Source of the DNA: Acidimicrobiaceae bacterium | GTDB taxonomy: Bacteria > Actinomycetota > Acidimicrobiia > Acidimicrobiales > RAAP-2 | Assembly: GCA_027315315.1 (NCBI GenBank) | Contig: DAHUYG010000033.1 | Location: 1-64,000 of the forward strand | Reading direction: 5' to 3' | Length of the DNA: 64,000 nucleotides | In this document: positions 1-64,000 of the stretch, one piece after another | Numbering within the stretch: position 1 is the first letter of the stretch | Layout: every line of letters starts with the position of its first letter | Made by a program: the position numbers and the translations under genes | Notes under the pieces: generated by a model | Seen by the model: the letters and a program-made list of their open reading frames with translations, nothing else | What the model was told of the DNA's origin: nothing | Database searches by the model: none

Positions 1-852
1 CTAGGGACGCTCGGCGGCGAGCAGGGCGTTGCGCAGGAGCATGGCCCGGGTCATCGGGCCGACCCCGCCCAGGCGGGGGGTGATCCAGCCCGCGACCTCG
101 GCGACGTCCGCATCGACGTCGGAGAGCACCTTGCGGCCGGACCAGCTGGTCCCGGCGCCGACGACGGCGGCGCCCGGCTTCACCATGTCCCTCGTCACGA
201 GCCCGGCCGAGCCTGCCGCGGCCACCACGATGTCGGCCCGTCGGACGTGCTCGGCCAGATCGGGCACCCCGGTGTGCACCACGGTGACCGCTGCGTTGCA
301 CCCGGGCCGCTTCAGCGCGAGCAGGAGCGCGAGGGGCCGACCGATCGTGAGGCCCCGCCCGATGACGACCACGTGGCGCCCCTCGACCGGCACGTCGTAG
401 GCGTGGAGGAGCTCCAGGATCCCGGCCGGCGTGCAAGGCAGCGGACCCGGTGCGCCCATCACGAGGCGCCCGAGATTCACCGGTTGGAGGCCCTCGACGT
501 CCTTGTCCGGATCGACCCCGAGCAGCGCGCGCTCCTCGTCGAGGCCGGCCGGGAGGGGCACCTGGACCAAGAACGCGTGGATCTCGGGGTTCGCGTTGAA
601 GCGGGCGATGGCCTCCTCGACCTCGCGCTGGGTCGCACTCGCCGGGAGGTGCTCGTGGAACGACGCGATGCCGACCTCGGCGCAGTCCTCGTGCTTCATG
701 GCCACGTAGCGGGCGCTCGGGACGTCGTCGCCGACCAGGATGGTGCCCAACCCGACGCGCCGCCCCTCGGCCGCCAGCTTGGCCGTCCGCTCGGCGATCT
801 CGCCCCGGATGCGCGCTGCGACGGCCTCGCCGTCCAGGATCACCGCGGTCAT
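1..852 (-). CDS. folD: Bifunctional methylenetetrahydrofolate dehydrogenase/cyclohydrolase
   Basis: A 283-residue cytosolic enzyme that interconverts 5,10-methylene- and 10-formyl-tetrahydrofolate using NADP. The sequence shows the catalytic lysine in YVAMKHEDC (K53), the DKDVEGL segment and the [11 protein letters not shown] segment that frame the folate pocket, and a dinucleotide-binding loop [12 protein letters not shown] where most relatives have GRSxxVGKP. The ATG is chosen because a strong GGAGGCGAGGAGGG ribosome site lies just upstream. Length is normal for the family, and the stop codon is the first three bases of the window. It follows purH by 17 bases. Supplying 10-formyl-THF to PurH and PurN next door makes functional sense. 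Confidence 0.96.
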
Positions 853-869
853 CGAACCCTCCTCGCCTC

Positions 870-2375
870 CTAGTGCCTGAAGTGCCGCTCGCCGGTCGCG
901 ACGAGCACGATCCCGGCACCGTCGGCGGCCTCGATCACGGCGGCGTCGCCGACGGAGCCCCCCGGGTGCACGACGGCACCCACCCCCGCCGCGGCCAGGA
1001 CCTCGAGCCCGTCGGGGAACGGGAAGAAGGCGTCGCTCGCCCCCGCCCCGCCCTTCGCCCGGTCGCCGGCCTTCCCGACGGCGAGCTCCGCAGCGCCGAC
1101 CCGGGAGGGCTGGCCGGCGCCCACGCCCACCGCCTGGCCGTCGGTCACGACGACCACCGCGTTGGACTGGGTGCGGGCGCACACCCGCCAAGCGAGCACG
1201 AGGTCCCGCCACTGCTCCTCGGTCGGCTGCGCCCTCGAGACCACCTGCCAGTCCCGGCGCGCCGCGACCAGGCGGTCGGCCTCCTGGACGAGGACCGACC
1301 CGCCGATGCTGCGCAGCTGGCGCTCGCCGGCCTCGGGCGCGGGGGCTGCGAGGAGCCTCGTCGACTTGCGCCTGGCCACCAGGCGGTCCCTCGCCTCGGG
1401 GCTGATGGCGCGGGCCACGATGACGTCGGCCTGCGGCCCGGCCGCGATCGCCTCGGCGAGGTCGAGGTCGATGGCCCCGGCCACGGCGACGATCCCCCCG
1501 AAGGCCGAGGTGGTGTCGCACTCGAGCGCTCGCCGGTAGGCCTCGGCGAGATCGCCGGCCACCGCTGCGCCGCACGGGTTGGCGTGCTTGATGATCGCCA
1601 CCGCCGGGCGGTCGGCGTCGGCCGCGAGCTCATGCACGAGGCGCCACGCCGCGTCGGCGTCGAAGAGGTTGAGGTAGCTGAGGGCGCTCCCCGCCAGCTG
1701 CTCGGCGCCGTCCCACCAGCTCGCCTCCCCGCCCACGCGGTAGCGGGCCCCGTGCTGGTGGGGGTTCTCGCCGTAGCGGAGGACCTCTGCGAGCTCGAGC
1801 GTGGGGTGCAGCGTCGGGGGCAGCCGGTCCCCGTCGTCGAGCCACCCGACGATCGCGGCGTCATACGCAGCGGTGTGGGCGAAAGCGGCCCTCGCAAGGC
1901 GACGCCGGGTCGCCTCCGAAAGCGCTCCCCCGCTGCGCAGCTCGTCGAGCAGGGCGGGGTAGTCGGCGGGCGAGGTGACCACGCCCACGTGGGCGAAGTT
2001 CTTGGCGGCGGCGCGCACCATGGTCGGGCCGCCGATGTCGATGAGCTCGACCGACGGGTCGCTCGAGAAGGGATAGAGGTTGCAGACGACGAGATCGATC
2101 GGCTCGATCCCCTGCTCGGCGAGCTGGCGCATGTGCTCGGGCACCGACCGGTCGGCCAGGATCCCGCCGTGGATCGCCGGATGCAGGGTCTTCACCCGGC
2201 CCGAGAGGATCTCGGGGGCCCCCGTCACGTCGCTCACCGCACGGTGCGCGATCCCGGCCTCGGCCAGCGCGCCGGCGGTGTTGCCGCTCGCCAGGAGCTC
2301 CCAGCCGAGCTCGACCAGGCCCGAGGCCAGCTCGGCCAGGCCCCTTTTGTCGTAGACGGAGACGAGGGCCCTCAT
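870..2375 (-). CDS. purH: Bifunctional AICAR formyltransferase / IMP cyclohydrolase
   Basis: A 501-residue enzyme for the last two steps of de novo IMP synthesis. The N-terminal MGS-like cyclohydrolase domain (about residues 1-140) contains [14 protein letters not shown]. The transformylase domain follows, with RYGENPHQ at about 200-207 and the catalytic KHANPCG at 263-269. Length is slightly under the usual 510-530 but no domain is missing. The ATG overlaps the purN stop as ATGA, implying translational coupling. It forms a purN-purH-folD operon with sucCD upstream on the same strand. Confidence 0.97.
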
Positions 2376-2962
2376 CGTTGTTCTTCCCTCCCGCTCGTGG
2401 CGAGCTCGGCCAGCATCCTTTGGACGGTCTCGGGGTAGATCCGCCGCTCGACCGCCTTGATCCGCTCGTGCAGGGACTCAACGGTGTCCCCCTCCTCCAC
2501 CTCGACGGCCTCCTGGGCGAGGATCGGTCCGGCGTCGGTCTCGAGGGTGGCCAGGTGCACGGTGCAGCCGGTGACCTTCACCCCCGCAGCGAGGGCCGCC
2601 TCGACGGCATGCCAGCCCGGGAACGCCGGGAGCAGCGCCGGATGGGTGTTGAGGATGCGGCCCGGGAACGCGTCGTGGACCGGCTGCGCGAGGACGGTCC
2701 CGAATCCGGCCATGACGACGAGGTCGCTCTCGGAGCTCACCAGCGCCTCGGTGAGGGCGACAGTGAACGCCTCGCGGTCGAAGGATCGCCCGAAGCCCCC
2801 GAACTCGCCGCGGTCGACGAGCCGCGTGGCGACCCCGGCCTCGGCCGCAACCTCGAGGCCCCCGCAGGGCCGGTCGGCGAGCACGAGTGCGACCGGCACT
2901 CCCCGCCTCAGCATCGCGTCGAGGATCGTCCCGGTGCCTGACACGAGCACGGCGACGCGCAC
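2372..2962 (-). CDS. purN: Phosphoribosylglycinamide formyltransferase (GART 1)
   Basis: A 196-residue cytosolic formyltransferase that converts GAR to formyl-GAR with 10-formyl-THF. The fold starts with RVAVLVSGTGT. The catalytic triad is visible as N105 and H107 in LNTHPALLPAFPG and D143 in ATLETDAGPI. I start it at the GTG giving VRVAVLVSG. A longer in-frame extension towards 3010 has no family similarity and runs through a GC hairpin. It overlaps purH by four bases (ATGA). Confidence 0.93.
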   Translation of the reverse strand: MRVAVLVSGTGTILDAMLRRGVPVALVLADRPCGGLEVAAEAGVATRLVDRGEFGGFGRSFDREAFTVALTEALVSSESDLVVMAGFGTVLAQPVHDAFPGRILNTHPALLPAFPGWHAVEAALAAGVKVTGCTVHLATLETDAGPILAQEAVEVEEGDTVESLHERIKAVERRIYPETVQRMLAELATSGREEQR

Positions 2963-2981
2963 GCGCCAACCATAGAGGCCG

Positions 2982-3004
2982 GGCCCGGACCCCGGGACCG
3001 GGCC
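2982..3004 (-). terminator. GC hairpin between sucD and purN
   Basis: An 11-bp inverted repeat with one internal mismatch (arms starting GGCCCGG and ending CCGGGCC) lies just after the sucD stop and before the purN GTG. There is no T tract, so it is at best a weak or attenuating terminator. It could separate sucCD from the purine genes, which otherwise look co-transcribed. Confidence 0.4.
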
Positions 3005-3017
3005 GCGCAACCGATCG

Positions 3018-3905
3018 CTAGCCGAGGCCCCGCACGATCTCGACCATCATCTCGCCGGCCTCGGTCGGATTGGACGCGACGGTGACCCCCGCCTCCCGCA
3101 GGGCGTCGATCTTCGCCTGGGCGGTGCCCTGAGAGCCCGAGATGATCGCACCGGCGTGGCCCATCTTGCGCCCCGGAGGTGCGGTGACCCCTGCGATGTA
3201 GGCGATGACCGGCTTGTCCATGTGCTGGCCGATGTAGTCAGCGGCGCGCTCCTCCTCGGAGCCGCCGATCTCGCCGATCATCATCACCGCCCTCGTCTCG
3301 GGATCGGCCTGGAAGGCCTCGAGGCAGTCGATGAAGTTCGTGCCGGGCACCGGGTCGCCCCCGATGCCGACGCACGTGGTCTGGCCCACCCCCTGCTGGG
3401 AGAGCTCGTGGAGCGCCTGGTAGGTGAGGGTGCCGGACCGGCTGACGATGCCGACGGGCCCCCCCGGCAGGGCGATGTCGCCCGCGGTGATCCCGATGTT
3501 GGCCTTGCCCGGCGAGATGATCCCCGGGCAGTTCGGGCCGATCAGGCGGGTGCCGGGGTGCTCGCGCACCAGGCGGTTGTAGGTGAGCGCCTCGTCCTGA
3601 GCCGGGATGAACTCGGTGATGCACACGATCAGGCTGATCCCGGCGTCCGCCGCCTCCAAGATCGCGTCGCACGCGAATCGCGGCGGCACCACGACGAAGG
3701 AGGCCGTGGCGCCGGTCACCTCGACGGCCTCGGCGACGGTGTCGTAGATGGGGACCCCTTCCACGTCGGTGCCGCCCTTGCCCGGGGTGACCCCCGCCAC
3801 CACCTTGGTCCCGTAGTCGCGGTTGCGCAGACCGTGGAAGCGGCCCTGCCCGCCGGTCAGGCCCTGGACGACGACGGTGGTCGTCTCGTCGACGAAGATG
3901 CTCAC
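3018..3905 (-). CDS. sucD: Succinyl-CoA ligase (ADP/GDP-forming), alpha subunit
   Basis: A 295-residue alpha subunit of the TCA-cycle succinyl-CoA ligase. It has the N-terminal CoA-binding Rossmann part ([11 protein letters not shown]), the [11 protein letters not shown] loop near 123-133, the SRSGTLTYQ segment, and the phosphorylated histidine in KMGHAGAI (H250). It starts at a GTG with CGAGGAGAGAGAC in front, since the upstream extension is not family-like. It lies 28 bases after sucC, as expected for the paired subunits. Confidence 0.97.
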
Positions 3906-3933
3906 GTCTCTCTCCTCGAACTCTCGGGTCGGA

Positions 3934-5073
3934 CTATCGGGCCAGCTCGACGGCCCTTCGGGCCGCCGCCAGCATCGTCGGCTCGGCCAGCACGCTGTCC
4001 GAGAGGTGCGAGGCGAGGAGGGCTCTCCCCGCCTCGGCGTTGGTGCCATCGAGGCGCAGCACGATCGGCGAGTGGATCTCGACGTTGGCCAGAGCGGCGA
4101 TCACGCCGTTCGCGACATCGTCGACCCGGGTGATCCCGCCGAAGATGTTCACGAGGATCGCCTTCACGCTCGGGTCGGCGTTGATGACCTCGAGCGCTGC
4201 GGTCATGACCTCGGCGTTGGCGCCGCCCCCGATGTCCAAGAAGTTGGCGGCCTTGCCGCCGACCTGGTTCACCACGTCGAGCGTGCTCATGGCGAGGCCG
4301 GCGCCGTTGGCGATGATCCCGACGCTGCCCTCGAGCCCGATGTAGTTGAGCCCCTTCTCCTTGGCCATCTTCTCCCGGGGGTCCTCGATCTCGTCCTCGG
4401 CCAGCTCCTCCCACTCGAGATGGCGGAAGGCGGCGTTCTCGTCCAAGGTGACCTTGGCGTCGAGCGCGTGCACCTTGCCATCGGTCGTGAGGATCAGGGG
4501 GTTGATCTCGGCCAGGTCGCAGTCGCCCTCGACGAAGCAGCGGTACAGGCGCACGAGGAGCCGGGCCGCCTCCTCACGGGCCTCCTCGTCGAGCCCCGCC
4601 TCGTCGACCCAACGCCGGGCGGTCTGCTCGTCGAGGCCGTCGCAGGGGTTGACGTGGAGCCTCGCGATGGCCTCGGGGTTGGTCGCCGCGACCTCCTCGA
4701 TCTCGACCCCGCCCGCCGCCGAGAGCATCCCGAGGTGCAGCTTGGCCGGGCGGTCGAGCGTGAAGCTCGCGTAGTACTCCTTCGCGATGTCCGACGCGTG
4801 CTCCACCCAGACCCGGTGCACCGTGTGCCCCCGGATGTCCATCCCGAGAATCGCCTCGGCGGCCCGCCGCACCTCGTCGGGGTCGGCGGCGAGCTTGATG
4901 CCTCCGGCCTTGCCCCGTCCGCCGACCTTCACCTGCGCCTTCACCACCACCGGGTAGCCGGCGGCCTCCGCCTGGGCCACCGCCTCGTCGACACTCTTCG
5001 CGATGCCCCCCGGCGAGACCGGTATGCCGAAGCGGGCGAAGTACTGCTTGCCCTGGTACTCGTAGAGATCCAC
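3934..5073 (-). CDS. sucC: Succinyl-CoA ligase, beta subunit (ATP-grasp)
   Basis: A 379-residue beta subunit carrying the nucleotide-binding ATP-grasp domain. It begins (V/M)DLYEYQGKQYFARFGIPV, typical of the family, and shows VVVKAQVKVGGRGKAGG, the metal-binding LAEINPLI segment, and GGGANAEV plus NIFGGITRVDDVA at the C-terminal end that contacts SucD. The GTG is preceded by AGAGGACAAC. It sits first in a sucC-sucD pair, with a methylmalonyl-CoA mutase-type B12 subunit just upstream. Both meet at succinyl-CoA. Confidence 0.97.
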   Translation of the reverse strand: MDLYEYQGKQYFARFGIPVSPGGIAKSVDEAVAQAEAAGYPVVVKAQVKVGGRGKAGGIKLAADPDEVRRAAEAILGMDIRGHTVHRVWVEHASDIAKEYYASFTLDRPAKLHLGMLSAAGGVEIEEVAATNPEAIARLHVNPCDGLDEQTARRWVDEAGLDEEAREEAARLLVRLYRCFVEGDCDLAEINPLILTTDGKVHALDAKVTLDENAAFRHLEWEELAEDEIEDPREKMAKEKGLNYIGLEGSVGIIANGAGLAMSTLDVVNQVGGKAANFLDIGGGANAEVMTAALEVINADPSVKAILVNIFGGITRVDDVANGVIAALANVEIHSPIVLRLDGTNAEAGRALLASHLSDSVLAEPTMLAAARRAVELAR

Positions 5074-5176
5074 GTTGTCCTCTGCTGTCCTTTGCTCGTT
5101 GCGACGGCCGCGTCCCACGGGCGTGGCCGTGGTTCGGGGTCGCGATGGTTGGGATTGGGCCCGGGCCGGGGCGGAC

Positions 5177-5593
<417 letters not shown>

Positions 5594-5640
5594 GGAAGGC
5601 CGATGATACGTCCGGGTACCGGGGGGTCGGCCAGGCGAGC

Positions 5641-8004
5641 TCAGGCGCGGCGCAGCGGCGCCGCCGAGAGCAGCAGCTTCTTCGGGCCGACCGAGGCGAA
5701 TCGGACCTCGGCCTGGGCCCCGTCGCCCGCCCCGGTCGCCGAAACGACGGTGCCCTCGCCCCAGCGGTCGTGGACCACCCGGTCCCCGGCCGCGAGCCCG
5801 AGCGTCTCGGCCCCCGTCGTCTGGCGCCGCCGCGGGGCCTGTGGAAGTCCGGGGCTGGCCCGCCCCCCGCCGACCACCCCGACGTCGTGGATCAGCTCGG
5901 CCGGGACCTCGGAGAGGAACCGGGAGGGGATGTTGTGGGAGGTGGAGCCCCACAGCGTGCGACGCCAGGCGTGGGAGAGGTACAGGCGCTCGCGGGCCCG
6001 GGTCACGCCCACGTAGCAAAGGCGCCGCTCCTCCTCGAGCTCGAGGGGCTCGGCCAGGGTCCGCATATGGGGGAAGATCCCCTCCTCCAGACCGGTGAGG
6101 AACACCGCCTGGAACTCGAGGCCCTTGGCCGTGTGCATCGTCATGAGGTTGACCCGGGTGCCCTCGTCGTCGAGCTCGTCGGAGTCGGCCACCAGGGCCA
6201 CCGTCTCGAGGAACTCATAGAGGTCCTCGTACTCGGCGGCCACCCCGGCCAGCTCGTAGATGTTCTCGATCCGGCCGTCGGCCTCGTGGCTGTGCTCGGC
6301 CTCGAGCTCGGCAACGTACCCGGTGCGGTTGGCCACCGCCTCGACCAGGTCGCCGGGGGCGAGCGTCTGCGCGAGGGCGCCGAGGTCGCGCAGGAGCTCG
6401 GCCAGCGCCGCCGCGCCCCTCAGCGCCTTGCCGGCGAGTCCCACCTCCTCCGCGTGGTCGAGGGACTCGGCGATCGGGCGCCCGTTGGATCTCGCCCAGG
6501 CCACTAGCCGGGCCACCGACATCTCACCGATGCCGCGCTTTGGGACGTTCAGGATCCGGCGGGCCGAGATCTCGTCGCTCGGGTTCCCGAGCACCCTGAC
6601 GTAGGCGAGCATGTCCTTCACCTCGCGCCGGTCGTAGAAGCGCGTGCCACCCACCACCTTGTAGGGGACCTCGCGGCGGATGAGCTCCTCCTCGAAGACC
6701 CGGCTCTGCGCGTTGGTGCGGTAGAAGATCGCGACGTCGGCGTAACTCAAGCCCTCGCGCTCGTGGAGCCGCGCGATCTCCGAGGCCACGAAGGACGCCT
6801 CGTCGTGCTCGTCTTCGGCCCGGTAGCGCGCGATCGGGGGTCCCTCCTCGCCCTCGGTGAAGAGGTTCTTCGGTCGACGGGCCTGGTTGTTCGAGATGAT
6901 CGCGTTCGCGGCATCGAGCACCCGCTGGGTCGAGCGGTAGTTCTGCTCGAGCAGGATCGTCGTCGCATGTGCGAAGGCCTGCTCGAACTGCAAGATGTTG
7001 GACACGTCGGCGCCTCTCCACCGATAGACCGACTGGTCCGAGTCGCCCACCACGCACACGTTGCCGTGCGCAGCGCCGAGCAGGATGACCAGGCGGTTCT
7101 GCGCCCGGTTGGTGTCCTGGTACTCGTCGACGAGGATCTGCTTGAAGCGCTCCTGGTAGCCCCGTCGCACAGCGTCGGAGGCCTCGAGGAGGTTGACGGC
7201 GACCATGAGCAGGTCGTCGAAGTCCATGGCGTTCGCAGCGTGCAGCCGCTGCTGGTATTGGCGATAGACCTCGGCGATCCGCGTGGCGAAGGGGTCGCCC
7301 CGAGCGTTCTCCCGGAACGTCTCGAAGTCGATCAACTCCGCCTTGGCGTTGGAGATCACCCCGGACACCGAACGCGGCGGGAGGCGCTTGGTGTCGAGGC
7401 CCAGCTCGGCCTCGATCACCTCGATCAAGCGACGCGAGTCGAGCTCGTCGTAGACCGTGAACGACGGCTGGTAGCCGAGGATCGACGCGTGGCTGCGCAG
7501 CATCCGGAGGCACGCCGAGTGGAAGGTCGACACCCACATGCGCTCGGCCCGGCCGCCGACCAGCTCGACGACCCGCCTGCGCATCTCGTTGGCCGCCTTG
7601 TTGGTGAAGGTGATGGCGAGGATCTCCCACGGTGCCGCCTCGCCGGTCGCGAGCAGGTGTGCGATCCGCCTGGTGAGGACCCGGGTCTTGCCCGATCCGG
7701 CCCCCGCCACCACGAGCAGGGGACCACCCCGGTGCGCGACCGCCTCGCGCTGGGGCGGGTTCAGACCCTCGAGCAACTCATCGGGGGTGGGGGTTCGCCG
7801 CCGCTCGCTCGCCGCCCCCGGGACATCCGGAGCGGCCTCCTCGGGCGGGAGGTGCGGTGGAACCGGCGGCCGTCCGCGGGGCTCCTCCAGGCTGGAGGCC
7901 TCGTCCGGCTCGCCGTGGGGGCCCGGCGCATCGGGACCGACGTCCACCTCGTCGAGCGAGAACAGCCGGGCGTCGCCCCCGGCCGGCGGCACCCTCACTC
8001 CCAT
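5641..8004 (-). CDS. pcrA: UvrD/PcrA-family ATP-dependent DNA helicase
   Basis: An SF1A 3'-5' helicase of about 787 residues for repair and replication-conflict resolution. Visible motifs: LNPPQREAV (Q motif, about 81-89), Walker A GAGSGKT (101-107), [10 protein letters not shown] (Ia), [10 protein letters not shown] (II), [16 protein letters not shown] (III), [13 protein letters not shown] (V) and [12 protein letters not shown] (VI). The C-terminal [15 protein letters not shown] tail is typical of PcrA. About 75 acidic/proline-rich residues precede the helicase core. The ATG overlaps the guaA stop by 10 bases. A GTG forming GTGA with the guaA stop (7996-7998) is an equally good start. Confidence 0.94.
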
Positions 8005-9545
8005 TCGATGGTCCCGGGCGGCTTCGACGTCACGTCGAGCGCCACCCGGTTGACCCCCTCGACCTCCCCGATGATGCGCGAGGCGATGCGCTCCACGAGG
8101 TCGTAGGGGAGGCGGGCCCAGTCGGCGGTCATTGCGTCGTCGCTGGTCACCGCGCGAATCACGATCGGATAGGCGTACGTGCGGCCGTCGCCCATGACGC
8201 CGACCGTGCGGGTTGCGGGGAGCACCGCGAATGCCTGCCACAGCTCCCCGTAGAGGCCCGCCTTGCGGACCTCGTCGACGACGATGGTGTCCGCAGCGCG
8301 CACGATCTCGACCCGCTCGCGGGTGACCTCGCCGGTGATCCGAACGGCCAGCCCGGGCCCCGGGAAGGGATGGCGCCAGACGATCTCGGCCGGCAGGCCG
8401 AGCTCCTCGCCGATCGACCGGACCTCGTCCTTGAAGAGGAGGCGGAGCGGCTCGACCAGTTCGAACTTCAGGTCCGCCGGCAGGCCGCCCACGTTGTGGT
8501 GCGACTTGATGCTCGCCGCATCGCCGGTCCCCGACTCGATGACGTCGGGGTAGAGCGTCCCTTGGACGAGGAAGCGTGGTCCGGCGTCGCCCGAGGCCAG
8601 CTCGGCCGCGACCTCCTCGAAGATCCTGATGAACAGCTCGCCGATGCGCTTGCGCTTCTCCTCGGGGTCGAGGATCCCGGCCAGGGCCTCGAAGAACCGG
8701 TCGGCCGCCTTCATGTGCACGAGATCGACGTGGAACTGGCGCCGGAAGGTCTCCTCGACCTGCTCGGCCTCCCCCTCCCGCATGAGGCCGGTGTCGACGA
8801 AGACGCAGGTGAGCTGGTCCCCGATGGCCTTGTGCACGAGGGCCGCCGCCACCGCCGAGTCGACCCCACCGCTCAGCGCGCAGAGCACCCGGTCCGATCC
8901 GACCTGGCCCCGCACGGCGTCGACCCCGGCCTCGATGATCGACACGTGGGTCCAGGACGCCGGCAGTCCACACACCTCGTGCGCGAACTTGGCGATCAGC
9001 TCCGAGCCCCGAGCGGTGTGCACCACCTCGGGGTGGAACTGCACCCCGTAGATTCTCCGCTCGGCGTCCCCGAAGGCGGCCACCGGCGATCCCTCGCTCT
9101 TGGCGAGGAGCTCGAAGCCCGGCGGCGCCTCGGTCATCGCGTCGCCGTGGCTCATCCACACCTCGGCGCTCGGGGGCCAGTCCGCGAAGAGGGGCGAGGA
9201 GCCGACGAGGGCGATCTCGGTGCGCCCGTACTCGCCCCGCCCGGTCCGCTCGACGCGGCCGCCGAGCTGGAGCGCGACGAGCTGGGCGCCGTAGCAGATC
9301 CCGAGGATCGGGATCCCGAGGTCATAGACCCCCGGGTCGAGGGTCGGGGCCGGAGTCTCATAGACCGACTTCGGGCCGCCCGAGAGGATGATGCCCTTCG
9401 GCCGCCTGGCCGCGAGCTCGGACGCTGAGATGCTCGCGGGAACGATCTCGGAGAAGACATGCGCCTCTCGGACGCGCCGGGCGATCAGCCTGGAGTACTG
9501 CGCGCCAAAGTCGACGACGACGACCGCGTCGTCGACCGGCGTCAA
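7995..9545 (-). CDS. guaA: GMP synthase (glutamine-hydrolysing)
   Basis: A 516-residue enzyme that aminates XMP to GMP. It has an N-terminal glutamine amidotransferase domain with nucleophile C84 in LGICYGAQ and a YGVQFHPEV histidine segment, then a PP-loop ATP pyrophosphatase domain ([15 protein letters not shown]), ending in KPPGTIEWE as in other GuaA. The only start in register is TTG, which overlaps the guaB3 stop as TTGA. It is thus coupled upstream to guaB3 and downstream to pcrA. Confidence 0.97.
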
Positions 9546-10705
9546 TGGCCCATGCCGACGCCCTGGGACCGCTGGAGCTGCTTGCCCTCGGTCTGCAGGG
9601 ACGGGGCGATCATGACCTCGGCCTTCTGGAACTCCTTCACCGTCTCGTACCCGCAGGTCGCCATGGCCGTCCGCAGGGCGCCAAAGAGGTTCATGCGGCC
9701 GTCGTTCTCGTGCGCCGGGCCGAGGAGGATCTCGCGCAAGGTGCCGCGGACCCCCGTCCGCACACGGGCACCGCGCGGCAGGGTGGGGTGGAAGGTCGCC
9801 ATGCCCCAGTGAAAGCCGCGGGCCGGTGCCTCGAACGCCGAGGAGAGCGGGGAGCCGAGCATCACCGCATCGGCGCCGCAGGCGACGGCCTTCGCGATGT
9901 CACCGCCCTTGCTCATGCCGCCGTCGGCGATCACGTGGACGTACACGCCGGTCTCGTCGAGGTGGCGCATGCGGGCACCCGCGACGTCGGCGATCGCCGT
10001 CGCCTGCGGCACGCCGATACCGAGCACCCCCCGGGTGGTGCAGGCGTTGCCCGGGCCCACGCCGACCAGGACCCCGACCGCCCCGGTGCGCATCAGGTGC
10101 AGCCCCGCCTGGTACGAGGCGCACCCGCCGACGATCACGGGCAGGTCGAACTCCCGGATGAACTTCTTCAGGTTGAGGGGCTCGACCGTCTTCGAGACGT
10201 GCTCGGCCGAGACCACGGTGCCCTGGATGACGAGGATGTCGAGCTCGGCCTCGAGCACCGCCTCGGCGAGGGCGAGCGTGCGCTGGGGGGTGACCGACGC
10301 GGCCGCCGTAACCCCGGCGGCCTTGATCTCGCGGATGCGCTCTGTCACGAGCTCGGGCTTGATGGGCTCCATGTACATCTGCTGCATCCGGGCGGTGGCC
10401 TTCTCATCGTCGAGCTCACGGATCTCGTCGAAGAGCGCCGTCGGGTCCTCGTAGCGCGTCCAGAGCCCCTCGAGGTTCAAGACGCCAGCGCCGCCGAGCT
10501 GGCCGAGCTCGATGGCGGTCGCCGGTGAGGTGACGCCGTCCATCGCCGCGCCGAGGAGGGGCAGGTCGAAGCGGTAGGCGTCGATCTCCCAGGAAATGTC
10601 GACGTCCTCGGGGTCCCTGGTCCGCCGGCTCGGGACGATCGCGATGTCATCGAACCCGTAGGCCTGGCGCCCCGACTTGAAAATGCCGATCTCGATCTCA
10701 GCCAC
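9542..10705 (-). CDS. guaB3: GuaB3-family IMP dehydrogenase-like protein
   Basis: A 387-residue TIM-barrel protein of the GuaB3 branch found across Actinobacteria. It lacks the CBS module of canonical GuaB. It keeps the IMP-binding loop [11 protein letters not shown] with the catalytic-type cysteine (C222) and [21 protein letters not shown] start with GGAGGG six to ten bases upstream. It heads a coupled guaB3-guaA-pcrA run, so a role in guanine nucleotide supply is likely. GuaB3 proteins were long unassigned, and IMP dehydrogenase activity is known for some members. No canonical guaB lies in this window. Confidence 0.92.
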
Positions 10706-10894
10706 TCGATTGCCCTCCGGCTCCCGTCCTGCCCGGCGCGAGCGCCCGGGCCCCCGACGGCGCACCCGGTCGAGCCGACGCATCGACCTGCGACACCATG
10801 GCCAACCTTACCGTCTGGGTGCCTCGGCGGATCGTGACTCGGGGCGAACCCGAGGGCCCCGAATCGTGCCCTCGCGACCCGGGTCGGCCGACCC

Positions 10895-11323
10895 TCAGGA
10901 CCCGATGTCCGGGGCGATGACCTCCTTGGCGATCGGCGCGACGGCGGCGTTGAACTCAAGGACGAGAGCGACGAGGAGGTCGTCGACCGTGAGGATCCCG
11001 GCGAGGTCGCCGTCCTCCAGGACCGGGAGCCGCCGCGCCCGGTCGCCCTGGAGGGCCCAGAGGGCCTCGAGGATGTCCACCGAGCCCTGAATCGTCTTCG
11101 GGTGCGCCGTCATCACGTCGCGCACCGGGGAGGTCGAGGGAAGGTCCCGGGCGACCGCCCGGATGACGATGTCGCGGTCGGTGACGATGCCGAGCAGTTC
11201 GTCGCCGCTCACGACGAGCAGCGCTCCGACCCCGCGCGCCTCCATGATGTCGGCCGCCTCGCGCACGGAACACTCCGGCGGCACGGTGACGGGCTCGCTG
11301 CGCAGGCACTCCCTGACCAACAT
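10895..11323 (-). CDS. Two-CBS-domain protein
   Basis: A 142-residue soluble protein made of a CBS pair (about 6-62 and 70-126), with GALLVVSGDELLGIVTDRDIV and ARRLPVLEDGDLAGILTVDDLL as the two cores. CBS pairs bind adenine nucleotides. Stand-alone proteins of this size include the mycobacterial hypoxic response protein Hrp1, a DosR regulon member. ATG start with GGGAAGGCGGC before it. It is divergent from an amino-acid antiporter, and its promoter carries a DosR-like box (11408-11421) 23 bases upstream of a GACGAT -10. Effector and target are unknown. Confidence 0.85.
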   Translation of the reverse strand: MLVRECLRSEPVTVPPECSVREAADIMEARGVGALLVVSGDELLGIVTDRDIVIRAVARDLPSTSPVRDVMTAHPKTIQGSVDILEALWALQGDRARRLPVLEDGDLAGILTVDDLLVALVLEFNAAVAPIAKEVIAPDIGS

Positions 11324-11378
11324 CGCGCCGCCTTCCCTCTCGGCATGGCCTTGTCGCTCCGCATGCCTTGTCGGAACC

Positions 11379-11421
11379 ATCGTCGCGGGGCGTGCCTGAC
11401 TCGGCCAGGGTCCAAGGTCCC
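11379..11421 (-). promoter_or_regulatory. DosR-like box and -10 of the CBS-protein gene
   Basis: Read on the minus strand, 11421-11408 is GGGACCTTGGACCC, 11/14 to the DosR core GGGACTWWNGTCCC. Exactly 23 bases later is GACGAT (11384-11379), an NANNNT -10. The box centre would sit near -42.5, the classic position of a class II activator. The match is by eye. Confidence 0.55.
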
Positions 11422-11447
11422 GGTCCGGACCGAGGACCTTGGACCCT
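11407..11447. repeat. Near-perfect 41-bp palindrome in a divergent promoter region
   Basis: Arms 11407-11420 and 11434-11447 are 14-bp perfect inverted copies. The middle (11421-11432) is itself the 12-bp palindrome CGGTCCGGACCG, and one extra A at 11433 is the only asymmetry. Each arm contains one DosR-like box, so the structure is two boxes in inverted orientation, one facing each divergent gene. It lies between two gene starts, so it is not a terminator. Confidence 0.85.
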
Positions 11448-11476
11448 ATCGCCCCAGCTCACGGCCTGAGCACAGT
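11433..11476 (+). promoter_or_regulatory. DosR-like box and -10 of the antiporter gene
   Basis: The 14-mer AGGACCTTGGACCC at 11433-11446 is followed after 24 bases by CACAGT (11471-11476), an NANNNT -10. This is one base longer than the spacing at the other five sites. A short inverted repeat, GAGGTGA/TCACCTC (11486-11505), and a T run follow in the leader before the ribosome site. Confidence 0.5.
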
Positions 11477-11529
11477 TTTTTTCATGAGGTGAACCAGGTC
11501 ACCTCGCAATCCGGCTGGAAGGAGACGCC

Positions 11530-12990
11530 ATGTCACTCGCTCGAAGATTGGACGCATCCGGGGGGCCCCCGGGTACGGGCAGCGAACTCTCTCCGAGGAA
11601 TGCACAGAAGGCGCACGCACTGGGCGTGACCTCGGCGACCGGCCTCGTGATCGGGAGCATCGTCGGCACCGGGGTGTTCACGATGCCGGCCGTCCTCGCT
11701 GGGGCGGGAACGATGTCGCTCGTCGTGCTCGGCGTGATCGCGGTGGGCGCCATGCTCCTCGGCGTTCTGTTTGGCCAGCTCACCAAGCGGGTGCCCAACA
11801 GCGACGGTGGCCTCTACGCGTACGCCCGGCACGAATTCGGAGACTTCGCCGGCTATCTCGTCGGCTGGTGCTACTGGGTCCAGGCGTGGGCCGGCAACGC
11901 CGCCATCGTCTCGTCGTGGGTCTTCTACGTCGACGCCTTGTTCGGGTTCTCGCACGCCACGGGAATGGAGAACTGGGGCATCGCGCTCTTCGGGCTGTGG
12001 GTGCCGGCCACGATCAACCTGATCGGCGTTCGCCAGATGGCCTGGTTCCAGAACGTGACGGTCGTCTTGAAGTTCCTGCCGCTCCTCTTCGTGGGCGTCG
12101 TCGGCTGGTTCTTCGTGCACGCCGCGAACTTCGGTGGGTTCAACACGTCCGGCGGCAGCCTCTACAGCGGCATCGGCATCGCGGCCGGCGTCGCCCTCTT
12201 TTCCTTCATCGGGGTCGAGGCGGCGGCGATCACCGCGAAGCGGGTACGCGATCCGCGCAAGAACGTCGGGCGCGCCTCGGTGTACGGCACGGCCGCGAGC
12301 GCCATCCTCTACGTGCTGGTGTCGGCGGCCGTCATGGGGCTCGTCTCGCACCACGCCCTCGTCAACAACGGCTCACCGTTCGTCAACGCCTTCCAGTCGA
12401 TCTTCGCCCACGGCACGTGGCCGGGGAAGTTCATCGCTGCGCTCGCCGTGGTGTCGGGCCTCGGCGCGCTCAACGGCTGGACCCTGATCGTGACGGAGAC
12501 CTCCCGAGCGGTGGCCAAGGACGACCTGTTCCCCCGGCCCTTCGCCTGGGCCGATCGCAAGGACACGGCCTGGTTTGGCATCGTGGTCGGGGCGGCGCTG
12601 CCGTCGCTGCTCATGCTTTGGCGCTACACGACCAGCTCTGGCCTGACCGTGTTCACCTACCTGGTCGACCTCACGGTGGTGACCGTCGCCATCCCGTACT
12701 TCTTCTCGGCGCTGGCACAGCTCACCTATCTCGTCTCGAGGCGCCGCAAGGTGCACGGATGGCAGCTGGCCCGGGACCTGTCGATCGCCGGAGCGAGCGT
12801 CCTGTTCTCGATGTGGGTCACCTTCGCATCGGGTTACCAGGTCGTCTACCAGGCGCTCGTCGTCTTGATGGCGGGCCTCGTGATGTACGCCTTCTTGAAG
12901 GCGCGCCGTGAGCGGCTGGGCGAGGTGGCCGAGCCACTCGACGCGCCGAGCCCGGGGGCCACCATCCACGCGATCGGCGAGATCGACTGA
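11530..12990 (+). CDS. Basic amino acid/polyamine antiporter (APC superfamily), probable arginine-ornithine exchanger
   Basis: A 486-residue inner-membrane protein with about 12 hydrophobic segments. TM1 contains the unwound substrate loop GSIVGTGVF, as in AdiC/ArcD. TM6 has SFIGVEAAA, and the following cytoplasmic loop has RDPRKNVGRAS. ATG with GGAAGGAGACGCC in front. Arginine deiminase, ornithine carbamoyltransferase and carbamate kinase lie 8.8 kb away in the same island, under a similar promoter box. That makes arginine/ornithine exchange the most likely role, though agmatine, lysine or other substrates cannot be excluded from sequence. Confidence 0.85.
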   Translation: MSLARRLDASGGPPGTGSELSPRNAQKAHALGVTSATGLVIGSIVGTGVFTMPAVLAGAGTMSLVVLGVIAVGAMLLGVLFGQLTKRVPNSDGGLYAYARHEFGDFAGYLVGWCYWVQAWAGNAAIVSSWVFYVDALFGFSHATGMENWGIALFGLWVPATINLIGVRQMAWFQNVTVVLKFLPLLFVGVVGWFFVHAANFGGFNTSGGSLYSGIGIAAGVALFSFIGVEAAAITAKRVRDPRKNVGRASVYGTAASAILYVLVSAAVMGLVSHHALVNNGSPFVNAFQSIFAHGTWPGKFIAALAVVSGLGALNGWTLIVTETSRAVAKDDLFPRPFAWADRKDTAWFGIVVGAALPSLLMLWRYTTSSGLTVFTYLVDLTVVTVAIPYFFSALAQLTYLVSRRRKVHGWQLARDLSIAGASVLFSMWVTFASGYQVVYQALVVLMAGLVMYAFLKARRERLGEVAEPLDAPSPGATIHAIGEID

Positions 12991-13334
12991 CCGCGGGTCG
13001 TATCCGCACCAGACGCCCTGGGCGCCCGCTTCGGGAGTCGCCTTCCCGGGGCGGGCGCCCACCGCAACGGCGACCTCGGGGCGACACCGGGGAACCCCGG
13101 CCCAGCCTCCGGGCCAGTCGTCGCATCGCTCTCGTTGTGAGCAGCCACATGACAGGGAGGCGCTCTGGCGGAGGGAGACCCTCGGGGGAGCGATTGGCCG
13201 TCTTCTTCGACGCACCTCGCCAAGACGAACCCTGTGGCTCAGCTGTTTCGACATCGGCGGCAGAACCGCGGGATCCGAGACCGCCGGCAGCCGACCGGGA
13301 GCGCAGTCGGAGCGGACCCGCTCAAGGAGCCGTC
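12991..13334. other. Gene-free stretch between antiporter and universal stress protein
   Basis: No convincing coding frame on either strand. It holds the antiporter terminator hairpin (13019-13061) at its left end. The rest, between convergent genes, shows no promoter, repeat or RNA gene that I can support. Confidence 0.6.
13019..13061 (+). terminator. Terminator hairpin after the antiporter
   Basis: Perfect 11-bp arms TGGGCGCCCGC (13019-13029) and GCGGGCGCCCA (13051-13061), with a further partly paired interior. It starts 29 bases past the antiporter stop. There is no T tract, as is usual in very GC-rich actinobacteria. Confidence 0.65.
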
Positions 13335-13752
13335 CTATCGCACGAGCAAGACGGGGAGCGTCCCGAGGTCGAGCACCTTCTGGGCGGTGCTGCCGAGCAG
13401 GATCCCCTCGAGCTCGCCGTGCCCGTGCGACCCCATTCACGATGGTCTCGGATCCCGCGGCGACCGCCTCGTCGAGGATCTCCTTGGCCTCGTGACCACT
13501 GCGAGAGCCGCGCACCGTCCCCGACGCCTTGGCGCCCGCCTCGCGCAGGGCGCGGAGGGCGTCTTCGCCGATCGCCTGCGCCTTCTCGGCGGCCTCGAGC
13601 TCCGCGTCGCCCGTGTGGCCTGCGAACCGGAACTCGCGCACGTGAAGCATGCGGACCTCGCCGCCCGAAAGCGTGGCGAGCTCGGCGGCAGCCTTCAGAG
13701 CTGCGCCGGACCGCGGCAAGCCATCCACCGCCAACAGGGTCTTCCCGAACAT
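13335..13752 (-). pseudogene. Universal stress protein, single-base frameshift
   Basis: Starts (M)FGKTLLAVDGLPRSGAALKAA, a UspA-fold N-terminus, with a clean GGAGG ribosome site. Up to about residue 105 it matches the family, but the frame then breaks at ETIVNG. Removing one A near 13435-13438 restores the standard C-terminus: GSHGHGELEGILLGS (the Gx2Gx9G[S/T] ATP motif), then LPVLLVR and a TAG at 13335. Restored length is about 138 residues. Without the correction the frame runs on meaninglessly, antisense to the antiporter. This is either a genuine inactivating insertion or an assembly error. Its promoter has a DosR-like box. Confidence 0.85.
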
Positions 13753-13780
13753 CTGACCTCCAAGGACGTCTCCTGCCCCC

Positions 13781-13823
13781 AGTGTCGGGCCCCGAGGCGC
13801 GAGGGACCAGGGACGAGGGTCAC
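13781..13823 (-). promoter_or_regulatory. DosR-like box and -10 of the frameshifted usp gene
   Basis: On the minus strand 13823-13810 reads GTGACCCTCGTCCC, then 23 bases, then GACACT (13786-13781). Same architecture as the arginine deiminase and CBS-gene promoters. Confidence 0.5.
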
Positions 13824-13830
13824 CTGGAGC

Positions 13831-15798
13831 TCACTCGGAGGCGGCCACCTCGTCCTTTCGTCCCTCAGCGGTGCTCGGCGTCGCCTTGGCGCCCCGGCCG
13901 GGGGCCACGGTGAGGATGCCGCCGCCCTCGGGCTCGCTTCGGCCGGCCAGCCGGTAGATCTCGGCGCCGTCCACCGTCTCGTCGGTCATGAGGCGCTCGA
14001 TGACCCTGCCGAGCACGTCGCGGTGCTCCTTCAGCACGGCGGTGGCGCGGCCCTCGGCCTGCCGCAGCAGGTTGGCCACCTCGGCGTCGATGAGCGCCTG
14101 GGTCTGCTCGGCGAAGGGCCGCGACGAGAGCCCCGGCCCGCTGCGATCGAGGAACACCGACCCGCCCTCGGGGTAGCCGACCGGGCCGAGCTCCGAGGAG
14201 AGCCCGAACTCGCGCACCATCTTGGTCGCGAGCTCCGTCGCCTTCGCCAGGTCGTTGCTTGCCCCCGTCGAACCCTGGCCCAGGACGACCAGCTCGCTGG
14301 CTCGCCCGCCCAGGAAGACCGCCAACATGTCGTGGAGGTAGTCCTCCCCGTAGAGGTGCCGCTCGACGGTCGGCAGCTGCTCGGTGACGCCCAGGGACTG
14401 GCCGGCGGGCAGGATCGTGACCTTGGCGATCGGGTCGGCCTTCGGCGAGTACACGGCGACGAGCGCATGTCCGGCCTCGTGGACCGCGACCGAGTGCTTC
14501 TCGTCGTCCAAGAGCACGTTCGAACCCTCGCGCCGGCCGAGGATGATCCGGTCCCGGGCCTGCTCGAAGTCGGCGGGGAGGAGGACGTCGCGATCGTCGC
14601 GGACAGCGACGATCGCCGCCTCATTCACGAGGTTCGCGAGGTCGGCCCCCGAGAAGCCCGGGGTGCCCCGGGCCACGACCTCGAGATCGACCTTCGCGTC
14701 GAGCCGCTTCCCCCGGGCGTGCACGGCCAGGATCGCCGCCCGCTCGGCCAGGGTGGGCAGTGGGATCACGATCTGGCGGTCGAAGCGCCCGGGACGCAAT
14801 AGTGCGGGGTCGAGTACCTCGGGACGGTTCGTCGCGGCGAGCACGATGATGCCGGTCGCCGGGTCGAACCCGTCCATCTCGGCCAGGAGCTGGTTGAGCG
14901 TCTGCTCCCGCTCGTCGTTCGAGACGATGGCCCCGGTGCCCGAGCGGCGCTGGCCGATCGCGTCGACCTCGTCGACGAAGATGATCGCCGGCGCCCGCTT
15001 GCGGGCCTCCTCGAAGAGGTCCCGCACGCGAGCCGCCCCGACGCCGACGAACATCTCGACGAAGCTCGAGCCGGTTACCGAGAAGAACGGCACGCTCGCC
15101 TCGCCGGCAACGGCGCGGGCCAGCAACGTTTTGCCGGTCCCCGGGGGTCCGACCATGAGCACCCCGCGCGGCGCCATGGCGCCCGCCCTCGCATAGCGCT
15201 CGGGCTGGCGGAGGAAGTCTACGGTCTCGCTGATCTCGAACTTTGCTCCCTCGTACCCGGCGACGTCGGCGAACGTGGTCTCGGGCCGTTCCTCGTCGAA
15301 GACCTTGGCCCTCGAGCGGCCGACGCCGAGGGCGCCCTGCATCCGCCCGGCCGCCCCCTTCGAGAGTCGCCACCACAGGTAGCCGAGGACGACGAAGGGG
15401 AGGATCAGGATCGCCGCCGAGAGGACCTCGGAACCGAACGAGGCGCCCGAGGTCTCGGCCGTGATCTGCACGCCGGCCGACTGGAGTCGATCGAGGAGGC
15501 TCTGCCCGGCCTGGGGAGGGATGGCGGTGGAGTAGGCGCTCCCGTTCTTTAGGGTCCCGGTCGCGCTGCCCGAGGTCCCGATGGTCACGGTCTTGATCTG
15601 GTGCGCGGTGACGTCGTGGAGGAACTGGGAGTAGTTGAGCGTGACCGTCGTCTGTTTGGTCGTCGGGAGGGTGAAGAAGAGCACCAGGAATGCTGCGAGG
15701 GCCACCAGCCACAGGTAGTGGCGCCACTTGGGGGGAGGCGGCGGAGCGGTCGGCACGCCCTTCTCGTTGGTCGGGGGCGCCTTGGCCTCCTTGCTCAT
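13831..15798 (-). CDS. ftsH: ATP-dependent zinc metalloprotease FtsH
   Basis: A 655-residue membrane-anchored AAA+ protease. A proline-rich cytoplasmic start is followed by TM1 (about 27-45), an extracytoplasmic domain, TM2 (about 125-145), Walker A GPPGTGKT (217-224), Walker B IIFVDE (272-277), an SRH region with [19 protein letters not shown], and the zinc site HEAGH (440-444). It degrades misfolded membrane proteins and short-lived regulators. Complete, with no frameshift. It sits among stress genes, so it may be a stress-induced copy beside a housekeeping FtsH elsewhere. The ATG is preceded by an 11-bp hairpin instead of a clear ribosome site. Confidence 0.96.
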
Positions 15799-15800
15799 CT

Positions 15801-15827
15801 CGGTCTGCCCCCGAGCGGGGCAGACCG
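15801..15827 (-). promoter_or_regulatory. Hairpin abutting the ftsH start codon
   Basis: Perfect 11-bp arms CGGTCTGCCCC (15801-15811) and GGGGCAGACCG (15817-15827) with a 5-base loop, ending two bases before the ATG. In the transcript, any purine-rich ribosome site here would be paired. It could be a translational switch or an operator. The regulator is unknown. Confidence 0.5.
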
Positions 15828-15921
15828 CGCCCCGGCCGCAACGTGTCGGGGGCGAGGGGTGCCGGCCGCGCCGAAAGACCTGCTACAACGAGAGGATCCA
15901 CGGAAAAGGAGCACCCGGCCG

Positions 15922-16101
15922 ATGCACCTGGAGCTCGATGCGCACGAGGCGTCCGAGCTGGGGCACCTACTCACCGGTGCCCTGAGCGAGCTCAGCTCGG
16001 AGATCGCCGACACCGACAACGCGCTGTACGCGCGCGAGCTGGTCTCGAGGCGTGAGACCCTCGAGGCCGTGCTCCACCGCCTGACCACCCCGGGGGCCTG
16101 A
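15922..16101 (+). CDS. Small conserved helical protein
   Basis: A 59-residue acidic protein (MHLELDAHEASELGHLLTGA at its start) predicted to be two amphipathic helices. It includes the pattern LSSEIADTDN..Y...L..R...LEAVLHRL, which I recognise as a small uncharacterised family seen in many bacteria. AAAAGGAGC lies upstream of the ATG. No function is known to me. It is divergent from ftsH, with 123 bases between their starts, and convergent with gap. Confidence 0.7.
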   Translation: MHLELDAHEASELGHLLTGALSELSSEIADTDNALYARELVSRRETLEAVLHRLTTPGA

Positions 16102-16246
16102 GCCCGACAGCGGAACGGTCCGGGGCGCGCCGGTCCCCGAGGGCGCTCTTCGGGGGCATCGATACGCCGTGGGGGCATCGCCGAATCGTACCGAGGCGCT
16201 GGCCAGAGGGGCGGCGAGGTGGGCACGCCCCTCCGGGCGAGCGTGG

Positions 16247-16280
16247 TTCGCCGGCCGGCCGCCGGGCCGCGCTCGGCGAA
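16247..16280 (-). terminator. Hairpin directly after gap
   Basis: Arms TTCGCCG (16247-16253) and CGGCGAA (16274-16280) enclose a very GC-rich interior and begin at the base following the gap stop codon. It lies in the 179-base space between the convergent small-protein gene and gap. Confidence 0.4.
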
Positions 16281-17285
16281 TCAGGCCGCCCCGATCAACG
16301 CCGCGAGATCCAAGAGCCGGCTCGAGTAGCCGGTCTCGTTGTCGTACCAGCCGAGCACCTTCACCAGCGGTCCACCGACCATCGTGAGCGCCGGATCGAA
16401 GACGCACGACGCAGGCGAACCGATGATGTCGGTGGAGACGAGGGGTTCGTCGCCGTACTCGAGCACCCGAGCCAGCGGGCCCTGGGCGGCCTCGGCATAG
16501 GCGGCGTTCACCGCCTCGGGCGTCGCCGGGCGCCTCGTGAGCGCGACCAGGTCGGTCAGCGAGCCGTCGGACACCGGGACCCGAATCGCGAGCCCGTCGA
16601 GGTGATCCTCGACCGAGCGCAGGACCCGGCCCGTCGTCCGGGCCGCCCCGGTGGTCGTCGGCACGATGTTCACGGCTGCCGCACGGCTGCGCCTCGGGTC
16701 CTTGTGCAGCGAGTCGACCAGCCGCTGGTCGCCCGTGTACCCGTGGACCGTGGACATCAGCCCCTCCTCGATCCCGAATGCCTCGTCGAGCACCTTCGCC
16801 ATGACCGCCAGACAGTTCGTGGTGCACGACGCGTTCGAGACCACGAAGTCGCCTGCCGGGTCGAAGCTCGACTCGTTCACGCCCACCACGAAGGTGGCGT
16901 CAGGGTCCTTGGACGGCGCCGAGATGATCACCCGGTGCGCCCCCGCTGTGAGGTGGGCGGCGGCCCCGTCGCGAGAGGTGAGGTGACCCGTCGACTCGAT
17001 GACGACGTCGACCTCGAGCTCCTTCCACGGCAGTGTCTCGGGATCGCCCGCTGACACGAACCTGACCGTGCGGCCCTCGATCGCGACCACGTCGCCGTCG
17101 CGGACGATTGCGCCCGGGAACCGCCCATGCACTGAGTCGCGCTCCAACAGCCGCACGAGGGATGCCGGATCGGCCAGGTCGTTGACCGCCACGATCTCGA
17201 CATCGGGGCTGCCGGGCAGGAACGACCGGCGGAGGGCGGCGCGCCCGGTTCTCCCGAACCCGTTGATCGCCACACGGACCGTCAT
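16281..17285 (-). CDS. gap: Glyceraldehyde-3-phosphate dehydrogenase
   Basis: A 334-residue phosphorylating GAPDH. It has the NAD fold AINGFGRTGRAALR with VNDLAD at the end of the second strand (NAD preference), catalytic C154 in SNASCTTNCLA, H181 in STVHGYTG, and WYDNETGYSSR near the end. ATG with AAAGGAG upstream. It is not next to pgk or tpiA, unlike a housekeeping copy, but lies in the stress island behind a DosR-like box. A paralog used in low-oxygen or starvation metabolism is plausible. Confidence 0.93.
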   Translation of the reverse strand: MTVRVAINGFGRTGRAALRRSFLPGSPDVEIVAVNDLADPASLVRLLERDSVHGRFPGAIVRDGDVVAIEGRTVRFVSAGDPETLPWKELEVDVVIESTGHLTSRDGAAAHLTAGAHRVIISAPSKDPDATFVVGVNESSFDPAGDFVVSNASCTTNCLAVMAKVLDEAFGIEEGLMSTVHGYTGDQRLVDSLHKDPRRSRAAAVNIVPTTTGAARTTGRVLRSVEDHLDGLAIRVPVSDGSLTDLVALTRRPATPEAVNAAYAEAAQGPLARVLEYGDEPLVSTDIIGSPASCVFDPALTMVGGPLVKVLGWYDNETGYSSRLLDLAALIGAA

Positions 17286-17329
17286 TGCAATCTCCTTTGT
17301 GCGCCACCCTGGCGGTGTCGTCCTTCTCA

Positions 17330-17372
17330 AATCTGCTGTCGCCGGCCCCGGGGTGCTAGGGGCGAAGGTCAC
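17330..17372 (-). promoter_or_regulatory. DosR-like box and -10 of gap
   Basis: Minus-strand 17372-17359 reads GTGACCTTCGCCCC, then 23 bases, then CAGATT (17335-17330). The leader that follows is about 38 bases and carries the GGAG ribosome site. Confidence 0.5.
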
Positions 17373-17450
17373 CGAGACCGCCGACACGGGGGCGGTCCCC
17401 TCGCCGTCTCCGGTGCAGCGGCCCACGGCGCGTTTGAGCCCGGGCTCGGA

Positions 17451-20168
17451 TCAGAGAGCCGGTACCGGCGATCGCGGCTGGACCCGGATCCGGGCATCGA
17501 CCACCACCGGGCCCGACGTCGTGACCATGACCGGGTTGCAGTCGAGCTCGGCCAGTTCGGGCAGGTCCTCGGCCAGCCTGCCGATGCGCAGGACGAGGTC
17601 CTCGACCGCTGCGACGTCGAGCGGCGCGCTGCCGCGAAAGCCGGTGAGGAGGGGGGCGGCCCGGATGCCGAGGACCATGTCCTCGGCATCGAGGTCGCTC
17701 AGGGGGGCCAGGCGCACCTCCCGGTCACCGAGGAGCTCGGCGGCGGTGCCGCCGAGCCCGAAGACGACGGCCGCCCCGAAGGACGGATCCCGGACGAACC
17801 CCACGATCGTCTCGACGCTCGCCCCGAGCATCGGCTGGACGATCGCCCCGAGCATGGTCGCGATGGACCCGCGCATGGCCTCGAACGCCGATCGGACCTC
17901 CGCGGGTGTCGAGAGCCCCAGACGGACGCCGCCCGAATCGGTCTTGTGCAAGACGTCGGGAGCGTCGACCTTCAGCACGACCGGATAGCCCAGCCGCCCG
18001 GCCTCCTGCACCGCCGACTCGGGATCGGTCACGAGGGCGCTCGCGACGACCCGGATCCCGTAGGCCCCGAGGAGCGCGAGCGCAGCCGACCCCGGCAGCC
18101 AGCCGGCTCCCTCGGGACCAGGGGCGCCCTGTGCCGCGACCACGCGACGGGCCGCGTTCGGGTCCAGGCCCTCGAGCACCGGGGGCAGCCCCTCGGGGCG
18201 GACGCGCCACCTGCCGTATCGCGCGGCGGCGCCGAGGGCGCGCACCGCGGTCTCCGGGTACGCGAACGCTGGCACCGGTCGTGCCGCCGCCCGAAGGGCC
18301 CCGGTCGAATCGGGCGCCCCGAGCACCGCCGCGACCACCGCCACCTCGGCGCCCGGGCCGACCGCCTCGTCGACGGCCGCCCCCACCCCGGCGGCGAAGT
18401 CCTGCGGGGTGGTGACGAGGGGCGGCGTAAAGATCGTGACCACCGAGTCGACCTCGCCGCTCGCGAGCAGCGCGCCCAGGCTCCTGCGAAAGTCCTCGCC
18501 CGACGCCGAGGCGAGCAGGTCGAGCGGGTTGGCGACCGAGGCCGCCTGCGGGCAGGCCCGAAGGAGCGTCGAGCGGAGCTCGGCCGAGAGCTCCGGAACG
18601 ACGAGGCCGCACGCGATCGCGGCGTCGGCCGCGAGCACGCCCGGCCCTCCCGCGTTCGAGACGACCGCCATCCGGGCGCCCCGTGGGATCGGCTGGTGGG
18701 CGAGCACCTCGGTGACGTCGAAGAGCTCCTCGATCGTGTCGACCCGGATGACCCCGGTCTGGCGGAAGAGCGCGTCGACCACCCGGTCCTCGCTGGCCAA
18801 TGCGGCCGTGTGCGAGGACGCGGCGCGGGCCCCGGCTCCGGTCCGGCCGGCCTTGACGGCGACGATCGGCTTCCTCCTCGAGACCCGCCTCGCGATGCGG
18901 TTGAACTTGCGCGGGTTCCCGAAGGACTCGAGATAGAGGAGGATCACGTCGGTCGCATCGTCCTGTTCCCACCACGTGATGAGGTCGTTCCCGCTCACGT
19001 CCCCCTTGTTGCCCATCGACACGAACTGTGACAACCCGATGCCGCGCCGGGCGGCCTCCCCCAGGATGGCGATGCCGAGCCCACCGGACTGCGAAGCGAA
19101 CCCGACCGAACCGCGTTCGGGGAGATCGGCCGAAAATGTGGCATTCATCGACACCGACCGGTCGGTGTTGATGACGCCGAAACAGTTGGGCCCGATCAGC
19201 CGCATGCCGTACGCGTAGGCGAGCCGGACCACCTCCCGTTGGGTCGCTGCGCCCGCCTCGCCGGTCTCGGCGAACCCGGCCGTCACCACGACGAGGCCGC
19301 CGACGCACTTTTGGCCGCATTCCGCGACGACCTCGGGCACCGACCCGGCCGGCACCGCGACCACGGCCAGGTCGACGCCGTAGGGCAGGGCGTCGACCGA
19401 CTCCCAGCACGGGATCCCGAAGACCGAGCGCGCCTTCGGATTGACCGGGTAGATCGGTCCGGCGAAGCACGACTCGACCAGGTTGTGCACGATCTCGTGA
19501 CCCACCGTTCCGGGCGAGCGTCCCGCCCCGACCACGGCGATCGACGCCGGGCGCAACAGGCGGGCGACCGACTGGACGACGGCCACCCGGTCCCGCTCCT
19601 CGGCCGCGGCGATCGCCCCCTGGGGGCTCTCGATGTCGAGGATCACGAGCACCTCGCTGCGCTCGTGGGTCACCTGGGGCGCGAACCCGGCGTGGAGGAA
19701 CACGTCGAGCATGGCGCGGTTCTCCCAGAGGGTCTCGGCGACGAAGCGCCGGATCCCGTTCTCCCTCGCGATCCCGGCCAGGTGCTCGAGCAGGAGCGTC
19801 CCGAGGCCGAGGCCCTGGAACGCGTCGTCGACCAAGAACGCGACCTCGGCCTCCTCCTCGCCAGGGAGCCTGTCGTACTGGGCGATCGCGATCAGGGACC
19901 CCGACCGCTCGGCGACGAGCGCCATCCTGTCGGGCTCGCAGTGGCCGACGAGCCGACGGACCTCCTCCTCGCTCAGCTCGGGGTGCGGGACGAAGAAGCG
20001 CAGGCGCACGCTCTCGGGCGAGAGCCGCCCGTGCAGGTCCGTCACGAGGGGGGCGTCCTCGGCGCAGATCGGCCGGATCCTCGCCGCCGAGCCGTCGCGC
20101 AGCAGCACGTCGACGTCGTGGCCGACGGGCAGGCCGGATCGGAGGTCCTCGAGCACCACCGCCACCAT
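17451..20168 (-). CDS. GNAT acetyltransferase fused to ADP-forming acyl-CoA synthetase (Pat-like)
   Basis: A 905-residue fusion. The N-terminal GNAT domain (about 20-185) has FQGLGLGTLLLEHL as its acetyl-CoA loop. Then come a CoA-binding Rossmann domain, a ligase-CoA part (LIGPNCFGVINTD, SQSGGLGIAILGEA) and a C-terminal ATP-grasp domain (YPVVLKVDAPDVLHKTDSGG). GNAT first, synthetase-like part second is the order of actinobacterial PatA-type protein lysine acetyltransferases. The ATP-grasp part looks intact, so it may also make ATP from acetyl-CoA. It is divergent from arginine deiminase. No ribosome site precedes the ATG, and the predicted -10 overlaps it, so a leaderless GTG at 20156 or 20159 is a real alternative. 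Confidence 0.9.
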   Translation of the reverse strand: MVAVVLEDLRSGLPVGHDVDVLLRDGSAARIRPICAEDAPLVTDLHGRLSPESVRLRFFVPHPELSEEEVRRLVGHCEPDRMALVAERSGSLIAIAQYDRLPGEEEAEVAFLVDDAFQGLGLGTLLLEHLAGIARENGIRRFVAETLWENRAMLDVFLHAGFAPQVTHERSEVLVILDIESPQGAIAAAEERDRVAVVQSVARLLRPASIAVVGAGRSPGTVGHEIVHNLVESCFAGPIYPVNPKARSVFGIPCWESVDALPYGVDLAVVAVPAGSVPEVVAECGQKCVGGLVVVTAGFAETGEAGAATQREVVRLAYAYGMRLIGPNCFGVINTDRSVSMNATFSADLPERGSVGFASQSGGLGIAILGEAARRGIGLSQFVSMGNKGDVSGNDLITWWEQDDATDVILLYLESFGNPRKFNRIARRVSRRKPIVAVKAGRTGAGARAASSHTAALASEDRVVDALFRQTGVIRVDTIEELFDVTEVLAHQPIPRGARMAVVSNAGGPGVLAADAAIACGLVVPELSAELRSTLLRACPQAASVANPLDLLASASGEDFRRSLGALLASGEVDSVVTIFTPPLVTTPQDFAAGVGAAVDEAVGPGAEVAVVAAVLGAPDSTGALRAAARPVPAFAYPETAVRALGAAARYGRWRVRPEGLPPVLEGLDPNAARRVVAAQGAPGPEGAGWLPGSAALALLGAYGIRVVASALVTDPESAVQEAGRLGYPVVLKVDAPDVLHKTDSGGVRLGLSTPAEVRSAFEAMRGSIATMLGAIVQPMLGASVETIVGFVRDPSFGAAVVFGLGGTAAELLGDREVRLAPLSDLDAEDMVLGIRAAPLLTGFRGSAPLDVAAVEDLVLRIGRLAEDLPELAELDCNPVMVTTSGPVVVDARIRVQPRSPVPAL

Positions 20169-20206
20169 GACCGACGAGATGCGCCCGAGCCAGGGAAGAA
20201 GGTCCC
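20164..20206 (-). promoter_or_regulatory. DosR-like box and -10 of the GNAT-acyl-CoA synthetase gene
   Basis: Minus-strand 20206-20193 reads GGGACCTTCTTCCC (12/14 to the form GGGACTTTCGTCCC), then 23 bases, then CATGGT. That -10 includes the annotated ATG. Transcription would start near 20157, pointing to a leaderless start a few codons in. Confidence 0.5.
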
Positions 20207-20244
20207 GGTCTCGCCGCTCGAGCGAGGGGAGCCCGCTTCCCGAT

Positions 20245-20287
20245 GGGACCTAGGGCCCTATTGACCAGGCAGCGGGATCCCTAGCTT
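20245..20287 (+). promoter_or_regulatory. DosR-like box, -35 and -10 of the arginine deiminase operon
   Basis: GGGACCTAGGGCCC at 20245-20258, a TTGACC -35-like hexamer at 20261-20266, and TAGCTT (TANNNT) at 20282-20287, exactly 23 bases after the box. The predicted start point falls on or next to the ATG at 20295, so the mRNA is probably leaderless. Confidence 0.6.
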
Positions 20288-20294
20288 CTCTTGC

Positions 20295-21545
20295 ATGGTG
20301 ATGATCGAACGACCGACGGAGCGGACCACCACGACCCTCTCGGTCCGCTCGGAGGTGGGCACCCTCCGCCAGGCGATCGTGCACCGGCCGGGCCTCGAGC
20401 TCTCCCGACTCACGCCGCAGAACATCGGCGAGCTCCTCTTCGACGACGTGATGTGGGCGAAGCGGGCCAAGGAGGAGCACGACGCCTTCGCCGAGGCGCT
20501 CCGCGAGCACGGCGTGCGGGTGCACTACTACGGCCGGCTCCTGGCCGAGACGCTCGAGCTCCCCGAGGGCCGTTCCTTCGTGCTCGATCGTCTCTGCACC
20601 GCCGAGACCTTCGGGCCCTCGCTCGTGGCACCGGTGCGAAGGCTCTTCGACGACCTCGGCGGCCAGGCACTCGCCGAGTACCTCGTCGGCGGCGTGCTCA
20701 AGGCGGACCTCCAGCCGCTCCGGCCCCGCAGCCTGCGCTGGGACACGCTTCGGGCCGACGACTTCGTCCTACCCCCGCTCCCGAACCACCTGTTCCAGCG
20801 GGACAACTCGTGCTGGATCTACGGCGGCGTCACGGTCAACCCGATGGCCAAGCCGGCCCGCCAGCGTGAGTCGCTGCACACAAGGGCGATCTACCGGTTC
20901 CACCCGATGTTCGCCAACGCCGACTTCGCCTTCTACTACGGCGACGACGACCTGGCGCACCAGCCGGCGACGCTCGAGGGTGGGGACGTGCACGTCATCG
21001 GGAACGGCGCGGTGCTGGTCGGCATGGGCGAGCGGACCACCGCTATGGCGGTCGAGATCCTCGCCGGCGCGCTGTTCGCCTCGGCACAGGCCACCCGGGT
21101 GGTCGCGATCGAGCTGCCCCACTCGCACGCGTTCATGCACCTCGACACGGTCATGTCGATGGTGGACCGCAGCACCTTCGTCCTCTACCCCTACTTCGAT
21201 CGGCGCCTGCGGAGCTGGACGATCACCGACGAGGGCGACGGGCGGCTCTCGGTCACCCAGAACCGCTCGCTGTGGAGGACGATCGCCGAGATCTTGGGCG
21301 TCGACGAGGTGACCGTGCTCACCACCGACGAGGACGTCCGCGCCGCCGAGCGCGAGCAGTGGGACGACGGGACCAACTACCTGGCCGTCGCGCCGGGCGT
21401 GGTGCTCGGCTACGAACGCAACGTCGCCACCAACACGATGCTCCGCAAGCACGGGATCGAGGTGGTGAGCGTCACCGGGAGCGAGCTCGGGCGGGGCCGG
21501 GGCGGACCCAGGTGCATGACCTGCCCGATCGAGCGAGACGCCTGA
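20295..21545 (+). CDS. arcA: Arginine deiminase
   Basis: A 416-residue cytosolic enzyme converting arginine to citrulline and ammonia, first step of the ATP-yielding ADI pathway. It shows FQRDNSCWI, the [10 protein letters not shown] segment, the catalytic [12 protein letters not shown] region and the terminal nucleophile C407 in [10 protein letters not shown]. Length matches the family. No ribosome site precedes the ATG, while a -10 ends seven bases before it, so leaderless translation is likely. GTG and ATG codons immediately following are alternative starts. First gene of the arcA-arcB-arcC-usp operon. Confidence 0.96.
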
Positions 21546-21571
21546 GAGGACGAGGCATGGAGGCCGAGGCG

Positions 21572-22567
21572 ATGGATCTTCACGGCAGGAACCTGTTGAA
21601 GGACACCGATTTGCGCGCCGACGAGTTCCTCACGCTCCTCGACACTGCGGACGGGCTGCGCGCGGAGAAGCGGGCCGGCGGCGAACGGCAGCGTCTGTGC
21701 GGGCGCAACATTGCGCTCATCTTCGAGAAGGCCTCGACGCGGACCCGATCGGCCTTCGAGGTCGCAGCGCACGACCAGGGCGCCCACGTCACCTACCTCG
21801 GCCCCGAGGAGTCCCAGCTCGGCCACAAGGAGTCGATGAAGGACACCGCCCGGGTCCTCGGCCGGATGTTCGACGGCATCGAGTACCGCGGCTTCAGCCA
21901 GGCCGCCGTCGAGACGCTCGGGCTCCATGCCGGCGTCCCGGTGTGGAACGGGCTGACCGACGAGTGGCACCCGACCCAGGCGCTGGCCGACATGCTCACG
22001 ATGCGCGATCACGCCTCCAAGCCGCTTTCGGCCGTCTCGTACTGCTATCTGGGCGACACCCGCAACAACACCGCGAACTCCTTGCTCGTGACCGGCGCCC
22101 GCCTCGGGCTCGACGTCCGCATGGCCGGCCCCGAGGCACTCTGGCCCTCGCCGGTCGTCCGCAACCTCGCCCACGAGCTCGCCGTCGCATCGGGCGCCGA
22201 GCTCACCGTGACCGACGACGTGTTCGAGGCGGTGCGCGGGGCCGACTACCTCTACACCGACGTGTGGGTCTCGATGGGCGAACCGGCGGAGTCCTGGGAC
22301 GAGCGGATCGATCTCCTGCTCCCCTTCCAGGTGAACGCGGCCGTCATGCACGCGGCCGGTAACCCGGAGGTGAAGTTCATGCACTGCCTGCCGGCGCTCC
22401 ACAACGAGGAGACCGAGGTCGGCCGGCGACTCCACGAGCGTCGCGGCCTGCGAGCGCTCGAGGTCACCGACGACGTCTTCGAGTCGCACGCGTCGCTCGT
22501 GTTCGACCAGGCCGAGAACCGTCTCCACACGATCAAGGCGCTGATGGTCGAGACGGCGGGCGACTGA
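21572..22567 (+). CDS. arcB: Ornithine carbamoyltransferase (catabolic)
   Basis: A 331-residue enzyme that, in this context, phosphorolyses citrulline to ornithine and carbamoyl phosphate. It has the carbamoyl-phosphate loop [11 protein letters not shown] (STRTR at 55-59), HPTQ (133-136) and the ornithine-binding HCLP (271-274), followed by HNEETEVG. I prefer the ATG at 21572, with GGAGG eight bases upstream, over the ATG at 21557. Its position between arcA and arcC assigns it to the catabolic direction. Sequence alone cannot separate ArcB from ArgF. Confidence 0.94.
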
Positions 22568-22568
22568 C

Positions 22569-23549
22569 GTGCGGCTCGTGGCCGCCCTGGGGGGCAACGC
22601 CCTGCTCGAGCGGGGGGACGCCCCCGACGCCGCCGTGCAGGCGGCCCACGTGGCCGAGGCCGTCGGGGTGCTGGCCCCCCTCTCGAGGGATTACCAGCTC
22701 GTGGTCACCCACGGCAACGGGCCGCAGGTCGGCCTGCTCGCGGTCGAGTCGGCCGACGATCCGGCATTGACCCGGCCCTATCCCTTCGACGTCCTCGGGG
22801 CCGAGACCCAGGGGATGATCGGGTATCTGCTCGTCCAGGCCCTGGAGAACGCGCTGTCGGACCACAAGGTCGCCGGCCTCATCACCCAGACGCTGGTGGA
22901 CGCGGACGACCCGGCCTTCTCGGCGCCCACCAAATTCGTGGGGCCGGCCTTCGCCGACGAGGACGAGGCGAGGTCGCTCGCCGAGCGGTTCGGCTGGACC
23001 CTCGCCCGCGACGGCGACAGCCTCCGGCGTGTCGTCGCCTCACCCGAACCGCTCGAGATCCTCGAGCTCGCGACGATCGAGCGGCTGATCGAGGCGGGCG
23101 TGGTGGTCGTGTGCGCGGGCGGGGGCGGGGTGCCCGTCGTCCGGCGGCCCGACGGGACCCTCGCGGGTGCCCAGGCCGTGGTCGACAAGGACCTCGCCGC
23201 GGCCCTGCTCGCCGGGCGCCTCGGGGCGGACGCCCTCATGCTCCTGACCGACGTGGGCGCCGTGGAGCTCGACTTCGGCACGCCGGCCGCCCGGGCCGTC
23301 CGACAGGCCTCACCCGGGTTCCTCCGGGCCGGGCGCTTCCCCGCCGGTTCGATGGGGCCGAAGGTCGAGGCGGCGGCCCGCTTCGTGGAGGCGACGGGCA
23401 AGCGCGCCATGATCGGGCGCCTCCGGGATGCGCCCGAGTTGCTCTCGGGAGCCCGCGGGACGCTCGTCGGTCCGGGCCTCGACGCCGTGGTCGAGCCGAT
23501 CCGGGGCGCCGGGCGAGGGACCGGATCGGTCGCCGGGGCAGCGCGCTGA
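22569..23549 (+). CDS. arcC: Carbamate kinase
   Basis: A 326-residue amino-acid-kinase-fold enzyme that makes ATP from carbamoyl phosphate and ADP, the energy-conserving end of the ADI pathway. It shows AALGGNALL at the start, THGNGPQVG, ETQGMIGYLL, CAGGGGVPV and VVDKDLAAALLA, then SMGPKVEAA. GTG start two bases after the arcB stop, so tightly coupled. Length is as usual (about 310-330). Confidence 0.96.
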   Translation: MRLVAALGGNALLERGDAPDAAVQAAHVAEAVGVLAPLSRDYQLVVTHGNGPQVGLLAVESADDPALTRPYPFDVLGAETQGMIGYLLVQALENALSDHKVAGLITQTLVDADDPAFSAPTKFVGPAFADEDEARSLAERFGWTLARDGDSLRRVVASPEPLEILELATIERLIEAGVVVVCAGGGGVPVVRRPDGTLAGAQAVVDKDLAAALLAGRLGADALMLLTDVGAVELDFGTPAARAVRQASPGFLRAGRFPAGSMGPKVEAAARFVEATGKRAMIGRLRDAPELLSGARGTLVGPGLDAVVEPIRGAGRGTGSVAGAAR

Positions 23550-23600
23550 GCAGAAGCGATAGCGTGCGACGCCCGACCGGTGAACCTGGAGGTTGAGACG

Positions 23601-24041
23601 ATGGCTGCATCCGCGACCGAGGACGGCGACCGGATCGTGGTGGGCTACGACGGGTCCTCGTCGTCGAAGGCCGCCCTCGAGTGGGCGGCTCGCCAGGCGA
23701 GCGACACCGGCGCCCCGCTCGTGGTGGTGACGACCTGGACCTGGCCGACCTCCTACGGCGCCCCGCTCGCCCTGCCCGAGGGTTTCGACCCGGCGGCCGC
23801 CTCGCAGGCGATCCTCGACGAGGCGGCCGAGGAGCTGAAGGACAAGCATCCGGACCTCCGGGTGCGCTTCGAGAACCCGGAGGGTCCCGCAGCGCCCGCC
23901 CTCGTGACTGCGTCAGAGGGGGCGTCGCTCCTCGTGGTCGGGTCGCGGGGCCACGGAGAGTTCGTCGGCATGCTCCTCGGATCGGTGAGCGAGCACTGCG
24001 TCACCCATGCGACGTGCCCGGTGCTCGTCTTTCGCAGCTGA
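23601..24041 (+). CDS. Universal stress protein (UspA fold)
   Basis: A 146-residue Usp with IVVGYDGSSSSKAAL at the N-terminal strand and the ATP-binding C-terminal motif GSRGHGEFVGMLLGSVS, then CPVLVF. ATG chosen because CCTGGAGG lies ten bases upstream; an in-frame GTG at 23580 is less likely. Last gene of the arginine deiminase operon. Usp proteins bind ATP and are typical members of hypoxia/dormancy regulons. Unlike the copy at 13.5 kb it is intact. Confidence 0.92.
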   Translation: MAASATEDGDRIVVGYDGSSSSKAALEWAARQASDTGAPLVVVTTWTWPTSYGAPLALPEGFDPAAASQAILDEAAEELKDKHPDLRVRFENPEGPAAPALVTASEGASLLVVGSRGHGEFVGMLLGSVSEHCVTHATCPVLVFRS

Positions 24042-24061
24042 CGTCCCGAGGAGGCGGGACG
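24042..24061. terminator. Bidirectional hairpin between convergent genes
   Basis: Arms CGTCCCG (24042-24048) and CGGGACG (24055-24061) with a six-base loop. It fills the short gap between the stop of the stress-protein gene (plus) and the stop of the patatin gene (minus). Confidence 0.55.
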
Positions 24062-24063
24062 CC

Positions 24064-24945
24064 TCAGCCCCAGAACCCGCCGATCCGATCGGCGATCTCC
24101 TCGCCCTGGCGACGGCCCTCGAGCGCGGCGCGCGGCGCGATCGAGGCGTCCATCAGGTTCATCCCCATGGCGGCGGCGGAGGCGTCCGGCGCGACGACCT
24201 CGACGTCGGCCCCCGAGTCGGTGAGGGCGGCGCGCTCGTGCTCGGCGGTCTCGATCAGCCGGGCGAGCCGGGGATCGCCGGCCGGCATCCGCTCCCCGGT
24301 CATGAGCGTCACGATCAGCACCCGGTCGTGCCCGACCGCCAGGTCGGCGTTCGCGCCCGAGCGCATCCCACCGTCCATGTAGCGACGGCCCCCGATGGTG
24401 ATCGGCGAGAACAGCCCGGGCACACAGCAGCTCGACGCCACCGCCCGGTCGAGCTCGACGCCCGCCGCCTTGTTCCACACCTTGAACTCGCCGGTCTCGG
24501 CGTCGACGGCGGTGCACGAATAGCGCTCGGGCCAGGGCTCGCCCCTCAGGTAGCCGAAGACCCCCACGAACTGGTCCTCGGGCATCGCCTCGGCCTCGAG
24601 GGCGAAGCGCCCGATGGCCCGGCGGCGCTCCTCGGGCTCGAGCTCCGCCGAGGACACCATCAGCGCCATGAACCCGGCCATGCGCTCGGCCATGCCCGAT
24701 GCGGCCGCCCCGGTCGAGGTCGGGTCGCTGCCGGGACGACCCGACGACTCGCTGTAGCGGAGCACCTGGGCCTCCATGTCGCGACCGAGGGCGAGCTGCG
24801 CGCCGACCGCGGAGCCCGCCGAGGTCCCCACGATGAAGTCGGCGGCGAAGAGATCGACGCCGCTGCGCTTCAGCCCGGCGCAGAGCCCGGTCTGCCATGC
24901 GATGCCGACCGATCCCCCGCCGCTCAACACCAGTGCCCTGCGCAT
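24064..24945 (-). CDS. Patatin-like phospholipase
   Basis: A 293-residue serine acyl hydrolase of the patatin/RssA type. It has the oxyanion loop LSGGGSVG (8-14), nucleophile elbow GTSAG with S42, and the catalytic-dyad aspartate in MDGGMRSGANADLA. No signal peptide, so cytosolic or membrane-associated. A perfect AAGGAGG ribosome site lies at the end of the preceding dehydrogenase gene. Substrate unknown. As last gene of the dehydrogenase/monooxygenase set it probably hydrolyses an ester or lipid intermediate. Confidence 0.9.
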   Translation of the reverse strand: MRRALVLSGGGSVGIAWQTGLCAGLKRSGVDLFAADFIVGTSAGSAVGAQLALGRDMEAQVLRYSESSGRPGSDPTSTGAAASGMAERMAGFMALMVSSAELEPEERRRAIGRFALEAEAMPEDQFVGVFGYLRGEPWPERYSCTAVDAETGEFKVWNKAAGVELDRAVASSCCVPGLFSPITIGGRRYMDGGMRSGANADLAVGHDRVLIVTLMTGERMPAGDPRLARLIETAEHERAALTDSGADVEVVAPDASAAAMGMNLMDASIAPRAALEGRRQGEEIADRIGGFWG

Positions 24946-24956
24946 GTCGGCCTCCT

Positions 24957-25994
24957 TCAGGCGGTCACGAGGATCTTGCAGTGGCGCTCGGGGTTGCCCA
25001 GGTCCTCGAACGCCTGGGCCACCCCGTCCAGCGCGACCTGTCCGGTGATCATCGGCTCGACGTCCACCTCGCCCTCTGCGATCGCGCGCAGGGTATCGGA
25101 GAACTCGTCGAGCTCGTAGCCGAAGCAGAAGTGGACCGAGAGCTCCTTGGCGATCCCCCAGAACGGGGTGACCCGGTCCTCGCCCATGCAGACCCCGACG
25201 ACGACGATGCGCGTCTTGGGCGGGGCCGCCTGGAGCGCCGAGTCGATGACCCCCGGCACGCCGACCGCCTCGAAGATGACCGGCTGGCGGTCGCCGGCGT
25301 GCTCGGACCACGCGTCGAACACGTCGGCGGTGGCCGGGTCCACGACGTGGTGGGCCCCCATCCGGGCGGCCAGGTCGCGGCGCATCGAGGAGTAGTCCGA
25401 CACCACGATCGGCTCGACGCCCCGGCGAACGAGCGCCGCCACGACCGCGATCCCGACCGGCCCGGCACCCATCACGATCGCGCCCTCCCCCGGCGCGATG
25501 CCCGAGCGGTTGACCGCGTGAAGCCCGACCGCCATGGGCTCGGTCAGGGCCGCCCGCCGCGCATCGAGCCCGTTAGGCACCTCGAGGGCGAGCGGCGCCG
25601 ACAGCAGCATGCGCTCGCCGTAGCCTGCGGGCAGCTCGTTGGAGTACGCCAGGTCCTGCACCCCCGAAGCGCTGACCATGACCGGGACCGAGGTCACGAG
25701 CGTGCCGGGCTTCGGACCCTGGGTGTCGGGGCCGAGTTCCAGGACCTCGGCGGCGAACTCGTGACCCATGAACACGTCGCGTCCGACGTCCACGGTGCCG
25801 CCGCCGAGCGCCGGCCCGCCGCGCATCGACGCGATCAGTCCGACGAGCGTCGCCCCGTGCTTGGCGAAGTGCAGGTCCGACCCGCAGATCCCGCACGCCT
25901 TCACCTCCACCAGCACTTGTCCGAACGCCGCCTCGGGGTCGGGGATGTCGTCGCGCACGATCATCTGCCCGTTGCGCAGCACGGCGGCGCGCAT
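24957..25994 (-). CDS. Zinc-type medium-chain alcohol dehydrogenase
   Basis: A 345-residue MDR-family oxidoreductase. The catalytic zinc site is visible as CGICGSDLH and GHEFAAEV, and the coenzyme fold as IVMGAGPVGIAVV with VVSDYS after the second strand. The four-cysteine structural zinc loop of classical alcohol dehydrogenases is absent, and that region reads VPVMVSASGVQDLAYS. The ATG overlaps the stop of the luciferase-like gene as TGATG. Probably oxidises a secondary alcohol or diol made by the neighbouring enzymes. Substrate not determinable from sequence. Confidence 0.9.
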   Translation of the reverse strand: MRAAVLRNGQMIVRDDIPDPEAAFGQVLVEVKACGICGSDLHFAKHGATLVGLIASMRGGPALGGGTVDVGRDVFMGHEFAAEVLELGPDTQGPKPGTLVTSVPVMVSASGVQDLAYSNELPAGYGERMLLSAPLALEVPNGLDARRAALTEPMAVGLHAVNRSGIAPGEGAIVMGAGPVGIAVVAALVRRGVEPIVVSDYSSMRRDLAARMGAHHVVDPATADVFDAWSEHAGDRQPVIFEAVGVPGVIDSALQAAPPKTRIVVVGVCMGEDRVTPFWGIAKELSVHFCFGYELDEFSDTLRAIAEGEVDVEPMITGQVALDGVAQAFEDLGNPERHCKILVTA

Positions 25995-27196
25995 CAGGCG
26001 TTCCCGGGGTTGGCGGTGGTGGCCTTCTCCTCGACGTGGCTGGTGATGGCGTTCATGATCGCCTCGCCGGCACGCCCGAAGAGCTGGTCGCGCTTGGACG
26101 CCGCCCAGTCGTGGGAGTCCTTGGGCGCGGCCAGCTTGTGCTTGAAGTGCGGGATCACCTCGCGGGCGAAGAGCCGATAGGAGCGCAACGTGGCGTCGTG
26201 GTCGGCCCAGTCGTGGCCGAGCATAAGGAAGGTCCCAAATCCCCCCGACTGCTCGAGGAGCCCTTCGATGTAGGCGATGGCGTCCTCGGGCGTCCCGATC
26301 ACGATGTTGCCGCCCTCGGCGTAGCTCTCGACAAAGGCGCGGGGGTCCTTCGAGGACTCGACCTGGTAGCCGAGCGGCACGAAGCCGGCCGTCCCGAAGT
26401 ACTTGGAGAAGTCCTCCAGGCCGTGGGTGCAGTCCTCGATGGCCTGGTCGCGGGTCTCGGCGATGTGCATCGCCCCGAGCACCCGCCAGCTTTCGCGATC
26501 GGGCGGCGGGTTCCCCGTCGAGGCGGCCTGCTCCTCGACCACGCCCCAGGCGTTCCCGATGGCGGCGAAGCCTCCCTCGATGACCTGCATGGAGAGCGAC
26601 AGGAGCGAGACCCCGTAGCGGCCGGCGAGCCGGGGCCCCGACGGCGAGATCATCGCCGCCACCGCCACCTCGAAGTGGGGGTAGGTGTAGGGACGCAGCT
26701 GGAGACGCGCCTCTCGCATCGTGAACCAGTCGGTCTCACGGGTCACCGGCTCCTCGGAACGCAACAGCGCGAGGATCGCCTCGAGCGACTCCTCCATGCG
26801 CGGCCGCTGGGTCACCGGGTCGATGCCCATGACGAACGCGTCGGTCGGAAGGGCGCCGGGTCCGGTGCCGAACATGACCCGACCATGGGTCAGGTGGTCG
26901 AGCAGCACCATGCGGTCGGCCACCAGCCACGGGTGGTGGTACGGGAGGGAGACCACGCCGGTGCCGAGCCTGATGTGCTTCGTCCGCTCGGCCGCCACCG
27001 CGATGAAGATCTCCGGGCAGCCGATGAGCTCGTAGCCCCCCGAGTGGTGCTCGCCGAACCATGCCTCGTCGTAACCGAGCCGGTCGAGCTCGACCACCCG
27101 CTCGAGGTCGTAGTCGAGCGCGAGCGTTGGGTTCTGGCCGAGGGGATGGAACGGTGCGTAGAACACGCCGAAGCGCAGCGGTGCGGTCATGGTCAT
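25994..27196 (-). CDS. Luciferase-like (LLM class) flavin-dependent monooxygenase
   Basis: A 400-residue TIM-barrel FMN/F420-type oxidoreductase. Family marks are RLGYDEAWFGEHHSGG near residue 45, IRLGTGVVSLPYHHP, and GRVMFGTGPGALPTDA. It starts at ATGACCATGACC, where the first ATG overlaps the epoxide hydrolase stop as ATGA and AGAAAGG lies upstream. Such enzymes insert oxygen or transfer hydride using reduced flavin. Here it stands between an epoxide hydrolase and a dehydrogenase and ends coupled to the latter. A reductase component is not present nearby. Confidence 0.9.
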   Translation of the reverse strand: MTMTAPLRFGVFYAPFHPLGQNPTLALDYDLERVVELDRLGYDEAWFGEHHSGGYELIGCPEIFIAVAAERTKHIRLGTGVVSLPYHHPWLVADRMVLLDHLTHGRVMFGTGPGALPTDAFVMGIDPVTQRPRMEESLEAILALLRSEEPVTRETDWFTMREARLQLRPYTYPHFEVAVAAMISPSGPRLAGRYGVSLLSLSMQVIEGGFAAIGNAWGVVEEQAASTGNPPPDRESWRVLGAMHIAETRDQAIEDCTHGLEDFSKYFGTAGFVPLGYQVESSKDPRAFVESYAEGGNIVIGTPEDAIAYIEGLLEQSGGFGTFLMLGHDWADHDATLRSYRLFAREVIPHFKHKLAAPKDSHDWAASKRDQLFGRAGEAIMNAITSHVEEKATTANPGNA

Positions 27197-28173
27197 GCCT
27201 TTCTGTCCAAGACGTCGTTGAAGAATCCGAGGAGCGCCGCGTTCACCTCGTCGGGCCGTTCCTGCTGGACCCAGTGACCGGCGCCCTCGATCGAGACGTT
27301 GCCCCGGTGCTCGTCGAGGAACGCGAGCCCCGGTTCGACCGGGGCGAAGCCGGCCACCGGGTCGTCGGCACCGGTGATGAAGAGGGAGGGGCATCTGACG
27401 TGCGCGTCGGCGAGGTGGGCGCTGTGCTCCCAGTTGGCGTCGAGGTTCCGATACCAGTTGAGCCCGCCGGTGAAGCCGGTCCTCGTGAACTCCGCCACGT
27501 AGAAGTCGAGGTCCTCCTGGCCCAGCCACGCCGGCAACGGCCCCTTGGGCTCGGGCAGCCGGTCGATGAACCCCCCGCCGCTCATTGCGACCAGCGTCCC
27601 CACGTCCTCGGGTGCCATCTCGCTCGGCTTAGGCCCGGCAAGGAGCCGGCGCATCGTGCGCGCCGGGTCTCCCCCGAGCTCGGCGTCGGCGACCCCGGGT
27701 TCTTGGAAGTAGATGATGTAGAAGAATCCGTCGCCGAAGAGCTGGCGCATCACGGCAATGGGGGCGACGGGCCCGCGGGGCAAGAACGGGACGCTCATGC
27801 CGACCACCGCCCGGACCCGCTCCGGCGCCATGAGGGCGAGCTGCCAGGCGACGATCGATCCCCAGTCGTGGCCGACCACGAGCGCCCGCTCCTCGCCCAG
27901 GTCGTCGACGACGGCGAGCAGGTCGCCGGTGAGCGCTTCGATGCCGTAGTCGGCGATCGCCTCGGGGCGGTCGGATCGCCCGTAGCCCCGCTGGTCGGGC
28001 ACGGCGACGCGGAAGCCCGCCTCGATCAGCACCGGCACCTGCCTGCGCCACGAGTAGGCGAGCTCGGGGAAGCCGTGCGCAAGCACCACGAGGGGTCCCT
28101 CGCCGCCGACGTCCACCGCCAGCCGCACGCCGTGACGCTCGACGGTGCGGGTCTCGGTCCCTTCCAGTGTCAT
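27193..28173 (-). CDS. Soluble epoxide hydrolase (alpha/beta-hydrolase)
   Basis: A 326-residue hydrolase close to true soluble epoxide hydrolases. It has the oxyanion motif HGFPE, the nucleophile D103 in GHDWGS, lid tyrosines in YIIYFQEPGVADAEL and LNWYRNLDANWE (both very like mammalian sEH), and the base histidine in GAGHWVQQERP. These features favour epoxide opening over ester hydrolysis. GGAGCGACG precedes the ATG, which lies eight bases after the stop of the FAD monooxygenase gene. That pairing suggests an epoxidation-then-hydrolysis pathway. Confidence 0.93.
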   Translation of the reverse strand: MTLEGTETRTVERHGVRLAVDVGGEGPLVVLAHGFPELAYSWRRQVPVLIEAGFRVAVPDQRGYGRSDRPEAIADYGIEALTGDLLAVVDDLGEERALVVGHDWGSIVAWQLALMAPERVRAVVGMSVPFLPRGPVAPIAVMRQLFGDGFFYIIYFQEPGVADAELGGDPARTMRRLLAGPKPSEMAPEDVGTLVAMSGGGFIDRLPEPKGPLPAWLGQEDLDFYVAEFTRTGFTGGLNWYRNLDANWEHSAHLADAHVRCPSLFITGADDPVAGFAPVEPGLAFLDEHRGNVSIEGAGHWVQQERPDEVNAALLGFFNDVLDRKA

Positions 28174-28181
28174 CGTCGCTC

Positions 28182-29584
28182 CTAGACCGCGGCCAGCGCG
28201 TCGAGCAGGGTCTCGCGCGTCGGTCCGGGCCGCTCGGGTGTCGGATAGTGCTCGGGGTCGCCCATGATCTCGGCCGCCCGCAGTGCGAAGCGCGGGTCGG
28301 CGTCGAGCTCGCTCGGGAGCGAGAGAAGGTTGAACAGGCGGGCCATGGCGCGCCCGACAATCGGATCGCTCTGGCTGGCCGCCATGAGCGCGCTCAGCCG
28401 GTCCCGGTAGCCCTGGTCGACCGCCTCGCCCTTCTCGGGGTCGGCCCCCGAGCGGTCGAGCTCGACCGCGTGGTGGTACCAGGGGGCCACCTGTTCGGCG
28501 CACGCCGCCTCGTAGGCCGAAGCGGCCTCGGCGACGTCGTCGTGCGCGTCCAGGGCGTCGGCAGCAGCACCGCCTGGACCATCGCGAGTGAGCACCCCCG
28601 CCCGTAGAGCGGGTTGGTGCAGGTGTGCGCGTCGCCGACGGCATGGAAGTTCGACACGATGGGCGCCCCGTCGGCGTCGGTGAAGGTCCGGATCCGGTTG
28701 ATGAGACCGCCCATCGGCCGCACACCGCCGATCGGCTCGAGGTCGAGCGTCGAGAACCACTCGTCGGGCCCCGGCAGGGCCCGGCAGGCGTGGTCGAAGC
28801 GCTCGGGGTCCGAGAGGACCCGGCGCAGCTCGCGGTCCTCGGCCGAGATCGCGATCGTGGCCGACACGGTCGCGCCGTCGCCCGGCACGACCAGGAACTT
28901 GAGATAGCCGAGGTCGCCGCCCGCCTTGGGGCCGAGCGGCATCGCCACCGGGTCGGTCGAGCGGTACCACCTCGTCAGGTACATGAGCCCGCTCGGGCGG
29001 ACCGTCTCTGGCACCGACACCCCGAGCGGGGCGAGCCACCCCGGGACCTCGCCGCGGCGGCCCGTCGCTGCGACCACGACGTCACCCCGCACCTCGCCGC
29101 CGCCCTCGAGCTTCACCCCGTCCACCACCTTGCGCGAGCCGTCCGGTGTCTCGCGCCCGAGCAGTCCAGCCACGCCGGCGACGCTGCGCAGTTCGACCCC
29201 CGGCTCGTCGGCGACGGCGCGCCGGAGCACCCACTCGAAGGTGCTCCGGCGAACGATGAGGATGGAGAGGTCCTCGTCGCCGGGCAACGGATCGCCGAGC
29301 GCTGCGGTCCCCGAGATGGTGCTGCAGCCCGCATCGAGCAGTGCTGCGAGGAGGTCGGGGAACCGCTCGCGCATGAGCACCACGATGCGGGCGAGGAACC
29401 CGTGGGTCTGGTGCATCTGGGTGGCACCGGGCCGCTCTCCGGCGAATGCCTCCTCGGCCGATCCCTGGTAGGGCAGGCGGTCTCGCTCGAGCACGACCAC
29501 CTGCCGGCCGCACCGGGCGAGCGCGAGGGCCGAGCCCAGACCCGCGATCCCCCCGCCGGCGACCACCACCCGATCCGCCCCCAT
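28182..29584 (-). pseudogene. FAD-dependent monooxygenase (epoxidase-like), single-base frameshift
   Basis: Starts (M)GADRVVVAGGGIAGLGSALA, a GxGxxG FAD fold, and reads well through GDAHTCTNPLYGRGCSLAMVQ, the second FAD motif as in squalene/polyether epoxidases such as LasC. In the GTGCTGCTGCCGAC run near 28558-28565 the frame is lost. Adding one base restores ADALDAHDDVAEAASAYEAA and the rest to a TAG at 28182, giving about 467 residues. The downstream part still looks like protein, so the lesion is recent or an assembly error. The start is only 21 bases from the divergent tetR start. Confidence 0.85.
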
Positions 29585-29610
29585 CGTCGGTTAAGGTAAC
29601 ACACGTTGCC
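29585..29610. promoter_or_regulatory. Overlapping divergent promoter and possible TetR operator
   Basis: The 21 bases between the two divergent starts contain TAAGGT (plus) and, on the other strand over nearly the same bases, TACCTT. Each is a TANNNT -10 placed about eight bases before the respective start codon, so both mRNAs are likely leaderless. The imperfect palindrome GGTAACACACGTTGCC (29595-29610) overlaps the tetR start and is a candidate operator. Confidence 0.5.
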
Positions 29611-30268
29611 AAATCTTGACGTCGCACCCCGTCGGCGCTTCACCGGTCTCTCGGCCGCCGACCGCCAGCACGAGCGCCGCAACCTGCTCATGGACGCAGC
29701 GCTCGAGCTGCTCGGGACCGAGGGCTGGGCCGCCATGACCGTGCGCAACGTGCTCGAGCGCGCGCGGCTCAACCCCCGCTACTTCTACGAGAGCTTCGGC
29801 GGCCTCGACGAGCTCGCCGTCGCGCTCTACGACCGGGTCGTCGAGGAGCTCGCCGCAGCCGTGTTCGGCGCCCTCGAGAAGGCCGGGGAGGATCCCGGCG
29901 CCCAGCTGCGGGCCGTCGTCGCCTGCACCGTGTCCTTCGTCGACGAGGATCGCCGGCGGGGCCGGGTCCTCTACGCCGAGGGCCTCGGGAACGAGGCGCT
30001 CAACCGCCGCCGGATCGAGACGGCCAGCATGGTCGTGAGCTTTGTCGAGGAGTACGCCTCCGAGCGGCGCCCCGACGGCGAGGCGAGCGCCGAGCTCGGC
30101 CGGGTCGCCACCTCCATCCTCGTCGGAGGGTTCAACCAGCTGCTGGTCGACTGGCTCGACGGCCGGATCCGCATCAGCCGCTCCCGCCTCGTCGACGACG
30201 CCACGGCGCTCTTCCTCGCCATGGGCGACGGGGCGGTCGCGGAGGCGGCGTCGCGATCAAGGCGATGA
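29606..30268 (+). CDS. TetR-family transcriptional regulator
   Basis: A 220-residue regulator. The N-terminal helix-turn-helix is visible as LLMDAALELLGTEGWAAMTV...VLERARLNPRYFYESFG (about 28-68), and the C-terminal ligand domain is helical. The only start upstream of the helix-turn-helix is TTG, because an in-frame stop lies three codons before it. It is divergent from, and probably represses, the FAD monooxygenase-to-patatin operon. Ligand unknown, but a hydrophobic pathway substrate is likely. Confidence 0.9.
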   Translation: MPNLDVAPRRRFTGLSAADRQHERRNLLMDAALELLGTEGWAAMTVRNVLERARLNPRYFYESFGGLDELAVALYDRVVEELAAAVFGALEKAGEDPGAQLRAVVACTVSFVDEDRRRGRVLYAEGLGNEALNRRRIETASMVVSFVEEYASERRPDGEASAELGRVATSILVGGFNQLLVDWLDGRIRISRSRLVDDATALFLAMGDGAVAEAASRSRR

Positions 30269-30711
30269 CCGGGGCGCCCCCCGTGGCACGCACGGTCGAC
30301 GTCTCGGTCGTGCGCCCGCTGCGCGGCGAGGTCCTGCGGGCCGGGCGGCCCACCGAGGCAACGGCGATGCCCGGCGACGACCACCCGCGCGCCCGCCACC
30401 TGGCGGTCCACGCCGGCGACGAGCTCGTGTCGGTCGGGAGCGTGCTCCCAGAGCCGCCGCCGTGGGCGCCCGAGCGGCGTGGGTGGCGCATCCGGGGCAT
30501 GGCGACGCGCGAGGGGTGCCGCGGTCGCGGCCTCGGCGAGGTGGTGCTCGGAGCGCTCATCGACTATGCCCGCTCAGAGGGCGGCGAGGAGATCTGGTGC
30601 AACGCCCGGGTCGGGGCGACCCGCTTCTACGCCCGGGCCGGCTTCGTCACCCACGGCGAGGTCTTCGTCAGCGAGGGCGTCGAGCACGTCGCCATGTGGC
30701 GCTCGCTCTGA
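30265..30711 (+). CDS. GNAT-family N-acetyltransferase
   Basis: A 148-residue single-domain acetyltransferase. WRIRGMATREGCRGRGLGEVVLGALIDYA carries the acetyl-CoA pyrophosphate loop (R/Q-x-x-G-x-G), and GATRFYARAGFVTHGEVF is the usual fourth motif. It starts at ATG overlapping the tetR stop as ATGA. Resembles small ElaA/YitI-like proteins. Substrate unknown. Confidence 0.88.
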   Translation: MTGAPPVARTVDVSVVRPLRGEVLRAGRPTEATAMPGDDHPRARHLAVHAGDELVSVGSVLPEPPPWAPERRGWRIRGMATREGCRGRGLGEVVLGALIDYARSEGGEEIWCNARVGATRFYARAGFVTHGEVFVSEGVEHVAMWRSL

Positions 30712-30720
30712 TTGAGGGGC

Positions 30721-31899
30721 TCAGGATGCCGCCGACGCCGCCTCGTCGAGCCCGCCCAGGCCGTCGCCCATGAGGTCGACGAAGTTTCCCCGGAAGAACC
30801 CGTGGCGCTCCTCTTCGCTGCGGTCTTCGAGGGAGGACTCGAAGCGCTTCATCGGGTTCCGGCCCCCCTCGACGTGGGGGTAGTCCGAGGAGAACATGGC
30901 CACCTCGGGCCCGCTGTGCTCGATGATCCAGCCCGCCGGCTCATGGGGATAGGGGGTGACGCGCAGCTGGCGACGCACGAACTCGCTCGGGGTGAGGCTG
31001 AGGCGCTGGAGGCGTTCCTCGTTGCGCTCGAAGGCCCCGGCCGCCGAGTCCATCGATCGCATCCAACCGGGCACCCAGCTCGCTCCGAGCTCGATGGCGC
31101 CGAACTTGAGCGCCGGGAACCGGTCGAACACGCCGTCGAAGATGAGCGTCGCCAGGGTCTGCATGGGCGCGTAGGGGATCGCCATGTAGGAGACCGAGGT
31201 GAAGTTGGTGTCCCCGCCGTGGAAGTCGGGCACCGGGGGCAGCCCGTTGCGCTTGTAGACCGGGTTCATCGGCTGCTCGCCGCCCACGTGGAAGAGGATC
31301 GGGCGGCCGGCCTCCTCGGCCTGGGCCCACACCCGGTCGAACCCGATGTGGCTCGGGGAGTGCCTGGAGGGGGGGCTCGAGGCGATCATGAGCGCGGCGG
31401 CGCCCATCCCGATCGCCTCGGTCGTGGCCTGCGCCGCCCGCTCGATGTCGTTGAACGGCACGTAGCAGACCGGGAGCAGCCGGGGGTCGACCGAGCAGAA
31501 CTCGACGATCCCCCGGTTGTGGGCGGTGGCGAGCCCGTAGGCGAGCTCGACGTCCTCGCCCAGGTCGAACTTTCGCAGCGGCGCCAGGTAGGTGGTCGTG
31601 AAGACCAGCTGGCTGGCGAACCCGAGGTGGTCGAGGGCGGCCGGGCGGTCCTCCCGAAGGATGGCGCCGAGTGCGCCGTGGTTCTTGCGGAGCATGATCT
31701 CCTCGGCGTCCTTCGCCCGGACCTCGGGATCCCGCTGCTTGGCCAGCACCGAGTCGATGAAGCTCTTGGACTCCCCCTCGCCAAGCGCCTCGCGCAGGCG
31801 CTCACGAACCTTGGGGTCGGCGTGCTCCTCGGCGTAGCCGGGCGGCTCAAAGATGTGGGAGTCCGCGTCGTGGACGACCCGGCCTTCGACGTATGGCAT
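30721..31899 (-). CDS. Amidohydrolase 2 family metal-dependent hydrolase (ACMSD-like)
   Basis: A 392-residue TIM-barrel hydrolase or decarboxylase. It begins with HDADSHIFEPP (metal-binding DxH), has PILFHVGGEQ in the middle and the metal aspartate in FSSDYPHVEGGRNP near the end, as in amidohydrolase-2 proteins common in actinobacterial aromatic and steroid catabolism. AGGGGGAGAGCG stands before the ATG. It is convergent with the acetyltransferase, nine bases apart. It may act on a ring-cleavage carboxylate. The exact substrate cannot be read from the sequence. Confidence 0.88.
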   Translation of the reverse strand: MPYVEGRVVHDADSHIFEPPGYAEEHADPKVRERLREALGEGESKSFIDSVLAKQRDPEVRAKDAEEIMLRKNHGALGAILREDRPAALDHLGFASQLVFTTTYLAPLRKFDLGEDVELAYGLATAHNRGIVEFCSVDPRLLPVCYVPFNDIERAAQATTEAIGMGAAALMIASSPPSRHSPSHIGFDRVWAQAEEAGRPILFHVGGEQPMNPVYKRNGLPPVPDFHGGDTNFTSVSYMAIPYAPMQTLATLIFDGVFDRFPALKFGAIELGASWVPGWMRSMDSAAGAFERNEERLQRLSLTPSEFVRRQLRVTPYPHEPAGWIIEHSGPEVAMFSSDYPHVEGGRNPMKRFESSLEDRSEEERHGFFRGNFVDLMGDGLGGLDEAASAAS

Positions 31900-31994
31900 C
31901 GCTCTCCCCCTGTCACGAGGACGGTCGCGTCAGGATCGCTTCGGCCCCATCGTGCCACCCGGGCCGTCGCGGCGCCCGGCGAGCCGACCTCGGC

Positions 31995-32753
31995 TCAGGG
32001 CTCGAAGGGGAGGCCGAGCGCGATCAGCGCCAGCTCGTGGAGCATCCGGGCGGTCGCCCCCCAGACCCGTTCGCCCTCGACGTCGAAGAACCACAGCTCG
32101 CGGAGCTGGGGCCCGTCGAGCGACCAGGCCTCGTAGGGGTCCCACACGTCGGAGCGGTACACACCGTCGGCCACGAGCTCGGCCAGCGTCACGTCGAACA
32201 CCCTCGCGACCTCGCCCGGATTGGGCCTGGTCTCGGGCCGGGCCGAGAGCATGCCCACGACCGGGAGGATGAGGGTGGTGTTCAGCGTGTAGAGCGGGTG
32301 GAGCCAGCCGACGACGTCGACGACGCCCGGGTCGATCCCGACCTCCTCGTTCGCCTCGCGCAGGGCGCCGGCCGCCGCGTCCTCGCCGGGATCGATGCGC
32401 CCGCCGGGGAAGCTGACCTGCCCGCGATGGGTGCGCAGCTCGGTCGAGCGCCTGGTGAGCAGGACCCGGGCCTGCCCATCCTCCTCGAACAGCGGGACCA
32501 GCACCGCCGAGGCCGTTGCGGGGATCTCGGGGGCACCCTCGGGCAGCTGTCCAACCCACGCGGCGAGCGGCCCCTCCCCCGGCCCGGACCCGCTCGGGGA
32601 TGCGCCCAGCTGGCCCACGCGCCCCATCGCCTCGAGCACGCCGCCCAGGGTGATGCTGTGGCGGAGCTCGTCCTCGAGCTCCGCCCAAGGCGGTGGCCCC
32701 GCGAGCAGGCGCCGGGCGTGGTCGCTCGGGGGCGGCGAGGGATCGATCGACAT
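31995..32753 (-). CDS. Nudix hydrolase, CoA pyrophosphohydrolase type
   Basis: A 252-residue protein whose Nudix box is extended by the upstream LRTHRGQVSFPGGR signature typical of CoA-diphosphatases (NUDT7/YeaB type). The box itself runs GGRIDPGEDAAAGALREANEEVGI at about residues 117-140. It likely splits CoA or acyl-CoA into phosphopantetheine and ADP. I start at the ATG at 32753. A TTG four codons earlier lies in a palindrome and has no ribosome site. It follows groEL on the same strand. Confidence 0.88.
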   Translation of the reverse strand: MSIDPSPPPSDHARRLLAGPPPWAELEDELRHSITLGGVLEAMGRVGQLGASPSGSGPGEGPLAAWVGQLPEGAPEIPATASAVLVPLFEEDGQARVLLTRRSTELRTHRGQVSFPGGRIDPGEDAAAGALREANEEVGIDPGVVDVVGWLHPLYTLNTTLILPVVGMLSARPETRPNPGEVARVFDVTLAELVADGVYRSDVWDPYEAWSLDGPQLRELWFFDVEGERVWGATARMLHELALIALGLPFEP

Positions 32754-32757
32754 CGTT

Positions 32758-32776
32758 GGGGTCAACCTATGACCCC
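32758..32776 (-). terminator. Small hairpin after groEL
   Basis: Arms GGGGTCA (32758-32764) and TGACCCC (32770-32776) with a five-base loop lie between the groEL stop and the Nudix start. A weak terminator, or an operator for the Nudix gene, are equally possible. Confidence 0.35.
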
Positions 32777-32789
32777 CTCGCCAACCGCG

Positions 32790-34502
<1,713 letters not shown>

Positions 34503-34796
34503 CTACTTCTTCACCTTGGCGAGCACGTCGCGCGCCGAGAGGATGAGCAGGTCCTCACCCTCGACGGTGATCTCGGTCCCGCCGTACTTCGAGTAGACGA
34601 CCGTGTCCCCGACGGCGACGTCGAGGGTGATCAGCTCGCCGGTGTTTTCGGCCCGCCGGCCGGGGCCGACCGCGAGGACCTCACCCTGCTGGGGCTTCTC
34701 CTTGGCCGTGTCGGGGATGACCAGGCCCGAGGCGGTGGTCTCCTCGGACTCGCCGGGGCGGACGACGATGCGGTCGTCGAGCGGTTGCAGATTCAT
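34503..34796 (-). CDS. groES: 10-kDa co-chaperonin GroES
   Basis: A 97-residue lid protein of the GroEL chamber. It starts (M)[28 protein letters not shown], with the mobile loop following (about 17-33), and has [15 protein letters not shown] and [12 protein letters not shown] at the end. GAAGGAGGCC lies upstream of the ATG. It is preceded by a CIRCE operator and followed by groEL 69 bases later. Confidence 0.98.
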
Positions 34797-34820
34797 CGAG
34801 ACAGGCCTCCTTGGCGCTCG

Positions 34821-34847
34821 TTAGCACTCGAACCTTGTGAGTGCCAA
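34821..34847 (-). promoter_or_regulatory. CIRCE element (HrcA operator) of groESL
   Basis: TTAGCACTC, nine bases, GAGTGCCAA. The left arm is the exact consensus and the right arm has one substitution (CCAA for CTAA). It lies 24 bases before the groES start. HrcA would repress groESL here at normal temperature. hrcA itself is not in the window. Confidence 0.93.
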
Positions 34848-34905
34848 CGATAGCGGCCCGCAGCGGCCCCGGCAACAGGGGGATGCGTGCGCCCCCTGGG
34901 TCTCC

Positions 34906-35616
34906 TCAGACCTTGATGACGACCGTGTTGGTGATCTTGTCGTGGAGGGTCTGTCGCCTCGGGTCCCAGGCCGGGAAGAGCAGGTCGACGAGCAGCGGGA
35001 GGACGAACAGGACGCCGAGCAGGCGCTCGAAGAGGTCCCGGCCGATCGCCCGCCAGAAGCCGATGACCCCCCCAGTCGCCGCGTCGACGGCCTTGATCCG
35101 GGCGGCCATCATGCCCACGGTCTGGCCCCGCAGCCCAATCAGCAGCCCGGCGTACAGGGCGCCCACGATGAGCAGCACCACGTACCCGCCGGGGGACACC
35201 CCGGCGCGGGTCTGGACGCCGTTGTTCATCGTCATCGCCCCCTCGAGTGCGTGGCTCGGCACGAGGTAGATGAGCGAGACCACGAAGAGGATCACCGCGT
35301 CGAGGAGGAAGCCCCCGACCCGGGCCCAGTAGCTGGCGAAGGGGGCGGCCCCGGGAGCCCCCTGGGGCCCGTACCCGTAGGACTGGCCCCAGGGACCATC
35401 GCCGGGCCCCTGACCCCCGTAGGGCGGGGCGTTCGGTGGGAAGTAGCCCCCGCCCGGGGGTGGGTAGCCGCCCTGAGGTGGGGGCGGGGGCGCCGGTCGG
35501 TACCACGGGTCGGACGGCCCCTCGGACGGCGACCCCGCATAGGGCGGCGGAGCGGAACCCGGAGAGGGAGGCGGACCCGAGGGCTCGGTCGGGGTGTCGG
35601 GGTGCTCGTCGGGCAT
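34906..35616 (-). CDS. RDD-domain membrane protein with proline-rich N-terminus
   Basis: A 236-residue protein. Residues 1-90 are Pro/Gly/Tyr-rich and presumably disordered. Then comes an RDD domain with SYWARVGGFLLDAVILFVVSL, a second helix VVLLIVGALYAGLLIG, GQTVGMMAARIKAV, and a third helix LLGVLFVLPLLVDLL, ending in RRQTLHDKITNTVVIKV. Inner membrane. RDD proteins are mostly of unknown function (some are ion antiporters or help envelope assembly). ATG with CGAGGAGACCC before it. It lies directly upstream of the groESL control region but is a separate unit. Confidence 0.85.
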   Translation of the reverse strand: MPDEHPDTPTEPSGPPPSPGSAPPPYAGSPSEGPSDPWYRPAPPPPPQGGYPPPGGGYFPPNAPPYGGQGPGDGPWGQSYGYGPQGAPGAAPFASYWARVGGFLLDAVILFVVSLIYLVPSHALEGAMTMNNGVQTRAGVSPGGYVVLLIVGALYAGLLIGLRGQTVGMMAARIKAVDAATGGVIGFWRAIGRDLFERLLGVLFVLPLLVDLLFPAWDPRRQTLHDKITNTVVIKV

Positions 35617-35687
35617 TGGGTCTCCTCGGAAGCCTGCGCGCACTGTAGGGCACGCCGCCGCCCGGGCACCGGATCGCTGCGACCCGT

Positions 35688-36341
35688 TCAAGACAGCGGC
35701 CGCACCTCGTAGGCGCAGACGTGCTGGCCGTCCATCAGGTGGGCGACCCGCTCCACCGTCGCCCCCGGGAGCGCCCGGCGGATGAAGTCGAGCTCGCTCG
35801 AGCAAGCCTGGGCATAGCCCTGGGCCACGGTGAGAATGGCGCAGTTGTGCTCGGTGATGCGCCACCCGCCCCCCTCGAGGACCTCGACGTCCGCGAGGTA
35901 GCCGTCCTCGTCGAGGATCCGCGTGAGCTCGGCCACCTGCTCGGCGAGGGGCAGCTCGGCCAGGCGGGGCGAAGCGCCATCGAGGCGGCGGCGGCCCCGC
36001 CGCTCGAAGAGCGCGTGGACCTCGTCGCTCCCGGGGCCGCCGAGGTAGCCGAGCAGCTCGGCCGTGAGATCCCCGTAGCGCTTCGGGAAGAGCGCCTCGG
36101 CGGCCGAGGTGAGCCCGTAGCGGTGCGCCGGTCGGCCGGGTCCGTCGGGCTCTGGGTGGTGCCGCACCAGGCCGTCCTCGCCCAGGCGATGCAGCTGCTG
36201 GCGCACCGCGGCGGCGGTGATGCCGAGGCGCGCCGCGAGCTCGGCGGTGGTGCTCGCCCCGGAGCGCTTGATCGAGACGAGGATCGCCCGCCTCGTGGTC
36301 GGGAGGTTGGCGAGTGGCGCCGCGTCGAGCCCGCTCGTCAC
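35688..36341 (-). CDS. SufR-like winged-helix regulator with three conserved cysteines
   Basis: A 217-residue regulator. The N-terminal winged helix has TTAELAARLGITAAAVRQQLHRLGEDGLV (about 31-59) and the wing GPGRPAHRYGLT. The C-terminal half matches the SufR/iron-sulfur group in spacing: C167-x12-C180-x13-A194-x14-C209. In SufR all four positions are Cys; here the third is Ala. It could bind a cluster with another ligand or be redox-sensitive. The GTG overlaps the queA stop as GTGA, last in the SDR-queA-regulator operon, so it may autoregulate through the palindrome at 38140. Confidence 0.85.
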   Translation of the reverse strand: MTSGLDAAPLANLPTTRRAILVSIKRSGASTTAELAARLGITAAAVRQQLHRLGEDGLVRHHPEPDGPGRPAHRYGLTSAAEALFPKRYGDLTAELLGYLGGPGSDEVHALFERRGRRRLDGASPRLAELPLAEQVAELTRILDEDGYLADVEVLEGGGWRITEHNCAILTVAQGYAQACSSELDFIRRALPGATVERVAHLMDGQHVCAYEVRPLS

Positions 36342-37411
36342 GGCAGCACCAGGTGCACGTCGCCGAATTCGTGCCAGAGATACCCGCCCGCCACCGCCTC
36401 GGCATATGAGCGCTCGAGCAGCTCGCGCCCTGCGATCGCCTCGAGCATCGCGAGGTGCGACGCCTCGGGCTCGTGCCAGCCGGTGAGGAGCCCGTCGACG
36501 GCGCGCACCGGCCGCTCCGGGGTGATCACGGTCTCGGTCCAGCCCCGTCCCGGACTCACGGTTCCCCGCTCGTCGACCACGGTCTCGAGCGCACGGACCA
36601 CGGTGGTCCCGATGGCCACCACCCGCCCGCCGGCTCGCCTCGTCTCGTTCACGCGCCGAGCGGTGGGGGGCGTCACCCGGAAGTACTCCGCGTAGGGCGC
36701 CTCGTTGGCCTCGAGCGAGGCCACACCGGTGTGCAGCAGCACCGGTGCCACCCCGACGCCCTTCGCGACGAGCCGGGTCAGCACCTCGGGCGTGAAGGGC
36801 CGGCCAGCGCTCGGCATCTCGGCCGAGCCCGGCTCGGTCGCGTACACGTTCTGGTACATGGTGATGGGCCACTCGCCCTGCACGTAGCCGTAGCGGATCG
36901 GGCTGCCGTGCGCCGAGAGGTACGAGAGGAGCGCACCGGGGAGCGAGAGCGAGGCGACCCACAGCCGCACCCCCGAACCGTGGGGCGCGTAGGGGGCGAG
37001 GAGGGTGGCCCGGCCGCCCCCCGGGAGGGCGAGCTCGTCGCCGGCTGAGGCGCCGAGGTGCGGACCGCCGTCCCGGCGCAGCTCGACGGTCCACAGGCCG
37101 GCCGGCAGCTCGGTCGAAAGGTGCAGCTCGAGGGCCATGCCGCCGGCGTCGGTGGCCGGCAGACCGGCCGCGAGGGTCCCCGAGGTGTTGACCACCACGA
37201 GGTCCCCCTCCTCGAGGAACCCGGGCAGCGCCGAGAAGTCGCTGTGCACGATGGAGAGGTCGCTGCGCCGGGCGACCATCATCCGCACCGCGTCCCGGGT
37301 CAGCCCGCGGGCCTCGGGGGGCATGCTCGCCTCGAGCGCCGGGGGCAGCTCGAAGCTGAGCGCCGCGACCCGGATCGGCGCCCGCGGGCTGGCGGTGGCG
37401 GTGGCGCTCAT
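36338..37411 (-). CDS. QueA-like S-adenosylmethionine:tRNA ribosyltransferase-isomerase family protein
   Basis: A 357-residue QueA-fold protein. It keeps SDLSIVHSDFSALPGFLEEGDLVVVNTSGTL, SAEMPSAGRPFT, LLHTGVASLEANEAPYAEYFRV and VVAIGTTVVRALETV, all core QueA blocks. QueA makes epoxyqueuosine from preQ1-tRNA, but no other queuosine gene is in the window and the neighbours are an SDR and a regulator. The real substrate is uncertain. The ATG overlaps the SDR stop (ATGA), and the regulator GTG overlaps its stop (GTGA). Confidence 0.88.
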   Translation of the reverse strand: MSATATASPRAPIRVAALSFELPPALEASMPPEARGLTRDAVRMMVARRSDLSIVHSDFSALPGFLEEGDLVVVNTSGTLAAGLPATDAGGMALELHLSTELPAGLWTVELRRDGGPHLGASAGDELALPGGGRATLLAPYAPHGSGVRLWVASLSLPGALLSYLSAHGSPIRYGYVQGEWPITMYQNVYATEPGSAEMPSAGRPFTPEVLTRLVAKGVGVAPVLLHTGVASLEANEAPYAEYFRVTPPTARRVNETRRAGGRVVAIGTTVVRALETVVDERGTVSPGRGWTETVITPERPVRAVDGLLTGWHEPEASHLAMLEAIAGRELLERSYAEAVAGGYLWHEFGDVHLVLP

Positions 37412-38103
37412 CGCAGCGCCACCTGCGACGCGCGCACCCGCCCGCTCGGGCGTTCGCTCTCGATCAGCGCCACGATGGCCGGCACGACCTCCTCGGGCGG
37501 GGGCCGGTCGGAGATGTCCTCGCCGGGGAACGCGTCCTGGTGCATCTGGGTGCGCATGTCGCCCGGGTCGAGCGCCCACACCGTGACGTCGGGCTCCTCG
37601 AGCGCGAGGACCGCGCTCAGGTAGTCGAGGGCGGCCTTCGACGACCCGTAGCCACCCCATCCCTCGTAGTGCTCCACCGAGGCGTCCGAGGTGATGTTGA
37701 GGATCCTCGGCCGCGCCGAGCGGTGGAGCAGGCCGAGCCCGGCCTGGATGAGCGCCAGGGGGGCGATCACGTTTACCTCGTACGCGCGGCGGAACGCCGC
37801 GAGGGGATAGTCGGACAGCTCGGGCAGGGGTGAGAGGCCGAGCGTGCTCGCGTTGTTCACCAGGAGATCGAGGCCACCGAGCTCCCGGGCCGCCTCGATG
37901 AGGGCGTCGCGGTGCGCTGCCTCGGCGACGTCGCCGGCGATCGCCTCGAGGACGCGACCGGGCGACGACAGGGCACGCTCGGTGGCGGCCAGCGCCTCGG
38001 GGTCCCGGGCGTCGGTGACGACCGACCATCCCCCCGAGAGCAGCGCCCCCACGAGCGCCTTCCCCAACCCCTTCGAGCCTCCGGTGACCACGGCGATCGG
38101 CAT
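37408..38103 (-). CDS. Short-chain dehydrogenase/reductase
   Basis: A 231-residue classical SDR: cofactor loop TGGSKGLGKAL, DARDPEAL after the second strand (an acidic residue, NAD rather than NADP), LLVNNAS, ITSD, and the catalytic YGSSK. First gene of a three-gene coupled operon with a QueA-like protein and a SufR-like regulator. Its promoter is AT-rich with a palindrome. Substrate unknown. The tight linkage to QueA suggests it acts on the same nucleoside or small molecule. Confidence 0.9.
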   Translation of the reverse strand: MPIAVVTGGSKGLGKALVGALLSGGWSVVTDARDPEALAATERALSSPGRVLEAIAGDVAEAAHRDALIEAARELGGLDLLVNNASTLGLSPLPELSDYPLAAFRRAYEVNVIAPLALIQAGLGLLHRSARPRILNITSDASVEHYEGWGGYGSSKAALDYLSAVLALEEPDVTVWALDPGDMRTQMHQDAFPGEDISDRPPPEEVVPAIVALIESERPSGRVRASQVALR

Positions 38104-38139
38104 CTGGGTCCCCTTCTGCAGGCGGTGCTCGCCCGACTA

Positions 38140-38182
38140 TCGGTATTTAACCGACAATATTCTTGCTTTATTGCCGACGCAA
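38140..38182 (-). promoter_or_regulatory. Promoter and palindrome of the SDR-queA-regulator operon
   Basis: Minus strand: TTGCGT (38182-38177), 17 bases, TATTGT (38159-38154), then at once the palindrome TCGGT-TAAAT-ACCGA (38154-38140) covering the start point. The region is strikingly AT-rich for this genome. A repressor bound there would block initiation. The SufR-like regulator of the operon is the obvious candidate. Confidence 0.65.
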
Positions 38183-38203
38183 CGGCCCGGGCGGCCGGGG
38201 TGC

Positions 38204-38806
38204 TCAGGGGGCGAGCCGCTCCAGGCGCCACCCGGCCGGCTCCCGTCGGTACACGAGCCGATCGTGCAGCCGGTCGTCCTGGTGCTGCCAGAACTCGACG
38301 GCGTGCGGCACGAGGCGGAAGCCGCCCCAGGTCGACGGGCGCGGGACCTCGGCGCCGGCGAAGCGCTCCTCGAGGGCGGCGAAGGCTGCCTCGAGGACGG
38401 CCCGGTCCCTGAGCGGCCGGCTCTGCTCGGAGGCCCGGGCGGCCAGCTGGCTTCGCTGCCGCCGGCCGGCGAAGTAAGCGTCGGACTCCTCGGCGCCGGT
38501 GCGCACGACCGCACCCTCGGCCCGGACCTGGCGGCCGAGCGGCTCCCAGTACGCGACAAGCGCACCCCGGGGGTTGGCGGCGAGCTCCTCGCCCTTGCGG
38601 CTGGCGTAGTTGGTGAAGAAGACGAACCCGCGCTCGTCCCAGTGCTTGAGGAGCACCATGCGCACCGACGGCGCGCCCGAAGCGTCCGCGGTCGCAAGCG
38701 CGATCGCCTCGGGCTGGCGCAGCGAGCCCGAGGCGATGGCGAACCACGCGGCGAACTGGGTGAACGGGTCGGCGGCGAAGTCCGCCTCGCGCAGGAAGTC
38801 GGCCAC
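38204..38806 (-). CDS. pdxH: Pyridoxamine 5'-phosphate oxidase
   Basis: A 200-residue FMN enzyme that oxidises PNP or PMP to pyridoxal phosphate. It has SVRMVLLKHWDERGFVFFTNYASRKGEEL (FMN contacts), YWEPLGRQVRAEG, and WGGFRLVPHAVEFWQ with the terminal RLHDRLVYRR (substrate-binding arginine/histidine). The GTG start lies three bases after the tsaD stop. Its product is the cofactor of Alr, encoded five kilobases upstream in the same direction. Confidence 0.94.
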   Translation of the reverse strand: MADFLREADFAADPFTQFAAWFAIASGSLRQPEAIALATADASGAPSVRMVLLKHWDERGFVFFTNYASRKGEELAANPRGALVAYWEPLGRQVRAEGAVVRTGAEESDAYFAGRRQRSQLAARASEQSRPLRDRAVLEAAFAALEERFAGAEVPRPSTWGGFRLVPHAVEFWQHQDDRLHDRLVYRREPAGWRLERLAP

Positions 38807-38809
38807 CGC

Positions 38810-39811
38810 TCAACCGGCCTCGGCGAGGAACAGGTTGGGCTCGGCCCCGAGCGACCAGGGGCTCGGGCCGCCGTGGGCCAGCCGCCACTGCCCCGCAGCC
38901 GCGATCATGGCGGCGTTGTCGGTGCACATCGCCATGCTCGGCACGAGCGCGGCGATCCCATCCTCGGCACAGGCCTCCTCGGTGCGGCTCCTGAGGAGCG
39001 AGTTCGCCGCCACCCCCCCGGCCAGACAGATCCCGCGCGCCCCGGTTGTGGCGGCGGCCCGGCGGGCCTTGGCCACGAGGACGTCCACGACCGCCTCCTG
39101 GAAGGAGGCCGCGACGTCCTCGGTCGAGGCGCCGGGGGCCTTGTCGACGCTGCGCACAACGGCGGTCTTCAGACCCGAGAAGGAGAAGTCGCAGCCCTCG
39201 TCGCGCATCGCCCGGGGGAAGGCGAAGGCGCGCCCGTCGCCGTCGCGAGCGACCCGGTCGATCGCGGGTCCCCCGGGATATCCGAGGCCGAGGTAGCGGG
39301 CCACCTTGTCGAACGCCTCGCCCGCCGCGTCGTCAAGGGTCTGGCCGAGCAGTCGGTAGCGGCCGAGGCCCTCCACGAGCACGAGGACGGTGTGGCCACC
39401 CGAGACGAGGAGCACCACGAGGGGCCAGTCGAGCTCGCGGTGGTCGAGGAGCGACGCGAAGAGGTGGCCCTCGAGGTGGTTCACGCCGACGAAGGGCACC
39501 TCCCACGCCATCGCCAGCGCCTTCGCGTGGCTGAGCCCGACGAGCAGCGAGCCGACGAGGCCGGGCCCGCAGGTCGCGGCGACGGCGTCGACCGGCGGGT
39601 GTCCGGCCGGTCCCGCGGCGGCGAGCGCCTCGTCGATCACCGGGGTCAACCGCTCGAGGTGGGCGCGCCCGGCGAGCTCGGGGACGACGCCGCCGTAGCG
39701 GGCGTGCAGGTCGACCTGGCTCGAGACGACCGACGACAGCACGACCCGGCCGGGCCCGACCACCGCCGCCGCCGTCTCGTCGCAGGAGGTCTCGATCCCG
39801 AGCACCCTCAC
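38810..39811 (-). CDS. tsaD: tRNA N6-adenosine threonylcarbamoyltransferase
   Basis: A 333-residue Kae1/TsaD ASKHA-fold enzyme that attaches the threonylcarbamoyl group to A37 of ANN-decoding tRNAs. It has VLGIETSCDET at the start, the metal-binding HLEGH motif (VNHLEGHLFA), LVSGGHT, and LAGGVAANSLLR near the end. The GTG overlaps the rimI stop (GTGA). It works with TsaB and TsaE, both encoded just upstream here. TsaC is not in the window. Confidence 0.97.
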   Translation of the reverse strand: MRVLGIETSCDETAAAVVGPGRVVLSSVVSSQVDLHARYGGVVPELAGRAHLERLTPVIDEALAAAGPAGHPPVDAVAATCGPGLVGSLLVGLSHAKALAMAWEVPFVGVNHLEGHLFASLLDHRELDWPLVVLLVSGGHTVLVLVEGLGRYRLLGQTLDDAAGEAFDKVARYLGLGYPGGPAIDRVARDGDGRAFAFPRAMRDEGCDFSFSGLKTAVVRSVDKAPGASTEDVAASFQEAVVDVLVAKARRAAATTGARGICLAGGVAANSLLRSRTEEACAEDGIAALVPSMAMCTDNAAMIAAAGQWRLAHGGPSPWSLGAEPNLFLAEAG

Positions 39812-40347
39812 GGCGCGACCGCGGGCCTCGAGCGGACCTCCCCCTCCAGGGCGGCGATGCGCTGCGCGTACTGGGGGGTGTCGATCTCGTAGGCGAACAT
39901 GACGTAGGCGTCCTCGCCGGTCATCTGGTAGTAGCCCTTGCGGACGCCGACCGGTGCGAAGCCGAAGCGTCGGTACAGGGCCTGGGCGCCGTGGTTCGAG
40001 AAGGCCACCTCCAAGGAGAGCTGGTTCGCCCCGGACTCGATCGAGACCGCCACGGCGTCGAGCAGGAGCACGGTCGCGATCCCGCGTCGCTGGTACTCGG
40101 GAGCGACCGCGATCGTCGTCACATGCGCCTCGGGTCCGGTCAGCATCACCCCCCGGTAGCCGACGATCCGCCGGCCGAGCCGGGCCACGCGGTACGAGCG
40201 TCCGTGGCGCAGCGCCAGCTCCGAGCCGAAGATCGTCGAGCTCCACGGCTCGGGGAAGACCCGCTTCTCGATGTCGAGCACGGCCTTCAGGTCGCGACGG
40301 TGCATCTGATGGAGGCTCAGCCCCTCGAGCGCGCTCGCCTCACGCAT
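39808..40347 (-). CDS. rimI: Ribosomal protein S18-alanine N-acetyltransferase
   Basis: A 179-residue GNAT with LHQMHRRDLKAVLDIEKRVFPEPWSS, typical of RimI, then VTTIAVAPEYQRRGIATVLL (acetyl-CoA loop) and SNHGAQALYRRFGFAPVGVRKGYY. It acetylates the N-terminal alanine of S18. Its place between tsaB and tsaD is the standard actinobacterial order. The ATG lies within the last eight bases of tsaB. Confidence 0.94.
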   Translation of the reverse strand: MREASALEGLSLHQMHRRDLKAVLDIEKRVFPEPWSSTIFGSELALRHGRSYRVARLGRRIVGYRGVMLTGPEAHVTTIAVAPEYQRRGIATVLLLDAVAVSIESGANQLSLEVAFSNHGAQALYRRFGFAPVGVRKGYYQMTGEDAYVMFAYEIDTPQYAQRIAALEGEVRSRPAVAP

Positions 40348-41062
40348 CGGCGGGTCCCACCGACTCGCGCCGGACCCAGTTGATCCGGGCATCGGCGCCG
40401 CGCATGTACTGCGCCTGCAGGTCGATCGCGGCGAGAGGCGGGGCGCCGGCGGCCAGGCGCCGGGCGCCGAGCGAGGCGAGCGTCGCCGGACTCGGGTGGG
40501 CGTGGGTCCCGTCGGCCAGCGTGACCCCGGCCTGGTCGGCCAGGAGCTCGCGGTAGCGCACCGCGCCGTCTCCCAGCGCGAGGGTGCCCGTGGCACCGTC
40601 CACCAGCGCGGCGATCCCCTCGGGTCGGCACCGCACCGGCGTGCTCAGCGCGACCGGCACGCCGGTCGGGCCGCGCCCATAGCGCGCCGCGAAGACCTCG
40701 CCGCGCCGGGCGTCGACCACCGCGAGCACCGGGCCCGCCCAGCCGCCGTCGAGCGCCGCCGCGGCGAGCGTCTCGAGGCTCGTGCACCCGACCAGGCCGG
40801 TGCCGAGCGCCTGGGCGATGCCCTTGGCGGTGGCCACCCCGACCCGCAGCCCGGTGAACAGCCCGGGCCCGACGTCCACCGCGATCGCGTCGAGCTCGCC
40901 GAGCGTGACCCCGGCCCGGCCGAGGACCTCGGCGATCGCCGGCGCCAGCACCTCGGCGTGCCTTCGGCCGCCCGTCTCGCACACCTCGGCCACCGTCTCG
41001 CCCTCGCGGTGCAACGCCGCCCCCACCAGATCGGTCGCCGACTCGATGCCCAGCACGATCAT
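40340..41062 (-). CDS. tsaB: tRNA t6A synthesis accessory protein TsaB
   Basis: A 240-residue ASKHA-fold partner of TsaD. It starts (M)IVLGIESATDLVGAAL, has GGRRHAEVLAPAIAEVL, and IAVDVGPGLFTGLRVGVATAKG, the family signature. It lacks the metal-binding histidines of TsaD, as expected for the non-catalytic subunit. Start and stop overlap its neighbours (ATGA with tsaE). Confidence 0.95.
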   Translation of the reverse strand: MIVLGIESATDLVGAALHREGETVAEVCETGGRRHAEVLAPAIAEVLGRAGVTLGELDAIAVDVGPGLFTGLRVGVATAKGIAQALGTGLVGCTSLETLAAAALDGGWAGPVLAVVDARRGEVFAARYGRGPTGVPVALSTPVRCRPEGIAALVDGATGTLALGDGAVRYRELLADQAGVTLADGTHAHPSPATLASLGARRLAAGAPPLAAIDLQAQYMRGADARINWVRRESVGPADA

Positions 41063-41577
41063 CTCGGGGCGACCGCCTCGGCCATCGCCGCCCGGCGGTC
41101 GCTCCACGGGGCGCCCCGGCCGACGAGGGTGACGGCGCGCCGCTCCGCGCCCTCGCCCGACCCGTTGGTCTCCGGGACGAGGGTGATCTCGAGCGCGCCC
41201 TCGCCCAGTGCCGGCGCGCCGACGTCGCCCCATTCGACGAGGGCCACAGCGTCGCCCTCGAGCAGCTCGGGGAGCGCGAGATCCGCCACCTCGGCCAGGT
41301 GGTCGAGCCGGTAGAGGTCGGCGTGGAGGAGCTGACGCACCGGTGCGCCGGGTCCGCAACGGTACTGGCGCACGAGGGTGAAGGTCGGGCTGGTCACCGG
41401 CCCCTCCACCCCGAGCCCGGCGGCGAAGCCCTGTGCGAGGACGGTCTTGCCCGCCCCGAGGCCGCCGACGAGGAGCACCAGGTCGCCCGGGCGCGCCAAT
41501 GCGCCGAGCGCTGCGCCGAGCCGGCGGGTCGACTCGGGGTCATCGCTGTGCACGATGAGCGACCACGGGTCACTCAC
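41059..41577 (-). CDS. tsaE: tRNA t6A synthesis ATPase TsaE
   Basis: A 172-residue P-loop protein: LVGGLGAGKTVLAQGFAAGLG (Walker A), SPTFTLVRQY, LLHADLYRLD (Walker B-like) and VALVEWGD, all standard for TsaE. It hydrolyses ATP to turn over the TsaBD complex. The GTG overlaps the stop of the uracil-DNA glycosylase gene as GTGA. Confidence 0.95.
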   Translation of the reverse strand: MSDPWSLIVHSDDPESTRRLGAALGALARPGDLVLLVGGLGAGKTVLAQGFAAGLGVEGPVTSPTFTLVRQYRCGPGAPVRQLLHADLYRLDHLAEVADLALPELLEGDAVALVEWGDVGAPALGEGALEITLVPETNGSGEGAERRAVTLVGRGAPWSDRRAAMAEAVAPR

Positions 41578-42188
41578 CCGCGACCGAGCTCCGGGACAGC
41601 CGGCGCCCCGCCGGCGGCGACCGCGAGCAACCGCTTGGCCCGGACGAGGTCGGCCCGCATCTCGGCGAGGACCTGGCCCCCGGAGCGCAGCGCAAAGGCC
41701 GGATGGTAGGTGGGCACGAGCTGCCCGCGGCGGAACGGGTAGGCGCGCCCGCGCAGCGCCCGGATGCCCTCGGAGGTGCCGAGGAGCAGACGCGCCGCGA
41801 AGTTGCCGAGGGTCACCACCACGCTCGGGTCGATGAGCTCGATCTGGGAAGCAAGGTAGGGGCGGCACGCCTCGATCTCGTCAGGCAGCGGGTCGCGATT
41901 CTCCGGCGGCCGGCACTTCACGACGTTCGCGATGTAGCACCGGCTCCGGTCCATCGACAGCTCCTCTTGCATCAGTCGGTCGAGGAGCTTGCCCGAACGC
42001 CCGACGAAGGGCTCCCCGGCGAGGTCCTCCTCGCGGCCGGGGCCCTCGCCCACGAACATGAGCCGGGCGTGCGGGTCCCCGACGCCGAAGACGACCTGGG
42101 TGCGACCCCGGGACAGGGGGCAGCGCACGCAGTCCAACGCCTCCGCCCGCAGGGCCTCGAACGCGACGGGCGAGCCTGGCCCGACCAC
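41574..42188 (-). CDS. Family 4 uracil-DNA glycosylase with iron-sulfur cluster
   Basis: A 204-residue glycosylase that removes uracil from DNA. Motif A is [22 protein letters not shown], and motif B is [10 protein letters not shown]. Four cysteines in the family spacing (CVRC near 20-23, KCRPPENR, and EACRPYL) would hold a 4Fe-4S cluster. GTG start. It begins a run of genes coupled by 4-base overlaps through tsaE, tsaB, rimI and tsaD. Confidence 0.92.
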
Positions 42189-42209
42189 CGCGGCATCGTA
42201 GTTGCGCCC

Positions 42210-42245
42210 GGCACCGGGCCTTCCCCGCCTCCGGGGCCCGGCGCC
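42210..42245 (-). terminator. Hairpin between the hydrolase and uracil-DNA glycosylase genes
   Basis: Arms GGCACCGGGCC (42210-42220) and GGCCCGGCGCC (42235-42245) pair with one mismatch around a GC-rich loop, in the only gap of note between alr and tsaD. It lacks a T tract. Confidence 0.45.
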
Positions 42246-42251
42246 GCGCCC

Positions 42252-43247
42252 TCAACCGGGCGCCGCGAGCGTCGCCGAGAAGTCCTCGATGAGCCGGTCG
42301 AGCTCGCCTGGTCGCTCCAGCATGACGAGGTGACCGCAGCCCCCGAGCAGCTCGAGGCGGGCACCGGGGATGTGCGAGGCGACGAAGCGAGCCCGCCGGG
42401 CCGGGGTCAAGGCGTCCCGGGTCCCGGCCACGATGAGGGTCGGGAGCCCGATCCGGGGCAGGTCGATCCGCACGTCGAAGCTCATGAGCGGCGCCAGGAG
42501 CTCGGCCATCGCCCGGGGGGACACCGCGCTCGAGAGCGAGCGGACCAGCTCCACGTCGACGGGGCGCGCCCGGGCGCCGAAGCACGCCCGGGAGCTCCAG
42601 GTGGCGAGGTCCGATCCGGGGTAGACGCCCTTGCCGCGACGCTCGGCGTAGCGGGCGGCGCGCAACGCCACGCGCGCCGTCAGCGTCCCCACGGGCCGGC
42701 CGAGCGGCCCCGGGACCGTGGGGCCGGCGTCGGTCGCGACGAGGACGAGCCCGCGAGCGTGTCGTCGCAGCTCGGCCTCCCGGCGGATCGCCGCCAGCTG
42801 CAGCACCATCCCGCCCAAGGAGTGCCCGACGACGACGGCGTCCCGGACGTCGCACGCCTCGAGGACCGCGATCACGTCGTCGGCCAGCCGCTCGAAGGAG
42901 AAGCCGCCGGCTCCGGCGATGGATGGACCGTGCCCGCGCAGGTCGATCGCCACCACCCGATGGCGTTCGGGCAGGGTCGAGAACTGCCGGGCCCAGACCC
43001 CGACGCCGAGCGCGATGCCGTGGATGAGCACGACGGGCGGTCCGGTCCCGGCCTCCACCACATGCACCCTCCCCCCGTCGTCGGTCGCCACGAAGTGGTG
43101 CTCGACGTCGGCCGGCATCGAGAGGCCCGCCGCGGTCAGCTCCTCCTCGGTCGCCCGCCAGCGGCGGACAAGCGAGCGCTCGAGCAGGTAGCCCAGCCCG
43201 AGCCCCGCGCCGAGGGTGAGCGACCCGAGCGTTCTCGAGCGGGTCAT
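42252..43247 (-). CDS. Alpha/beta-hydrolase with N-terminal membrane-like segment
   Basis: A 331-residue hydrolase. A short N-terminal hydrophobic stretch (LGSLTLGAGLGLGYLL) may anchor it to the membrane. Then come the oxyanion motif VLIHGIALG, DLRGHGPS, the nucleophile elbow GHSLGG, and the acid/histidine pair in AGTRDALTP and GGCGHLVMLERP. The ATG overlaps the alr stop as ATGA. The Alr-hydrolase-TsaE arrangement is common in Actinobacteria, but the substrate is not known. Confidence 0.88.
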   Translation of the reverse strand: MTRSRTLGSLTLGAGLGLGYLLERSLVRRWRATEEELTAAGLSMPADVEHHFVATDDGGRVHVVEAGTGPPVVLIHGIALGVGVWARQFSTLPERHRVVAIDLRGHGPSIAGAGGFSFERLADDVIAVLEACDVRDAVVVGHSLGGMVLQLAAIRREAELRRHARGLVLVATDAGPTVPGPLGRPVGTLTARVALRAARYAERRGKGVYPGSDLATWSSRACFGARARPVDVELVRSLSSAVSPRAMAELLAPLMSFDVRIDLPRIGLPTLIVAGTRDALTPARRARFVASHIPGARLELLGGCGHLVMLERPGELDRLIEDFSATLAAPG

Positions 43248-44449
43248 CGCCCGGGCCGCGCTCCGGGCACGCCGCCGTCGCGCAGGGCCTTGGCGTCGCT
43301 CGAGACCACGCGCGGCACCCGGGCGCCGATCAGGGTCAGCACCTCGTGGTTGATCGTCCCGAGGATCCCCGCCCACTCACCCACCGAGATGCGTTCTTCG
43401 CCCTGGGCGCCGAGCAGCACGACCTCGTCGCCGAGCTCCACGTCGCCGCCGGGCCCGCAGTCGACCACGATCTGGTCCATCGTCACCACGCCGGCAAGCG
43501 GTCGGCGCTGGCCCCGGATCAGCACCTCCCCACCGGCGCTGAAGTAGCGCCTCGGCAGGCCGTCGGCGTACCCGATCGGCACCGTGGCGACGGTCGAGTC
43601 GGCCGGCAGCGGCCGGAGCCGGCCGTAGGAGGGCCGCTCGCCGGCGGCCAACCGGTGCTGTGCCACGACCCGCGAGCGCAGCGACATCACCGGTTCGAGT
43701 CGGCGCCCTCCGCTCGCCCAGAGCGCGTCGGCGACGGCCGCGCTCGACACCTCGCCGTAGATCGCGATACCGGTCCGAACGAGGTCGTAGCGCGCAGCGG
43801 GGTGCGCGATCGTGGCGGCCGAGTTGGCGGCGTGACGCAGGAAGCCCGATGCGCCCTGCGCGCGCACCGCGAGGACCCCCTCCTCGAACCGCCGGAGCTG
43901 GAGCGCGGTGAACTCTCGGTCCTCGGCCGAGGCACCGTCTGCCACGGCGAGGTGCGTGAAGACCCCGCCGAGGGCGACGCCCGGGGCGTCTGCGACCTCC
44001 CGGGCCAGTTCGCCCGCCGCCTCGGGCGCGACCCCGATCCGGTGCATCCCGGTGTCGATCTTGAGGTGGACGGTGGCCTCGACCCCGACCCGGGCGGCCG
44101 CCGAGGCGATCGCCCGGACCGATGCCCGGCTCGACACCGTCGGCGTGACCCGCTGCACGACGACCTCCGCGGCGGCGTCGGGGGCGGGGTCCGAGAGGAG
44201 CAGGATCGGTGCGGTGATCCCGGCGTCGCGCAGCGCCACCGCCTCGTCCATGACGGCCACCGCCAGCCATGCGGCGCCGGCGTCGAGCGCCGCGGCGGCG
44301 GCATCGCTGGCACCGTGGCCGTAGCCGTCGGCCTTCACCACCGCGCACAGTGCGGCGCTCCCTGCGATCTCCCTCATGAGCGCGACGTTCGAGGACAGCG
44401 CTTCGAGGTCCACCTCGACCCAGGTCGGCCGGAGCCTGCCTTCAGCCAT
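43244..44449 (-). CDS. alr: Alanine racemase
   Basis: A 401-residue PLP enzyme giving D-alanine for peptidoglycan. The PLP lysine is in CAVVKADGYGHG near residue 39. RHAANSAAT and IGYADGLPRR are further family marks, and the second catalytic tyrosine should be in the C-terminal beta domain (MDQIVVDCG region nearby). The ATG lies within the last eight bases of nnrE/nnrD. Complete. Confidence 0.96.
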   Translation of the reverse strand: MAEGRLRPTWVEVDLEALSSNVALMREIAGSAALCAVVKADGYGHGASDAAAAALDAGAAWLAVAVMDEAVALRDAGITAPILLLSDPAPDAAAEVVVQRVTPTVSSRASVRAIASAAARVGVEATVHLKIDTGMHRIGVAPEAAGELAREVADAPGVALGGVFTHLAVADGASAEDREFTALQLRRFEEGVLAVRAQGASGFLRHAANSAATIAHPAARYDLVRTGIAIYGEVSSAAVADALWASGGRRLEPVMSLRSRVVAQHRLAAGERPSYGRLRPLPADSTVATVPIGYADGLPRRYFSAGGEVLIRGQRRPLAGVVTMDQIVVDCGPGGDVELGDEVVLLGAQGEERISVGEWAGILGTINHEVLTLIGARVPRVVSSDAKALRDGGVPGARPGR

Positions 44450-45839
44450 CGCCGCCGCCGACCCGGCCCGAGAGCCAGTCCGACACGAGATCGGGCAGGT
44501 CGATCGCGAGCAGCCCGCGGGGCCGGCCCCGACGGGCGGCGGCGCCGTGGACGAACGCAGCGAAGGCGGCGGCCCGGTGCGGATCGAGGCCGCTCGCGAT
44601 GAACGCGGCGATGATCCCGCCGAGGACGTCGCCGCTGCCTGCGGTGGCAAGCGCCGGGCTGCCGGCGTTCGAGAGGAGCACGTCGGGAAGCTCGGATCGC
44701 CCCGGTGCCGCGACCGCTGTCGTCGAGCCCTTGACGAGGACGATGGCACCGGTGGCCGCCGCGAGCCGGCGTGCCGCACCGACACGGTCGGGTCCCGGCG
44801 CCTCGCCGGCCAGGCGCCGGTACTCGCCGTCGTGGGGCGTGAGGACCACGACCCGCCCAGAGGACCGGACCACCGCGGCTGCGCTCGCGGCGTCGCCCAG
44901 CGCGAACAGCGCGTCGGCGTCGGCGACGACCGGGACCGGGGACTCGCCGATCACGCGGCGCACCGCTGCGGCGGTGGAGTCGCTGCGCCCGAGCCCCGGG
45001 CCGATGACGAGCGCCCGGCACCGCTCGAGCATCCCGAGCACGTCGCCGGCCCAGTCCTCGTGCCCGAGCGGGAGTCGGACGGCCTCCGCCGGCCAGGGGC
45101 CGGTCGCCGAGGCACCAGCGCCGGGAACGCCCAACCGGACCATCCCCGCCCCGGCCCTCGAGGCGCCCCGGGCGCAGAGGAACGACGCCCCCTCCATCCC
45201 GGGCGACCCTGCGACGACGGCGACCGCGCTCGCCCACTTGTGCGTCTCGCGCCCCCGGCGCGGCAACCCGGCCAGGTCCGCCTGCTCGACGAGGCCGATC
45301 GAGGGCCGCCCGACGCTGACCCCGATGTCGGCGACCTGGACTCGCCCGGCGAGCGACGCCCCCTCCCCCATCACGAGGCCCGGCTTCAGCGCGGCGAACG
45401 AGACGGTCCGCTCGGCGGCGAGCGGACGGCCCGGCGCCTCCCCGGTGTCGCCGTCCACCCCCGAGGGGATGTCGACCGCGAGGACCGCGACGCCCTCGGC
45501 GACCTCGGGCGCGTCGTAGGAGCCCCCGAACCCGGTGCCGTACGCGGCGTCGACGAGAAGCTCCACGCCCCCGATCCGGGCCGGGGGCCTCGATGCGTCG
45601 AGGACCACCACCCGCGCGCCGCGCCGTCGCAGCACTGCCGCCGCCACCCGGCCGTCGTTGCCGTTGTTCCCCTTGCCGGCCAGCACGGCGACCCGCCGGC
45701 CGTAGGCGCCGCCCAGCATGTCGATCGCCGCGGTCGCCGTCGCGAAGCCGGCCCGCCGGATCAGCTCGGACTCGGCGACGACCCGCCGTGCCCGCTCGTC
45801 GGCCGCCCGCATCTCGGCCACGGTGACCACGGAGCGCAC
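44442..45839 (-). CDS. nnrD: Bifunctional NAD(P)H-hydrate epimerase / ADP-dependent dehydratase
   Basis: A 465-residue fusion that repairs damaged NAD(P)H. The N-terminal epimerase domain (about 1-195) has VAEMRAADERA, LAGKGNNGNDGRVAA and VDIPSGVDGDTG. The C-terminal ribokinase-like dehydratase domain has AVVAGSPGMEGAS, LTPHDGEYRRLAG, LVKGSTTAV and ATAGSGDVLGG (catalytic Asp). GTG start eight bases after acpS. Its position between acpS and alr is conserved among Actinobacteria. Confidence 0.95.
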   Translation of the reverse strand: MRSVVTVAEMRAADERARRVVAESELIRRAGFATATAAIDMLGGAYGRRVAVLAGKGNNGNDGRVAAAVLRRRGARVVVLDASRPPARIGGVELLVDAAYGTGFGGSYDAPEVAEGVAVLAVDIPSGVDGDTGEAPGRPLAAERTVSFAALKPGLVMGEGASLAGRVQVADIGVSVGRPSIGLVEQADLAGLPRRGRETHKWASAVAVVAGSPGMEGASFLCARGASRAGAGMVRLGVPGAGASATGPWPAEAVRLPLGHEDWAGDVLGMLERCRALVIGPGLGRSDSTAAAVRRVIGESPVPVVADADALFALGDAASAAAVVRSSGRVVVLTPHDGEYRRLAGEAPGPDRVGAARRLAAATGAIVLVKGSTTAVAAPGRSELPDVLLSNAGSPALATAGSGDVLGGIIAAFIASGLDPHRAAAFAAFVHGAAARRGRPRGLLAIDLPDLVSDWLSGRVGGGDG

Positions 45840-45847
45840 GGGCGGCC

Positions 45848-46273
45848 CTAGGAGACCGCTGGGGCGGACTCGCCGAGCACCATCGCGAGCGCCAGGTCGT
45901 CGGTGTGGGTGAGCGACACGTGCCATCGGACGATCCCCCGCCGTTCGGCCAGCGCCGCGGCCTTCCCGCTCAGCCGCAGCGCCGGGGCGCCCCGGCGGCC
46001 GCTCGGCCCGACCGGCCGCACGACCTCGACGTCGCGCATGGCGAAGCCGCCGATGCCGACCCCGAGCGTCTTCATGACCGCCTCCTTGGCGGCGAAGCGG
46101 GCCGCCAGGTGCTGGGCCGGCTCGGCCCGGCGGCTTGCGTAGGCGCGCTCGTCCTCGGTGAACACCCGCTCGACGAGCCTCGGCCGCCTCGCGATCACCT
46201 TGCGGAACCGGACGATGTCCACGGCGTCGATCCCGATGCCGGCCACCGAGCCGGGACCGGCGGGACCGATCAC
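45848..46273 (-). CDS. acpS: Holo-[acyl-carrier-protein] synthase
   Basis: A 141-residue phosphopantetheinyl transferase: GIGIDAVDIVRF (metal Asp), RVFTEDERAYA, ARFAAKEAVMKTLG (WxxKEA-like core) and WHVSLTHTDDLALA. I start at the GTG that overlaps the glmS stop (GTGA). A GTG nine codons further (46246) gives the more usual length of about 132 and cannot be ruled out. It activates ACPs for fatty acid and polyketide synthesis. Confidence 0.93.
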   Translation of the reverse strand: MIGPAGPGSVAGIGIDAVDIVRFRKVIARRPRLVERVFTEDERAYASRRAEPAQHLAARFAAKEAVMKTLGVGIGGFAMRDVEVVRPVGPSGRRGAPALRLSGKAAALAERRGIVRWHVSLTHTDDLALAMVLGESAPAVS

Positions 46274-48108
46274 TCGACGGTCACCGTCTTGGCCAGGTTG
46301 CGGGGCCGGTCGACGTCGAGGCCGTGGAGCCGAGCCAACCGGTAGGCGAAGAGCTGGAGGGGGACGATGTCGAGGACCGGGGACAACAGGTGCTCGGCCT
46401 CGGGCACCCACAGCACGTGGTCAGCGAGCTGCGCCGCCCGCTCGTCGCCGTCGTTGGCCACGAGGACCACGGTCGCCCCCCGGCTCTTCACCTCGGCGAT
46501 GTTCGAGCGGAACTTCTCCCAGAGCGGGTTCCGGGTGGCCACCCCCACCACGACGGCGCCCGGCTCGAGCAGCGCGATCGGGCCGTGCTTGAGCTCGCCG
46601 GCCGGGTACCCCTCGGCGTGCAGGTAGGACAGCTCCTTCAGCTTGAGCGCGCCTTCGAGGGCGACCGGGTACCCCACGTTGCGCCCGAGGAAGAAGAAGT
46701 CCCGGGCCCCGCCGAGTGCCTTCGCGACGTCGTCGACCTCCTTGGCCCGCGACACCACCTCCTCGATTGCCGCCGGCAGCCGGTGCAGGGCGTCGAGCGT
46801 GGCCGAGATCTCGCGCGGTGACCTCGTCGCGCGCAGCTGAGCGAGCTTCAGTGCCAGCAGGTCAAGCGCGACGATCTGCGCGAGCAGGGTCTTGGTCGCT
46901 GCGACGCAGATCTCGGGGCCGGCCCGCGTGTAGAGCACGCCGTCGGCCTCGCGGGCGATCGAGGAGTCCACCACGTTCGTGACACCGAGCACCCGGGCAC
47001 CGCGTGCGCGCGCCTCGCGCAGTGCGAGGAGGGTGTCGAGGGACTCCCCGGACTGGCTGACCCCCAACGCGAGCGCCTTCGGGTCGAGCACCGGCTCGCG
47101 GTAGCGGAACTCACTCGCGACATCGACGTCGGCCGCCAGCTCGGCCCAGTGCTCGATGGCGTAGCGGGCGAGCAGCGCGGCGTGGTAGCTGGACCCGCAG
47201 GCGACGATGTGGATCCGGGTGATGGACCGGAGGTCCTCGTCGGTGAGCTTCGCCTCGTCCAGCGCGAGCGACCCGTCGGGACGGCATCGGTCGAGCAGGG
47301 TGTCGGCGACGGCGCGGGGCTGCTCGCGGATCTCCTTGCTCATGAAGTCCTCGTAGCCACCCTTCTGAGCGGCCGCCAAGTCCCAGTGGACGCTGAGCGC
47401 CGGCGGCTCGACCGGCAGGCCGTCCAGGGTGCTCACCGCGATCGACCCCGGGCGCAGCTCGGCCAACTGGTCGTCTGCGAGCACGAAGAGCCGATCGGTC
47501 TGCCCGAGGAGGGCGGGGATGTCCGACGCGAGGAAGGCGGCGCCGTCGGCCAGCCCGAGGATGAGCGGCGTGTTGCGGCGGGCCGCCACGAGGAGCTCGG
47601 GCTCGTCGGAGGAGACCACCGCGATCGAGAAGGAGCCCCTCACCTCGCCCAGTGCCACCCGCACCGACTCGGCGAGGCCCATCCCGCCGGCCATGCGCTC
47701 CTCGACGAGGTGGGCGAGCACCTCGGTGTCGGTGGCCGAGGCCATCGTGTGGCCGGAGGCGACGAGGCGGCCCTGGATCTCGGCGTGGTTCTCGATGATC
47801 CCGTTGTGCACCACCCCGACCCGCTGCGTGCAGTCGAAGAGCGGGTGCGCGTTCTCGACGGCCGGATGGCCGTGGGTCGCCCATCGCGTGTGGCCGAGGC
47901 CGGTGCTGGCCCCCGGGGCCTCGGCGGCGAGCACCCGGAGGGCGCCCACCGAGGTCGTCCCCTCGGCCGCCCGCGCCCGCCACAGCGAGCCCGGGACGCT
48001 CAGGACCAACCCGGCCGAGTCGTAGCCCCGGTACTCGAGGCGCTCCAGGCCCTCCAACAGCAGTTCGGCGGCGTCAGGGCGCCCGGTCACCCCGATGATC
48101 CCGCACAT
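46270..48108 (-). CDS. glmS: Glutamine--fructose-6-phosphate aminotransferase (isomerizing)
   Basis: A 612-residue enzyme making glucosamine-6-phosphate. It has the N-terminal nucleophile C2 in MCGIIGVTG, an Ntn glutaminase with GHTRWATHG and HNGIIENHAE, and two SIS sugar isomerase domains (ACGSSYHAAL, SQSGESLDTL, NVGYPVALEGALKLKE), ending in the typical RNLAKTVTVE. No glmS ribozyme-like leader is visible in the 38 bases before it. GlmM, the next enzyme, is encoded immediately upstream. Confidence 0.97.
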   Translation of the reverse strand: MCGIIGVTGRPDAAELLLEGLERLEYRGYDSAGLVLSVPGSLWRARAAEGTTSVGALRVLAAEAPGASTGLGHTRWATHGHPAVENAHPLFDCTQRVGVVHNGIIENHAEIQGRLVASGHTMASATDTEVLAHLVEERMAGGMGLAESVRVALGEVRGSFSIAVVSSDEPELLVAARRNTPLILGLADGAAFLASDIPALLGQTDRLFVLADDQLAELRPGSIAVSTLDGLPVEPPALSVHWDLAAAQKGGYEDFMSKEIREQPRAVADTLLDRCRPDGSLALDEAKLTDEDLRSITRIHIVACGSSYHAALLARYAIEHWAELAADVDVASEFRYREPVLDPKALALGVSQSGESLDTLLALREARARGARVLGVTNVVDSSIAREADGVLYTRAGPEICVAATKTLLAQIVALDLLALKLAQLRATRSPREISATLDALHRLPAAIEEVVSRAKEVDDVAKALGGARDFFFLGRNVGYPVALEGALKLKELSYLHAEGYPAGELKHGPIALLEPGAVVVGVATRNPLWEKFRSNIAEVKSRGATVVLVANDGDERAAQLADHVLWVPEAEHLLSPVLDIVPLQLFAYRLARLHGLDVDRPRNLAKTVTVE

Positions 48109-48146
48109 GGCACGCGAGGCTACCGGGCACCTCGCCCGGTTCCGAA

Positions 48147-49505
48147 CTACCCGCCCGGAGCGCCGAGGGACGTCTCGACCACCGAGGCGATGCGTTCGAC
48201 GGCCGCCTCGGCCGCCTCGTGGTCCCGGCTCTCCACCATGACCCTGATCACGGGCTCGGTCCCGCTCGGCCTGAGCAGGACCCGGCCCGTGGGTCCGAGT
48301 CCGGCCTCGACCTCCTTCACCGTCTCCCAGACGCCCGGGGCCCGGTCGAGGCTGGCCGGATCGGCCACCGCCACGTTGCGCAGGATCTGGGGCACCCGCT
48401 CGATCAGGCCCGCTGTCGAGACGGCCAGGCCGACCCCCGAGCGCACCACGAGGTCGGCGAGCAGGAGCCCGGTCAGGATCCCGTCCCCGGTGGTCGACAG
48501 GTTGCGGAACACGATGTGGCCGGACTGCTCGCCGCCCAGGTGGTAGTCGCCGGCCTCGAGCGCCTCGAGCACCGCCCGGTCGCCCACCGGGGTCTCGACC
48601 ACCGCGATCCCCCGCTGCTCCATGGCGAGCCGGAACCCGAGGTTCGACATCACGGTGACCACCACCGAGTTGCCGGCCAGCTCCCCCCGGGCCCGCAGGT
48701 CGAGGGCGAACAAGGCGAGCAGCGTGTCGCCGTCGGCGAGCTGGTCGCGGTGGTCGACGGCCACCAAACGGTCGGCATCGCCGTCGAAGGCCAGCCCGAA
48801 GGCGGCGCCTCGTTGCACGACGGCCCGGGCGATCGCCTCGGGGTGCGTCGACCCGCAGCCGTCGTTGATGTTCGTCCCGTCGGGGGCGTCGAAGATGGCC
48901 TCGACCCGCGCCCCGAGCGACCGGAAGATCGCGGGGCCGAGCGCGCTCGCCGCGCCGTTCGCGCAATCGAGCACGATGTGCATCCCGTCGAGCCGGCGGC
49001 CCTTCAGGGCCCGGACGACCCCCCGGCAGTACTCGTCGCCCGCCCGCTCGTCGGCCGTGATCGAGCCCACCGCTGCGCCGTCGGGTCGCGCCGGTGGGTG
49101 GTCGGGCGCGTCGAGCAACGCATCGAGCTGGCGCTCGATGGCGTGTTCGGTCTCGACGGGGAACTTGGCGCCGAGGGCGCTGAAGAACTTGATCCCGTTG
49201 TCGGCGAAGGGGTTGTGCGAAGCCGAGACGACTGCCGCCGGGCGGCGCCTGGACCGGGCGAGCAGGGCCAAAGCCGGCGTGGGGAGCACCCCGACGTCGA
49301 CCACGGCGCTGCCCTCGGTGGCGAGCCCGGCGCTGAACGCGTCCTGCAGCATGGGGCCCGACAACCGGGTGTCCCGGCCGACGAGGAATGCGGGGGCATC
49401 CATCACCCGGGCGGTGGCGCGACCGAGGGCGAGGGCTACCTCGGCCGTCAGGTCGACGTTGGCGACGCCGCGAACTCCGTCGGTGCCGAACCGACCCCGT
49501 CCCAC
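48147..49505 (-). CDS. glmM: Phosphoglucosamine mutase
   Basis: A 452-residue phosphohexomutase converting glucosamine-6-P to glucosamine-1-P. It starts (M)GRGRFGTDGVRGVAN; the phosphoserine loop is VVSASHNPFADNGIKFF, the metal loop DGDADR, the sugar loop GGEQSGH, and the phosphate-binding loop RPSGTEPVIRVM. GTG start four bases after the rpsI stop. The order rpsI-glmM-glmS is the standard actinobacterial one. Confidence 0.97.
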   Translation of the reverse strand: MGRGRFGTDGVRGVANVDLTAEVALALGRATARVMDAPAFLVGRDTRLSGPMLQDAFSAGLATEGSAVVDVGVLPTPALALLARSRRRPAAVVSASHNPFADNGIKFFSALGAKFPVETEHAIERQLDALLDAPDHPPARPDGAAVGSITADERAGDEYCRGVVRALKGRRLDGMHIVLDCANGAASALGPAIFRSLGARVEAIFDAPDGTNINDGCGSTHPEAIARAVVQRGAAFGLAFDGDADRLVAVDHRDQLADGDTLLALFALDLRARGELAGNSVVVTVMSNLGFRLAMEQRGIAVVETPVGDRAVLEALEAGDYHLGGEQSGHIVFRNLSTTGDGILTGLLLADLVVRSGVGLAVSTAGLIERVPQILRNVAVADPASLDRAPGVWETVKEVEAGLGPTGRVLLRPSGTEPVIRVMVESRDHEAAEAAVERIASVVETSLGAPGG

Positions 49506-49509
49506 GCGC

Positions 49510-49902
49510 CTACCGCTTGGAGTACTGGGGTGCCTTGCGCGCCTTTTTCAGTCCGTACTTCTTGCTCTCCTTCTCTCGCGCGTTGCGCGTGAGAAGACCC
49601 GATCGCTTGAGCGTCGGGCGGTGCTCCGGGTCGATGACGCAGAGCGCCCTCGCGATCCCGAGCCGGAGCGCCCGGGCCTGCCCCGACACGCCTCCGCCGT
49701 TGATCGTGGCGTCGATGTCGTAGGTCTCGGCCGTGTTGGTCAGCCGGAGCGGGTCGGTCACGGCCATCCGATGGCTCGCCGAGGTGAAGTACTCCTCGAA
49801 TCCCCGCCGGTTGATCTTGATGGTGCCGGTCCCGGGGCGGAACCGGACCCGCGCGACGGCCTCCTTGCGGCGGCCGGTGGTCTGGCTGAGCGGCGCTGGC
49901 AT
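49510..49902 (-). CDS. rpsI: Ribosomal protein S9
   Basis: A 130-residue small-subunit protein. [27 protein letters not shown] and the C-terminal tail [12 protein letters not shown], which reaches the P-site tRNA, are diagnostic. It follows rplM, the invariant L13-S9 pair, with 26 bases between. Confidence 0.98.
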
Positions 49903-49928
49903 CTGGGTCCTTGTCTGAGTCCTGGGTC

Positions 49929-50378
49929 TTAGTCCTGGCGCCGCGCGCCGGGGATGTCGAGCGGCTGGGGATTCTGGGAGGCGTGGGGATGGTCGGGGCC
50001 GGCGTACACCTTGAGCTTGGCGAGCTGCTGGCGGCCGAGGGTGTTCTTCGGGAGCATGCCCCGCACGGCCCGCCGCACGAGCTCCTCGGGCCGGCGCTCG
50101 AGCAGCTCGGCATAGCTCCGTCGGTGCAGGCCGCCGGGATACCCGCTGTGGCGGTAGGCGAACTTGTCCTCCGCCTTGTCCGACGTGAGGACCACCTTCG
50201 CCGCGTTGACGATGACCACGTGATCGCCGGTGTCGGTGTGGGGGGCGAAGATCGGCCGGTGCTTGCCCCGGAGCAGGCGGGCCACCTCGGTGGCCATCCG
50301 GCCGAGGACGAGTCCCTCGGCGTCGACCACGTGCCAGGCACGGTCGATCTCTGCTGGCTTGGGGACAAACGTGCGCAC
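49929..50378 (-). CDS. rplM: Ribosomal protein L13
   Basis: A 149-residue large-subunit protein: [46 protein letters not shown] and the [11 protein letters not shown] block. GTG start preceded by CGAGGATCC. First of the rplM-rpsI pair, 130 bases downstream of truA. Confidence 0.98.
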
Positions 50379-50508
50379 GAAAGGATCCTCGAAACGGGCG
50401 CCCCAGGCGGCGAATCCGCCCGAAAGGGGGGCGACGGGCGACCCTCAAGGATAGGGCATCTCGGACCCCGCCCGCTACCGCCGGCCCCCTGGCCAGGCAA
50501 CGGGACGC

Positions 50509-51411
50509 TCAGGGCCCATAGGAGACCGACACGAGGCACAGGGCGTGGGCCGGCGCCGGGGCCGGGAGGCCGGCCCGGTCCCGGGCCCGAAGGAGGGCCA
50601 CCACGTCGGCCGTCGTCGGCCCCCCCTTGCCCACCTCGACCAGCTCGGCGACGAGCGAGCGGACCATCTGGTGGCAGAACGAGTCCGCTTCGATGTCGAA
50701 GCGAAGCAGCCGGCCCCCGTGGCCCGGCATCCCGTCGTTGACGTCACCGACCTCGGGGCCCGAGGCGAGCGACCAGCGGGCCACGCGGACCCGGCGCACC
50801 AGGGGGTGTCCCTTGGCGGCGCCCGGCGGGCGGCGGCAGAAGGCGCCGAAGTCGTGCTCGCCGACGAGAACGTCGCTGGCTGCGGCCAGGTGCCGCAGGT
50901 CGAGGGGCGCGCGCACGTGCCAGGCGATCGGGGCGAGCAGCGGGTCGGGGGCCGGGCCGTTCCAGACCAGGTACCGGTAGTGGCGGCCGGTCGCCGAGCG
51001 CCGGGCGTCGAACCCGGCGGGGGCCGGCCCGGCGTCCTTCACGACCATGGACGGGCCGACCTGGCGGTTGAGCGCCGCCACCAGGTCCTCGGGGCCCATC
51101 GCCCGCGATCCGGTGCCCCGCCGGAGGGTCGGAAGGGTCGCCGGGAGATCGACGTGGACGACCTGGCCCCTCGCGTGGACCCCGGCGTCGGTGCGCCCGG
51201 CGCAGGTGATGGGCGGGGGCTCCTTCATGCGCAGCGTGCGGGCGAGGGCGTGGGCGAGCGCGCCGGCGACCGTGACCTGATCGGGTTGGGCGGCGAACCC
51301 CCGGAAGGCGCTGCCGTCGTAGGCAAGGATGAGGCGCCAGCGAGTGGTGCCGCGGGCGACCGTCGGGGAACCGTCGCCTGCCGGCTTGCGGGCCGCTCCC
51401 CGCGGCGGCAT
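50509..51411 (-). CDS. truA: tRNA pseudouridine(38-40) synthase
   Basis: A 300-residue pseudouridine synthase. LAYDGSAFRGFAAQPDQVTV begins the core, and the catalytic aspartate D75 is in CAGRTDAGVHARGQVVH. FCHQMVRSLV lies near the end. About 22 extra residues precede the core. The ATG at 51411 stands four bases after the rplQ stop, though a GTG at about codon 18 would also give a full domain. Placement after rplQ is typical. Confidence 0.95.
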   Translation of the reverse strand: MPPRGAARKPAGDGSPTVARGTTRWRLILAYDGSAFRGFAAQPDQVTVAGALAHALARTLRMKEPPPITCAGRTDAGVHARGQVVHVDLPATLPTLRRGTGSRAMGPEDLVAALNRQVGPSMVVKDAGPAPAGFDARRSATGRHYRYLVWNGPAPDPLLAPIAWHVRAPLDLRHLAAASDVLVGEHDFGAFCRRPPGAAKGHPLVRRVRVARWSLASGPEVGDVNDGMPGHGGRLLRFDIEADSFCHQMVRSLVAELVEVGKGGPTTADVVALLRARDRAGLPAPAPAHALCLVSVSYGP

Positions 51412-51415
51412 GGGG

Positions 51416-51769
51416 CTAGACGAGCTCGATGCGCGCCATCGGCGCGTTGTCGCCCGGACGCGGCCCGAGCTTCAAGATCCGCGTGTAACCGCCGGGACGA
51501 TCCGCGTAGCGGGGGCCGAGCTCGGCGAAGAGCTTGTGGGTCATGTCCTTGTCCCTCAGGAACGCGATCACCTGGCGCTGCTGGTGCACGCCGCCGCGCT
51601 TGGCTGCGGTGATGCACTTCTCGGCGACGGGCCGGAGGGCCTTCGCCTTGGCCTCGGTGGTCACGATGGCCTCGGCGGCGATCAGCGACGCCACGAGGTT
51701 GCCGAGCATCGCCTTCTCGTGGGCGGCGCTGCCCCCGAGCCGCTTGCCCTTGGTCGGCGTGGCGCGCAC
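51416..51769 (-). CDS. rplQ: Ribosomal protein L17
   Basis: A 117-residue protein with [35 protein letters not shown] and a [21 protein letters not shown]-terminus, standard for L17. GTG start two bases after the rpoA stop. Last ribosomal gene of the alpha operon proper. Confidence 0.98.
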
Positions 51770-51771
51770 CG

Positions 51772-52710
51772 CTAGTCCTTGGTCCTGAGCGAGAGTCCCC
51801 GCTCGTCCAGGCGCTGGACGACCTCGTCGAGCGACTTCTGGCCGAAGTTCGTGATCCCGAGGAGGTCGTCGTAGGTGCGGTCCACGAGCTCCCCGATGGT
51901 GTTGATCTGGGCGCGCTTCAGGCAGTTGCGCGGCCGCTCGGAGAGGTCGAGCTCCTCGATGCGCAGGTCGAGATCGGGCGAGCCGCTCGAGGTCGTCCCG
52001 GTCTCGCCCAGCTCAAGGCCCCTCGGGGCCTCCTCGAGGTCCGCCACCAGGCTGACCAGCGTGCGCAGCGTGTCGCCGGCCGAGGCCAGCGCCTCGCGGG
52101 GGCTGATGGTGCCGTCGGTCTCGATCTCGAGGACCAAACGGTCGAAGTCGGTCGACTGCTCGACCCGGACGGACTCGATGTCGAAGGTCACCCGGCGCAC
52201 CGGGGAGAAGATTGAGTCGATCGGGATGACCCCGATGGTCGCCGAACGCTTGTTGCGCTCGGCGGACACGTACCCGCGGCCGCGCTCCACGGTGACGTCG
52301 AGGGCGAGGCGGCCCTTGGCATTGAGCGTGGCGAGGTGCAGATCCGGGTTCAGGATCTCGACGCCGGCACGGGTCTGGATGTCGGCCGCGGTGGCCTCCC
52401 CGGGGCCGCGCTTGTCGATGCGCATGGTGACCGGCTCGTCCTCGTCCATCCGGACCAGGAGATCCTTCAGGTTCAAGATGATGTCGGTGACGTCCTCTTT
52501 GATCCCGTTGAGCGTCGTGAACTCGTGCAGGGACTCGTCGAAGCGCACCTGGGTCACCGCTGCGCCCGGGATCGACGAGAGCAGCGTCCGGCGCAGCGAG
52601 TTCCCGATGGTGTGCCCGAAGCCTGGGTCGAGCGGGCCCATCGCGAAGCGCTGGGTGTTGTCGCGCTCCTCGCCGATGGCCTCGACGGTCGGACGTTGGA
52701 TGATGAGCAT
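51772..52710 (-). CDS. rpoA: DNA-directed RNA polymerase subunit alpha
   Basis: A 312-residue alpha subunit. The N-terminal dimerisation domain (about 1-230) has [23 protein letters not shown]. The C-terminal domain has [26 protein letters not shown], the helix-hairpin that contacts UP elements and activators such as DosR-type regulators. Follows rpsD as usual. Confidence 0.98.
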
Positions 52711-52746
52711 GTGGGCTCCTCGGTTTCCTACGGGGTGCTTCGCTGG

Positions 52747-53394
52747 TTACTTCGAGTAGAGCTCGACGATGAGCTGCTCTTGGAGCGGCTCATCGATGTG
52801 CTCGCGCAGCGGCGGGTTCAGGACCGAGACGGCGAACCCCTGGTCGCCGGCCTCGAGCCACGGAGGCCGCTGGCGGTCGAGCGTGTCCATGTTGCGGCGC
52901 ACCATGAACATCTGGCGCGACGCCTCCTTCAGCGTGACCACGTCCCCCTTGCGGACGCGGTAGCTCGGGATCGTGACCCGCTTCCCGTTCACCCGGACGT
53001 GCCCATGGCGGACGAACTGGCGGGCCTGGGCCCGGCTGGCGCCCCAACCGGCCCGGAACACCACGTTGTCCAGGCGCATCTCGAGCATGCGCAGCAGGTT
53101 CTCGCCGGTGATCCCCGTCTCGCGGTTCGCCTCCTCGTAGAGGTTGCGGAACTGCTTCTCGAGCAGGCCGTAGATCCGCCGCGCCTTTTGCTTCTCGCGC
53201 AGCTGGTTCAGGTACTCGGAGCCCTGGCGCATCCGGTCCCGGCCGTGTTCGCCGGGCGGGTAGGCGCGGCTGTGGCGGTCGGTGACCGCCTCGGAGACGG
53301 GGCACTTGAGTGAGAAGCACCGCTCGCCCTTCAAGAAGAGCTTGGTGCGCTCACGCCGGCAGAGCCGGCAGACGGGTCCGGTGTAGCGAGCCAT
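52747..53394 (-). CDS. rpsD: Ribosomal protein S4, zinc-binding form
   Basis: A 215-residue primary 16S-binding protein. C9, C12, C26 and C31 form the zinc knuckle of the C+ S4 type. The S4 RNA-binding domain follows, with [34 protein letters not shown]. The ATG overlaps the rpsK stop as TGATG. Confidence 0.98.
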
Positions 53395-53801
53395 CAGACC
53401 CTCCGACGCTTCTTCGGGCGACAGCCGTTGTGCGGGATCGGCGTCACGTCCTTGATACCGACCACCTCGATGCCGGTCGCGGCGAGCGAGCGGATGGCCG
53501 TCTCGCGCCCCGAACCGGGACCCCGGACCAGCACGTCGACCTTGCGCACGCCGTGCTCCATGGCCCGGCGGGCGCACGCCTCGGCCGCCAGCTGGGCCGC
53601 GAACGGGGTGGACTTGCGGGAGCCCTTGAACCCGACGTTGCCCGCCGACGCCCAGGCGAGCACGTTGCCCTCGGGATCGGCGATGGTCACCACGGTGTTG
53701 TTGAACGAGCTCTTGATGTGCGCAACGCCGTAGGCGATGTTCTTGCGCTCCCGGCGCCGGGGTCGGCGACCGCCCTGCTGCTTAGCCGTGCGGGGGGGCA
53801 T
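53394..53801 (-). CDS. rpsK: Ribosomal protein S11
   Basis: A 135-residue platform protein: [46 protein letters not shown] and [20 protein letters not shown] are diagnostic. Starts at the base next to the rpsM stop codon and overlaps rpsD. Confidence 0.98.
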
Positions 53802-54179
53802 CTACTTGCGAACCTTCTTCTTTCCGGCGACCGTCTTCTTCGGTCCCTTGCGGGTGCGGGCGTTCGTGTGGGTGCGCTGGCCGTGCACCGGGAGCCCCCG
53901 GCGGTGGCGGATCCCCTGGTAGCAGTTGATCTCCTGCTTGCGCTTGATGTCCTGCGCGACGTCCCGACGCAGGTCACCCTCGACGCGGAGGCTCGCGTCG
54001 ATGTAGTTGCGCAGCCGGCTGATCTCCTCGTCGGTCAGGTCGCGCACCCTCGTGTCCGGGGAGACGTCGGTCGACTGGCACACCTGCTTCGAGACGGTGT
54101 TGCCGATGCCATAGATGTAGGTGAGGGCGATCTCCACCCGCTTCTCCCGCGGGATGTCGACGCCTGCGATTCGAGCCAC
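53802..54179 (-). CDS. rpsM: Ribosomal protein S13
   Basis: A 125-residue protein of the 30S head: [21 protein letters not shown], the helix-two-turn-helix, and [25 protein letters not shown] at the C-terminus. GTG start 15 bases after rpmJ. Abuts rpsK. Confidence 0.98.
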
Positions 54180-54194
54180 TCTGGTTCTCTTTCC

Positions 54195-54308
54195 TCAGCC
54201 CTGACGCTGCTTGTGCCTCGGGTTGTCGCAGATCACGACCACCCGGCCGTGTCGCCGGATGATCTTGCACTTCTCACAGATCCGCTTGACGCTCGGTCGG
54301 ACCTTCAC
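54195..54308 (-). CDS. rpmJ: Ribosomal protein L36, zinc-binding form
   Basis: A 37-residue protein starting (M)[21 protein letters not shown]11, C14, C27 and H32 form the zinc site (CxxC...CxxxxH), so this is the C+ type. GTG start. It lies between infA and rpsM as in most bacteria, 20 bases downstream of infA. Confidence 0.97.
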
Positions 54309-54328
54309 TGCTCGTCCCTCTTCTCGTC

Positions 54329-54553
54329 CTATTTGTATCGGTAGGTGATCCGCCCACGACTGAGGTCGTAGGGGGTGATCTCCACCTGCACTTTGTCGCC
54401 CGGCAGGATCCGGATCCGGTGCATCCGCATCCGTCCCGAACTGTGCGCCAGCACCTTGTGCCCATTCTCGAGCTCGACCCGGAACATCGCGTTCGGGAGC
54501 GGCTCGACGACCGTCCCGTCCAGCACGATGGCGTCGTCGTTGGATTTTGGCAG
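54329..54553 (-). CDS. infA: Translation initiation factor IF-1, apparent CTG start
   Basis: A 74-residue OB-fold protein that blocks the ribosomal A site during initiation: [31 protein letters not shown] and [26 protein letters not shown] are diagnostic. The family N-terminus MPKxD aligns with a CTG codon (L/M-PKSNDD) placed six bases after AGGAG. No ATG, GTG or TTG in frame fits: an upstream ATG is out of frame, and the next GTG is inside the first strand. A TAGAAT -10 lies about 100 bases upstream. First gene of the alpha operon. Confidence 0.95.
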
Positions 54554-54654
54554 GTGTCTCTCCTCATGCTCCCCGGGCGCCGCGCGGCACGCGGACCCGA
54601 AGATCGGCTTTGACCAGCCACACCGCTCCGCGAGGCGCGGCGGGCCGACCTGAG

Positions 54655-54660
54655 ATTCTA
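54655..54660 (-). promoter_or_regulatory. -10 element of the infA/alpha operon
   Basis: Read on the minus strand, TAGAAT, five of six to the consensus, in an otherwise GC-rich 262-base divergent gap. The -35 is weak (around TGGCAA, 16 bases away). The leader would be about 95 bases. Confidence 0.5.
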
Positions 54661-54815
54661 CCGCATCGGGGGCGATTTGCCACCCCGGTGATGCCGGGCC
54701 GGCCACGAGTGGCCGCGGGGCGCACGCCTCCCCCATCTTGCCAGGCCCGAGACGGTGCCCGGGCACGGCTCGCCCGGACTTGAGCCCGGCCGCCGGGTCC
54801 GTGCAGGATCGCCCC

Positions 54816-55628
54816 GTGATCCTCGGAGCCTCCTTCGACCACGTGGCCGTGGCCGGGGAGTCGAGGGCCGCCCTCGAGGTCCGCTATCGCGACCAGCTCG
54901 GGGGCCGGCCCCTGGCCGGCGGCCCCTCGGCCGGGTTCGTCTGGGCCCAGCTCGCCTTCGCCAACGGTGCCGTGGTCGAGATGCTCGAGCCCGAGCGTGT
55001 CGAGGAGAACGACTTCCTCCGCCGGTTCCTCGACCGCAACGGGCCGGGGCCCCACCACATGACCTTCACGGTGCCCAGCTTCGACGTCGCCCTGGCCGAG
55101 GCGGCCGCGGCAGGCTACCCGCCGGTCGCCGTCGACGACTCGGACCCCGACTGGAAGGAGGCGTTCTTGCACCCGAAGGACGCCCCCGGGGTCGTCGTGC
55201 AGCTGGCCGAGTCCCACGAGCACCACGAGCGCCCGCTCCCCGCCGGGGCGGGCCCGGCGGCCCGGTTCCTCCACGTCGCCCACGCCGTGCACTCGCTCGA
55301 CGAGGGCCTCCGCCTCTTCGAGCGGCTGCTCGGCGGCGCCCGATCGGCCGAGGGGACCGGCCCCGCCGGCCGCTGGGTCGAGCTCAGGTGGCCGGGGCCC
55401 AGTCGCCTCCGGCTGGTCGAGCCGACCGGCCCCGGTCCGTTGAGGGACTGGCTCGCCGGGCGCACCGGGAGCGTCCATCACCTGGCATTCGTCGTCGACG
55501 ACCCGACGGCGTTGCCCGGGGCGGCGCCGGAGCGGGGCCATTGGTGGATCGATCCGGCGCAGAACAACGGGACCAGGCTCCTCCTCGTGTCCGACGCCGC
55601 CGACGTGGCGGCCTCGACGCCGACCTGA
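54816..55628 (+). CDS. Double VOC-domain (glyoxalase-like) protein
   Basis: A 270-residue protein of two vicinal-oxygen-chelate domains. The first has [35 protein letters not shown] and [10 protein letters not shown], close to methylmalonyl-CoA epimerase and keeping plausible metal ligands (His, Gln, His, Glu). The second has [23 protein letters not shown] and LLLVSD, with fewer ligands. GTG start at 54816 chosen for its position before the first strand; GTG at 54801 is an alternative. The only plus-strand gene in the right third of the window. Epimerase, lyase or isomerase activity are all possible. Confidence 0.82.
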
Positions 55629-55640
55629 GCCGGGTCGGGC

Positions 55641-56369
55641 TCAGCCGGCGCCCGACACCCCGCTGCGACCGGGCTCGGGCGCGACCCACCAGCGAAGCGC
55701 CCGGTCGGCCACCGTCGGTGGGACCGTGTGGCCGCCCGCGAACTCCTCGAACTCGACCTCGTAGCCGGCGGCACGGATCGCCGGGACGAACGCCCGGCTG
55801 CACATGTCGATCGGCAGGATCCGGTCCTCGGTGCCGTGCGAGAGGAACACCCGGGGCCGGCCCACGGGCTCCGGCACGACCAGGAACCCGGGCGAGAAGG
55901 CGATCACGGCGGAGAACACGTCCCCGTTGGCGAGCCCGAGCGACAAGGCGTAGGAGGCGCCGTCGGAGACCCCGCCCACGGCCAGGCGACCGAGGTCGCC
56001 GTCCACGCGGTCGACGAGCGAGGCCAGCACCTCGTCCACGAAGGCGACGTCGGGACCGAAGCCGCCCCGGGCGAGCAGGTCCCAGCTCTGCTCGGAGCGG
56101 GCGTCGGGGGCGGCGAGGATCACGCCGTAGCGGTCCGCCGCTGCGAGCACGGCCCGGAGGTGCGCCCTCCCCGATCCCGTGGCGCCGTGGAGGAAGACGA
56201 GGACGGGCGCTCCCGGCCCGGCGTTGTCGGGGACGTAGAGGACCCCGTCGCGTCCGGGGGAGAGCCCGAGCGGCTCGAGTCGCCCGGCGTTGGACCCCGA
56301 GGTCGAAGCGGGGCGGAACCTCAGGCGGGCCGCCTCGTGGCCCGGTGCATCGGGCCCGAGCGAGGACAC
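55641..56369 (-). CDS. Alpha/beta-hydrolase, PHB-depolymerase/phospholipase-carboxylesterase-like
   Basis: A 242-residue serine hydrolase: VLVFLHGATGSG (oxyanion), nucleophile elbow GGVSDGASYALSL, acid in SHGTEDRILPID, and base in FAGGHTVPP. No signal peptide, so probably cytosolic. It resembles esterases of the feruloyl/PHB-depolymerase group. GTG start two bases after the enoyl-CoA hydratase stop. Convergent with the VOC gene, 12 bases apart. Confidence 0.82.
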   Translation of the reverse strand: MSSLGPDAPGHEAARLRFRPASTSGSNAGRLEPLGLSPGRDGVLYVPDNAGPGAPVLVFLHGATGSGRAHLRAVLAAADRYGVILAAPDARSEQSWDLLARGGFGPDVAFVDEVLASLVDRVDGDLGRLAVGGVSDGASYALSLGLANGDVFSAVIAFSPGFLVVPEPVGRPRVFLSHGTEDRILPIDMCSRAFVPAIRAAGYEVEFEEFAGGHTVPPTVADRALRWWVAPEPGRSGVSGAG

Positions 56370-56371
56370 CC

Positions 56372-57148
56372 CTACCGGCCCTTCCAGCTCGGTGGCCTGC
56401 CCTCGCGCATGGCCGCGGCCCCCTCGGCGGCGTCCTCGGTCGCCCCCACCACCTTGCGCATGGTCTCGCCGAACCGGATGGCCTCGGTGTCGCCGAGGGT
56501 GCGCGCCCGCACCGCCATCTCCTTCACGGTGCGGGCGGCGAGCGGCGCCGCCGCCAGCAGCCGATCGGCGAGTGCCCGCGCCTCGTCCATGAGGCGGTCA
56601 TGGTCGACGACCCAGCCGACCAGTCCGATCTCGTGCGCGTGGCGGGCCCCGAAGCGCTCCCCGGTCAACAGCAGCTCCATGGCGTACTGCCAGTTGATCC
56701 GCTGCGGGAGGCGCATCGCGCCCACGATCGTCGGCACGCCGAGGCGGACCTCGGGGAACCCGAACTCGGCCCGGTCGCTCGCGATGACGAAATCGCACCA
56801 GGTCACGAGCGTCAACCCATAGCCCAGGCACAGGCCGTTCACCGCAGCGATCACCGGCTTGAAGATCTCCCAGCCGCTCTCGAAGGAGTTGACCGTCGGC
56901 TTCTCCCAGAAGGTGCCCTTGAACGCTCCGGCCGCGCCGCCCCCGCCCCGCATGTCGGCGCCCACGCAGAACGCCCGCCCCGAGCCGGTCACGATGGCGA
57001 CCCAGGCGTCCTCCTCCTCCCGGAAGCGGGTGAACGCCTCGTTGAGGTCGCGTCGGACCTCGGCGTTGATCGCGTTCAGGGCCTCCGGACGGTCGTAGGT
57101 GATCGTCGCGACGTGGCCGTCGAGCTCGTAGCGGACTCGGGGCGCCAT
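56372..57148 (-). CDS. Enoyl-CoA hydratase/isomerase (crotonase) family protein
   Basis: A 258-residue crotonase: VATITYDRPEALNAIN, the first oxyanion region GSGRAFCVGADMRGG, and the second region FKPVIAAVNGLCLGYGLTLVTWCDFVIAS. The glutamates of a classical hydratase are at positions giving FGFPEVRLGV (one clear Glu), so hydratase or isomerase cannot be decided. CATACT lies six bases before the ATG, suggesting a leaderless transcript of its own inside the ribosomal region. Confidence 0.88.
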   Translation of the reverse strand: MAPRVRYELDGHVATITYDRPEALNAINAEVRRDLNEAFTRFREEEDAWVAIVTGSGRAFCVGADMRGGGGAAGAFKGTFWEKPTVNSFESGWEIFKPVIAAVNGLCLGYGLTLVTWCDFVIASDRAEFGFPEVRLGVPTIVGAMRLPQRINWQYAMELLLTGERFGARHAHEIGLVGWVVDHDRLMDEARALADRLLAAAPLAARTVKEMAVRARTLGDTEAIRFGETMRKVVGATEDAAEGAAAMREGRPPSWKGR

Positions 57149-57186
57149 GGCCAGAGTATGGCGCGCGCCCGGAGCGGACCCCGTGG

Positions 57187-57933
57187 TCAGAGGACGGTGA
57201 ACACCTCGGGCCCATCGTCGGTCACGGCGATCGTGTGCTCGAAGTGCGCCGAGAGCGACCCGTCGGCGGTCACCACGCTCCACTGGTCCTCGAGCAGTCG
57301 GGTCTCGGGGCCACCGGCGTTCACCATCGGTTCGACGGCGAACACCATCCCGCTCTTCAGCGTCGGCCCCGGGGTCCCGGGCCAATAGTTGGGCACCTGG
57401 GGCTGTTCGTGCATGGCGGTGCCGATCGCGTGGCCGACGTATTCGCGGACCACCGAGAAGCCCGCCGCCTCGGCGACCTGCTGGACGGCCCGGCCGACCT
57501 CGTGCAGACGTTTGCCGACGGTCATCTGGTCGATGCCCGCCAACAGGGAGCGTTCGGTCACCTCGATGAGGCGGCGGGCCTCGGGAGTCACCTCGCCGAT
57601 CGCCATCGTGTAGGCCGCGTCGCCGTGGTAGCCCTCGACGATGGCCCCGCAGTCGACCGAGACGATGTCACCGTCCTCGAGCACCCGGGGTCCCGGGATG
57701 CCGTGGACGATCATCGAGTTGATCGACGTGCAGATGACCGCGGGGAACGGCGGGTGGCCGTAGTTGAGGAAGTTCGACCGGGCACCCCGGCGCTCGAGCA
57801 CCTCACGGGCCAGCCGGTCGAGCTCGGCGGTGGTCACCCCCGGCCGAGCTGCGACCCGGGTGACCTCGTGCATCTCGGCCACGACCGCACCGGCCCGGCG
57901 CATCTTGGCCAGCTCGTCCTTGTTGCGGCGCAT
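57187..57933 (-). CDS. map: Methionine aminopeptidase, type I
   Basis: A 248-residue metallopeptidase that removes initiator methionine. Metal ligands lie in VSVDCGAIVEGYHGDAAYTM (two Asp), YVGHAIGTAMHEQP (His), FAVEPMV (Glu) and SAHFEHTIAV (Glu). The ATG overlaps the adk stop as TGATG. It would normally be followed by infA, but three unrelated genes intervene. Confidence 0.97.
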   Translation of the reverse strand: MRRNKDELAKMRRAGAVVAEMHEVTRVAARPGVTTAELDRLAREVLERRGARSNFLNYGHPPFPAVICTSINSMIVHGIPGPRVLEDGDIVSVDCGAIVEGYHGDAAYTMAIGEVTPEARRLIEVTERSLLAGIDQMTVGKRLHEVGRAVQQVAEAAGFSVVREYVGHAIGTAMHEQPQVPNYWPGTPGPTLKSGMVFAVEPMVNAGGPETRLLEDQWSVVTADGSLSAHFEHTIAVTDDGPEVFTVL

Positions 57934-58622
57934 CAGGGGCTCTCCGAGGGGGGCCGACCGTGCTCACGCAGTGCACTGTCGATCGCACGCACGGCCCGAC
58001 GCGTGACCCGCTCGGGGTCACCCGAGCCGTTGACCGTCACGAGCAAGTTGGCCTGGGTGTAGAAGTCGAGCAGCGGCAGCGTCTGACGCCGGTAGAGCTC
58101 GAGGCGTCGCGTGATCGCCTCCTCGGTGTCGTCGTCGCGCTGGACCACCTGCCCCCCGCAGACGTCGCAGATCCAGCGGACGGTCGGCGGCGAGGAGAGC
58201 GAGTAGTTCGTCCCGCAATCCTCGCACACCCGGCGAGCGGAGAGCCGCCGCAGGACCACCTGGGTGGGGACCTCGAGGTCGATGACGAGGTCGAGCCGCT
58301 CGGGGGCGAGGATCTCGTCGAGCCGCTTCGCCTGCGCGATCGTCCTCGGGGCCCCGTCGAGCACGAAGCCCCTCGAGCGGGCGTCGGGCTCCGAGAGCCG
58401 CTGTCCGACCATCTCCATGATGAGGTCGTCGGGGACGAGCTCGCCGGCGTCCATGAGGGTCTGGGCCCGCAACCCGAGCTCGGTGCGCGACTTCACGGCG
58501 GCTCGCAGCATGTCTCCGGTCGACACGTGCGGCACCACGTAGTGGTGCGAGAGCCGAACGCACTGCGTTCCCTTGCCGGCCCCCTGTTTCCCGAGGACCA
58601 CGAGCCTGACGCCGGAGACCAC
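57933..58622 (-). CDS. adk: Adenylate kinase with zinc-type LID
   Basis: A 229-residue kinase (2 ADP to ATP + AMP). P-loop GKQGAGKGTQ (11-20), NMP-binding HVSTGDMLRAA, and a LID with C133, C136, C152 and C155 that would bind zinc. The usual DGFPRT reads DGAPRT here (about 89-94). GTG start four bases after secY. Order secY-adk-map is canonical. Confidence 0.97.
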   Translation of the reverse strand: MVSGVRLVVLGKQGAGKGTQCVRLSHHYVVPHVSTGDMLRAAVKSRTELGLRAQTLMDAGELVPDDLIMEMVGQRLSEPDARSRGFVLDGAPRTIAQAKRLDEILAPERLDLVIDLEVPTQVVLRRLSARRVCEDCGTNYSLSSPPTVRWICDVCGGQVVQRDDDTEEAITRRLELYRRQTLPLLDFYTQANLLVTVNGSGDPERVTRRAVRAIDSALREHGRPPSESP

Positions 58623-58626
58623 CCCG

Positions 58627-59916
58627 CTACTTGAGGAAGCCCTCGTAGTTGCGCATCATCAGCTGGCTGTCGATCTGGCGCATGGTCTCGAGCGCCACCC
58701 CAACGGAGATGAGCAGCGTGGTCCCGTAGAACGGGAAGGCGTTGAGGTGCCAGGCCGACATGAGCACCGACGGCACGACCGCCACGACGGCCAAGAACAG
58801 GGCACCGACGACGGTGATGCGGCTCAAGATGTGCGCGAAGTAGCGCTCGGTCGGCGGACCGGGCCGGATCCCGGGCACGAAGCCGCCCTGCTTGCGGATG
58901 AGGTCGGCCTGTTGGTGGGGATCGAAGGCCACGTACACGTAGAAGAACGTGAAGGCCAAGATGAGCACGAAGTAGAAGGCGATGTAGATGAGGCTCGTCG
59001 GCTGGATGTTGTTGCGGACGAAGTCCTGGAAGCCCTTCCAGGGGATGACGTTCGAGAACAGGACGGGGATGTAGAGCACGGAGCTGGCGAAGATGATCGG
59101 GATCACGCCGGACTGGTTCACCTTGAGTGGGATGTAGGTGCTCGAGCCGCCGTACATTCGTCGCCCGACCACCCGTTTGGCGAACGTCACCGGGATCCTT
59201 CGTTGCCCCTGGTCCATGAACACGATCACGATCAGCAAGATGATCGAGACGACGACGATCGTGGCGAACTTGGCCTTCCCGCCCTCCTCGTAGATCGCCT
59301 TCCCGCCCGAGGGGATCGACGCTACGACGTTGGCGAAGATGAGGATCGACATCCCCTGGCCGATGCCGCGTTGGGTGATGAGCTCGGCCAGCCACATGAC
59401 GAAGGCGGTGCCTGCGGTCAGGCAGAGCACCATGAACGCCGCCAGCGCGACGGAGAACCTCGGGATCAGGTTGATCGAGGTCCCGCCGAGGAGGCCCGAG
59501 TCGTGGCCGTGGAACGCGTAGACGAGGCCCGTCGACTGCATCAGGGCGAGCGCGACGGTGAGGTAGCGCGTCGTCTGGGTGATCTTCTTCTGCCCGACGG
59601 CCCCCTGGTCCCGCCACTCCTCGAGCTTCGGGATGACCGTGGAGAGCAGCTGGATGATGATCGAGCTCGTGATGTAGGGCATGACGCCCAGCCCGAAGAT
59701 GGCGAGCCGGACGAGCGCGCCGCCCGAGAAGAGGTTCAAGAACCCGAGCACGCCCGAGGCGCCGGCCTGGTGCTGGAGCTGCTCGACCCTGGCCCAGCTC
59801 ACCCCGGGCACCGGCACATTGGCCCCGAGCTGATAGAGACCGATGATGAGCAGGGTGAACAGGACCTTGTTGCGAAGGTCCGGTACCCGGAAGATGTTCC
59901 CCAGTCTCGTGAGCAT
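58627..59916 (-). CDS. secY: Preprotein translocase subunit SecY
   Basis: A 429-residue channel protein with about ten transmembrane helices. It starts MLTRLGNIFRVPDLRNKVLF and includes the plug region VPVPGV, GLGVMPYITSSIIIQLL, and the C-terminal loop with RKQGGFVPGIRPG and RITVVGALFLAVVAV. It forms the Sec pore with SecE and SecG. Follows rplO by 33 bases. Confidence 0.98.
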   Translation of the reverse strand: MLTRLGNIFRVPDLRNKVLFTLLIIGLYQLGANVPVPGVSWARVEQLQHQAGASGVLGFLNLFSGGALVRLAIFGLGVMPYITSSIIIQLLSTVIPKLEEWRDQGAVGQKKITQTTRYLTVALALMQSTGLVYAFHGHDSGLLGGTSINLIPRFSVALAAFMVLCLTAGTAFVMWLAELITQRGIGQGMSILIFANVVASIPSGGKAIYEEGGKAKFATIVVVSIILLIVIVFMDQGQRRIPVTFAKRVVGRRMYGGSSTYIPLKVNQSGVIPIIFASSVLYIPVLFSNVIPWKGFQDFVRNNIQPTSLIYIAFYFVLILAFTFFYVYVAFDPHQQADLIRKQGGFVPGIRPGPPTERYFAHILSRITVVGALFLAVVAVVPSVLMSAWHLNAFPFYGTTLLISVGVALETMRQIDSQLMMRNYEGFLK

Positions 59917-59949
59917 GCGGCTCTGTGGTCGCTCTCGTTAAGGGGGTGG

Positions 59950-60438
59950 CTACCGGTTGGTCAGGGCGTTGCCCTTGGCCGGCGGCCGCCCGTGTCCGAA
60001 CGGTGGATCAACTCGCTCGACGCTACCCCCGGCCGCGGTGATCGCGGCCTGGGCCGAGGCCGAGAAGGCGTGGGCGGCCACCGTCACCTTGCGCGACAGC
60101 GTTCCCCGGCCGAGCACCTTCACCATGGCCCCCTTGCGCAGCAATCCCGCACCCACGAGGGCCTCTGGGTCGACCCGCTCTGCGTCGAGCGCCTCGATGG
60201 CGTCGAGGTTCACCGCGGTGTACTCGACCCGGAACGGGTTCTTGAACCCCTTCAACTTGGGGATCCGCTGCATGAGGGGCAGCTGGCCACCCTCGAAGCC
60301 CTGCGGGACCGTGTCGCGGGCGTGCTGGCCCTTCGTCCCGCGCCCGGCGGTCTTGCCACCCTTGCCAGCGATGCCCCGTCCGACACGGTGACGCTGCTTG
60401 CGGGCGCCCTTCGGGGCCGAGATCTCGTGCAGCTTCAC
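59950..60438 (-). CDS. rplO: Ribosomal protein L15
   Basis: A 162-residue protein: KLHEISAPKGARKQRHRVGRG, GKGGKTAGRGTKGQ, and RIPKLKGFKNPFRVEY are diagnostic. The GTG overlaps the rpmD stop (GTGA), with GAGGAGGTG upstream. Confidence 0.97.
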   Translation of the reverse strand: MKLHEISAPKGARKQRHRVGRGIAGKGGKTAGRGTKGQHARDTVPQGFEGGQLPLMQRIPKLKGFKNPFRVEYTAVNLDAIEALDAERVDPEALVGAGLLRKGAMVKVLGRGTLSRKVTVAAHAFSASAQAAITAAGGSVERVDPPFGHGRPPAKGNALTNR

Positions 60439-60650
60439 GACGACACCTCCTCGACGGAGACGAGATGGGGGACCCGGGCGATCATGCCCCGGATCTCGGG
60501 GCGGTCCGGCAGGTCGTTCACCTGGCCGATTCCCCGCAGCCCGAGGGCGCGAAGCGTCCCTCGGTGCTTGGGCTTGGAACCGATCGCCGAGCGGACCTGG
60601 GTCACGCGCAGTACGGCGCCCGCCGCGTTCGCGCTCTTGCGGGCAGGCAT
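60435..60650 (-). CDS. rpmD: Ribosomal protein L30
   Basis: A 71-residue protein, slightly longer than the usual 60, with LRVTQVRSAIGSKPKHRGTLRALGLRGIGQV, the L30 signature. I choose the ATG with GGAGGG ten bases upstream. A TTG two codons earlier overlaps the rpsE stop as TTGA and could be used instead. Confidence 0.95.
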   Translation of the reverse strand: MPARKSANAAGAVLRVTQVRSAIGSKPKHRGTLRALGLRGIGQVNDLPDRPEIRGMIARVPHLVSVEEVSS

Positions 60651-60652
60651 GG

Positions 60653-61204
60653 TCAACCGCCCTCCGACGCGTACAGCTCGGTTTCGCGCTTGCGCTCGCG
60701 ATAGGCACGAAGCACGCCGGCCGGCACGACCTCGTCGGGTGCCTTCCCGCGGAGCGCCGCGATCTCGTCCGGACGACGCAGGCTCTTCAGGCCGGCGATG
60801 GTGGCGTGGGCAACGTTGATCCCGTTGGAGGAGCCGAGCGACTTCGCGAGCACGTCGCGGATGCCGGCCATCTCCAAGATGTGGCGGACCGCGCCTCCGG
60901 CGATGACGCCCGTTCCGGGAGCGGCCGGCTTCAGGAGCACGCGGCCGGCTCCGCTCTCGCCGATGACCGGGTGCACGATGGTGGAGCCGGCGAGGGCGAC
61001 CTCGAAGAGGTTCTTGCGGGCCTCCTCGATGCCCTTCTGCACGGCCAGGCCCGCCTCTTTGGCCTTGCCGTAGCCGAGCCCGACGTGGCCGTTGCCGTCG
61101 CCCACGACCATGAGCGCGGCGAAGGAGAACCTCCGGCCGCCCTTCACGACCTTGGCGACGCGGTTCACCTTGATGGTGCGTTCCTCGTATTGGGTCTCGG
61201 GCAT
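60653..61204 (-). CDS. rpsE: Ribosomal protein S5
   Basis: A 183-residue protein: [39 protein letters not shown] and [24 protein letters not shown] are diagnostic. Starts at the base next to the rplR stop. Confidence 0.98.
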
Positions 61205-61582
61205 CTAGAGCTCCACTCCCTCGGACCGGACGGCGTCGGCGACCGCCGCGATCCGCCCGTGGTATGCGAAACCGCCCCGATCGAAGACGACCTTGGTGAT
61301 CCCGGCCTCCTTTGCACGCGATGCGAGCAGCCTCCCGACCGACTCGGCACCTGCGATGTTCCCGCCGCCGCCGTCCCCCAGTGACTTCCTCAACTCTGCC
61401 TCGACGCTTGAGGCGGCGGCGACCGTCCGCCCCGCCGTGTCGTCGATGACCTTGGCCGAGATGTGCCGGTTCGAGCGGCTGTCCGCCAGGCGCGGTCGCT
61501 CGGCGGTGCCGACCACCTTGGAGCGGATCCGCGCATGTCGGCGGGTCCGCAGGGTGCGGATCTTCGCGGCCTTGGAGGTCAC
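61205..61582 (-). CDS. rplR: Ribosomal protein L18
   Basis: A 125-residue 5S-rRNA-binding protein: [35 protein letters not shown] and [22 protein letters not shown]. The GTG overlaps the rplF stop as GTGA. Confidence 0.97.
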
Positions 61583-62118
61583 TTCGCCGCCTTCCCGGCC
61601 TTGCGCAAGACCCGCTCGCCCGCGTAGCGGACGCCCTTGCCCTTGTAGGGCTCCGGCTTGCGGATCTTGCGGATGTCGGCGGCCACCTGGCCGACCCTCT
61701 CCTTGTCGATGCCCCGCACCACGATGCGGGTGGGGGTGGGCACCTCGAAGCTGATGCCCTCGGGCGCCTCCACCCGGACCGGGTGCGAGAAACCGAGCGC
61801 CAGCTCGAGGGCGTTCGGACCCTGAGCCGTGGCCCGATAGCCGACGCCCACGATCTCGAGCTCCTTGGAGAAGCCGGCGGTGACCCCGGTGACCATGTTC
61901 GCCACGAGCGAACGCGTCAGGCCGTGCAGCGCACGGTTGTGGCGTTCGTCGTCGGGGCGCGCCACGGTGAGGACGTCTCCGTCCTGGCTGATGGTGATGG
62001 CGGGCGGCAGCGATCGCTCGAGGGTGCCCTGGGGGCCCTGCACGGTCACCGACCGGCCGGCGAGGGTCACCGACACCCCCGAGGGGATGGCGATCGGGGC
62101 TCTTCCGACGCGCGACAT
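61579..62118 (-). CDS. rplF: Ribosomal protein L6
   Basis: A 179-residue protein: [14 protein letters not shown] at the start, [31 protein letters not shown], and [17 protein letters not shown] at the end. Standard place between rpsH and rplR. Confidence 0.98.
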
Positions 62119-62175
62119 CAGCGAGCACCTCCCAAGGGGCCCGGGCGCGCACGGCGACGCTGCGTGAGGAATCGG

Positions 62176-62580
62176 CTACCAGACATAACAGAGCACCTCG
62201 CCCCCCAGGTGGTGCTGCCGGGCCTCGCGGTCGGTCATGAGCCCGTGGCTCGTGGACACCACGGCGACACCCACGCCACCGAGCACCCGGGGGATGCGGT
62301 CGGCACGAGCGTAGATGCGAAGGCCCGGCTTGGAGACGCGCTTCAACCCGGCGATGGTCCGCGACCGGTCCGGGGCGTACTTCATGGTGATCTCGAGGGT
62401 CGACCCGGGACCCCGGTCGGCCTTGGAGACCGAGTACCCCGCGATGTAGCCCTCCTTCTCCAAGATGGCGGCGAGCGCCTCTTTCACCTTGGAGCCGGGC
62501 ATCTTCACGGTGTCGAACTGCGCCGAGTTCGCGTTCCGGATGCGGGTGAGCATGTCCGCGATGGGATCGGTCATCGTCAT
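62176..62580 (-). CDS. rpsH: Ribosomal protein S8
   Basis: A 134-residue protein: [36 protein letters not shown] and [27 protein letters not shown]. The first ATG of ATGACGATGACC is used, seven bases after GGAGG. Confidence 0.98.
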
Positions 62581-62593
62581 GACGCCACCTCCC

Positions 62594-62779
62594 TCACCAG
62601 CTCGACTTGGTCACGCCCGGCACCTCGCCGGCGTGGACCATCGTCCGGAGGCAAATGCGGCACAGACCGAACTTGCGGAACACCGCCTTGGGGCGTCCGC
62701 ACCGCTGGCAGCGCGTGTAGCCGCGCACCTTGAACTTCGGGATCCGTTGCTGCTTTTGGATGAGTGCCTTCTTTGCCAT
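62594..62779 (-). CDS. rpsN: Ribosomal protein S14, zinc-binding short form
   Basis: A 61-residue S14 of the type-Z class, with C24, C27, C40 and C43 holding zinc (RCQRCG...LCRICL). It ends GVTKSSW as usual. Lies between rplE and rpsH. Confidence 0.98.
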
Positions 62780-62784
62780 GTCGC

Positions 62785-63426
62785 TTATCGGGTCTCCTGT
62801 CGGAACGGAAAGCCGAACGCCCGGAGGAACGCGCGGCCCTCGTCGTCATTGGAAGCGGTGGTGACGATCGTGATGTCCATGCCCCGCACCGTGTCGATGC
62901 GGTCGTAGTCGATCTCGGGGAAGATCAGCTGCTCGGTGACGCCGAAGGTGTAGTTGCCGTTCCCGTCGAACGAGCGGGGCGAGAGGCCCCGGAAGTCACG
63001 CACACGCGGGATCGTGATCGAGATCAGCCGGTCAAAGAACTCCCAGGCCCGGTCGCCCCGGAGGGTCACCTTCACGCCGATCGCGTTGCCCTCCCGGAGC
63101 TTGAAGCCGGCGATCGACTTCTTGGCCCGGGTGACGACGGGCTTCTGCCCCGAGATCATCTCGAGGTCGCGCTGTGCGCCCTCGATCAGGGAGGGCTGCT
63201 GGGTGGCCCGGCCGACCCCCATGTTGAGCACGATCTTCTCGAGGCGCGGCACCTGCATGACGTTGTCGAGGCCGAGATCGCGCTGCAGTTCGGCCCGAAA
63301 CTGGCCGAGGTAACGCTCCTTCAGGCGGGGCCGGGAGGCGGTTCGCCCGCCGGACGCACCGTCGGCCGGGACCGGGCCCTTGGACTCGGATGCGTCCTCG
63401 CGCACCTCGGTCTCCTCGGGGCTCAC
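62785..63426 (-). CDS. rplE: Ribosomal protein L5
   Basis: A 213-residue 5S-binding protein: [37 protein letters not shown] and [27 protein letters not shown]. The GTG overlapping the rplX stop (GTGA) adds about 30 acidic/Ser-rich residues before the conserved core, which starts RLKERYL. A downstream GTG at codon 8 is possible. Confidence 0.96.
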
Positions 63427-63731
63427 AGCTGGGCCCCGCACTTCCGGCAGACGCGCACCTTGCGGCCCTCGTCGTCGATGTCCATTCCCACGCGAGCCGG
63501 ACCGCCGTGCGCGTTGCACCACACCGAGACGGCTGAGGCCGCCATCGGCATGAACTTGTCGATGATGCCGCCCTGCATCGTTGCCCGCCTTGGCTTGGTG
63601 TGGCGCTTGGCGATGTTGACGCCGTCGAGCACCACCTTGTCCTCTGAGGGCACGGTGCGGACCACCTCGCCCCGCTGGCCGCGGTGCTTTCCGGTGCGGA
63701 CCACGACCCGGTCGCCCTTGCGGATCCGCAT
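63423..63731 (-). CDS. rplX: Ribosomal protein L24
   Basis: A 102-residue KOW-domain protein: [27 protein letters not shown] and [13 protein letters not shown]-terminal zinc-ribbon-like CNAHGG...CRKCGAQ adds a likely metal site. The ATG overlaps the rplN stop as TGATG. Confidence 0.97.
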
Positions 63732-64000
63732 CAGAGCACCTCCGGAGCGAGCGAGACGATGCGCATGAAGCGCTTGTCGCGCAGCTCCCGGCCAACCGGA
63801 CCGAAGATACGGGTCCCGCGGGGCTGCTGCTGGTCGTTGATCAGCACGGCGGCGTTCTCGTCGAAGCGGATGTAGCTGCCGTCGGGGCGGCGCTTCTCCT
63901 TCTTCGTCCGCACGACGACGCAACGCACGACGTCGCCCTTCTTCACGGCGGCGCCCGGGATGGCGTCCTTCACCGTGGCGACGAAGATGTCACCGATGCT
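63731..64000 (-). CDS. rplN: Ribosomal protein L14 (partial, N-terminus outside window)
   Basis: The C-terminal 89 residues of L14: [16 protein letters not shown] runs off the right edge, followed by [27 protein letters not shown] and [15 protein letters not shown]. About 33 N-terminal residues lie beyond the window. The stop overlaps the rplX start. Confidence 0.97.

Follow-up and report, generated by a model that had tools for sequence, protein, structure and literature searches.

An acidimicrobial SDR and QueA-paralogue module that is probably redox-controlled and does not appear to serve queuosine synthesis

Three genes on the minus strand of the window, the whole 64,000-nucleotide stretch of DNA analysed here, follow one another without a gap: an SDR oxidoreductase (gene 1, 37408..38103), a QueA-like enzyme that we treat as a paralogue of QueA (gene 2, 36338..37411), and a SufR-like winged-helix regulator (gene 3, 35688..36341). 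ORF reading places four-base stop/start overlaps at both junctions, ATGA between the SDR and QueA-like genes (37408..37411, minus strand) and GTGA between the QueA-like and regulator genes (36338..36341, minus strand), just as the sequence-only reading had described them. The Pfam families are SDR, Queuosine_synth and winged helix for genes 1, 2 and 3, and the best NCBIfam matches are QueA for gene 2 and SufR for gene 3, both below the curated equivalog cut-offs. The host genome is a 2.47-Mb draft, 91.85% complete, and the nearest named relative via the QueA-like gene is another Acidimicrobiaceae bacterium, a sister species (L031; 86% identity). Upstream of the SDR gene, the minus strand carries pdxH (Pfam-confirmed) and the t6A genes tsaD, rimI, tsaB and tsaE (assigned from ORF reading) within 38204-41868, and groES/groEL lie downstream of the three-gene set. 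The pdxH/tsaD link is retained in L031 only and the groES/groEL link in L034/L035 only, so rarely that both look like local gene order and not function. An Rfam scan of the window returned no riboswitch or other known RNA element, and the idea of a defence system was dropped, PADLOC having matched nothing beyond the regulator's generic HTH.

How far does the product of gene 2 resemble QueA? It matches PF02547 over its full length (249.6 bits, cut-off 25) and falls below the QueA equivalogs NF001140 (171.7, cut-off 324) and TIGR00113 (149.6, cut-off 267.45). On NF001140, the main equivalog model, five QueA-like proteins score 168-204, whereas five canonical QueAs from this order reach 321-404 and, on TIGR00113, 245-347, four of them lying above both cut-offs; with canonical sequences of the same order scoring this high, the failure of the QueA-like proteins is no lineage effect. 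A tree of 115 proteins separates the QueA-like sequences from the rest by a branch of length 1.82 with an SH-aLRT of 100, and their clade extends over seven phyla (Actinomycetota, Chloroflexota, Deinococcota, Gemmatimonadota, Latescibacterota, Bacteroidota and Acidobacteriota), several of them represented by single metagenome-assembled genomes. At least 584 QueA-like loci were matched in one genome collection, the 80 best of which were surveyed, with distant members consequently under-sampled. At about 30 positions the QueA-like and the canonical group are each conserved, yet in different residues, the canonical reference sequences of this comparison coming mostly from one order. Thus AAPTAGLHF of Thermotoga maritima QueA reads EMPSAGRPF in the window, TNFHLP reads TGWHEP, the C-terminal RFFSFGDAM reads LWHEFGDVH, and H217/H220 (1VKY numbering) are replaced by E237/Y240, so that the protein deviates from QueA in all of the conserved motifs PTAGLHF, TNFHLP and H217/H220. 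The core common to both groups comprises N75, Y186-Q187, R263, G268-T269-T270, R273, E276, H313 and G350-D351. The predicted structure (pLDDT 92.4) aligns over 276-291 residues with the QueA structures 1VKY, 1YY3 and 1WDI (Z 26.8-28.6), and no other structure exceeds Z 6.8; the large rmsd of 7.6-9.0 in this model probably reflects domain arrangement.

In queuosine synthesis, Tgt is needed for the entry of preQ1 into tRNA and supplies preQ1-tRNA. Our search of the host genome, which covered Tgt, PF02547 and QueC, gave no match for Tgt (14 of 14 controls positive), a single PF02547 protein, namely that of the window, and hence no canonical QueA, and for QueC only a sub-cut-off fragment. The doubt raised by the earlier remark that other queuosine genes are missing nearby thereby holds for Tgt and canonical QueA, and the full pathway, whose presence had been named as counter-evidence, is not there, Tgt being absent. 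Full-length PF02547 matches in 61 genomes of the order fall into two classes, separated by score alone and including some fragments and several draft genomes: a high class above 310 bits (30 genomes) and a low class below about 265 bits (17 genomes, fragments counted), with both classes in six genomes. Tgt accompanies the high class, canonical QueA, in 30 of 30 genomes and is found in none of the 11 with the low class only. A sample of 149 Actinomycetota genomes that are 90% complete or better, tallied from tables and subjected to Fisher tests, divides in the same way (81/81 with canonical QueA versus 0/24 with the QueA-like protein only). Ten further Actinomycetota genomes have a Tgt-family match, one of them sub-cut-off, and no PF02547 protein (among them G141, G142, G152, G156, G174, G200, G220 and G250), possibly because they salvage queuine or use Tgt in some other way. 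Within a multi-phylum set of 44 genomes bearing the QueA-like gene, canonical QueA occurs in 31, all with Tgt, and 11 have neither; the remaining two have Tgt and no detected canonical QueA (G093, and G063 with a Tgt fragment). Isolates with the QueA-like gene, for example Kutzneria and Virgisporangium, also lack Tgt. Many Chloroflexota encode a second Tgt-family protein of about 300-318 bits besides the standard one (loci L053, L054, L067, L071, L081, L085, L086 and L098; genomes G065, G066, G074, G075, G079, G081, G082 and G087). The distribution of Tgt, QueA and the QueA-like gene across these samples argues for independence of the latter from queuosine synthesis, and we regard it as nearly certain that the module does not serve this pathway.

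The partner of the QueA-like enzyme is a classical SDR by its PF00106 match (E 4e-35), its conserved Gly-rich cofactor motif and the N-S-Y-K residues N111, S139, Y152 and K156. Of 96 loci, which include a few genomes entered twice, 90 have an SDR of a single orthologous type immediately ahead of the QueA-like gene and in the same orientation; the other six are unjudgeable because the QueA-like gene starts less than 140 bases from a contig end. The two genes overlap by four bases in 35 of the 88 measured pairs. In 13 loci the SDR reaches 363-388 aa because a glyoxalase/VOC domain is fused behind it, and in about six the VOC domain is encoded by a gene of its own between the pair, the VOC assignment being Pfam-confirmed for four proteins (L118, L052, L083 and L122). 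Visual inspection did not show the usual metal ligands in the fused VOC domains, which may therefore bind and not convert. Open reading frames in the SDR/QueA-like gaps of L059, L100 and L123 were considered as VOC genes and discarded, as they look like chance readings. A co-occurrence survey had been suggested for the three genes together; the pairing of SDR and QueA-like gene proves deeply conserved, the regulator, however, replaceable, by a SufR-like protein in some loci and a two-component system in others. Judged by gene neighbourhood, the invariant core is SDR plus QueA-like gene and not the three-gene set.

The regulator of the window has TIGR02702 as its best NCBIfam match (108.7 bits, below the equivalog cut-off of 178.8). 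Its motif C167-x12-C180-x28-C209 corresponds to positions 1, 2 and 4 of the SufR cluster cysteines C-x12-C-x13-C-x14-C (PMC8593673), position 3 being Ala, and the three cysteines are invariant among 11 orthologues. Orthologues above 200 bits occur in nine of the 61 genomes of the order, all nine with the QueA-like gene (9/17 versus 0/44 without it); in four of the nine the regulator lies away from the SDR/QueA-like pair, and it is linked in a minority of QueA-like loci. More distant SufR-like homologues with 41-44% identity, unlinked to the pair, are found at G002:C59:6163-6792 and in L156. Elsewhere, in many Chloroflexota and in Rubrobacter, the pair is accompanied by a GAF sensor kinase with cysteines and a LuxR-type response regulator, each of which clusters with 25 loci in varying order and orientation; 18 of these kinases have C-x-C-x17-19-C. 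Five loci (L116, L120, L122, L124 and L126), from Micromonosporaceae, Pseudonocardiaceae and a Sporichthyaceae bin, have a neighbouring GAF kinase on the opposite strand and without the cysteine motif. Since other lineages place a second, unrelated cysteine-type sensor beside the pair, demand for the product would seem to depend on the redox, NO or iron state.

A sigma-70 consensus promoter gave no match ahead of the SDR gene. The conserved promoter element is AATAAAGnAAG, represented in the window by AATAAAGCAAG (38162..38172, minus strand), the proposed left arm of an operator, and TTAAAT (38145..38150, minus strand) is a candidate -10 by its position relative to this element and by comparison with relatives by eye. 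In the more distant promoters with a linked regulator the element makes up the left half of an inverted repeat with a six-base spacer (N6), for example AAAGATAG-ATAACA-CTATCTTT in L049 and AAAACAAG-ATAATC-CTTGTTAT in L050. The element in the form TAAAnn[ATC]AG is present in 10 of 11 SDR promoters with a linked regulator versus 1 of 68 others, a difference whose p value is optimistic since the pattern was picked after the sequences were seen. The repeat is clear in six of the 11 linked-regulator promoters; in the window, conservation is confined to the left arm, the right arm being poor (at most 5 of 8 pairs). Among acidimicrobial promoters without a linked regulator, 6 of 12 carry N6 repeats (expected 0.18), versus 4 of 56 other promoters (expected 1.3), and for three of these repeat-bearing promoters (L036, L037 and L040) the genome encodes an orthologue of the regulator at an unlinked site. 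The SufR homologue of L156 has TACAAG-TATAGC-CTTGTA upstream of its own gene. Upstream of the SDR genes of L032, L038 and L095, which have no linked SufR-like gene, another common element, AAGTTCACTT or similar, is seen, in L032 as TTAAAGTTCACTTTA. Known SufR proteins bind CAAC-N6-GTTG, which overlaps the -10 in Streptomyces avermitilis (PMC8593673, PMC11995493). The sequence-only reading had placed the operator at the palindrome TCGGT-N5-ACCGA (38140..38154, assigned to neither strand), TCGGTATTTAACCGA. The palindrome exists and straddles the candidate -10; however, the 2.47-Mb genome has two copies of it, with about two predicted from base composition, a 5-N5-5 repeat arises in 4.9% of shuffled versions of the 75-bp upstream stretch (20.9% for spacers of 3-8), and the palindrome is absent from L031, whose QueA-like protein is 86% identical, and from L034/L035. 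By these comparisons it is probably incidental and not the operator, and we set it aside in favour of the conserved AATAAAGCAAG.

What can be concluded about the physiological role of the locus? We consider it a redox-controlled operon around a conserved module of SDR and QueA paralogue that does not make queuosine, with a probability of roughly 55%. The SufR-like repressor would carry an Fe-S cluster on its three cysteines and, in the unstressed cell, sit in its holo-form on an operator of the AATAAAGnAAG / CAAG-N6-CTTG type over the core promoter; damage to the cluster by oxidants, NO or iron shortage would free the promoter, and SDR, QueA-like enzyme and regulator would then be made from one coupled transcript. 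The action of such an Fe-S repressor on the SDR promoter appears likely. To our knowledge, no member of the family other than QueA has been characterised, and QueA has an unusual chemistry. In its reaction, the ribosyl group of SAM is both transferred and isomerised (PMC1282579). In the QueA-like enzyme, SAM would still be the ribosyl donor, the C5 unit would pass not to preQ1-tRNA but to some other acceptor (probably a small amine), and oxidation or reduction of the substrate or the product would fall to the SDR. As the paralogue retains much of the core and not the preQ1-tRNA context, another acceptor is the simplest idea, and the pattern of retained residues leads us to propose SAM-dependent ribosyl transfer to it tentatively, at close to even odds. 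More doubtful is the full extension of this idea, a second natural QueA chemistry, widespread and induced by redox signals, in which ribosyl carbons of SAM are moved to a non-tRNA acceptor and, with processing by the SDR (and VOC), yield a carbocyclic metabolite or cofactor not described so far. Within the literature on QueA available to us, mostly titles and abstracts and exclusive of subscription journals and preprints, we found no QueA paralogue outside queuosine synthesis.

The many altered QueA positions could also mean a loss of SAM chemistry. The fold may have been reused, alongside the SDR, for a different SAM reaction, for hydrolysis or for binding, an explanation that draws on the roughly 30 differing conserved positions, with H, R and E/L changes in the motifs; strong conservation of the altered positions and the large common core accord with a re-tuned catalyst, and we hold the loss of ribosyl transfer to be fairly unlikely. 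An RNA-modifying enzyme acting on a different tRNA or rRNA nucleoside, with the SDR completing the modification, would agree with the action of canonical QueA on tRNA and with the modification pathway proposed from the sequence, and reduction by the SDR could parallel the role of QueG; the VOC and SDR partners and the stress-type regulators, however, suit small-molecule metabolism at least equally, which makes this alternative unlikely. Of that redox-controlled modification pathway, the redox part gains from the three cysteines at SufR cluster positions, but nothing points to a nucleic-acid acceptor. That the SufR-like gene is the general suf regulator of the genome, located behind the operon by chance, we judge quite improbable: it is the only SufR-family match in a genome that has suf genes elsewhere, but these genes lie on another contig, no N6 motif is present in the 11 kb around them, the half-site marks SDR promoters instead, and orthologues are confined to genomes with the QueA-like gene, so that a tie to suf is unsupported. 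Hardly credible is a diverged ordinary QueA making epoxyqueuosine on tRNA, with tgt lost to an assembly gap, as the full-length PF02547 match, the QueA fold and the 92% complete draft might allow, given that Tgt is present in 0/11 and 0/24 of the QueA-like-only genomes of the order and phylum samples and is missing from the Kutzneria and Virgisporangium isolates, that many genomes hold both forms, and that conserved positions are switched.

Returning to the proposed redox-controlled operon, the QueA-like clade is a large, widespread and unnamed relative of QueA, and the module suggests a metabolic step under stress control that has not been described. Since QueA is the best-named match of this sister clade, bacteria without queuosine synthesis can be annotated as having it. 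With the constant SDR partner, the SDR-VOC fusions and two unrelated cysteine-type regulators as leads, the function can be tested directly in cultured isolates, for example Kutzneria buriramensis, Herpetosiphon aurantiacus or Thermogemmatispora tikiterensis.

Among known systems, QueA (1VKY, 1YY3, 1WDI) shares with the QueA-like protein its fold, full-length homology at 31-35% identity and the core residues, whereas the latter stands in a separate clade with some 30 switched positions, scores below the equivalogs, resides in a genome without Tgt and is partnered by an SDR. The two-component systems of other lineages recall AirSR in combining a GAF histidine kinase carrying C-x-C-x17-19-C with a LuxR/NarL-type response regulator; however, most of these kinases lack the first cysteine of the AirS [2Fe-2S] motif C-x7-C-x-C-x17-C (PMC4601167), and the window has no such system. 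The regulator of the window resembles SufR of cyanobacteria, Rv1460 and the protein of S. avermitilis in its winged helix and its cysteines 1, 2 and 4 and, among its relatives, in promoter repeats with a six-base spacer, but it scores below TIGR02702, has Ala for the third cysteine and is encoded last in an SDR/QueA-like operon, not beside suf. Mycobacterial Rv1460 needs three cysteines, and three suffice, which makes them comparable to the three of the window regulator (PMC6034842). The half-site is CAAC for SufR versus CAAG/ATAG in promoters of the window-type regulator, and the SDR promoters of the relatives display the same N6-repeat geometry as the known SufR sites (PMC8593673, PMC11995493).
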